Shown: positions 1 to 31,653 of the stretch, piece after piece | How the letters are laid out: each line of letters begins with the position of its first letter | Numbering within the stretch: the first letter of the stretch is position 1 | DNA from: a virus | IMG/VR virus record: IMGVR_UViG_3300022858_000320 | Coordinates: 1 to 31,653 of that record | DNA length: 31,653 bases | Direction: 5' to 3' (one strand) | The notes under the pieces: generated by a model | The model's database searches: none | Told to the model about the DNA's origin: nothing | Seen by the model: the letters and a program-made list of their open reading frames with translations, nothing else | Made by a program: the position numbers and the translations under genes

Positions 1-2240
1 ACCCAGGTCATTGCCCCTGAGGTGTATCCTCCGGTTGCGTCCTGGTATCTGTAGATGCAGGTGGTGTCGATGGGGTCAGCTCCGTTGGTGTCGATCCAGA
101 TGTCACCATAGGCCATCCCTGCTCCAGGTTCGGCGTCCTGGTAGAAGCCAATGATCTTGCCGTCTGCTGTAGATTGTGCCTGCGCTGCATCCGCAAGAGC
201 CTGAAGCGCATCAGCAGAAGATGTCTCCACCCACGCGGCACCCGAGTAGACGTAGGTTTTGAATGAGTCGTCAGTGTCTACCCAGAAGTCACCAACAGAC
301 ATCCCCGCGATAGGTTCGGCGGCTTGGTAGAAGGTCGTGATCTTGCCGTCAGCTGTAGTCTGAGCTGTTGCTGCATTCAGATAGACAAGCCCTACAGCGT
401 TTGTCGGTGAGGCATACCAATCTAGAACGCCTGTGGCTCCACCCGCAGCATCTTCATACCTGTAGATAGCCCCTGACGTCAATGGATCTGCTTCATCGGT
501 ATCGATCCAGATGTCACCGAAAAACATCCCTGCTCCAGGTTCGGCGTCTTGGAAGAAACCAACGATCTCGCCGTCTGCGGCGGCTTGAGCAGCAGCAGCG
601 TCAGCAAGGGCGTCTTGTATCTCATCATAGGAATCCCCGCCAGTCATCTTGATATCTAAGCTGGGGACCGTAGGGTCGAAACGGATGTACGCAGAGTCAG
701 TACCATCGTCCGCACGGAACCGCGCCGCGTTGTCCATATAGGTGATCCAGTCGGTTCCGTTGTGTATCCCAATATACTCAGCAGAGAGGTAAGCGCCTGC
801 AGCCGAAGGGGGATTGGGCATTGACCCGATAGGCCCACCCGGTACAGCTGACAGAAGAATCTTCCCGGCTAAGACCTGAGTGCTGTACACCTTTGAGTAG
901 TACCCTCCAGAGCTAACACCATCGAGATCGTCAGCATAGATTATGTTGCCCATGCTGTCGCCAAAGGTCGGGACCTTGTTCGATACCTGGACCTCGATAT
1001 CCTGAGGCTTGCCGATGACGTCACGCTTCTTGAGAACGGTCACGCGATCGTCGGTCAGGATGTCAAGCTCGTTGTCGCGAACACGTACAAGCTCTCCAAG
1101 CTGGAAAACATGCTCGTTGATCAGAGGGGCAAGGTCGATCGCCTTAGCCTTGTAGGTGTAGGCTGGGTCCTTGAGGACATCTAACCGGGCAACGGCGGCA
1201 TCGTATAAGTTCTGAGCGTCCGTGTACCTTTCGTCTTTCCAAGGGTATGACTTAATCCCGTTCAGCACCTGGCTTGCAGCATCCTCGATGAACTCTGCTC
1301 CTATGTGGCAAACAGACCAGATCCCATAGGTATGCTGTAGGTCGTTGTCCATCGTAAGGACTGACCCGGCCACACTCGCCACGTCATTGATCTCCCAGTC
1401 GCCTGCGGCATTCTCAAGGTAGACGTGGGCACCACCTGCAAAGCCTGCTGCGCTGACCACTTCAACGTCTGCCTGATCCGGCAATGCTTCTACCGCTACT
1501 GTTGTCTCTGCCCCTGTGATGTTGATCGCCATGATGGTGAGCTCATCGACACCGGCACCATTACCGCGAGGGTAGAGCCGGTTGACGATCTTCTGTGCGC
1601 CCCTCGTGCGTTTGATCTCCTGCATGTTCAAGCGGTAGTCAATTACTGCGACAACATCATCACCCGGTTCGACTAGGTTTAGAGTCCAAGGGTAGCTCGT
1701 TGTGTCAAAGGTCCATTGCCACGTCTCATCGTAGAGCCGCCCTGAGATCTGCCAGAGAGCAGCCAAGAGAGAGGTCCCGGGGATCCAGTAGTGAAGGAAG
1801 TTCCGAGCGAAGGAACACGTACCGAGCTGCCAGTGAGCCGTATCCTGCATCGCGAGCAGAGCATTTATCGAAGCCGTAGTCCCTGGCCCTGCGTTCATCT
1901 CAACCGTTAGCTCTTTGTCGAGGAGGGTCGCCAGGGCATGCTCACACTTGTATCTCATGTAGAGCTGTCCGCGTTTCCTTACCGAATCTGCTGAGATAAT
2001 TCGGAAGAGTTCAATCCGTGTGCCTACTACGTCGAACAGCTCCACGTAATGATTGTCCAGACAGTATTGATTCTTGTCGTCACTGTCACCTGTGATTGCC
2101 AGCTCAAAAGACGCCGTCCAGATCTGATTCTCTCGCATCTCGTAAGACACACCATAGACGTTCTCCAGGTACGCAGTGCCGTCCATGTTGAGATCGTAGA
2201 TCTTCGCGTGGCAGATTTGAACAGTAGCATTGGATGTCAT
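1..2240 (-). CDS. Tal-like tail-tip protein (phage minor structural / endopeptidase-tail family), 3' end outside window
   Basis: Open frame starting at ATG 2240 and running off the left edge (about 746 codons visible, no stop). The start overlaps the stop of the preceding gene as TAATG. The first 250 or so residues have the look of the tail-associated (Tal, gp27-like) family that follows Dit in siphoviruses: a beta-rich segment on the values of a position and its derivative, then a segment with EHALATLLDKELTVE and later NRLYPRGNG. The middle (residues about 380-470) continues the hub domain (NEHVFQLGELVRVRD). From about residue 545 the protein becomes a repeat region with ADGxIxGFxQDAEPGAGM and GDxWIDT motifs, probably a fibre-like extension. 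Role inferred: closes the tail tube below Dit and may carry receptor or wall-contacting parts beyond the edge. A lytic domain cannot be confirmed because the C-terminus is missing. Confidence 0.75.
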   Translation of the reverse strand, partial: MTSNATVQICHAKIYDLNMDGTAYLENVYGVSYEMRENQIWTASFELAITGDSDDKNQYCLDNHYVELFDVVGTRIELFRIISADSVRKRGQLYMRYKCEHALATLLDKELTVEMNAGPGTTASINALLAMQDTAHWQLGTCSFARNFLHYWIPGTSLLAALWQISGRLYDETWQWTFDTTSYPWTLNLVEPGDDVVAVIDYRLNMQEIKRTRGAQKIVNRLYPRGNGAGVDELTIMAINITGAETTVAVEALPDQADVEVVSAAGFAGGAHVYLENAAGDWEINDVASVAGSVLTMDNDLQHTYGIWSVCHIGAEFIEDAASQVLNGIKSYPWKDERYTDAQNLYDAAVARLDVLKDPAYTYKAKAIDLAPLINEHVFQLGELVRVRDNELDILTDDRVTVLKKRDVIGKPQDIEVQVSNKVPTFGDSMGNIIYADDLDGVSSGGYYSKVYSTQVLAGKILLSAVPGGPIGSMPNPPSAAGAYLSAEYIGIHNGTDWITYMDNAARFRADDGTDSAYIRFDPTVPSLDIKMTGGDSYDEIQDALADAAAAQAAADGEIVGFFQDAEPGAGMFFGDIWIDTDEADPLTSGAIYRYEDAAGGATGVLDWYASPTNAVGLVYLNAATAQTTADGKITTFYQAAEPIAGMSVGDFWVDTDDSFKTYVYSGAAWVETSSADALQALADAAQAQSTADGKIIGFYQDAEPGAGMAYGDIWIDTNGADPIDTTCIYRYQDATGGYTSGAMTW
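85..600 (-). repeat. Three imperfect repeats in the Tal-like protein
   Basis: Three copies of a module with consensus QxxADGxIxGFxQDAEPGAGM followed by GDIWIDTD lie near 600-480, 365-270 and 180-85. Spacing is about 75 and 62 codons. Copies one and three are most alike; the middle copy is diverged (QAAEPIAGM, GDFWVDTD). This kind of module is common in phage tail proteins. More copies may lie beyond the window edge. Confidence 0.7.
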
Positions 2241-4165
2241 TATGCGTCCCTCTGTGTGTATTCTAGCTTGAGAGTGACATCTCGCGTCCCTTCATCGTCT
2301 TCATAGGAAACCGTGCTGTCTCCAGGAGGGACATTCATGAAGCTCCCCACGATGTCTTTGATTGCATTCACCCCGTCCTTTGTGAAGGTCATTTTGTCAG
2401 AGTCGATCCTGATGACCGATCCCGCACCGAACTCGCCCGAGTAGCCCAGTATAGCGAACATGTAGCGGATGGCTGCTGCTTCCACCGTTGCCGCGACAGT
2501 GATCGCAACAGAGCCCCCGTCGATTATTCTGTACATCGTGGATTCGAGGGACACCGCAACCGCGATTGCGGCTACCGCACAGGTGATGTAATTGCCGGTG
2601 ACTGCAACGTCTATTTCTGGAGCGATCGAAACGATAGCCGTTGCGAGGTGTGCTCCATCTAAGACTAGAGCTACGGCTGGAGTGCAGGCAGCGGATCCAC
2701 TCCAGAAGGCATTAGCAGCTGCGCTTATACTTACACCTGGAGTTATTTGCGTAGATCCCCAAATATAAATTTCCCCGAGGAGAGCTAATCCAAGAGCTAC
2801 CCCTATCGAACAAGCTCCCTCGGATGTCCTGTTACCAATCACTGACAAACCTAGCTCGACTCCGATAGCAGAGGAGGCACTGTTCCAGAGAAGGTTAGCG
2901 ATCGATTCAACGTCTACGCCAGGAGCAATCGCCGCGCCTCCGTTCCAAAGGCTAGTAGCTAATGCGCTTATGCTTAGACCTGGAGTCATTTGCATGGACC
3001 CCCCACTAGCCATTTCCCCAAGAACATCTAAGCCAAGGGCTACCCCTACCGGACAGACACCAACGGCAAGCCTGTTCCCTACCACTGACAGCCCCGTCTC
3101 GATGCCGATAGTAGAAGCCGCACCGCTGCTAATGCCGCTTGCAATCGTTTCAATGTCTGATGTAAGGGCTATCGCACAAACTCCATGAGCGATTCTGTTC
3201 CCGATTGCAGCTTGAGCTACTGCTACTCCTATCGGGCAAACAGCTATACAGATGTAATTCGCAATAGCTTCAACACCTACAGCGGGGGCGATCGGGCAAA
3301 CACCTAGAGCAAGATTGTTGCATTTAGCTTGAACCCCTACAGCGGGGGCAATCACCACTACCCCTGAATGAGTCTGCCCAGTAGTCCAGCTTTGAGCCGC
3401 ACCGTAGCTTGTGCCCTCTGTGTTCGTAGCGTAGGCGCGATAGTAGAGCTTCAAGTGTTCTTCAAACCCAGTCTTCGCTTGGTCGAAAGCGCCCTCTGCG
3501 CCGACTCCTAGTTCTGAATAGCCGTCTGCGCCTGCAATATCTACCGGGTCGGATGCGATTTTCCAACAGAAGCCGTGTTGTGTGATCGACTCGCCCCCGT
3601 CATTTGTGATGTTGCCGTTGAGGGTTGCACCGCCAGGAACGATGATTGTTGCTGCCTGCGTGGTGACTGTTGGGGCTACTGTTATACCAGTAACATAGAG
3701 GCTTAGTGCTGTCGAAGGGTATGAAAGGTATGTCTGTTCCCCTGCCCCAGTTTGGTCGCCGGTTTTGTAGTACGTGCCTGCTCCACCGGCCCCCTCCTCA
3801 TCTGATATTTCAAGTCTCCCGTTGACAGGATCAGCAGTATAAGGATAGTAGATGCCGATGTAGTCCCCAGCCTCTACTTGCAGAGCTATCGGGTTAGACG
3901 AAACATCTGTCGTGATTGTTTGTTTTGAGCCAGCGGTCACAGTTCCAATCGTTACACTGTCTCGCGGAGTGAACTTCGCCCCATCCCTAGATGCGGTAAT
4001 GATCTTGGCCCCAGTGATTGACGGAAGAGATGTGTAAGCCCACATCTCAATCGAGTTGATTATCCCAGATTTGTTAGCTGGATTATCCAGCGTGAATACA
4101 GTGTACCCCGGGGCCCAGGCAAGATTTCGATCAATCGCTGCTGCGCCTACATCAATAACAGACAT
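2240..4165 (-). CDS. Repeat-array tail protein, smaller paralogue, with Dit-like C-terminal module
   Basis: 641 residues. The start ATG 4165 overlaps the previous stop as TAATG. Residues 1-165 form a beta-rich domain of jelly-roll type not shared with the larger paralogue. Residues about 166-268 are an FN3-like domain (PTVTTQAAT, ITQHGFCWK, YRAYATNTEGTSYGAA) nearly identical in plan to the one in the neighbour. Residues about 268-555 are roughly 15 degenerate repeats of about 20 residues, pattern GNxxxxGxCPIxPAVGVExx, with fewer Cys than the neighbour. The last 75 residues (ILGYSGEFGAGSV, IDSDKMTFTKDG, GDSTVSYEDDEGTRDV) match the neighbour's end and resemble the second half of a Dit C-terminal domain. 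Clearly a diverged tandem duplicate of 4165-8076. Position between Dit and Tal argues for a tail-tip or tail-fibre structural role. Function not recognised. Confidence 0.85.
   Translation of the reverse strand: MSVIDVGAAAIDRNLAWAPGYTVFTLDNPANKSGIINSIEMWAYTSLPSITGAKIITASRDGAKFTPRDSVTIGTVTAGSKQTITTDVSSNPIALQVEAGDYIGIYYPYTADPVNGRLEISDEEGAGGAGTYYKTGDQTGAGEQTYLSYPSTALSLYVTGITVAPTVTTQAATIIVPGGATLNGNITNDGGESITQHGFCWKIASDPVDIAGADGYSELGVGAEGAFDQAKTGFEEHLKLYYRAYATNTEGTSYGAAQSWTTGQTHSGVVVIAPAVGVQAKCNNLALGVCPIAPAVGVEAIANYICIAVCPIGVAVAQAAIGNRIAHGVCAIALTSDIETIASGISSGAASTIGIETGLSVVGNRLAVGVCPVGVALGLDVLGEMASGGSMQMTPGLSISALATSLWNGGAAIAPGVDVESIANLLWNSASSAIGVELGLSVIGNRTSEGACSIGVALGLALLGEIYIWGSTQITPGVSISAAANAFWSGSAACTPAVALVLDGAHLATAIVSIAPEIDVAVTGNYITCAVAAIAVAVSLESTMYRIIDGGSVAITVAATVEAAAIRYMFAILGYSGEFGAGSVIRIDSDKMTFTKDGVNAIKDIVGSFMNVPPGDSTVSYEDDEGTRDVTLKLEYTQRDA
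2500..3365 (-). repeat. Degenerate 60-bp coding repeat array (smaller paralogue)
   Basis: About 15 units of 19-21 codons. They are diverged at DNA level, with some 1-codon length differences. Protein pattern alternates hydrophobic strands: xxGxCPIxPAVGVExIANxx. Less homogeneous than the array at 4420-6366, so it is either older or under less recombination. Confidence 0.75.
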
Positions 4166-7100
4166 TACGCATCCCTTGGCGTGTACTTGAGCTTGAGAGT
4201 AACGTCTCGCGTCCCTTCATCGTCCTCGTAGGTAACCGTACTATCTCCACGTTGAACGTCTACGAAATCCCCCACCATATCCTTAAGCATGTTCGCGCCG
4301 TCAACCTTAAAGGTCATCCATTCGGTGTCAATCTCGATGACCGATCCCGCACCGAACTCGCCTGAGTAACCAAGGATCTGGACCATGTAGCGGATAGCTA
4401 CTGCAGCAACCGTCGCGTCGATAGAGATTGAGACAGTGCCCCCGTCCATCACTCGGATGCAGATAGCCTCCTGAGATACCGCTACTGCGATCGCTGCTAC
4501 TGCGCAGGTGATGTAGTTACCGACGACCGCTACGTCAACCTCTGGGGTGATTGCAACGACCGCAGAGGCAAGACGTATCCCCGCTACGACAAGCCCTACC
4601 GCTGGAGTGATTGCCACAACCCCAGAGCGCAGAGAAATTGCAGCCGAGGCAACCGCTGTAGCTACAGAGATGTCGGTATGCCCGTCTCGAATGATCCCCG
4701 CGATTGCTGCCAGGCTAACCGCTGCCGTGATGTCTACCTCTCCAATTGATAGACGACTCCCGATCGCTACTAAGTCAGCACCGGGCCCGATGTCTACCGC
4801 CGCCGATGCAATACGATTCGCTGCACTGACAAGCTCTACCGCAGGCCCGATCGCTGCCGACGCGCTACCCCAAAGGAAATTGGCAATCGATTCGACGTCT
4901 ACTTCAGGAGTGAGAGAGACGACGCCTGACGATTCCAATACCGCTGCGGCTGCTAAAGCCACCTCGGGAGTGATGCCAACGACCCCTCTTCTGATTGCAT
5001 TCGCTACTGCTGCTAGGCTTACCGCTGCGCTGATATCTACTCCAGTACCAGCAATCCTGTTCCCGATCGCTGTTAGATCTGCCGTTACCCCGATGGCTGC
5101 CGCCGCTAGGGTAATGTAGTTTGCTGCGATGGCTAGGTCTACAGCGGGGGTCAACGCTATAGCAGCATCACGGATCACGCCGGCAGTCAATGACAATCCC
5201 ACTGTCGGTGTGATATTGACAGTAGCTAAGGAGAACCTGTCTCCCGTTAAGGCTAACACAAGAGATATCCCTATCGGACAGGCTCCGCTTGCTATCCTGT
5301 TTCCAATTGCTGTTTGACTCATCTCTATTCCAATCGCGGATGCCGCGCTGTTCCACAGGAAGTTGGCAATCACTTCGATACCTAGTGACGGAGTAATAGG
5401 GCACGCGCCTATGGCGATCCTGTTCCCTTCAGCCGTTAGGCTTAGAGCAACTCCGATCGGGCACGCTCCAACGGCAATCCTATTTCCTTCAATCGACAGA
5501 CCGACTGCAGGACCAATCGGACAAGCTCCATCAGCAAGTCTATTTCCTTCGATTGCTATCCCTACTGCAGGATCAATCGGGCACACTCCAAGAGCAACCC
5601 TGTTCCCTTCGATTGCTAGACCCACAGCAGGAGCAATCGGACACGCAGCTATGCAGATGTAGTTCCCTACTACCTCGACACCTACCGCAGGAGCAATTGG
5701 ACACGCTCCAACGGCAATCCTATTTCCTTCAATCGACAGACCGACTGCAGGACCAACCGGACAAGCTCCATCAGCAATCCTATTCCCTTCGATTGCTATC
5801 CCTACAGCAGGATCAATCGGGCACACTCCAAGAGCAATCCTGTTCCCTTCGATCGCTAGACCTACAGTAGGCGTAATCGGGCACGCAGCTATGCAGATGT
5901 AGTTGCCTACTGCCGCGACACCTACCGCAGGAGCAATTAGACACGCGCCCCCCGCAATCCTGTTCCCTTCGATTGCTATCCCTACAGCAGGATCAATCGG
6001 GCACGCTCCAAGAGCAACCCTGTTCCCTTCGATTGCTAGACCCACAGTAGGAGTAATCGGACAAGCAGCTATGCAGATGTAGTTCCCTACTGCCGCGATA
6101 TCCACCGCAGGACCAACTGGGCAGGCAGCTATGCAGATGTAGTTCCCTTTTGCCGCAACACCTACCGCAGGAGAAACAGGGCACGCAGCTATGCAAATGT
6201 AGTTACCTATTGACTCAACTCCTACCGCAGGAGAAACAGGGCACGCAGCTATGCAAATGTAGTTACCTATTGACTCAACTCCTACCGCAGGAGAAACAGG
6301 GCACGCAGCTATGCAGATGTAGTTGCCAACCGACTCGACACCCACCGCAGGGGTGATAGCCACTACCCCTGAATGAGTTTGCCCTGTCGTGAAACTAACC
6401 GCCGCGCCGTAGCTTGTGCCCTCAGAGTTCGTCGCATAGGAGCGCACGTAGAAGGCAGTCGCTTCCGTGAGCCCGGCCTTCGCTTGATCGAATGCGCCCT
6501 CTGTACCTACACCAAGTTCAGAAGAGCCATCAGCCCCAGCGATGTTGACAGGATCAGAGCCAGCCTTCCAGCAGAAGCCATGCTGTGTGATCGACCCGCC
6601 GCCGTCGTCGGTGATGTTGCCGTTGAGCGTGCCGCCGCCTGGGACAAGGGTATCCACTGCCTGTGTGGTGACGGTGGGTGCATCGATTTCCGTGTAATCC
6701 ACCTCGACGTAGACTTGGGTGCAATATGCGTTATCATCATCTGGAAACCCCTTAAGACTTACTCCTATTTGCAGAGCATCTATATCAGCCCAAGCCCAAG
6801 CCTCAGAATCATCGGGGTTCAACGCCCATTCCTCCGAGTGAGTATTCCAAGCAAAAGTTGACTTCTCAGCACCGTCGCTGACAGTAGACCCAGCCTTGAT
6901 AGATGCTTTAGCATAAGAGGCGGAAAGATAACAGCGAAAGAAGACTGTTATCTTATTTATCGTCCCGCTTCCTGATGATGCAGGTAGATTGTATAGGTCT
7001 CTTTGATAACTGCCCGTCACACTTCCTAAATAGGTGGTGAAATCATCAGCGACTGCTTCATCTACCTTATCCCAGTGCGCTGTCGAGGCTGGGGATTGAG

Positions 7101-8076
7101 TGGTGATTGCTGTCTCATCTCCAGCCGCATTCGGCCTAAGCGTCTCGGGCTCCAACTCCGCATACCCAAGCTCGTAGAAATCAATATAAGTACTCGCGAT
7201 CTTACCTTCGACCAGGCGATCGCCATCACATTCGACAATCCATGACATCCAAGAAGCTGAGTTTATATTAAAACCATAAGGGTCGTCAGCCTCACCATTT
7301 TTCCTTATCGCAGCGCGCAGAGCACCTGAGATCGAATTTTGTGAGTAGAAGCCACTTAATGCACCCGAGGGTAACGCAGTTAAGTCTATCCAAGAGCCTG
7401 TACTCCCGAGGGATCGATCAGTAGCGTTGGTGTGCATCGTTACAGCAGAGCCAGCATAATACCCTGATACATAGCAATCGCAGTATGTTGACTCAATTTT
7501 TTGCTCAAATATCTGTGCCGCATCCAAGCCGACAATGTGCCCTCTTGACCCGCTGTATACAATATCCGCTGTGGCGTACCGATCATCAGAAGATCCGTTC
7601 TTTCTAACAAACAATTTAGAGATCCCAGTGGGAGCTCTCAACAAAGACAGAAGGCACATTTTTGCATCAGGGCAATCGGACGAAACATCGGTGTCAACAT
7701 AAAAGTCGGTTGTCGACGTCGAGTAATCCTTCATGTTTGTAAACATAACAACAGGACTCATCAAGGAGCCAAGCATTGTAACATCAGCATCTGCTGCAAC
7801 CTGTAATTTGATCTCGACAATTCCGTTTGCGTCAACGCCCTTGTATACAAGGCAGTGAGAGCCTTTCGCCAGGAGTTGATAGCCCGCAGTATCCGTAGAT
7901 CCGTTGCATCGAATGTCATACAATTTAGAGCTTAATAAGTTGGTGGCTTCAATATGAATCCATGCGCCAACTGCAGATGTTTCAAGTCCGTAACTATCCA
8001 GGTCAACATCAACATAGCTTCCAGACGATCCCGGCGTACAAACTGATGGAGTTGCACGAACAAACGCTGCGGGCAT
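4165..8076 (-). CDS. Giant repeat-array tail protein, 1303 residues, FN3-like domain plus 33 Cys-rich 20-residue repeats
   Basis: ATG 8076 has an AAGGG site 5 nt upstream and follows the preceding stop by 1 nt. Domains in order: residues 1-325, two related beta-rich domains (each with a strand of type IRCNGSTD or IRKNGEADD, ending in a FYELGYAE-type motif); 330-468, a jelly-roll-like domain (LRPNAAGDET to VYVEVDYTE); 470-570, an FN3-like domain; 571-1210, about 33 repeats of 20 residues; 1228-1303, a module resembling the second half of the Dit C-terminal domain (SGEFGAGSVIEID, GDSTVTYEDDEG). Early repeats read GNYICIAACPxxPAVGVExx, with Cys at positions 5 and 9 of the unit; later ones lose the first Cys and then both. 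The regular period predicts a stacked beta structure (solenoid or extended beta prism). Likely a virion tail-tip or fibre protein. The repeat family is not one I recognise. Confidence 0.85.
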   Translation of the reverse strand: MPAAFVRATPSVCTPGSSGSYVDVDLDSYGLETSAVGAWIHIEATNLLSSKLYDIRCNGSTDTAGYQLLAKGSHCLVYKGVDANGIVEIKLQVAADADVTMLGSLMSPVVMFTNMKDYSTSTTDFYVDTDVSSDCPDAKMCLLSLLRAPTGISKLFVRKNGSSDDRYATADIVYSGSRGHIVGLDAAQIFEQKIESTYCDCYVSGYYAGSAVTMHTNATDRSLGSTGSWIDLTALPSGALSGFYSQNSISGALRAAIRKNGEADDPYGFNINSASWMSWIVECDGDRLVEGKIASTYIDFYELGYAELEPETLRPNAAGDETAITTQSPASTAHWDKVDEAVADDFTTYLGSVTGSYQRDLYNLPASSGSGTINKITVFFRCYLSASYAKASIKAGSTVSDGAEKSTFAWNTHSEEWALNPDDSEAWAWADIDALQIGVSLKGFPDDDNAYCTQVYVEVDYTEIDAPTVTTQAVDTLVPGGGTLNGNITDDGGGSITQHGFCWKAGSDPVNIAGADGSSELGVGTEGAFDQAKAGLTEATAFYVRSYATNSEGTSYGAAVSFTTGQTHSGVVAITPAVGVESVGNYICIAACPVSPAVGVESIGNYICIAACPVSPAVGVESIGNYICIAACPVSPAVGVAAKGNYICIAACPVGPAVDIAAVGNYICIAACPITPTVGLAIEGNRVALGACPIDPAVGIAIEGNRIAGGACLIAPAVGVAAVGNYICIAACPITPTVGLAIEGNRIALGVCPIDPAVGIAIEGNRIADGACPVGPAVGLSIEGNRIAVGACPIAPAVGVEVVGNYICIAACPIAPAVGLAIEGNRVALGVCPIDPAVGIAIEGNRLADGACPIGPAVGLSIEGNRIAVGACPIGVALSLTAEGNRIAIGACPITPSLGIEVIANFLWNSAASAIGIEMSQTAIGNRIASGACPIGISLVLALTGDRFSLATVNITPTVGLSLTAGVIRDAAIALTPAVDLAIAANYITLAAAAIGVTADLTAIGNRIAGTGVDISAAVSLAAVANAIRRGVVGITPEVALAAAAVLESSGVVSLTPEVDVESIANFLWGSASAAIGPAVELVSAANRIASAAVDIGPGADLVAIGSRLSIGEVDITAAVSLAAIAGIIRDGHTDISVATAVASAAISLRSGVVAITPAVGLVVAGIRLASAVVAITPEVDVAVVGNYITCAVAAIAVAVSQEAICIRVMDGGTVSISIDATVAAVAIRYMVQILGYSGEFGAGSVIEIDTEWMTFKVDGANMLKDMVGDFVDVQRGDSTVTYEDDEGTRDVTLKLKYTPRDA
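4420..6366 (-). repeat. 60-bp tandem coding repeat array with 240-bp higher-order repeat
   Basis: Exact 60-bp period (20 codons). The units at 6181-6240 and 6241-6300 are identical. Units 5461-5700 and 5701-5940 form a four-unit (240 bp) higher-order repeat with matching order and only scattered substitutions, and 5941-6120 resembles three of its four units. Towards 4420 the units diverge and one gains a codon. The frame is never broken. Confidence 0.9.
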
Positions 8077-8077
8077 T

Positions 8078-8677
8078 CTATCCCTTCACCACTTTCAACA
8101 GCTTTAATCCGAGGACAACTCTTTCTTCGTTAATACTGCTCATCACGCTAATCACATTCTGCTCATGCTCGGCTATGACTTCTTCTTGCGACAACTCAAC
8201 CATCACGCCGTCAGAAACAGCCCAATCCTGGTACTCGTGCTCAGACAGATCCTTAATAGACCTTGCCCTTGGGAATGGGCCAATGTCTATGTCTCCACGC
8301 TTCGCCTGCAATCCTCTTTCGCGTATAGCTGTCAGCCGGTCAAATCGCGGAACGCCGACCATGCTTCCAGCGGCGACCTCTTTTGCTAGAACAAGATCGA
8401 CGCCTTCCAGCTCTGTCCCAGCTTCGTACTTCGCCTTCAACAATCCATAGCGATTCCGAATGAACGTCTCTTCAGTTGCCTTATCGGCATGGAGATGTCC
8501 GCACGATCCCTTGCCCATCAGGCCAGCAGGGTGTGTCAATAGAAGCTCTACGGGATTGCTTTTCTCGATAGCGTTTACAATTTGGGCGTCAATCTCATGC
8601 GCCCTACGTTTCGATTCTCTCGCAGTTAATTGTTCTGGAGTCAGCTCGCTATCCTTTGTCGCTCTGATTACTCGCAT
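8078..8677 (-). CDS. Hypothetical tail-region protein
   Basis: 199 residues. ATG 8677 is preceded by AGGAGG with good spacing. Charged and mostly helical by composition; there is no signal peptide, membrane segment or motif I recognise. One short stretch, MGKGSCGHLHADKATEE, has a CxH pair, but no full metal site is visible. It lies one base from the giant repeat protein, and a weak hairpin separates it from the gene before it. An accessory role in tail-fibre assembly (chaperone) would fit the position and charged helical character, but this is inference only. Confidence 0.7.
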   Translation of the reverse strand: MRVIRATKDSELTPEQLTARESKRRAHEIDAQIVNAIEKSNPVELLLTHPAGLMGKGSCGHLHADKATEETFIRNRYGLLKAKYEAGTELEGVDLVLAKEVAAGSMVGVPRFDRLTAIRERGLQAKRGDIDIGPFPRARSIKDLSEHEYQDWAVSDGVMVELSQEEVIAEHEQNVISVMSSINEERVVLGLKLLKVVKG

Positions 8678-8729
8678 GTCATCCTCCTACGCGTGCTCAT
8701 ATAGGGCATGTCTCTCCCTTAGATAAGGA

Positions 8730-8757
8730 CGGAGGGGCTATTCGCCCCCCCCCTCCG
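8730..8757 (-). terminator. GC-rich hairpin, possible attenuator/terminator
   Basis: On the minus strand CGGAGGGG pairs perfectly with CCCCTCCG around a loop that contains the end of the preceding gene including its stop codon. The downstream tract (TCCTTATCT) is only weakly T-rich, so partial termination or transcript-end protection is as likely as full termination. Confidence 0.4.
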
Positions 8758-9064
8758 GCTCCTTCTTCGTGAACGCTTTGATAGCCTCGATTAACACCTG
8801 TCGTTCTTCTGGGTCGATGTCAGGGTCGTTGATCGCCTTCATCGCCTGAGCGATTCGAGATATGAATTCCCCTGCGTTCTCCCCAGTGACGATGATTGTC
8901 AATCCCTCTAGTTCTTTCGGCGTGGCGTACTGATCTACGGTGAGGTCCATGTTGACCGCTGCACCAGCAACGGTGTTCGCTTTCGCTTGGATACCAGCAC
9001 CAATAATCAGATGCGCCGAAGCCTCTACGATCCGATGAACTACCTTGCCCTGTGTATCGATCAT
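8738..9064 (-). CDS. Hypothetical tail-region protein with G9 tract at its end
   Basis: 108 residues. ATG 9064 has AAGGAG upstream. Residues 1-50 are rich in Ala, Gly and Val; residues 60-100 are helical and charged (EFISRIAQAMKAINDPDIDPEERQ). No family recognised. Its last codons are written with nine consecutive G (8745-8753 on the plus strand as C), a slippage-prone run directly before the stop. It sits between the Gp80-like gene and the 199-residue gene, all closely spaced in one direction, so it probably belongs to the tail-tip operon. Confidence 0.7.
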   Translation of the reverse strand: MIDTQGKVVHRIVEASAHLIIGAGIQAKANTVAGAAVNMDLTVDQYATPKELEGLTIIVTGENAGEFISRIAQAMKAINDPDIDPEERQVLIEAIKAFTKKEPEGGGE

Positions 9065-9073
9065 CGGATCTCC

Positions 9074-9472
9074 TTATTCAGTGCCAGCAGCAAACGTGAT
9101 CGTGATATTGCCGGTGACAAACTTGATCTGGTCGCCGTCTTCGATGAGCTTCGACGTTGTGAGCGGTCCCCACGCGAACAGTGCTGCCTGCCACGTAGCT
9201 GATAGAGCGAAAGCAAGGTGAGTAACAGTACCCCAGTCGCCACCACTTGCTGCTGGGAACGTCAGATCTGATGTGTTGGCGATTGCTCTCGCCGTTGCGT
9301 CAGACACAAACGCCGTGACTGTTCTCGCGTAGGCTGCCGCGTTCGCCACTTCATTCGTAACTGTCCCTGCGTCTGCCGGTGACACAGTGAAGAGTGCCCC
9401 GTAATTCGTTGCGGTCTTAAACTTCGCAGTCAAGATCGCATTTGCTTCTACCGTACAAAAACTGCCTGCCAT
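9074..9472 (-). CDS. Gp80-like phage tail fibre family protein
   Basis: 132 residues, ATG 9472. The pattern is that of the small phage tail-fibre family sometimes called Gp80-like: an N-terminal segment with ALFTVSPADAG, then ANTSDLTFPAA, WGTVTHLAFALS, LFAWGPLTTSK and a final IKFVTGNITITF. Members are found among tail or virion genes and are predicted beta-sandwich proteins. Role in this phage is presumed virion structural, near the tail tip, by position after the Dit-like gene. The family name is from memory; the assignment rests on the WGTVTH and WGPLT motifs. Confidence 0.7.
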   Translation of the reverse strand: MAGSFCTVEANAILTAKFKTATNYGALFTVSPADAGTVTNEVANAAAYARTVTAFVSDATARAIANTSDLTFPAASGGDWGTVTHLAFALSATWQAALFAWGPLTTSKLIEDGDQIKFVTGNITITFAAGTE

Positions 9473-9486
9473 GATTGTTCAACTCC

Positions 9487-10068
9487 TTATGGTACCTCGA
9501 TCATGAAGGTCAAGGTGGGATTTGTAATAGCTGCTATTCCGTTATTCGTCAAGGTAATCTGCACGGGTGTTGAGATAGTCCCAACGTTCGAGAGATCAAC
9601 TACTTCGGGTGATCCCGTGACGTTCTCACTGACTTCCGTTTCTGCTGTCGCATATCCGAAAGGATCGAACGCGACAAGGACCAATCTGAAGTAACCGAGC
9701 GTGTTCCCCGCCTCGCGGGACATCTCCATTTTCCCTGAGTATCTAACCGTGTAGGTCCTATCCGTCTCATCCGCAAAGTAGAAAGCGAGATCGTCAGGAT
9801 CTCCGTTCATATCAACGAGGAACGCAGCCAGCGTTTGCCTGAACTCTGCTACCTCCTCGGGGGTGCTACAGTCAACCGCACAGCAGTCAAACTCGAAGAT
9901 TCGCTCACGTAGCTTTGCACCGTAATCAAACTTGCCGTGCTTCTCCGCTATGCGCTCGGTCACATCCCACGTTCTAGGAAGGATTGACCTCTTGCGTTGC
10001 TTGATTACCTGAAAACCTAGAGCTGCGTTGCTCGATCCTCCGAGATAGAAAGTCGTTGTCGCGTTCAT
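9487..10068 (-). CDS. Distal tail protein (Dit-like), lacking the last half of the C-terminal domain
   Basis: 193 residues. ATG 10068 overlaps the tape measure stop as TAATG. The N-terminal part has the Dit (siphovirus tail component) plan: TFYLGGSSN, RKRSILPRTWDVTERI, a KLRERIFEFDCCAVD strand, EEVAEFRQTLAAFLVD, and YTVRYSGKMEMSRE followed by FRLVLVAFDPFGYATAE. This would form the hexameric hub ring joining tube and tip. The C-terminal part starts a galectin/jelly-roll-like domain (VVDLSNVGTISTPVQITLTNNG, ITNPTLTFMI) and then stops. Dit proteins normally continue with a segment containing an IDT strand and a PGxNxI loop; that segment is absent here but present at the ends of the two repeat proteins downstream. 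The position right after the tape measure supports the call. Confidence 0.8.
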   Translation of the reverse strand: MNATTTFYLGGSSNAALGFQVIKQRKRSILPRTWDVTERIAEKHGKFDYGAKLRERIFEFDCCAVDCSTPEEVAEFRQTLAAFLVDMNGDPDDLAFYFADETDRTYTVRYSGKMEMSREAGNTLGYFRLVLVAFDPFGYATAETEVSENVTGSPEVVDLSNVGTISTPVQITLTNNGIAAITNPTLTFMIEVP

Positions 10069-13000
10069 TAGGTTGCTCCTGCCCAGCCAAGACCACGGCG
10101 GGTTTGTTCAAAGCTATCCTCTATGCCTTCGACCAGCTTATCGATGTCACTGTCGTCTCTGATGGTCGGATTCTCTATGATGATCTGTATGTGGGTATCG
10201 CCCATGCTCGGGGATACACCACCGCCTGAGCCGCTCACACCGCCCATCTGAGGATAAGTAGTGTCACTAAGCTGCACACTTGATCCTCCAGCCAAGCCAG
10301 GGATACCCGTTGCACCAAGAGGCTCACGAGAGAACCCGGATGCTGAGGCGATCGCTCGGCCGATAGCTGAGAGATATCTGGGAGTCAACGGAATGACGCC
10401 TTCAGAGACACCGGCTTCACCGACCACACCATAAGTCGGGGATGTTGCAATCCCACCTTTGGCGAAGCCCGCGATCGCAAGGGTGGCAGCTCCAGCGAAA
10501 GCCGCCAAGGATTGCAGCGTGTAAACTCCCGCAGCCGCCCACGTTAGAGGATTGATCAACGCAACAGCAGCGAGTACCGCGTACTTTGCCCCTTGAAGTG
10601 TTAGTTCATTACGGACAGCAGTCATGAGGTTCCTACCCATCTCTTTCAGGATTTCCCAGATTGTTTGCTTGGAATCCTCATAGGCTTTGTTTTCTGCAGC
10701 GATCGCGTCAAGCCGTACTTGATCGAGGATACCTACGTCTGTGTTGTACTGCTGTTGAATCCTGAGCTTCTCTGCTGCGTACTCATCCCGCGTCATTGTC
10801 CCAGCGGAGAGACTCTTATTGAGGTCAGCGAGATCGGTTAGCCGTTGCTGTGACAGATCAGCGTAAGTAGCCTTGTGATCTGCCGTGATGCCTGAGAGCG
10901 TTTCCGTATGGCTCTTCTTCAGATCTCGATTCGACCTCACCATTGCTGAGACTGAGTTGAGGAAAGAATTCATCGATGAAGCAACCCCGGAAGCCAGCGC
11001 AGCCCATGAGCCGGTCACGCTGTCACGGACCTCGATAGCTGAATCCCTCATCGCTTCTTGCTCTGTTGTCAGATCTCCAGTTACCTCGGCTAGGGATATA
11101 AGCGTTGCCTCTGCTTCAGGAAGGTCTTCCGTGAATCCTCGATAAGCCTCACGAATCTTGCTAGCTACAGACGTGATAGGACCTTCTATGTCTAGGAACG
11201 CTTTTTCAACAGAGGCGAATGAAGTCCTCTGAGCATCTCTCCATTGCTCCAGCGCCTGCTTGAACGCATCGAAAGCGGCGACACCCTCTCCCGCCTTAGC
11301 TATCATCAAGTCAAACAGTGATGTTGCACCGTCAGAGGCAGCTATTTTATCGATCTCTGCTACGGTCAATTTGAGTGCTTCAGGAATATCCTCACCATAA
11401 GCTGCGATCACTTGCCCCGCGAGGTCGTTGAAGACAGCAATCGCTTCTTCGAGCGTTGGTGATTGCAAAGCGATTCGGTACGCATTCTCAAGGTCGTCAG
11501 CAATCGCATTCACTTCACCGCGTGATAGCTTGCCTTGTTTTTCTAGCTCGTTTAGTTGGTCAGTGAGATCCATCAACGCATCTGTCAGTTTGAGAGCCTC
11601 ATCCCATCCAACCTTGAAGACATCTCCAAGAGTTGCCGAGGGGCCAGCTACCGTTGCTTCTTGCTCCTCGCGTAGCAATTTGGTTTGTTCTCTGAGTTCA
11701 GCTAGTGCTAGGGCTGCTCCCTCACTCGCTTCGGCATAGTCAGTTGTCATCTGTTCTATCTCTGCCATTGCTTTTCTGTGTGCCTCAGCAGCAGCCTTTG
11801 CTTGCTCGTGCTTGAGAATGAGAGCGGAGATCCCAACAACGAGCAAAGCGATCGCGGCTGCAACTGGATTCGTGATCGCGTAGATGGCGATCAGTCCCAG
11901 AGCGACTACAGCAAGGACCTTCTTGATGGCGGATCGGTTGGTAATGAGCCACTGAAGCCCATCGAGTAATCCCTTGAACATCTTGATAAGCCCCGTCTCG
12001 ATCCTAGCTTGATTCGCTTCCAACCATCCAAGAAATTGAGAGAGCCCACCCTGCAACTCTTCACCGATGTTGATCTGTACCGTTTGCCACCACGCTGCGA
12101 GTTGGTCAAGCCGGAACTGGATCCCGGCAGTCATCTCCGCGAAAGCAATCTCAGTTGCTTCTGCCGTCTCGGACATCTCCCCGAGCTTTACCCGGAAGGA
12201 ATCGAGGTTCGATCCTCCGAGGTTGAGTGCTGCCATTCCACCTTCGACGGACGAGAACATGTCCATCAGGGATATGCTGTTTGCGTCAGTATATTCCTGC
12301 AGCAGTTCAAGAACGTCTGAGAGATCGTTCCCTTCGTCCATGAAGTCTTGGAACGTCTGTCCGGACAGCTCCTCGAAGATCTCGGCAAGCTCGCCACCTG
12401 ACCTCGACAGCTCGACAAGCATCTGTCTGAGCTGCGTTGCTGCGACACGAGTAGGCACACCCTTCGCTGTGATCTCGGCCATAGCCGCCGCTACTTGCTG
12501 GAAGCTCACGCCTGTTGCCGCTGCGACCGGCGTCACCTGGAAGAGGTATCTTGAGAGTTGCGCAAAGGTCGTCTTACCCAGCCGTACCGCCGTGAACATA
12601 ATGTCAGATGCTTCAGTCGCAGAGAGGACCTCGGCACCGTAGGCATTGACCACGGACGACAGAGCATCGACTGAAGTCTCAAGGTCGGTTACTCCAGCCT
12701 TCGCCGCCTTCCCCGCAATCTCCATGAAGTCAAAGACGTTATCCGGAGGTACACCGGCTGAGATGGCTTGATAGAGTGCTGGTATGGTTTCATTCGGGAG
12801 CACACCGATTGCCCGAGAGATCTCCTTGACATCGGCGGTCATCTGCTCTTTGGCTTTCTCGGACAGCCCAGGCATGAGAGTGAAGACTTCCCTCATACCC
12901 GTATCCATCTTGGCAAAGTTCTTGAGTGACGTTGCTCCGAGAGCCGCAACCGCGCCTGCTGCTACCACAGCCCCGCGCTTGATCCACTTCCCTACGTTAT

Positions 13001-13130
13001 CTCCAAGCTTCTGGAAATTGGCACCCATGCTAACGGATGTCTTTTTCCCTGCTGTCTCAATAGCTCGGATGTCATTGACTGCCTGACTTTTGTTCACCGA
13101 GACTTTTGCGAATAGCTCGAAGACGTTCAC
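10068..13130 (-). CDS. Tail tape measure protein (TP901-type)
   Basis: 1020 residues. GTG 13130 has GGAGG 6 nt upstream and overlaps the end of the GT chaperone frame by 59 bp. N-terminal residues 1-70 are basic with a short hydrophobic stretch. The TP901 core lies at about 75-400 (LKNFAKMDTGMREVFTL, AGKAAKAGVTDLETSVDALSSVVNAYG, TPVAAATGVSFQQVAAAMAEITAKG). A strongly hydrophobic segment at about 400-440 (VLAVVALGLIAIYAI and following) is typical of the part that may enter the host membrane. Then come coiled coils (440-520, 740-850), a second hydrophobic patch at 860-910 and a Gly/Ser-rich end. At the usual 0.15 nm per residue it predicts a tail of about 150 nm. No peptidase or muramidase motif was seen. 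Confidence 0.95.
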   Translation of the reverse strand: MNVFELFAKVSVNKSQAVNDIRAIETAGKKTSVSMGANFQKLGDNVGKWIKRGAVVAAGAVAALGATSLKNFAKMDTGMREVFTLMPGLSEKAKEQMTADVKEISRAIGVLPNETIPALYQAISAGVPPDNVFDFMEIAGKAAKAGVTDLETSVDALSSVVNAYGAEVLSATEASDIMFTAVRLGKTTFAQLSRYLFQVTPVAAATGVSFQQVAAAMAEITAKGVPTRVAATQLRQMLVELSRSGGELAEIFEELSGQTFQDFMDEGNDLSDVLELLQEYTDANSISLMDMFSSVEGGMAALNLGGSNLDSFRVKLGEMSETAEATEIAFAEMTAGIQFRLDQLAAWWQTVQINIGEELQGGLSQFLGWLEANQARIETGLIKMFKGLLDGLQWLITNRSAIKKVLAVVALGLIAIYAITNPVAAAIALLVVGISALILKHEQAKAAAEAHRKAMAEIEQMTTDYAEASEGAALALAELREQTKLLREEQEATVAGPSATLGDVFKVGWDEALKLTDALMDLTDQLNELEKQGKLSRGEVNAIADDLENAYRIALQSPTLEEAIAVFNDLAGQVIAAYGEDIPEALKLTVAEIDKIAASDGATSLFDLMIAKAGEGVAAFDAFKQALEQWRDAQRTSFASVEKAFLDIEGPITSVASKIREAYRGFTEDLPEAEATLISLAEVTGDLTTEQEAMRDSAIEVRDSVTGSWAALASGVASSMNSFLNSVSAMVRSNRDLKKSHTETLSGITADHKATYADLSQQRLTDLADLNKSLSAGTMTRDEYAAEKLRIQQQYNTDVGILDQVRLDAIAAENKAYEDSKQTIWEILKEMGRNLMTAVRNELTLQGAKYAVLAAVALINPLTWAAAGVYTLQSLAAFAGAATLAIAGFAKGGIATSPTYGVVGEAGVSEGVIPLTPRYLSAIGRAIASASGFSREPLGATGIPGLAGGSSVQLSDTTYPQMGGVSGSGGGVSPSMGDTHIQIIIENPTIRDDSDIDKLVEGIEDSFEQTRRGLGWAGAT

Positions 13131-13584
13131 GTAGTTCCTCCGGTTCGTTCCCTTTTCGCTTCTTCGTCTCTACGTATTCTCTCATCTCAAGTCGTGCCTT
13201 CTGCTGCTTCTTCGCTGCGAGGTATCCGGCGATCGCTTTGTCCGCGATTCGCTCTGCCTCTGCCTTGAGCCTCTCTACGTCATCCTGAGCAACCGGCACG
13301 ACTTCAACCGACTTCTCACCTAGTCCGTGCTTCTGCAAGAAAGCACCCCACGTCAACCCTTTGCCTGCACCAAGAAGGAAAGCGGTATATGCCGCTGCCT
13401 CTAACTGCTGTCGCTCTTGTCGGTAGGCTCGCTTTGATTCGGCTTCTGAGATTTCCCTGAGCCTGGCATATGGGATTGCGCAGGTTTGTTCGTCCGTCCA
13501 CCCGGTTGGTCTTTGGATTTCCCAGAGTTGTTCCGCCAAAGACTGACCACCGCTTTGCTCGCGTGGACGGATCGCTTGAAAAAA
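13072..13584 (-). CDS. Tail assembly chaperone, GT part made by -1 frameshift
   Basis: Open -1 frame that follows the upstream chaperone frame from the slippery site at 13578-13584. The last stop in this frame is a TGA at 13594-13596, only 10 nt before the slippery site, so the frame opens just where the shift happens. A TTG at 13539 is the only internal start of note, with no clear ribosome site. The product after the shift has about 170 residues: WEIQRPTGWTDEQ, AYTAFLLGAGKGLTWGAFLQKHGLG, then a long charged helix. This matches the T part of lambda-like G/GT chaperones, which coat the tape measure during tail assembly at low stoichiometry. The tape measure gene overlaps its end, as is usual. 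Confidence 0.85.
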   Translation of the reverse strand, partial: FFQAIRPREQSGGQSLAEQLWEIQRPTGWTDEQTCAIPYARLREISEAESKRAYRQERQQLEAAAYTAFLLGAGKGLTWGAFLQKHGLGEKSVEVVPVAQDDVERLKAEAERIADKAIAGYLAAKKQQKARLEMREYVETKKRKGNEPEELRERLRAIRKSLGEQKSGSQ

Positions 13585-14015
13585 ACTGGGAAGTCATTGA
13601 TCCCTGCTAGCTTCTCTACCACTAAAGGCAGATCTATCAATGGCAGGATATACGGGTCTTGTGCTTCCTCAACCGTCAGGGCTTGACCATCCGGCTTAAT
13701 TAGCATCGAGGCGAGCCATCCGGTGACAGCATCCTCAGCTTCGGGGATACCGGAAGCAAGAGAGAACAACATCGCAACGACATTGATCTTGTGGTCAATC
13801 TCCGGCTCGCCTTTACTGTCAAGAACAGCCTTGCCGTCTTCGCCTAACACAGCAACGGGCTCGTAGAAGTCCTCGACGTTGTGCCCTGCGTGAATCTGAA
13901 TCGCTGCCAGGATTCGAGGAACTGTGAAGCAGTCACGTAACCCAGGCTTGCGAATCGTGTACCTAGTCTCTTCAATGGTAATCGTTGGTCTCTCCCTCAG
14001 GATCTCCTCAGACAT
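13401..14015 (-). CDS. Tail assembly chaperone, G part
   Basis: 204 residues from ATG 14015, which has a perfect AGGAGGT 8 nt upstream. An upstream in-frame ATG at 14075 would overlap the tail tube gene and has no such site, so it is rejected. Sequence includes PTITIEETRYTIRKPGLRDCFTVPRIL, a helical middle (INVVAMLFSLASGIPEAEDAVTGWLASML) and VVEKLAGINDFPVFFKRS just at the slippery site, then a Lys/Ser/Pro-rich tail unlikely to fold. This is the abundant form; a minority of ribosomes shift to make the G-GT fusion. Its place between tail tube and tape measure is the canonical one. Confidence 0.85.
   Translation of the reverse strand: MSEEILRERPTITIEETRYTIRKPGLRDCFTVPRILAAIQIHAGHNVEDFYEPVAVLGEDGKAVLDSKGEPEIDHKINVVAMLFSLASGIPEAEDAVTGWLASMLIKPDGQALTVEEAQDPYILPLIDLPLVVEKLAGINDFPVFFKRSVHASKAVVSLWRNNSGKSKDQPGGRTNKPAQSHMPGSGKSQKPNQSEPTDKSDSS
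13578..13584 (-). promoter_or_regulatory. Programmed -1 ribosomal frameshift site T TTT TTC
   Basis: In the upstream chaperone frame the codons are GTT TTT TTC, giving the heptamer T TTT TTC in the correct phase for tandem slippage. A shift of -1 joins exactly to the downstream GT frame. About 11 nt downstream, CCACGC can pair with GCGGTGG (one bulged G) around a 7-nt loop, a possible stimulatory hairpin. Confidence 0.88.
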
Positions 14016-14049
14016 GGAAGAGCACCTCCTTTCGCCGCTACCCTGAAAA

Positions 14050-14883
14050 CTAGGTAGCAGGCATCCAAATTTCAAACGGGGCGTTCGCTAGAGCCAACGA
14101 AGCTGCAGCATAGTGTCCCTCAAATACAAGCTGGTTAATTGCTTCATCTCGTGGAGCAGTGGTGAGCGTCAGTCCTCCAACTGACAGCCCATTCTTGACG
14201 ATGAAGAAAGCGGGGTTCGTGAGAGTTAGATTCGATACCTCAGTAGCTAAAGCGACGTCGTGATAGTCACTCGCGTCGAGATGGGCAAGTGTGATGATAT
14301 CGAAGTTGTCGCCAGTAGCAGACGAATCATACCGATACGTTGCCGTCACGAGATCTGTATCAGCGATAACCGCACCTACCCGCGTGACCACCTGAGTGAC
14401 TGCACCAACGCTGTAGTTTGTGTTCAACACGGCAAGAGTGGGGATTCCCAAACCAACATCCGTGTAGTAGATCTCCAGCGTATCCGCGTCGATGGTTATC
14501 GCACCGCCTGGCGCAATCGCGCCGTCCAGCTCCAAGCCGGTTCCCAGGTACTCGCCATGAACCCACGTGTACGAAGTGTCGGCCGAGGCTGTTCCTGCGA
14601 TAGCTGCCAGGATGTTGTCAACCGTCATCATCTCAAGAAGGTTGACCGTCAGGCGTGTGACTAGACCTGAGATCCTGCGCAGTCCTACGACCGGCCCGTA
14701 TGATCCGTCAGCCTCGATTATCTTGAAGTCGGGAAGAGCCTCAAAAATTGAACCTCCACGGGTTGCACCGAGAGTTCTTTCCGACCCTCCCCCTGCACCG
14801 TCTTCAAAGTCGAAGAAGGATTTCCCCGCACCCGTCTCATACCGATCGCCGGTATCAGCGGTAATTCCTGTTTGTAGTGCCAA
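14050..14883 (-). CDS. Major tail (tube) protein
   Basis: 277 residues from a TTG at 14883, with GAGGTG 7 nt upstream; no nearer ATG is in a good context. The N-terminus (LQTGITADTGDRYETGAGKSFFDFED) and the beta-rich remainder, with SVGGLTLTTAPRDEAINQLVFEGHYAA near the end, fit a siphovirus tail tube protein. The middle (about 110-195: LDADTLEIYYTD, LAVLNTNYSVGAVTQVV, VTATYRYDSS) looks like an extra beta domain inserted in the tube fold. Position between tail terminator and chaperones supports the call. Expected to form stacked hexameric rings around the tape measure. Confidence 0.8.
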   Translation of the reverse strand: MALQTGITADTGDRYETGAGKSFFDFEDGAGGGSERTLGATRGGSIFEALPDFKIIEADGSYGPVVGLRRISGLVTRLTVNLLEMMTVDNILAAIAGTASADTSYTWVHGEYLGTGLELDGAIAPGGAITIDADTLEIYYTDVGLGIPTLAVLNTNYSVGAVTQVVTRVGAVIADTDLVTATYRYDSSATGDNFDIITLAHLDASDYHDVALATEVSNLTLTNPAFFIVKNGLSVGGLTLTTAPRDEAINQLVFEGHYAAASLALANAPFEIWMPAT

Positions 14884-14889
14884 GATTTA

Positions 14890-15384
14890 TCACCTCTCTA
14901 GCACTGCTTGTACTTCGCCTTTTGCGAACAGAGACACCTGCCAGATGATCGAATGTTGCCAGCGCAGCGGGTCGCTAATAGATCCATCCGCTTGACTCTT
15001 AGGTATAGGCCCTGAGCCAAGCGGCCATATCCTACACGCTGAGAACTCGCCATCCGGAGGGCTCAATCGCGCCTCAATAAATAGCTCTTTGAGTCTCTTC
15101 ACTACCTGCAAAAGCAGCCCTGCATTATCCGCGTAGTCGTTGATCGTTTGAATGTATCGCCCGGAGAGATTCGGCCACGTATCGTAATCGAGGTCAACCT
15201 CGTGAGCGATAAAGAATTCCTTCGGCTCTTCGTCCTCCCCTGGATCTGCGAACGCCTCGATGTAGTGGATCCGTTTTGAGAGCAAGGTAGCCGACAGAGA
15301 GACAAGCGTCTGTAGGTCAGTGTCAGATGCCAGCTTCGACTTTGTAGCAGAGATAAAAGCCTGGCTCACTTCTACTGCTGCCAC
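14890..15384 (-). CDS. Tail terminator / tail completion protein (candidate)
   Basis: 164 residues if begun at GTG 15384, which overlaps the previous stop as TAGTG and has GAGAGG 8 nt upstream; a GTG three codons earlier is worse placed. Mixed alpha/beta: AFISATKSKLASD, KRIHYIEAFADPGEDEEPKEFFIAHEVDLDY, then a long helix VVKRLKELFIEARL and a C-terminal strand IWQVSLFAKG. The size and location after the gp10-like gene and before the tail tube fit a tail terminator (lambda gpU-like), which caps the tail and docks on the head connector. No diagnostic motif, so the call leans on gene order. Confidence 0.55.
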   Translation of the reverse strand: MAAVEVSQAFISATKSKLASDTDLQTLVSLSATLLSKRIHYIEAFADPGEDEEPKEFFIAHEVDLDYDTWPNLSGRYIQTINDYADNAGLLLQVVKRLKELFIEARLSPPDGEFSACRIWPLGSGPIPKSQADGSISDPLRWQHSIIWQVSLFAKGEVQAVLER

Positions 15385-15827
15385 TAAAACCACCTCTCAG
15401 AAAGCTCGCGAAGGATTGCCGGTTTCGCGTCCTTCATTCCAGGTACAAGCCACGGTCTCCGGCCAGCTCCAGGTTTTAATTCAAGAGCGATCCCATAGCC
15501 GAGCTTTACGCCACCTTTCGATCGAGCGGGGATACCTATCCACGCGGAGAATGATTCACGCTCTGAGCGGGTAGCGAACTGCACCGCCCCTGCTAATACA
15601 CCTGTTGGCTTGGCTGGGCGTTCATTGGGTGCTGAGGCTCTGTAAGAGGCCGTCTTGGTGAATCGCTTCGCATACCAGATTCCAGTACGAGGACCTGAGA
15701 AAGACTCGACGATGACATTCCGTGCGATGATCGCCACGGCAGACGCCTTCTTCTTGCCCATCTTGTTGAACGTACTCAGGACAGTAGGAACGTTAGTCTT
15801 GAAGGTTGCGCCTCCTCGATCACTCAC
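15384..15827 (-). CDS. HK97 gp10-like head-tail joining / tail completion protein
   Basis: 147 residues from GTG 15827, overlapping the previous TGA as GTGA, with AAGGTGG 7 nt upstream. The N-terminal helix is followed by RNVIVESFSGPRTGIWYAKRF, then the family signature YRASAPNERPAKPTGVLAGAVQF, and near the end a basic segment with GRRPWLVPG. This matches the gp10 family of HK97-like phages, placed between head closure protein and tail terminator. Predicted to be part of the neck interface joining tail to head. Confidence 0.75.
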   Translation of the reverse strand: MSDRGGATFKTNVPTVLSTFNKMGKKKASAVAIIARNVIVESFSGPRTGIWYAKRFTKTASYRASAPNERPAKPTGVLAGAVQFATRSERESFSAWIGIPARSKGGVKLGYGIALELKPGAGRRPWLVPGMKDAKPAILRELSERWF

Positions 15828-16162
15828 GCTGCTTCCACCTTCCTCGTATCTTTCGCGATCACGGTCGTGTCTCTTAAATAGCCATCCGGATTCACTGCTG
15901 GGCTGATAGGGACAAGGATCTCATTCGAACGATCAACAAGCACTAGCTGGTAATTCCTTGTCTTGATCGACGGTGTATCCCTGAACCTAACCCGGTATGC
16001 CACATCGCTAAGGTCAACCTTGTTCGCTGCTTTCAGTTCGGCCGTGAGCATGGTGACAACAGCCCAGAAGGTTCCCGTTGTGGCCATCGTAGGGTTTGGC
16101 CCCACGTCGCCCATCGTTCCGCCTGTGCTGTCTGCCATGATCTTGACTTTCTCCCATCGCAT
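15824..16162 (-). CDS. Head closure / head-tail adaptor protein (stopper type)
   Basis: 112 residues from ATG 16162, coupled as TAATG to the previous gene. A second ATG at residue 9 has a GGAG site but with long spacing. The end of the protein has the beta pattern VAYRVRFRDTPSIKTRNYQLVLVDRSNEIL expected for SPP1 gp16-like head closure proteins, in which a strand pair and a DRxxxI segment recur. The N-terminus is Gly/Thr-rich and probably flexible. It fits the second connector ring below the portal adaptor and prevents DNA escape before tail joining. Confidence 0.65.
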   Translation of the reverse strand: MRWEKVKIMADSTGGTMGDVGPNPTMATTGTFWAVVTMLTAELKAANKVDLSDVAYRVRFRDTPSIKTRNYQLVLVDRSNEILVPISPAVNPDGYLRDTTVIAKDTRKVEAA

Positions 16163-16833
16163 TAGACGATCTCCAAGAGGTGCCCGACGTAAGGCTCAAG
16201 TAGCGTTTCGTCCGGGCCATCTCCCCAGTTGACTGAGGTGATTCCCATCTCGGCACGCTCTGATTTCCGTCCGTCTCTGTTCTCGAATTTCCAGGCGACG
16301 AATTGCCAACACCACACAAGCACTTCATCAGGGATATCTAGGGCAACTCGCGTAAGAGAAACACGTAGTTGATCCTCCTCGCTGCTCGTTGCTGTGATAG
16401 GCTGCTCGTTGGGGTAGCGATGCTTGAGAGTGACGACCCCAAGTGCACTTGTGCCAATGACAGTCTCTATGCCGATGGCCCCGTAGGTACCGCCGACGAT
16501 TGCGTTATTGACTAAAGCGAGAAGGGCAACGGCATCCTCGGTATCTGATACCCCTACCTTGAACTCACGTTCTGTCTCATCGTCAACAGCAGCAGCGGTG
16601 AAGATCGCGCCGTCAATACACAGAGTTTCCCCTGCTTGAACACTAGCCAGCGTGACCTTCACCTGCTGTTCGGTAAACGGATTGTGGAGGTACTCATCAG
16701 CATGTCGACCTGCTGCCTTCATGAAACGTGTAAGAACAGTATCGTGGGTAGTGCTGGAAACGTGACAGTATTGTTTCAGCTCCACCTCGTATGTAGACCA
16801 GACAAGTACTGTTTCGACAGGGCCAACGCCCAT
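16162..16833 (-). CDS. Head-tail connector (adaptor) with inserted beta domain
   Basis: 223 residues, ATG 16833 with AGGAGGA 4 nt upstream. N-terminal helical part (ELKQYCHVSSTTHDTVLTRFMKAAGRHADEYLHNPF) and C-terminal part (IPDEVLVWCWQFVAWKFENRDGR, MGITSVNWGDG) are those of gp6/gp15-like adaptors that dock under the portal. Between them, residues about 52-155 read as a separate domain: AGETLCIDGAIFTAA, EFKVGVSDTEDAVALLALVNN, VVTLKHRYPNEQPITAT. That module is familiar from other phage structural proteins and is not part of the basic adaptor, which is usually about 100 residues. It may protrude from the neck as a whisker-like decoration. Confidence 0.7.
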   Translation of the reverse strand: MGVGPVETVLVWSTYEVELKQYCHVSSTTHDTVLTRFMKAAGRHADEYLHNPFTEQQVKVTLASVQAGETLCIDGAIFTAAAVDDETEREFKVGVSDTEDAVALLALVNNAIVGGTYGAIGIETVIGTSALGVVTLKHRYPNEQPITATSSEEDQLRVSLTRVALDIPDEVLVWCWQFVAWKFENRDGRKSERAEMGITSVNWGDGPDETLLEPYVGHLLEIV

Positions 16834-16842
16834 GAGATCCTC

Positions 16843-16923
16843 CTAGCGGTTCTGACTTGGGCCAGTAGCTCTATTCGAGTCAGGCCCCTTCCGCGTCTTT
16901 GCTAATTTCTTCTTATCCGCCAT
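16843..16923 (-). CDS. Small basic ORF, 26 residues
   Basis: ATG 16923 overlaps the stop of the preceding gene as TAATG, and its own stop falls at the ribosome site of the next gene. The peptide is Lys/Arg-rich (MADKKKLAKTRKGPDSNRA). The tight packing suggests it is translated by coupling. Function unknown; a DNA-binding or virion-internal basic peptide is possible. It may also be only a spacer. Confidence 0.45.
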   Translation of the reverse strand: MADKKKLAKTRKGPDSNRATGPSQNR

Positions 16924-17096
16924 TAGGGCGTCCCTGCTAGAGTCTTCTTCGCAGCCTTGACCTTGATCTGGCCACGCTCTACCGCTGGGGCGATGTCATG
17001 ACGATCCATGTCGATCGTTTCCCCTTTCTGGTAGGTGTGCCCGTGATACACGTAGCTGGAGGTCAAGACCCTAATCTCTTCCGTTCCTTTTGACAT
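16923..17096 (-). CDS. Small head-region protein, 57 residues (DUF7210-like)
   Basis: ATG 17096 with a strong AGGAGGT 5 nt upstream. It reads EEIRVLTSSYVYHGHTYQKGETIDMDRHDIAPAVERGQI followed by a basic tail. This layout (strand, H-x-G-x-x-Y-x-x-G-D/E, then a helix and a turn) is seen in small phage proteins encoded between capsid and connector genes, including the DUF7210 type. Function unknown; location suggests a capsid or connector accessory. Confidence 0.7.
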   Translation of the reverse strand: MSKGTEEIRVLTSSYVYHGHTYQKGETIDMDRHDIAPAVERGQIKVKAAKKTLAGTP

Positions 17097-17132
17097 TCAA
17101 CACCTCCTATGTGCTGAAAGTGAAGACCTATC

Positions 17133-17657
17133 CTAGGACGGAGGAAGGACGTACCAGACGGTTGCTCTCGCTACCCCCGCCGTGGCGGCTCCACCTGTCT
17201 GCGTGTACTTGAGATACACGTCCGTGTCGACGACGACTTGCTCAGGCTTGTCACCAACGTAAACCCCGGATACCAGTGTCTCAAGAACATCGTCAGCGTC
17301 GACATAGTGATCGGGATCGGTTGACGTTCCTACCAGCAAGACGTTCGTCGTACCTGCATCGAATGCTGTCGTGATAGCTACGCTTACATGCGACACAACT
17401 GCACCCTTGGGAATCGTCCCAATCTGCGCAGTGAAAGGTGTCGTCACGCTGAACGCGATAGTTCGGGTAATCGCATTTGCGGGCGTGATAGGCACATTGT
17501 ACGTGCCTGCATTGAAGCGGATCTCGTTCCCCATTGTAGGGTCGTACCCTTCAAAGATGTTGGTCCCTTGGTAGTAATCCGCTATCGCGAAAGACGCAGC
17601 CAGGATAAGAACGACACCCAGCAGGACTAGCGCATTGAACTTCATTTGCTTATTCAA
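17133..17657 (-). CDS. Capsid-associated (decoration-type) protein with signal peptide
   Basis: 174 residues from TTG 17657 (AGGAGG 5 nt upstream); ATG four codons later is an alternative. Residues 1-26 form a clear Sec-type signal: basic start, then FNALVLLGVVLILAASFAIA. The rest is a beta-sandwich with TIPKGAVVSHVSVAITTAFDAGTTNVLLVGTSTDPDHYVDADDV and VDTDVYLKYTQTGGAATAG, a pattern frequent in phage proteins encoded next to the capsid and usually called decoration or head fibre. A signal peptide on such a protein is unexpected because capsids assemble in the cytoplasm. The sequence itself is unambiguous about the hydrophobic N-terminus. Confidence 0.7.
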   Translation of the reverse strand: MNKQMKFNALVLLGVVLILAASFAIADYYQGTNIFEGYDPTMGNEIRFNAGTYNVPITPANAITRTIAFSVTTPFTAQIGTIPKGAVVSHVSVAITTAFDAGTTNVLLVGTSTDPDHYVDADDVLETLVSGVYVGDKPEQVVVDTDVYLKYTQTGGAATAGVARATVWYVLPPS

Positions 17658-17696
17658 TTGGACCTCCTTTGGTTGGTCCTTGGTCTAGCTGGTTGC

Positions 17697-18698
17697 CTAT
17701 TCGAGGACGTATGTGATGATGAAGTCAACGCCGGTTGCGGTGTCAGCATCCCCGCCCGTCTTGCCTACCGTGATCGCTGTGGTCACATCCATCTCGATCC
17801 ATGAAGCTCCGTCCGCAATGACCGCACACCCAACCGCAACGAGCATCGACAAAGGAGCGGACTGAGTGAGACTCGCTTGAGCATACGCAGCGATCTTGAC
17901 ACCACCGGCTGACTGGGTTCCCAGAAGATCGACAGTCGTTGTCGTGCCTACAGCACCGCCGTAGGCAATCGCCACGCAGTTGATTACACGATAGGACAAT
18001 CCGGTGACCGCAGCCAGGATTTCATGACCTGCATTGATCTCCGCAACTGTTACACGATGACGGTGGCTTAGGACCACTGAGTTGTTCCCCGAGGCGAGAG
18101 CCACCTGAGCAGTTGCGCTCGGAGTGATCGTCGCGTAGGTATCAAGATCCGCGTCATAAGCCTGCGCGTCAACACCAATTTCGACTGACAGATCTTGCGT
18201 CATCGTCAGGAAAGTAGTCGATTCAACAAGCGTCTGCGCGTTAGCTGTTGGTGTGAGTGTTGCCCAGGTATCAAGGTCTGCATCCCAAGCCTGGGTATCG
18301 GTTCCAATCGTTAGCGTCAACGCCGTGACCATTGCCGCGTAGTCAGCTACAGCAAGGAAGGTCTGCATATTCGCAGCGGGTGTGATCCCTGCGAAGGTGT
18401 CGAGGTCCGCGTCCCATGCCTGCGTGTTAGTCCCGATCGTCAGGCTTAGAGCTACATTGACCGCTGCGAAGTCTGCTGCATTGAGAATCGTCTTGACGTT
18501 CGCTGTCGGTGTGAAGGTAGCCAGGTAGTCGAGATCGGCATCCCACGCTTGAACATCTGCACCAATTACCAAACCGGCAACCGTCCCTGTGAGTGTGCCT
18601 ACCTGCAAGGTTTCGATGTACTGAGGTGCTGCGTAAGCGCCAAACGAAAAGGCAACAAGCGTAAGCATCGTCGCCAAGATGAATAATTTTCTCTTCAT
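17697..18698 (-). CDS. Capsid-associated protein with signal peptide and four fibre-type repeats
   Basis: 333 residues from ATG 18698, which has AGGAGG 5 nt upstream; an in-frame start at 18788 inside the capsid gene is rejected. Residues 1-23 are a textbook signal peptide (MKRKLFILATMLTLVAF, AYA cleavage motif). Residues about 45-205 hold four repeats of 43 residues with the core IGTDTQAWDADLDT then LTPTAN, a module known from phage tail fibres. The C-terminal 125 residues (HRVTVAEINAGHEIL, GLSYRVINCVAIAYGG, VDLLGTQSAGGVKIA, VDFIITYVLE) form a beta domain often found in proteins next to phage capsid genes. Likely a head fibre or decoration protein, possibly exported. Confidence 0.75.
   Translation of the reverse strand: MKRKLFILATMLTLVAFSFGAYAAPQYIETLQVGTLTGTVAGLVIGADVQAWDADLDYLATFTPTANVKTILNAADFAAVNVALSLTIGTNTQAWDADLDTFAGITPAANMQTFLAVADYAAMVTALTLTIGTDTQAWDADLDTWATLTPTANAQTLVESTTFLTMTQDLSVEIGVDAQAYDADLDTYATITPSATAQVALASGNNSVVLSHRHRVTVAEINAGHEILAAVTGLSYRVINCVAIAYGGAVGTTTTVDLLGTQSAGGVKIAAYAQASLTQSAPLSMLVAVGCAVIADGASWIEMDVTTAITVGKTGGDADTATGVDFIITYVLE
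18160..18570 (-). repeat. Four 43-codon repeats in the head-fibre-like gene
   Basis: Four copies at a period of about 129 bp. Each encodes QAWDADLD or QAYDADLD followed by a TPxAN motif. All in frame; the copy nearest the C-terminus (QAYDADLDTYATITPSA) has Tyr for Trp. Confidence 0.8.
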
Positions 18699-18738
18699 TC
18701 GGTCCTCCTTGTACTGACCGATTGTTTCAACTCCCAGA

Positions 18739-19992
18739 CTACGGGAGATCCATGATGCGGAGAGCGTCAGCGATCTTGATCTCGCCACCTGTTCGGCGGG
18801 TAGCCAAGAATCCGATCAGGCCAGCCAGCCGGCGAAGCTCCGAGAACTTCGTCAGGGTTGTGCCCAGTCGATCGAGGATCCGATAGCCGCGCTTGAAGTC
18901 GCCAAAGATTGCGACGTCATTCCCGCTCGAACCATCCCACTCATCGAGGTCATCCTGCGTAAACTGGGGATAGCCTCTGAGCCTGTTCGGTACACCTGCT
19001 TGAACGGAAGGTTGCCACATGAATGAGCCTGTACCTGCACCACCACCACCATCGCCACGAAGAAGCATAACTGCAAGCTCTGTCGCTGACGTGATGACAA
19101 GTTGCCCGTTTTTCCGGTACTGCTTGGGCACCTGATAGAACAGCCGTAGGAAGTCTTCGATGGTCACCGTACCTGCTGCTGCTGCGTGATGCCGAGTGAT
19201 GGTAGTTCCTCTACTCAAGCCACCGAACTCTTTGAGTGCATGGCCTGTCCCTGCCCATACTTGCGTATCCTCAAGCTCGGCAAATCCGAACGTATAGTCT
19301 TCGCTCATGGCCGAAATGAGGTTTGTGTCCGAGTCCATCAGTTCGTCGACACCGAACTCGGAGTATCCATTCATGTCCTCGACGTACTGCCATTCCTCGG
19401 TCAGAACCATGTCGCTGGCGTTGGGGGCGTCACCCAGTTCGAGATTCCCCATACCGACAGTGACTCGCGTTCTGCTTCGCTTGCGCATCCGGTTCGATTT
19501 CGTTTTCTTGACATCTACCAACGAGCGGAAGAGGGTCAAGCCGTTGATCGCAACCAGCCATTCTTTGTCGAGCTCTTCGGGCACAGCGATCTCGCCTACA
19601 GAATCTTCAACGAGGGCACGCTGTTCCTTGGGGATCGAGGCAAGCACTTCTGCGTTCCCACTGTGAACGCGCAGCGTGTTCGCGAAGAGTGATTGCTTGG
19701 CTCGTTGTTCGTCCGTGATTTCCCCAGTAGGGATTGGAGGACGATTCAGCCGTAAGAGAAGCTCTTGCTGTTCCTCACGGACCTTCTTGATTTCCTCAGC
19801 AAGCCCGGTCGTTCGTGCTTCGATGATCGTTGAAGCCTGCGCCTCAACCTTGTCACCTAGCGTAGAGTCGAAGTCGTCGAGCTTTGTTCTCATCAGAGTA
19901 ACAAGCCCGGTCAGTTCCTTGGTCGCTTCTGCATGTTCCTTCTGCATCTGCGCTACGGAAGTTTGCTCATTTCCTTCATTATCATTTGCCAC
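18739..19992 (-). CDS. Major capsid protein (HK97 fold)
   Basis: 417 residues from GTG 19992, with AGGAGGT 7 nt upstream. Residues 10-85 are a charged coiled coil (delta/scaffold domain) expected to be removed by the protease. From about 105 the mature shell protein: LVEDSVGEIAVPEELDKEWLVAINGLTLFRSLVDV, then a basic stretch NRMRKRSRTRVTV, EWQYVEDMNGYSEFGVDELMDS, FLRLFYQVPKQYRKNGQLVITSATELAVML, RLRGYPQF, and VAIFGDFKRGYRILDRLG, the classic end of HK97 capsid proteins. A gap of only 12 nt separates it from the protease gene. Confidence 0.93.
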   Translation of the reverse strand: MANDNEGNEQTSVAQMQKEHAEATKELTGLVTLMRTKLDDFDSTLGDKVEAQASTIIEARTTGLAEEIKKVREEQQELLLRLNRPPIPTGEITDEQRAKQSLFANTLRVHSGNAEVLASIPKEQRALVEDSVGEIAVPEELDKEWLVAINGLTLFRSLVDVKKTKSNRMRKRSRTRVTVGMGNLELGDAPNASDMVLTEEWQYVEDMNGYSEFGVDELMDSDTNLISAMSEDYTFGFAELEDTQVWAGTGHALKEFGGLSRGTTITRHHAAAAGTVTIEDFLRLFYQVPKQYRKNGQLVITSATELAVMLLRGDGGGGAGTGSFMWQPSVQAGVPNRLRGYPQFTQDDLDEWDGSSGNDVAIFGDFKRGYRILDRLGTTLTKFSELRRLAGLIGFLATRRTGGEIKIADALRIMDLP

Positions 19993-20004
19993 TTGGAATA
20001 CCTC

Positions 20005-20799
20005 CTATGTCTTATTGAGTATCGAGCGTAGCTCTGCAGTCACCTTCGAGTGCGTTTGCGGATCGAAGATGCGTCTTAATTGCGAGTCTCCTAGCAGAGT
20101 GGACGGGTCCGGGTCTGCGTCGAAGAGTGCAGTGAACGTGTTGAGCCTTTTGATTAAGTTGCGTACTTGTTCTGAGCTTTTGATGACGAGGATCCCGAGG
20201 TCGTTGGCCTCTTCCTGTTCTCCATCGAGCGCCGATCGCGTTGTTTCAATCATCTTCCTGATATCTGAAGCAGAGCCACCACGAAGCGCCATCTGAAGAA
20301 CGCCGATCTGTGACCGGACATCATCGATGTTCGCCTCGGGATTGGCTGCGAAGTTCCGCATCAGGATAGCTACCTCGTAAGACTTGATTTCGGTATAGTG
20401 CCAGATCCCATCAGAGTCTTTCTTCTGTTGGATGACGTCGAAGCCGTGCGACATCTGGGAGTAATACCCCGCCGCTAGATTCTCTCCAGAAGGATCGGGC
20501 AACCCTGCATAAACCTCGGCTGCGTCCTTCGAGTACTCAATGTTCAGAGATCCATGAACAAGCAAACCAGTATTGTCTTCCGCGCACCGTGCGAGCCCGA
20601 TACCCATCCACGGCATGTGGAAGAACGTGATGGGGAGCTCACCTTTCTGAGCCTTGAGCGTCCTCTTGAATGCGCCTTCGTCGATGATCGTATTGTACGA
20701 ATCCTTATTCCCGAAGACGGAAGCATGACCAGTGAAGTCTCCTTCTCTGCCTTCGGCTCTTAACTCGCGAACCTCTAGAGGCACTGCGAGATACTTCAT
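20005..20799 (-). CDS. Prohead maturation protease (HK97/S78 family)
   Basis: 264 residues. ATG 20799 overlaps the portal stop as ATGA and has GGAGGTG upstream. Residues 20-45 GDFTGHASVFGNKDSYNTIIDEGAF are typical. The probable catalytic His is H61 (TFFHMPW) and the probable catalytic Ser is S117 (YSQMSHGF), followed by the strand with YTEIKSYEVAILMRNFAANPEA. About 100 C-terminal residues after the protease domain are helical and charged and may act as scaffold or self-cleaved tail. The enzyme trims the capsid protein delta domain inside the prohead. A normal neighbour of portal and capsid. Confidence 0.9.
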   Translation of the reverse strand: MKYLAVPLEVRELRAEGREGDFTGHASVFGNKDSYNTIIDEGAFKRTLKAQKGELPITFFHMPWMGIGLARCAEDNTGLLVHGSLNIEYSKDAAEVYAGLPDPSGENLAAGYYSQMSHGFDVIQQKKDSDGIWHYTEIKSYEVAILMRNFAANPEANIDDVRSQIGVLQMALRGGSASDIRKMIETTRSALDGEQEEANDLGILVIKSSEQVRNLIKRLNTFTALFDADPDPSTLLGDSQLRRIFDPQTHSKVTAELRSILNKT

Positions 20800-22874
20800 A
20801 AGCCACCTCCGTTAAGTTGTTCTGCATCAGGCCCCGTTTCGTAGAGTTCCTGACAGTTACAATTCACCGTCTCTTCTGCCGAACCGCTGGGATCGCCCGG
20901 ATACATGAGCCCGTTCGGGTACGTTGCATTAATTGCGTAGATCGTCCCATCATCTAGTGCCGCGTGTGAGTCGCGCATATCTCCTGACCGCGCAGAGATC
21001 CATCGCTTACCCGTCACTACACCTGTTTGAATCGCGGCCTCATGAGAAGCGAATCCACTTGCTCCATGAATCTCTGTCCTTGCGATCGTCATCGAGCGGC
21101 TCTTGTCGAATGGGAGCTCAGGATCCTTTCCACCGAATCTCTCGTAGAGCCCTTGGAGTTGACGCGCTGTATCTACCGCGCTTGCACCTTCGAGAGCTGC
21201 CTTGTCCACTACACGCTTCACTCGAGAGATCGTCTTTGCTTGGATCTTGTCAACCTGTTCCGCTACCTGGCCTTCGACAAAGGAAGTGATCGCGCCGGTA
21301 TAGGCGTCGAATCTAAGACTAGCTCTCTCGGTATTTCCGAGGATCTCTGCTTCTACGTCTTTCCCTATCCGATCGATGGTTACTCGCCAGGAAGCTGTGA
21401 GAACGATTCTCCATGCCTCTGCTTCACCACGGATAAGCGCCTCGTAGTTGGTGTTGCCTGCCTTCCAGTGGTTTTCTATCAGCTTCCCTTCTTCGAGGAA
21501 GCGTTTGGATACGTTCTTGCCCATCGCTCCTGCGTAGGCTTGCTGCACACGATCGCGCAGAATCCACCGGGCGTCGATTGAGCTTTCGTCGGCGTTGATA
21601 GCTCTGCTCTGGATTGACCTGCCTTGAGATGTGTTATTCAAAGGCAGCATTCCCGCTTGCATGAATCCGGTATCAGGGCATGCCCATGACGGCAACCCAA
21701 GGTCAAGGGCGACGTTGATCGCCCGAATGTTGATTCCCATTTCCAGATAATACTTTGCGATTCGAGCATTCTGCCGACGCATCTCTACCACTGGGGGGGA
21801 TTGAGAAAGGTCGTGTACGAAAACAACGTCATCGCCAAAGAGAGGAGCGAGCTGTAGGTTGATAGCCGCAAGCGCCGACTTAGCATTTGGGAGCGTCTCA
21901 TTAGTCCACAAGAACACTTCGGCCATCTGCTGGTTTTCAAAGGTAGCATCAGCCACTCCGAGCAGAACAGGGTGAACGCCAAGCCCAAGGGCAAGCTTTC
22001 TATCTGTCAGCTTGATCGATTCAGTGAAGTCCATCTCTGCAGGTGTGCCCATGAGCGACTGGAAGTAGACACGGGTGCGCGCCAGTAGCATCTTTCTGAA
22101 GTTCTTCGGCCCTCTCTTCGTCTTCACAATCTGAGTCTTGATTTCCTCAGATTGCTTCGGTGAGAGATCGCCCGAGATGATCCCCGAAGGTAAGACAGCA
22201 TTATCGAATGAGAACTTCTGTGCATCCTGAATCGAGTCAGCTACATCTGCTCTCCTCTGCGTTGGCTGTAGTGTGGCTATCCCCGTGTGTTCGTTGATGG
22301 GATCGTACTGGACGATATGGACAATCTCCTCAGATTTATATACTTGCGCATCCATACCGAAGCCAGGTTTGTAGACGTACTCAAGCTCAGTCTCATTGAC
22401 AGGCCGAGGTCTTACAAGATCGGGACGAAGCGGCCAGATTTCAATCAGCCCGGCTTTCGCGTTGACGTTGTTGATCTTCCAGATGATTGCGCCTTTGAGG
22501 TCACGAGCGAATGACAGCCGGTACATGATGTCTCGCCAGCTTAGGCGGGGGTTCGGCTTTCGAGCGAACTTCACAGCACCATGCGTTGCAGGCAAATCTG
22601 TGAGTGTCCCATCAGGGAGAAGTCTTTTCGCTTGAATGGGGATTGAGGATTCTGCGTTCGCCCGGATTCGCAGACAGCGAGCAATGAGTTCGTTCTTTCT
22701 GAAATACTTGCGGACTGCTTTCTCATAGTCCCAGTCCGACCAGAGCGATTGACCGATAGCAGTCTGACCCCAGAACGGAGGGACATCACCAGTCAGCCTT
22801 TTCGCTATTGCAGTCCAGATAGTGTCTCGAAGCCCACTGCGTACACTGTCTCCCAGGAAGTCTCTAAAGCCCAT
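20796..22874 (-). CDS. Portal protein fused to MuF-type minor head protein
   Basis: 692 residues, ATG 22874, preceded by AGGGAGA. Residues about 25-420 are an HK97-type portal: KYFRKNELIARCLRIRANAESSIPI, KPNPRLSWRDIMYRLSFARDLKGAIIWKI, EEIVHIVQYDP, and LALGLGVHPVLLGVADATFENQQMAEVFLW. Residues about 440-590 are helical. Residues about 595-680 match the Mu F-like head morphogenesis domain: MTIARTEIHGASGFASHEA, RWISARSGDMRDSHAALDDG, VNCNCQELYETG. Portal and MuF are separate genes in most phages; here one frame covers both. The dodecameric portal is the DNA entry ring and the MuF part is usually injected or internal. It has its own promoter upstream. Confidence 0.93.
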   Translation of the reverse strand: MGFRDFLGDSVRSGLRDTIWTAIAKRLTGDVPPFWGQTAIGQSLWSDWDYEKAVRKYFRKNELIARCLRIRANAESSIPIQAKRLLPDGTLTDLPATHGAVKFARKPNPRLSWRDIMYRLSFARDLKGAIIWKINNVNAKAGLIEIWPLRPDLVRPRPVNETELEYVYKPGFGMDAQVYKSEEIVHIVQYDPINEHTGIATLQPTQRRADVADSIQDAQKFSFDNAVLPSGIISGDLSPKQSEEIKTQIVKTKRGPKNFRKMLLARTRVYFQSLMGTPAEMDFTESIKLTDRKLALGLGVHPVLLGVADATFENQQMAEVFLWTNETLPNAKSALAAINLQLAPLFGDDVVFVHDLSQSPPVVEMRRQNARIAKYYLEMGINIRAINVALDLGLPSWACPDTGFMQAGMLPLNNTSQGRSIQSRAINADESSIDARWILRDRVQQAYAGAMGKNVSKRFLEEGKLIENHWKAGNTNYEALIRGEAEAWRIVLTASWRVTIDRIGKDVEAEILGNTERASLRFDAYTGAITSFVEGQVAEQVDKIQAKTISRVKRVVDKAALEGASAVDTARQLQGLYERFGGKDPELPFDKSRSMTIARTEIHGASGFASHEAAIQTGVVTGKRWISARSGDMRDSHAALDDGTIYAINATYPNGLMYPGDPSGSAEETVNCNCQELYETGPDAEQLNGGGL

Positions 22875-22913
22875 ACGTCAATTCTCCCTAGTCGATCCTC
22901 GGAGCCAAAGAGG

Positions 22914-22943
22914 ACTATACACGGGGGAGGATAGAACAGTCAA
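22914..22943 (-). promoter_or_regulatory. Sigma70/A-type promoter for the head operon
   Basis: On the minus strand TTGACT (22943-22938), an 18-bp spacer and TATAGT (22919-22914). The -35 box overlaps the end of the terminator just upstream. The transcript would start near 22907, 33 nt before the portal ATG. Confidence 0.72.
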
Positions 22944-22972
22944 GAGAAAGAGGGCTGATTGGGACAGCCCTC
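22942..22972 (-). terminator. Rho-independent terminator after the island
   Basis: GAGGGCTG pairs perfectly with CAGCCCTC around a 7-nt loop and is followed by TTTCTCTT. It ends transcripts from the three-gene island just before the portal promoter. Confidence 0.8.
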
Positions 22973-23012
22973 GATCTCAGGTTCTCACAGAAAAACTGGA
23001 CGAGCTAGTCTA

Positions 23013-23213
23013 CTACTTCTTGCCTGACGATTGCAACAGCTCTGGATCTATCCCTGTCCCACTGTGGATTTCGTGGTAGTGGAGCAGGCGTCTGATAATC
23101 TCGTCATAGCTCGGTTTGTGGTAATCGGAGAACTGTTCACCGACCACCCTGAGCCTTACTGCGGTAGATTTGGAAACCCAGATTGTTGTCTTGCCTTCTC
23201 CTGTTCTTGCCAT
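23013..23213 (-). CDS. Ribbon-helix-helix-like small protein
   Basis: 66 residues from ATG 23213, with GGAGG 7 nt upstream; an ATG six codons earlier lies on top of that site and is rejected. The pattern TTIWVSKSTAVRLRVVGEQF then PSYDEIIRRLLHYHE is a strand followed by two helices, as in VapB-like or DUF7557-like ribbon-helix-helix proteins, which bind operator DNA as dimers. It overlaps the 3' end of the HNH gene by 58 bp. No toxin partner is visible beside it, so a repressor role is more likely than antitoxin. Confidence 0.6.
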   Translation of the reverse strand: MARTGEGKTTIWVSKSTAVRLRVVGEQFSDYHKPSYDEIIRRLLHYHEIHSGTGIDPELLQSSGKK

Positions 23214-23566
23214 TCTAGTTCCTCCCGCCATCTGGCGATGTTGCTTATCCTCGCGTGTGCACTAGTAGTCAAAGATTGAAGATGCTCAGGGTTAATACAG
23301 AGCGAGTACCCGCACTTGTGATGAACGTCTCTTTTCTTGATGTCTTGGTAGTCCAATCCGTTAGCCAGGCAAAAGGCTACCCGGTGTGCGTAGAGGTGTG
23401 AGCGTCCGCTACCTCCCCGAATAGCCCAGCGAACACACCCGTATGGATTGCCCCGTACTCCTGGACTCGTCGCGCCTGTCCAGATTCAACAGCCATTCGC
23501 CTGCTTCTCAATTCGCCCCCAGAAAGCTATGAGAATTTCCGGTGCGATGAGGTCGATTAGAGGCAT
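23156..23566 (-). pseudogene. HNH endonuclease interrupted by an in-frame TGA
   Basis: A 136-codon frame from ATG 23566 is intact except for TGA at 23486-23488 (codon 27). Around it the protein follows the phage HNH_3-type plan: FWGRIEKQANGC, stop, IWTGATSPG, YGCVRW, LYAHRVAFCLANG, then the core VHHKCGYSLCINPEHLQSL. The family has Trp where the stop falls, and TGG to TGA is a single change. Other genes here end in TGA, so the codon is not reassigned. Either the gene is dead, or some readthrough occurs, or a shorter product starts at TTG 23356 and keeps HHKC and CINPEHL but loses the AHR helix. HNH enzymes near terminase genes can aid packaging or home. Confidence 0.75.
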
Positions 23567-23596
23567 TTCCTCCCGTCCTTTGGTTCTGTGACAACC

Positions 23597-23809
23597 TCAT
23601 GGCATTCGCGTATAAAAACTTTTCCCGCGAGCGACAATAACCCGATCTGTGATTCCTCTTATAACAGGGCAATCAGCCAGATTAATCTGCCCGCCGTCAC
23701 GGATGATGCTGCGCTCATCGCGAGTAAGCCCGAATACTCGTCGCGCCCCCAATTTACTGCCCCAGACATTGCAATATCCGGTTGATGTGTACCGTTTGTT
23801 GGCGTTCAT
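23597..23809 (-). CDS. Hypothetical island protein, 70 residues
   Basis: ATG 23809 with AAGGAGG 8 nt upstream, first gene after the island promoter (22 or so nt into the transcript). It is basic, with STGYCNVWGSKLGARRVFGLTRDERSIIRDGG and a beta-rich end (CPVIRGITDRVIVARGKSFYTR). No family recognised. Good start signals and its place between promoter and HNH gene make it a likely real gene. Confidence 0.65.
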   Translation of the reverse strand: MNANKRYTSTGYCNVWGSKLGARRVFGLTRDERSIIRDGGQINLADCPVIRGITDRVIVARGKSFYTRMP

Positions 23810-23836
23810 TTGTCTTGCCTCCTTGGCTACACGACC

Positions 23837-23865
23837 AGTATACTATAGTTCCTCTATAGAGTCAA
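23837..23865 (-). promoter_or_regulatory. Sigma70/A-type promoter for the island, with palindrome in the spacer
   Basis: Minus strand TTGACT (23865-23860), 17-bp spacer, TATACT (23842-23837): close to consensus. The spacer contains CTATAG twice and overlaps a CTCTATAGAG palindrome (23852-23861), so a repressor bound there would block polymerase. Confidence 0.8.
23852..23861. promoter_or_regulatory. Palindrome CTCTATAGAG, candidate operator copy 1
   Basis: Perfect 10-bp palindrome between the -35 and -10 boxes of the island promoter, partly covering the -35 end. Same sequence as at 27302-27311 and 28520-28529. Confidence 0.5.
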
Positions 23866-23869
23866 GCCA

Positions 23870-23907
23870 GAGAAAAAGGAGACGCTTCCCAGGCATCTCC
23901 TTTTCTC
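23870..23907 (-). terminator. Terminator after the large terminase gene
   Basis: A hairpin of about 15 bp (GAGAAAAGGAGATGC with GCGTCTCCTTTTTCTC, one mismatch/bulge) around a 7-nt loop. The T-rich tract is partly in the stem, and the stem is A/T-rich at the base in both directions, so it may also stop opposing transcripts. Confidence 0.65.
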
Positions 23908-23989
23908 TCCGAGATCGCGCCGTACTTCAAGGAGGTTGTACACGTGTTGGGTCCGAGAGGAGTCGACACGTAGAACTACCATAGCATTT

Positions 23990-25471
23990 TTAATCGTCCA
24001 GGTCAATCCAATCCACGCCACCGCCTGCGCTATCAATCAGCAAGTCAGTTAATCCCCATACTACGCTGTCGATCCTATTGGGGCTCCATTTGCTACGTCG
24101 AGGGCCTCTCCCGATCCACTGGCACTGCTCATCTTCGAGGTCGTCAAGGTCGGCGTGTAGGTCGTGATGCACCAAGCCTTGCTTGTACTTGTTCGCAACA
24201 GGGTCAGCACGTTGGAACTTGCCACGAGAGGCGTGTACCAGGCACACCTCAACGTCGTCTCCGTCGAGCTTCTGGCCTTCCCACTCTGCCGAGGATACTT
24301 GAATGTTTCGCTTGACAAGCATGTACCCGAAGTTCTGTTCTGCAACGATTCTGCGGGTATTGAATTCCAGGCACAGTTCAAGCGCGCGTGTACCCCATTC
24401 ATCCGGCTCATAGTGATCTGAGGAATCATTGAGAACAACACCGTGACCGTCTACGCGCCTGCCTTGCACAGTGATCCCCGTGAGATCGCTTGATGCTTGG
24501 CCACTGCCTGCGGGATCGATTGCGACATTGATGTCTTCGAGTTCGGGGATGATGACAGCTTCGCGGAAAGGATCGATCATCGTCTCGGCAGTCCAGAGCG
24601 CGCCCTCGATATCGGCAGTAGGATCTTGCTGATAGAGCGCCCCCCAGAGACGACCGCCTAGCCCTCGTTTGAGTGAAGCGAGAGCCTTCTCATTGAAGCG
24701 CCAGGGCCAAAGCGCCTCACCCTTCTTGCGGCCGAGAGGATCGTCCTCTAAGGCCAGCGCAGGCAGGCTTACGACTTTCCACTGTTCACCACCCTTGTCC
24801 ATCTCTCGAATGAGCCTTCCTGCGAGGTCACCTGAGTGCCAGCGTGTCATTAAAAGAACTATCGCACCACCAGGAGCAAGACGAGTACGAACGGTCGAGC
24901 GATACCAGTCCCAGACACGACGCTGGACGATGAGGCTTTCGCCGTCGTCGATGTTCTTTACCGGGTCGTCGATAACGATAAAGTTCCCCCCGCGCCCAGT
25001 GAGAGGACCACCGACACCGGCAGCTTGGAGCTTTCCACTCTTGCCGTGTAGATGCCAACGAGCGACGGCGGAAGAATCGCGTGAGATGTCAGGCCATCCG
25101 TAGACCTCAGCAGCCCGTAGGTAGTTCGTGCGAGCATCCCTGCTCATGTCGAGAGCAAGGTCCGCACCATAGGAGGCGATGATTGCCTCCATGTCCTGAT
25201 TGCGACCGAGAAACCACGGAGGAAAGAGACGGCTGATTAATTCTGATTTCCCATGCCTGGGAGGGAAACTTACGATCAAAAGGTACGGCTCATCCTGTTC
25301 GCCGGAAGCAACGTGAGCCTCGGCCTCCATCAGTAGAGAGCAAAGCATCTGGAGATGAGCGGCCGTCTGCCATCGCCCTTCTGAGATAGTAATGCAGAAT
25401 TGTTCTAGATCACGCCTAGCTAATTCAGCTTCAATCCTCTGAGCTTCCTGGGAGACTTGGGACATCATCAT
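23990..25471 (-). CDS. Terminase large subunit
   Basis: About 493 residues. Three consecutive ATG codons (25471, 25468, 25465) follow an AAGG site; an ATG at 25495 is possible but poorly spaced. The ATPase domain has Walker A FPPRHGKSEL (about residues 69-78), an adenine/motif region PLTGRGG and Walker B NFIVIDDP (about 163-170), then LLMTRWHSGDLAGR. The nuclease domain starts with INVAIDPAGSG, has IVAEQNFG, and ends with PNRIDSVVWGLTDLL, giving the three acidic positions of the RNase-H-like nuclease. Cuts and pumps DNA through the portal. Overlaps the end of the small terminase gene and is followed by a terminator. Confidence 0.95.
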   Translation of the reverse strand: MMMSQVSQEAQRIEAELARRDLEQFCITISEGRWQTAAHLQMLCSLLMEAEAHVASGEQDEPYLLIVSFPPRHGKSELISRLFPPWFLGRNQDMEAIIASYGADLALDMSRDARTNYLRAAEVYGWPDISRDSSAVARWHLHGKSGKLQAAGVGGPLTGRGGNFIVIDDPVKNIDDGESLIVQRRVWDWYRSTVRTRLAPGGAIVLLMTRWHSGDLAGRLIREMDKGGEQWKVVSLPALALEDDPLGRKKGEALWPWRFNEKALASLKRGLGGRLWGALYQQDPTADIEGALWTAETMIDPFREAVIIPELEDINVAIDPAGSGQASSDLTGITVQGRRVDGHGVVLNDSSDHYEPDEWGTRALELCLEFNTRRIVAEQNFGYMLVKRNIQVSSAEWEGQKLDGDDVEVCLVHASRGKFQRADPVANKYKQGLVHHDLHADLDDLEDEQCQWIGRGPRRSKWSPNRIDSVVWGLTDLLIDSAGGGVDWIDLDD

Positions 25472-25895
25472 CACCGCCTTCAATGTCGATGACATCCTCC
25501 AGGGCTCTCATCTCACGCAGGACGGCAATACGTTCTTGCAGCTCTTCCGTGCTCAGTGAGGAGAGGGCATCCTGGCTATCTGCGTTCGCATGGATATGAA
25601 GCGATCGCGTGTCTTTCTTATCTGCCTGATCCAGTTCGTTCTTTCCAAGAAAAATCAACATCGTAACGTTGCCTTTCATGGCGATTTCGTACTGTTTTGA
25701 GCGTAGGGATCTACGCATCCGAGCCAGCCCTTTTTGATAGGCGTGGTCAATTCCTGGATTTACAGCGCGGTATCTGCGCAAAGTACGAGCAGAGATATCT
25801 AGTTCTGCCGCGATATCAGGCCAGCGAAAGCCTGTATGAGCCCAGTCAGAAATCTTGTCCGCAGAAACTTCGATCGGCTTAGGCCCTGGTTTCAT
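25431..25895 (-). CDS. Terminase small subunit
   Basis: 154 residues, ATG 25895 with GGAGG 9 nt upstream. Residues 9-45 are a helix-turn-helix (KISDWAHTGFRWPDIAAELDISARTLRRYR) for recognition of the packaging site. The helical part with KGNVTMLIFLGKNELDQADKKD (about residues 73-94) is the signature of this small terminase type. The acidic C-terminal 40 residues probably contact the large subunit. Coupled to TerL by overlap. Confidence 0.9.
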   Translation of the reverse strand: MKPGPKPIEVSADKISDWAHTGFRWPDIAAELDISARTLRRYRAVNPGIDHAYQKGLARMRRSLRSKQYEIAMKGNVTMLIFLGKNELDQADKKDTRSLHIHANADSQDALSSLSTEELQERIAVLREMRALEDVIDIEGGDDDVPSLPGSSED

Positions 25896-26160
25896 CCCTC
25901 AGCCCCTCCATGAACTTCGCACCGAGCATGCCTTCAACCACAGACGAATCTACCGGCAACTTCTCAAGATCCCTCTCAAGAGCTTCACCCTCCCCGATCT
26001 CCATATTCAGAGACACCACCAAGCCCTGACCACCTGCAAAATCCGGCATAGGCCCACGACCCTCCATGTGTACCCTCCCGTCTGCATCAAGGATCTTCCA
26101 GAGCATTGTGAGTCCACCATCTGGGGACGATATGAAGATGCGGAATGGTCCGTTAGTCAT
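25879..26160 (-). CDS. Hypothetical protein before TerS
   Basis: 93 residues from ATG 26160, with GGGGG close upstream; a longer frame from 26196 would overlap the previous gene more. It reads FRIFISSPDGGLTMLWKILDADGRVHMEG and later SLNMEIGEGEALERDLEKL. Predicted beta-hairpin followed by a helix. The 17-bp overlap with TerS suggests coupled expression. No family recognised. Confidence 0.65.
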   Translation of the reverse strand: MTNGPFRIFISSPDGGLTMLWKILDADGRVHMEGRGPMPDFAGGQGLVVSLNMEIGEGEALERDLEKLPVDSSVVEGMLGAKFMEGLRDETRA

Positions 26161-26167
26161 GAACCCC

Positions 26168-26398
26168 CTACCGATCGAGCCCGAGCAACGTAGCAAGCTG
26201 CTTGTTCACTTCGATGAATACCCCGCTATGTGTCTCACCCGGCACGAACGTTCCTTCGTAGTACAGCCCGTCTTCCTTTGAAACAAACCCGGTAGGTAGC
26301 TTCTTATCGGCAAAGGAAGACGGATCGTAGGAATGTAGGTTAGCATCAGGGACCCCATACTGGAGAACCAGGATGCTGTACTCGCGCTCTTCTGCCAT
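26168..26398 (-). CDS. Hypothetical protein, 76 residues
   Basis: ATG 26398 overlaps the preceding stop as TAATG, the coupling used repeatedly in this genome; a GTG at 26443 is the alternative start. Sequence EYSILVLQYGVPDANLHSYDPSSF, then GLYYEGTFVPGETHSGVFIEVNKQLATLLG. Mixed beta and helix, acidic. No motif that I recognise. Confidence 0.6.
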   Translation of the reverse strand: MAEEREYSILVLQYGVPDANLHSYDPSSFADKKLPTGFVSKEDGLYYEGTFVPGETHSGVFIEVNKQLATLLGLDR

Positions 26399-26676
26399 TA
26401 GCCTGACACCTTCAGGAGGATCTGCTTCCCAGAGATAGGACACGTCGCCGCGTAGGGATACTCACCTCTCGATGATTCCTTCCTGAGAATAAACAACACG
26501 TTCTTGTGATCATTCCCACAAGCCGAACACCCTGTTACGTTCCGACGTAGATGCTTCGAAAGGGCTGCCTTCTGTGCTACTGGAGGGGCTTCTTTCGGCT
26601 CTGCCTTGGACACGCTCGCCCCAGCAGATACACCCGTACGAAAATTACTCTTCTGTTTCGTTTCCTTGTTCGTCAT
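26398..26676 (-). CDS. Small zinc-finger-like protein
   Basis: 92 residues from ATG 26676, with AGGAGGT 7 nt upstream; the GTG three codons earlier is too near that site. The N-terminal 45 residues are low complexity (Lys, Ala, Ser, Pro). The C-terminal half has GCSACGNDHKNVLF and YAATCPISGKQILL, giving C-x2-C and H plus a third Cys, which could make a small metal-bound beta ribbon. Function unknown. Confidence 0.6.
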   Translation of the reverse strand: MTNKETKQKSNFRTGVSAGASVSKAEPKEAPPVAQKAALSKHLRRNVTGCSACGNDHKNVLFILRKESSRGEYPYAATCPISGKQILLKVSG

Positions 26677-26890
26677 TTTGTTCACCTCCTGCCGGCACTG
26701 GTAGCCGGTTACGTATAAACTTCAGCTCTTGCGCGATCGCCGCAAGAAACTTCACCTGACGGCTCTTGATCGATAGCTCTACCCGCTCCTTTGGCCTCAA
26801 CGAATCACAGTCCTTACACCGATCCGTATGCTCCGCTAACGCCGCCGAGAGTTCTGTCCCGCAGACCGAACACGCTTTCTTGCTTCCCAT
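26645..26890 (-). CDS. Zinc-ribbon protein, 81 residues
   Basis: ATG 26890 with AGAGGA 5 nt upstream. The N-terminus CSVCGTELSAALAEHTDRCKDC contains two CxxC knuckles 13 residues apart, a complete zinc-ribbon ligand set. It is followed by a basic helix KSRQVKFLAAIAQELKFIRNRL and an acidic tail. Such small proteins in phage early or accessory regions often bind nucleic acid or host polymerase; that is inference here. The 3' end overlaps the next gene by 32 bp. Confidence 0.7.
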   Translation of the reverse strand: MGSKKACSVCGTELSAALAEHTDRCKDCDSLRPKERVELSIKSRQVKFLAAIAQELKFIRNRLPVPAGGEQNDEQGNETEE

Positions 26891-26941
26891 GTCTATCCTC
26901 TCCTCTTTCGATCAGCATCTTACTACCTATTCCCCTTCGAG

Positions 26942-26951
26942 GTCTATAGAG
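26942..26951. promoter_or_regulatory. Palindrome variant GTCTATAGAG, candidate operator copy 2
   Basis: Nine of ten positions match CTCTATAGAG. It sits in the downstream direct repeat and contains the stop codon of the 116-residue gene. Confidence 0.35.
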
Positions 26952-26979
26952 CCTTGATTTTTATGGGGATTATAGGAAG
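26943..26979 (-). repeat. Direct repeat, downstream copy (37 bp)
   Basis: Matches 27303-27339 at 33 of 37 positions, exactly 360 bp away, same orientation. On the minus strand it carries TATAAT followed 13-15 nt later by the CTATAGA palindrome. In this copy the sequence also encodes the last residues of the 116-residue gene. It may serve as a second promoter for the zinc-ribbon gene downstream. Confidence 0.75.
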
Positions 26980-27294
26980 TGGAGATGTCCGCGTAATCAC
27001 TAACGGAGTTCTGTTTCGATGAGAAACCTCTGTGTCTAACCTCAATCGCTCAATCATTTCCTGGCATTCCTCGTCGGTCTCTGCTCCCATTCCAAAGACA
27101 AGATTCTCTGTGCCTCGCACGCCTTCTTGTAGATCAATCACCGTGTACAGAACCGTGTGGCTCAGATTGAATGGCTTCGTACAAACAAGATACCTGTCAT
27201 CCATTGCACGGACTCTGTACGGCTTCTTCTCTTCTTCAAACCATATGCGAGTCCCTACCTCGATCTCTTCTTCAAAGCCTTTCAGCTTTAGCAT
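26944..27294 (-). CDS. Conserved-type phage hypothetical protein, 116 residues
   Basis: ATG 27294 with GAGGAGG upstream. The core VGTRIWFEEEKKPYRVRAMDDRYLVCTKPF, TVLYTVIDLQEGVRGTENLVFGMG and ETDEECQEMIERL has the look of a small protein common in phage genomes; I do not know its function. The last 12 residues (PLPIIPIKIKAL) are encoded by a 37-bp sequence that is also present just upstream of the gene, so the natural C-terminus has probably been replaced or extended. Flanking direct repeats suggest a duplicated promoter or insertion of the gene as a cassette. Confidence 0.75.
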   Translation of the reverse strand: MLKLKGFEEEIEVGTRIWFEEEKKPYRVRAMDDRYLVCTKPFNLSHTVLYTVIDLQEGVRGTENLVFGMGAETDEECQEMIERLRLDTEVSHRNRTPLVITRTSPLPIIPIKIKAL

Positions 27295-27301
27295 GTTCCT
27301 C

Positions 27302-27311
27302 CTCTATAGAG
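27302..27311. promoter_or_regulatory. Palindrome CTCTATAGAG, candidate operator copy 3
   Basis: Exact copy in the leader of the 116-residue gene, immediately before its AGGAGG site, 15 nt downstream of a TATAAT on the minus strand. Confidence 0.5.
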
Positions 27312-27339
27312 CCTTGATTTTAGTATGGATTATAGGAAG
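27303..27339 (-). repeat. Direct repeat, upstream copy (37 bp), candidate promoter/leader
   Basis: See the copy at 26943-26979. Here it lies in the intergenic space and places TATAAT about 40 nt before the ATG at 27294. No convincing -35 box is seen 16-18 bp upstream, so a promoter is possible but weak or activator-dependent. Confidence 0.6.
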
Positions 27340-27394
27340 GTAGGCCCTTTCTTATAGTCATTTCCGTAGCCAATGAAGCTTCTACCCCCCCTAC

Positions 27395-27610
27395 CTACCC
27401 ATCCTCATCGTCGTCTCCGAATGAGATAGTGACATCACCCGCATCAAAGACGGGACCTTTACGCAAACCCTCCTCTTTCATTCCTTGAATAACGATATCA
27501 TCCATATATACCGCGCCACAAAAACGACAAACCCATGCGAGACAAGAGCTGTCTGAAGGATCTCGCTTCATCGGCATGCCGCATTGCGGGCATTTGCGTA
27601 CACCCTGCAT
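27395..27610 (-). CDS. Zinc-ribbon protein, 71 residues
   Basis: ATG 27610 with AGGAGGG 5 nt upstream, overlapping the end of the previous gene by a few bases' distance; an upstream in-frame ATG at 27754 is inside that gene and has a low-quality N-terminus. Contains CPQCGMPMKRD and CRFCGAVYMDD, two CxxC pairs about 18 residues apart, a zinc ribbon. C-terminal end is acidic (SFGDDDEDG). Function unknown. Confidence 0.7.
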   Translation of the reverse strand: MQGVRKCPQCGMPMKRDPSDSSCLAWVCRFCGAVYMDDIVIQGMKEEGLRKGPVFDAGDVTISFGDDDEDG

Positions 27611-27611
27611 G

Positions 27612-28226
27612 CTACCCCTCCTTCTTCGTCTGATGTTGTCTGACGATCGTGTACTTGTGGGTCTTGTAGTAGCCAGGCTTGACGGTATCAGCGTCACCCC
27701 AGACACCACCGGGGGCCCAGTCGACGACGGCGTAGTGCTGCCCTCGGGCTGCATGCTCTGTCGACGTGGAGAAGTGGATCGCTACAGCGTTGAGCTTCTT
27801 CCCTTTCGCAAGCTGAACATCGGCTACAGCGTCTTGAGCCATACCAAGGAGTGCTCCGGTGTCTGTGATGAGCCGAGGTGTGATCCTGTGAATCACATAG
27901 CGGAAGCATAGGCCGAAGGATACGTCCTGGATCTCCCTGAAGGGGTCGCCAGCCCCTCTTGATGCCTTTGCAGTGCTAGAACCGTAGTGACCCCACAAAG
28001 ACGCCTTACGATCGATCGGCTTCACGTCTGTACGCCACATGTGAGGAGGAGGTACGTCTGGGCGACGTGAGTAGCAACGACCGCATACGAGGTACGCGGG
28101 TAGCCTACCGCCGAACATCTCAAGGAGCTTGGGTGTACTGAAGTCTTCTAGAGTACGCTTCACCGTCTGCTTGCACCTCGGGCACGTGTAGATAGCCTCG
28201 TCGAGCTGCTGTAGTCTAGGCATCAT
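27612..28226 (-). CDS. Hypothetical protein with N-terminal zinc ribbon, 204 residues
   Basis: ATG 28226 overlaps the preceding TGA; a second ATG follows directly at 28223. Residues 12-52 hold CPRCKQTVKR and CGRCYSRR, a four-Cys metal site. The rest has FGLCFRYVIHRITPRLITDTGALLGMAQDAVADVQLAKGKKLNAVAIHFSTSTEHAARG and ends with WAPGGVWGDADTVKPGYYKTHKYTIV. The fold is not recognised. It begins a pair of zinc-ribbon genes with 27395-27610. Confidence 0.7.
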   Translation of the reverse strand: MMPRLQQLDEAIYTCPRCKQTVKRTLEDFSTPKLLEMFGGRLPAYLVCGRCYSRRPDVPPPHMWRTDVKPIDRKASLWGHYGSSTAKASRGAGDPFREIQDVSFGLCFRYVIHRITPRLITDTGALLGMAQDAVADVQLAKGKKLNAVAIHFSTSTEHAARGQHYAVVDWAPGGVWGDADTVKPGYYKTHKYTIVRQHQTKKEG

Positions 28227-29017
28227 TCACCCCAATCCCTGCGCACAGGGTCCTTGATCCATTTCGTACCGTCATGCTCGTAGCTTGCGTCTCTGGTGAC
28301 AAACCTATCTCCCATCACGCTTGCCCAAGAGTGCCCACTCTGGTGCTTTGATAGCTGCTCGTCGTCCTCCTTGTACGGCTTCTGATGGTAGAGCATCCGG
28401 AAGATAGGGGGCTTTAATGGCTGCTCGTTGCCCTTCGCTTGGTCCCCTGTATCTCTCATCGAGGGGTGTAGCCCTTTTTGTTTCTCGAGGGGTCGAGGTA
28501 GGGTGCCCTCTACACTCCCCTCTATAGAGCCAGTATCCTTCCTTATGCCACCCTTGCAGTTGAATGAGAAGTGAGTAGGTTCCCCCATACGTTGTGGAAA
28601 AGGTTGTGTCTTCCCGCTTCTCATACTACGAAAGAGTATCTCCGTCACCTTTTCTGCGTCAGAGATCTCAGGGTGAGGGCAGTAGTTACCGACGGAGTAG
28701 ACGTAGGTTCTCTGTCTGGAGTCTACGGCCCAAGGAGGGGGGCCAGGGTCTCTCTTCCTCGTGTAGTTGTAAACACGTCTGGGAGTCCTGTAGATCGCCC
28801 CTACAGTTCTACCGGGAGGGATGTTGATACCGCAGTCGATTCTGAATAGACCTCCTAGGTTGAGAAAGACGCCGGTGACCTTACCCCAGTCCTTACCCTT
28901 CGGGGGAGGGAACTTCACTTTCTTACGTATAGGGAGAATGAAGCCGAAGAGGGCTATAGCCACGAGTGCACCACCAACGATGAGGGTCCAACCGATCCAA
29001 GCTCCGTCGTCAAACAT
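28223..29017 (-). CDS. Single-pass membrane protein, 264 residues, unknown
   Basis: ATG 29017 with AGGG 5 nt upstream, overlapping the end of the previous small gene by 8 bp; the ATG 12 codons earlier is rejected. One membrane segment near the N-terminus (WIGWTLIVGGALVAIALFGFIL) followed by IRKKVKF, so by the positive-inside rule the long C-terminal part is cytoplasmic. That part is rich in Pro, Arg and Tyr (RRVYNYTRKRDPGPPPW) and has KPPIFRMLYHQKPYKEDDE. No family seen. It pairs with the small membrane protein just before it. Confidence 0.65.
   Translation of the reverse strand: MFDDGAWIGWTLIVGGALVAIALFGFILPIRKKVKFPPPKGKDWGKVTGVFLNLGGLFRIDCGINIPPGRTVGAIYRTPRRVYNYTRKRDPGPPPWAVDSRQRTYVYSVGNYCPHPEISDAEKVTEILFRSMRSGKTQPFPQRMGEPTHFSFNCKGGIRKDTGSIEGSVEGTLPRPLEKQKGLHPSMRDTGDQAKGNEQPLKPPIFRMLYHQKPYKEDDEQLSKHQSGHSWASVMGDRFVTRDASYEHDGTKWIKDPVRRDWGE
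28520..28529. promoter_or_regulatory. Palindrome CTCTATAGAG, candidate operator copy 4
   Basis: Exact copy inside the coding region of the 264-residue membrane protein, preceded by GATACTGG on the minus strand. An intragenic copy would fit a stoperator-like site. Confidence 0.4.
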
Positions 29018-29174
29018 GCTTACCCTTGTGCTTGATGATGTAACGGGCCACAACTACCACAAATCCGATGATAGCGCCCACATAGACGCAGTAGAGCAGC
29101 TCTGTCCCAAACCCGCTGTACGCCTCGCTGACACCTTCACACGCTGCCTGTACGTCTTCCCATGCCTCATTCAT
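29010..29174 (-). CDS. Small membrane protein, 54 residues
   Basis: ATG 29174 with AAGGAGG 6 nt upstream. An acidic N-terminus (MNEAWEDVQAACEGVSEAYSG) is followed by one membrane segment (LLYCVYVGAIIGFVVVVARYII) and a basic end KHKGKHV, so N-out, C-in topology is predicted. The size fits a holin-like or membrane-accessory protein, but no endolysin is adjacent, so no function is assigned. It is coupled to the next membrane protein by an 8-bp overlap. Confidence 0.65.
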   Translation of the reverse strand: MNEAWEDVQAACEGVSEAYSGFGTELLYCVYVGAIIGFVVVVARYIIKHKGKHV

Positions 29175-29370
29175 GTCTTGCCTCCTTGACCTTCTTCGCC
29201 AGGTAGTCGTCTTCGGATAAGACTCTGATGGAGATGAGCTGACCGTGATCGTTGAACCAAGGGACGAAGACGAGGTCTTTGTGTTTCTTGAGGTAGACGA
29301 CGCCGTGAGTACCTACTTGGAAGTGACCGAGGTGAGATGAGTCTTCTCGGTGAACTGGGACTATCTGCAT
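29167..29370 (-). CDS. Hypothetical protein, 67 residues
   Basis: ATG 29370 lies 10 nt after GGAGGG; a TTG two codons earlier is closer to that site and may also be used. Reads MQIVPVHREDSSHLGHFQVGTHGVVYLKKHKDLVFVPWFNDHGQLISIRVLSEDDY, a beta-rich small domain with a charged end. No family recognised. Overlaps its downstream neighbour by 8 bp. Confidence 0.65.
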   Translation of the reverse strand: MQIVPVHREDSSHLGHFQVGTHGVVYLKKHKDLVFVPWFNDHGQLISIRVLSEDDYLAKKVKEARHE

Positions 29371-29372
29371 GC

Positions 29373-29633
29373 TCAAGATACCCTCCAGACGCGTATACCA
29401 CCATCAACCTTGCGGGTAGTGGTCTTGAAACCATGCCGTCGAGCTTGTCCACGGCACGCTATTCTCACACCATCAGACCCAGTTGACGGCATTTGTTCTT
29501 CTGGGATAAAGAACGATTGACCAACAGCTAGATCCATCACGGGGTATTTCCTGTTTTTGTCATAATTGCCATTCTTCAGGACATCGGGGATTGAGATTCC
29601 ATTTTCGATTTCTGGCAATGTCTTATTCTTCAC
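29373..29633 (-). CDS. DUF7303-like phage hypothetical protein
   Basis: 86 residues from GTG 29633, with AGAGAGG 8 nt upstream; GTG 29642 and 29687 are alternatives. The central YPVMDLAVGQSFFIPEEQMP and the C-terminal RIACRGQARRHGFKTTTRKVDGGIRVWRV match a small phage family (strand with VGxSFxxP, then GFKxxxR and RVWR) that I associate with DUF7303. These occur in phage early regions; biochemical role unknown. Confidence 0.65.
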   Translation of the reverse strand: MKNKTLPEIENGISIPDVLKNGNYDKNRKYPVMDLAVGQSFFIPEEQMPSTGSDGVRIACRGQARRHGFKTTTRKVDGGIRVWRVS

Positions 29634-29663
29634 ATCGATCACCTCTCTATACCGTAGCACGCT

Positions 29664-29933
29664 TAGGTCTATATTACAAGTATCCACTAGGTGTATATAG
29701 CGAAGCCTTAAAAGCGTAGCGGATACACCCCCCTTTAGGTCTTAAACCCTTAGCCAAGGAAAGAGCAAGGTCTTGAACTTCGATGGCTGTCTTCGTTTTC
29801 GTTTTGATCTTCATCGCGACAAAACCTTCTTAGGTCTTAAAGCTTGCCATAGAATCACACAGGGCTGGGTTTTGATTAGCCTGTGACCTTGGCAGTTAAT
29901 GGATGACAACGATGATCTTGGCTCTGTAGGTCT
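29664..29933 (+). repeat. TAGGTCT, four copies
   Basis: Plus-strand copies at 29664, 29736, 29831 and 29927, at spacings of 72, 95 and 96 bp; two are extended to TAGGTCTTAAA. The second lies within the 46-residue ORF. The near-regular spacing may be chance or a protein-binding array. Confidence 0.45.
29674..29814 (-). CDS. Small basic ORF, 46 residues
   Basis: ATG 29814 with AGAAGG 10 nt upstream. Reads MKIKTKTKTAIEVQDLALSL, then AKGLRPKGGCIRYAFKASLYTPSGYL. Composition is protein-like and it fills what would otherwise be a gap before the next gene. Unknown function; the weak ribosome site keeps confidence moderate. Confidence 0.45.
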   Translation of the reverse strand: MKIKTKTKTAIEVQDLALSLAKGLRPKGGCIRYAFKASLYTPSGYL

Positions 29934-30332
29934 ATCCCTTAAGGGAACTGGGGTGTTATGTTATGCTCTTTTTCCGGCTTGTTACGCGACACCCGCCTAG
30001 ACTGTTACAAACCCCATAAACACCGGTTTTCCTCTTTCGCCTTCTCTCGCCGTATAACACCTAAAACAGCCCCTTGTTACGGTGCGGAAAAGAGGGGGTG
30101 TGTCGCTTTTCTGAAACCGTCACCTTCTGCCCTCCCTGTCTACCATTCCGCGATTGTCGCCTTATCCCCGTTTTTGGCCTTTTTGGGGGGTGTGTCGCGT
30201 TTTTCATCCCCTCTTTTCCTTGAACCCCATCCCCACGGGTGTTTGAAGGTGTTACGCCCCTGTGTCGCTTTGTCGCGGTTTTTGGCCTCCAAACACCACC
30301 AATCCTCATAGCCGGTCACTAAACAGCCGCTT
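29815..30332 (-). other. Gene-free region with clustered short repeats, candidate origin or control region
   Basis: About 518 bp with no ORF that has a ribosome site. It is rich in short repeats: TGTCGC followed by a T-run at about 30102, 30192, 30261 and 30272 (plus strand), GTTACG or GTTACA near 29981, 30003, 30076 and 30252, and a 25-bp segment GCCAAAAAC(N)GA(N)GCGACA seen twice on the minus strand (near 30283-30257 and 30179-30151). A perfect 12-bp palindrome TCCCTTAAGGGA lies at 29935-29946. Homopolymer runs of C, G, A and T are frequent. No consensus promoter was found. Confidence 0.5.
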
Positions 30333-30533
30333 TCACTCAATTCTTGCCTTCTCAAACAGATACGTGAGGATCTCCGTCAGGCTGTACCCGTATCCAGTAC
30401 CCTTCATTGAGACGATCGCGATGTCTTGCGCGTTCCCTTCGATCTCGTCAACGCTCTTCTGCATCGGCTGCTGTAAAACAGGGTCAAAAGAGCTGATGAG
30501 CACTTGCACTAGCTTTGCACTCTCAATGATCAT
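30333..30533 (-). CDS. Hypothetical protein, 66 residues
   Basis: ATG 30533 with AAGGAG upstream, one small gap after the MazG-like gene. Reads MIIESAKLVQVLISSFDPVLQQPMQKSVDEIEGNAQDIAIVSMKGTGYGYSLTEILTYLFEKARIE: helix, acidic linker, then a Gly-rich loop and helix. No family recognised. Last gene before the gene-free region. Confidence 0.65.
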   Translation of the reverse strand: MIIESAKLVQVLISSFDPVLQQPMQKSVDEIEGNAQDIAIVSMKGTGYGYSLTEILTYLFEKARIE

Positions 30534-30545
30534 TTCCTCTTCTCC

Positions 30546-30785
30546 TTATAGCTTCTCTACTGCCCGGTCGAACGCCTCGGCTGCTGCAATCGCACTCGCC
30601 GCTACGTGAATTAGCTCCTCTCGGTATTGGACGATTTGGACCTTGTTCATGGCTTCGCACAGCTCCCCGAACTCTTCACCAATAATCGGAATCCAGGTCT
30701 TCGGGCCATGTCCCTGGATACCCCATTTCGCGTCCTGCCTCTCACGCTCTGTTTCTACCTCTCTGAGGATTACTGCATTAATCAT
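30546..30785 (-). CDS. MazG-like nucleotide pyrophosphohydrolase
   Basis: 79 residues from ATG 30785, overlapping the previous stop as ATGA with GGAGG upstream; a start at 30815 is rejected. The pattern REVETERERQDAKWGIQGHGPKTWIPIIGEEFGELCEAMN then YREELIHVAASAIAAAEAFDR is the all-alpha NTP pyrophosphohydrolase plan: EExGE supplies metal-binding Glu residues, and the ExxH in the second helix replaces the usual ExxD. Phage MazG-like enzymes are thought to adjust nucleotide or alarmone pools; the substrate here is unknown. Confidence 0.8.
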   Translation of the reverse strand: MINAVILREVETERERQDAKWGIQGHGPKTWIPIIGEEFGELCEAMNKVQIVQYREELIHVAASAIAAAEAFDRAVEKL

Positions 30786-31030
30786 TCCCTCGTCACCTCC
30801 AGCAGCGTGATCCACGGTAGACGTAGCAAGTCACCTATTTCTAAGGTCGTATCGCTCTTATTGACAATATCTCCTTTGAGGTTTCGGTACGTGAGCTTGC
30901 AGTCTGCTCTACCGTTCTCCCCTCCCGTGATGCTGACAACCTCAAGCTCGATAGTCCCTCCTGGCGTCAGTGATGGGTGATGCCTTGAGATCTTTCTGAT
31001 TAGCCGCTTCCAGATACGCCAGTTACTCAT
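30782..31030 (-). CDS. Hypothetical protein, 82 residues
   Basis: ATG 31030 overlaps the preceding stop as ATGA. A basic N-terminus MSNWRIWKRLIRKISRHHPSLT is followed by beta-rich GGTIELEVVSITGGENGRADCKLTYRNLKGDIV and LEIGDLLRLPWITLLEV. Resembles a small beta-barrel by alternation only. Part of a three-gene coupled run (31215 to 30546). Confidence 0.65.
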   Translation of the reverse strand: MSNWRIWKRLIRKISRHHPSLTPGGTIELEVVSITGGENGRADCKLTYRNLKGDIVNKSDTTLEIGDLLRLPWITLLEVTRE

Positions 31031-31215
31031 TTCGCCGTTCCCTCCTCTTGATACCCGATCGACTCTACGTACTTCGCTTGGATCCGGTAGATGATCTCGT
31101 CTGCTTTGAGGGTGATCCCTCTGACTCGGCCTATCCCTGCACGACCGCGAACACGTAAAGTCCTACCGTTACCAGTTATTTTGACCCCACACCTTTCACA
31201 GAATTCTATTTTCAT
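31027..31215 (-). CDS. Small protein with CxxC knuckle, 62 residues
   Basis: ATG 31215 with AGGAGG 6 nt upstream. Begins MKIEFCERCGVKITG, one CxxC pair; a second pair is not present, so a complete zinc ribbon would need dimerisation. The rest is basic beta (GRTLRVRGRAGIGRVRGITLKADEIIYRI). Function unknown. Confidence 0.65.
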   Translation of the reverse strand: MKIEFCERCGVKITGNGRTLRVRGRAGIGRVRGITLKADEIIYRIQAKYVESIGYQEEGTAK

Positions 31216-31354
31216 CGTATTCCTCCTCTCGTGTTGAACCTCTGCGGCTGTCGGGAATCTCTTACCCGACGATCAGCGGCTACCTCGGGTTGTCCATCCA
31301 CTACAAGCTAGTAGCCCTGCTCGCGCCATTCGCAGCCGCTTTCGGTTCTTCACT
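31216..31354 (-). other. Intergenic region with strong hairpin and possible 26-residue ORF
   Basis: 139 bp between two genes. On the minus strand GTCGGG pairs with CCCGAC around a 9-nt loop (31250-31270), and GCGGCT lies on both sides of it, with the complement AGCCGC at 31334-31339, so a larger fold is possible. A GTG at 31353 with AAGGAG before it opens a 26-codon basic frame ending at 31273. Either a leader RNA structure or a tiny gene could explain it. Confidence 0.35.
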
Positions 31355-31528
31355 CTACTCCTTTGCTTCTTCCCTATCGAGATACTCGATGATCGCTTCG
31401 ACCACTAGGTAGTTGCAGCTCCGATCTCGTTTCTTGCCTAACGCAATGAGCCGCTTTATCGGCTCTGCTTCGAGCTTCTGCTGAGGGATGTAGATTCTCA
31501 TCTTGTCTAGCAGTTCTTTCTGTGCCAC
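31355..31528 (-). CDS. Ribbon-helix-helix-like protein, 57 residues
   Basis: GTG 31528 with AGGAGG 7 nt upstream; an earlier start at 31561 overlaps the ribosome site. A short strand (MRIYIPQQK) is followed by EPIKRLIALGKKRDRSCNYLVVEAIIEYLDREE, the two helices of a ribbon-helix-helix fold with a polar RDRS turn. Probable small DNA-binding regulator, dimeric in related families. Confidence 0.65.
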   Translation of the reverse strand: MAQKELLDKMRIYIPQQKLEAEPIKRLIALGKKRDRSCNYLVVEAIIEYLDREEAKE

Positions 31529-31550
31529 GGTAAAACCTCCTCTCAGGTTT

Positions 31551-31653
31551 TTAGTTCTCAAACAGCGGCGATTTCGGTTCGGCTAGTATCTTCAGCCGGT
31601 CTCGGTAGCGCAGAGTGAGGATGCGATTTTCATCCTCGTCAATGGTGAATTTC
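31551..31653 (-). CDS. C-terminal end of an unknown gene (5' part outside window)
   Basis: Open frame entering from the right edge and ending at TAA 31553-31551. The 33 visible residues (KFTIDEDENRILTLRYRDRL, then KILAEPKSPLFEN) look like a real coding tail. Too little is present to name it. Confidence 0.5.
   Translation of the reverse strand, partial: KFTIDEDENRILTLRYRDRLKILAEPKSPLFEN

Follow-up and report, generated by a model that had tools for sequence, protein, structure and literature searches.

A Dit C-terminal domain divided between genes, with its second half on size-variable repeat proteins

The distal tail protein (Dit) encoded in a 31,653-nt stretch of viral DNA (the window) stops in the middle of its C-terminal domain, and the rest of that domain is found at the C-termini of two large repeat proteins, A and B, encoded by other genes of the same locus. 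The Dit product and the C-terminal segments of A and B (the C-halves) map to complementary, abutting, and essentially non-overlapping parts of one domain. We judge it fairly probable that A and B serve as arms for adhesion at the tail tip of a siphovirus and are held there by this divided Dit domain. The main interest of the locus is the spread of a Dit domain over two genes with size-variable repeat arms, rather than the ladder of cysteine residues in the repeats that an initial annotation had emphasized.

Organization of the tail locus

A and B are encoded between the tape measure/Dit genes on one side and the Prophage_tail (Tal) gene on the other; A begins 1.4 kb and B 5.3 kb downstream of Dit. 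The initial annotation had placed the pair at the tail tip, and this placement is borne out by the gene neighbourhood together with the match of the C-terminal modules to Dit. It had also described two adjacent open reading frames sharing an FN3-like domain, repeats of close to 20 residues (33 and about 15), and a C-terminal module, all of which are present; the FN3-like stretch measures ~100 aa, and the repeats, of exactly 20 residues, number 33 in A and 15 in B. The C-terminal modules are identical at 52 of 71 residues; what had gone unrecognized is that they correspond to one half of the C-terminal domain of Dit. The features of the locus are the following.

3-2240, (-): Tal / prophage endopeptidase tail protein (PF06605, E 7e-23); runs off the window
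2240-4165, (-): protein B, 641 aa; N-terminal domain, FN3-like domain, 15 repeats, Dit C-half
2243-2455, (-): Dit C-half of B, residues 571-641 (PF22768 35-96; phrog_33 217-272; phrog_202 458-518)
2465-3364, (-): 15 x 20-residue repeats of B, residues 268-567 (sequence comparison, lag-20 identity)
3380-3676, (-): FN3-like domain of B, residues 164-262 (BLASTP of A against B; FN3-like by appearance only)
4165-8076, (-): protein A, 1303 aa; N-terminal domains, FN3-like domain, 33 repeats, Dit C-half
4168-4380, (-): Dit C-half of A, residues 1233-1303 (PF22768 34/36-96; model superposes on NF5 Gp15)
4390-6369, (-): 33 x 20-residue repeats of A, residues 570-1229 (autocorrelation, per-position counts, codon analysis)
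6382-6681, (-): FN3-like domain of A, residues 466-565 (BLASTP with B; invariant blocks in relatives L007 and L008; FN3-like by appearance only)
9487-10068, (-): Dit gene, 193 aa; complete N-terminal ring/belt domain and first half of the C-terminal galectin-type domain
9490-9651, (-): Dit tail, residues 140-193, the N-half of the C-terminal domain (alignment with the unsplit CBP1 Dit); ends at the split
10068-13130, (-): tape measure protein (PF10145, phrog_991)

Elsewhere in the window, a 692-aa open reading frame (20796-22874, (-)) matches Phage_portal at 65-358 and, below the Pfam cut-off, Phage Mu F-like at 552-675; here a portal protein is seemingly fused to a Mu F-like protein.

Dit and the C-halves cover complementary parts of one domain

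The window Dit matches TIGR01633 (distal tail protein Dit) above cut-off, along with phrog_33 (72-208) and phrog_202 (34-188). Its match to the belt domain PF05709 (18-125, E 2.4e-4) falls just under the Pfam cut-off, while the Dits of relatives L008 and L011 match the same profile above it. PF22768 describes the C-terminal domain of SPP1-type Dit and has a length of 97. The complete domain is absent from the window Dit open reading frame, which ends mid-domain, and the part from 35 to 97 is found only in A and B, whose C-termini give weak Pfam matches restricted to positions 35-96 of 97. The end of the window Dit aligns with the first strands of the C-terminal domain of the unsplit CBP1 Dit. 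The two halves also partition the phage orthologous profiles. On phrog_33, Dits cover positions 33/72 to 206/218 and C-halves 213/217 to 268/279; the corresponding stretches of phrog_202 are 18/34 to 188/197 for Dits and 458-523 for C-halves, with a long insertion in between.

Chimeras in which the Dit tail and C-half were joined in silico gave a single PF22768 match running from 1/2 to 92/97 in seven of eight cases (A, B, L008, L045, L060, L095, and L032); the tail of the window Dit, once joined, takes up profile positions 2-35. Where both were scored, the joined chimeras exceeded the C-half alone by 3.6-17.4 bits, the gain being only a few bits for A and B; for the L011 chimera the match was not extended (17.0 bits). 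In control comparisons with PF22768, a reversed tail added nothing, and the tested Dit tails alone had no match. A programmed fusion of Dit and C-half is ruled out, as other genes lie between them. In the open-access papers searched, we found no precedent for a split or incomplete Dit domain or for 20-residue tail repeats.

The two halves were also placed on solved structures. Along SPP1 Dit (2x8k), residues 42-163 are matched by the Dit profile and 177-218, weakly (E 0.056), by the C-half profile; on Gp15 of phage NF5 (9m8o), the Dit profile covers 58-158. In the AF2 model of A, residues 1230-1299 have pLDDT values of 71-92 in ten-residue blocks, and this C-half model superposes on NF5 Gp15 residues 185-254 with a Z of 5.5 and an rmsd of 2.1 Å over 66 residues. 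The model of the C-half is confident, yet its last strands are left without a predicted sheet partner. Foldseek alone gave no significant match.

The Dit tail and the C-half covary

Distance correlations were computed over 43 viruses. The Dit tail correlated with the C-half of the other gene at r 0.90, versus 0.59 with its own belt, while the belt correlated with the tape measure protein at 0.89. Given the belt, the tape measure protein, and the gene at the Tal position, the partial r between Dit tail and C-half was 0.80 across the 43 viruses and 0.46 within the 33 closest; for belt and C-half the value was about 0. Joint recombination of the two segments can be an alternative source of such correlations. 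The mean distance of the Dit tail was 0.53, versus 0.61 for the belt; the tail is thus the better conserved of the two and is not a relic.

Split Dits in related viruses and prophages

A first genome-contig scan using B as query gave no match. Relatives were found by a scan with short Dits followed by a scan with the C-half, which produced 57 distinct Dit/C-half pairs in related viruses and prophages (33 Dit clusters and 39 C-half clusters at 90%). All Dits of the 57 pairs end 2-6 aa past the same profile column. The partner of each short Dit is a separate downstream gene that encodes 20-residue repeats and a Dit C-half, with 314-6847 bases between the Dit and C-half open reading frames. The C-half is always C-terminal in these separate proteins, mostly with about 100-150 residues ahead of it, and the pooled lag-20 identity of 39 of them is 0.219, against a shuffle maximum of 0.088. 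Ordinary Dits have both halves of the C-terminal domain in a single open reading frame; three Dits of the first set likewise combine the halves in one frame, with no separate C-half.

In relatives L007 and L008, FN3-like domains are again combined with Cys-poor 20-residue repeats and with the C-terminus seen in A and B. Two repeat/C-half proteins (1451 and 569 aa) accompany a short Dit (203 aa) in L008, which, like the window with A and B, has two of these proteins in one virus. L133 is a further instance in a virus or prophage, with neighbouring open reading frames of 76 and 266 aa that each carry a C-half beside one short Dit.

Named hosts among the split-Dit relatives are Paenibacillus ehimensis and Paenibacillus sp. 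P96. Among 151 genomes from the order to which P. ehimensis belongs, surveyed with the public profile PF22768, full matches were mostly in open reading frames of 272-318 aa, and matches to the C-half only (from about position 24-36) in frames of 177-207 aa. In L113 and L120 from this survey, and in L132 and L133 from a phylum survey, Dit is short again where the short flanks reach it. The surveyed unsplit Dits carry both halves, some with long insertions (436-560 aa).

Different repeat parts precede nearly identical C-halves in L077, L079, L081, and L092, which suggests recombination just upstream of the C-half. The split-Dit virus L011 encodes a secreted PKD-like protein (7119-8723); this protein and the style of the contig give the impression, though only that, of an archaeal, methanogen-like host.

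Repeats and cysteine ladder of A and B

At lag 20, residue identity reaches 0.465 in A (shuffle maximum 0.149) and 0.225 in B (shuffle maximum 0.164), and TRF detects 60-base units in the repeat region of A. The domain called FN3-like in the initial annotation is indeed common to A and B, but the label itself finds no backing in the Pfam fn3 profile, which has no match in either protein at E up to 1.

Per-position counts reproduce the described placement of Cys along the repeats of A. In our register, Cys3 is present in 16 of 16 repeats from 2 to 17 and Cys19 in seven (repeats 1-5, 8, and 12), with almost no Cys in repeats 18-33; in B, most Cys fall within the first few repeats. Cys3 of A repeats 2-17 is invariant across two codons (10 TGC and 6 TGT), and the pN/pS of the Cys-bearing repeats is about 0.35-0.5. 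As the codons vary while the residue is constant, at this pN/pS, the repeat array of A is under selection, and Cys3 may be significant for A as a single protein. A role of the ladder as functional core is not supported for the family, since relatives that share these repeats and the C-terminal module are nearly free of Cys; the ladder is real in A but is not a defining feature of the architecture.

The sequence supports a beta-rich 20-residue repeat, as had been predicted. In the AF2 model of A, the repeat region has pLDDT 36-45, too low to assign a fold such as a beta-solenoid or triple beta-spiral fibre, and a regular solenoid is neither supported nor opposed; strands recur twice per 20 residues in this low-confidence model. 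A first AF2 model, of full-length B from five sequences, had a mean pLDDT of 33.6, with the repeats below 36. Structure matches of the repeats to left-handed beta-helix acyltransferases were set aside, having an rmsd of about 11 Å on a stretch of pLDDT under 45, and a PDB sequence search with A gave no match.

The repeat had been said to belong to no named family, which is correct for Pfam and NCBIfam but not for the phage orthologous groups, as short relatives fall in phrog_31951. An HMM built from the repeats of A and B did not score distant repeats clearly above composition shuffles. A phase-aware profile test gave a clear signal for only two sets, the late repeats of A itself and L007 (p <= 0.0005); the signal was weaker for the mycobacteriophage tail proteins of Fruitloop (0.004) and Aminay (0.0135), mixed for L008, and 0.043 for short Firmicutes-type proteins. 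The period of 20 common to all these repeats is firm, while a single ancestry for all of them is not proven by these comparisons.

Other segments vary in position between relatives. The module 'ETLRPNAAGDETAI...YCTQVYVEVDYTE' (A residues 311-465) precedes the FN3-like domain in A and stands between two repeat blocks in the 1451-aa protein of L008 (4545-8900 (+)), a difference that reflects domain shuffling among these proteins. In L008 (9882-11591) and L007 (1-110), repeats of the type 'KIYQHSGETSTITTSFSSPST', with a beta-propeller-like look, take the place of the A-type N-terminus, so the distal part has been exchanged between relatives.

Alternative explanations

The C-half might instead be completed in cis by strands of the last repeat. 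A and B would then each end in a full galectin-type domain and make some other tail-tip contact, and the Dit tail would have its own partner or cap the belt. Completion in cis is possible because native profile matches in L007, L032, and L060 run back into the last repeat: the native L007 protein matches PF22768 at 10-97 with 35.9 bits, last repeat included, and the phrog_33 matches of L060 and L032 begin inside the repeats. In A, however, the native context adds nothing to the PF22768 match (27.0 vs 27.8 bits), and the last strands of the confident C-half model have no predicted sheet partner. As the missing first part, the Dit tail is the better fit; it is also conserved and covaries with the C-half. 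We regard completion in cis as unlikely, though deserving of consideration.

On the initial reading, the repeats would make a regular solenoid with stacked Cys that hold metal or oxidise to disulphides, and this would be the point of the protein. Such a view would be in keeping with the invariance of Cys3 over two codons in A repeats 2-17, the pN/pS of these repeats, and the recurrence of two strands per 20 residues in the low-confidence model. We hold it to be quite improbable given the few or absent Cys in the repeats of L007, L008, Aminay gp26, and L011 and in the phrog_31951-type relatives examined, and the restriction of Cys in B mainly to the first few repeats. Unrelated gene decay, in which a truncated Dit domain coexists with a stray C-half copy surviving in other tail proteins, would fit the several nearly identical C-halves behind different repeats, and phage genes are often mosaic. 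That 57 distinct pairs share one end point, with both halves conserved and covarying, argues strongly against decay and leaves it very little probability.

Proposed assembly of the tail tip

An established property of SPP1-type Dits is the hexameric ring that they build beneath the tail tube. In the window, the peripheral C-terminal domain is interrupted at a loop following its first strands, where the Dit gene ends, and the remaining strands make up the C-termini of A and B. As the tail assembles, A or B would dock its C-half in the Dit half-domain by strand complementation; we infer this docking in trans from the complementary mapping, co-occurrence, and covariation of the two half-domains. 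If the C-half fits the Dit half-domain in this way, up to six copies, in a mixture of A and B, could surround the ring. The repeats, lying N-terminal to the C-half, would serve as a beta-rich spacer with a length set by how many units are present. Contact with the host would fall to the FN3-like and N-terminal domains at the distal end, judging from their position and the anatomy of the proteins. On balance, we lean towards a peripheral domain of the tail hub made from two polypeptides, with Dit as an open half-sandwich socket and the repeat arms as exchangeable plugs, A and B together filling six sockets and allowing modular mixing of arms.

If the halves assemble in trans, a core tail-tip protein of siphophages has been turned into a docking socket. 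This would give a function to phrog_31951, so far of unknown function, and would account for the short look of the Dit genes in these phages. It would also provide a plug-and-socket way to swap or lengthen adhesion arms with the ring gene untouched.

Relation to known systems

The window Dit resembles SPP1 Dit (gp19.1, 2x8k) and NF5 Gp15 (9m8o) in having a belt followed by the first half of the C-terminal domain, the second half being recognizable in A and B. Unlike the single polypeptides of SPP1 and NF5, the window has separate genes, with the second half present in two copies on large repeat proteins. In known Dits, galectin-type domains stand at the rim of the hexameric ring, and in the 'evolved' Dits of lactic phages binding modules are placed within or ahead of these domains (PMC7291167, PMC8540738). 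Paenibacillus phage C7Cdelta has an unsplit Dit (485 aa, phrog_202) with an insertion of ~230 aa at the loop that marks the split in the window lineage. In evolved Dits and C7Cdelta, extra modules stand in a loop of, or immediately ahead of, the peripheral galectin domain, and the repeats of the window precede the C-half at the same place; in contrast to those continuous chains, the chain is broken in the window and the decoration comes from another gene. The arrangement of A and B is best explained as an evolved Dit assembled in trans. On the simplest reading, the decoration of a continuous evolved Dit would have been relocated in this lineage to a gene of its own, with the half-domains joining on assembly.

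A and B share 20-residue repeats and the same C-half with phrog_31951 (173 aa). A matches this profile at 29-169 of 173 (E 2e-8), the L008 proteins match at 15-171, and the short relatives match end to end with E down to 9e-98; A and B differ in having many more repeats as well as FN3-like and N-terminal domains. Similar [VIL]-T-P-x-[VIL]-G-[hydrophobic] units are found in phrog_2106 and in the mycobacteriophage minor tail proteins Aminay gp26 (L016) and Fruitloop gp20 (L021). The repeats of Aminay gp26 have an exact period of 20 residues, as in A and B, although homology of the repeats is not proven. Unlike A and B, the Aminay and Fruitloop proteins lack a Dit C-half, and Aminay gp26 ends in a Gly_rich_2 domain and has no Cys in its repeats. 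V-T-P-x-x-G units occur in both Aminay gp26 and Fruitloop gp20, and tblastn with the Aminay repeats matches 330 phage records.
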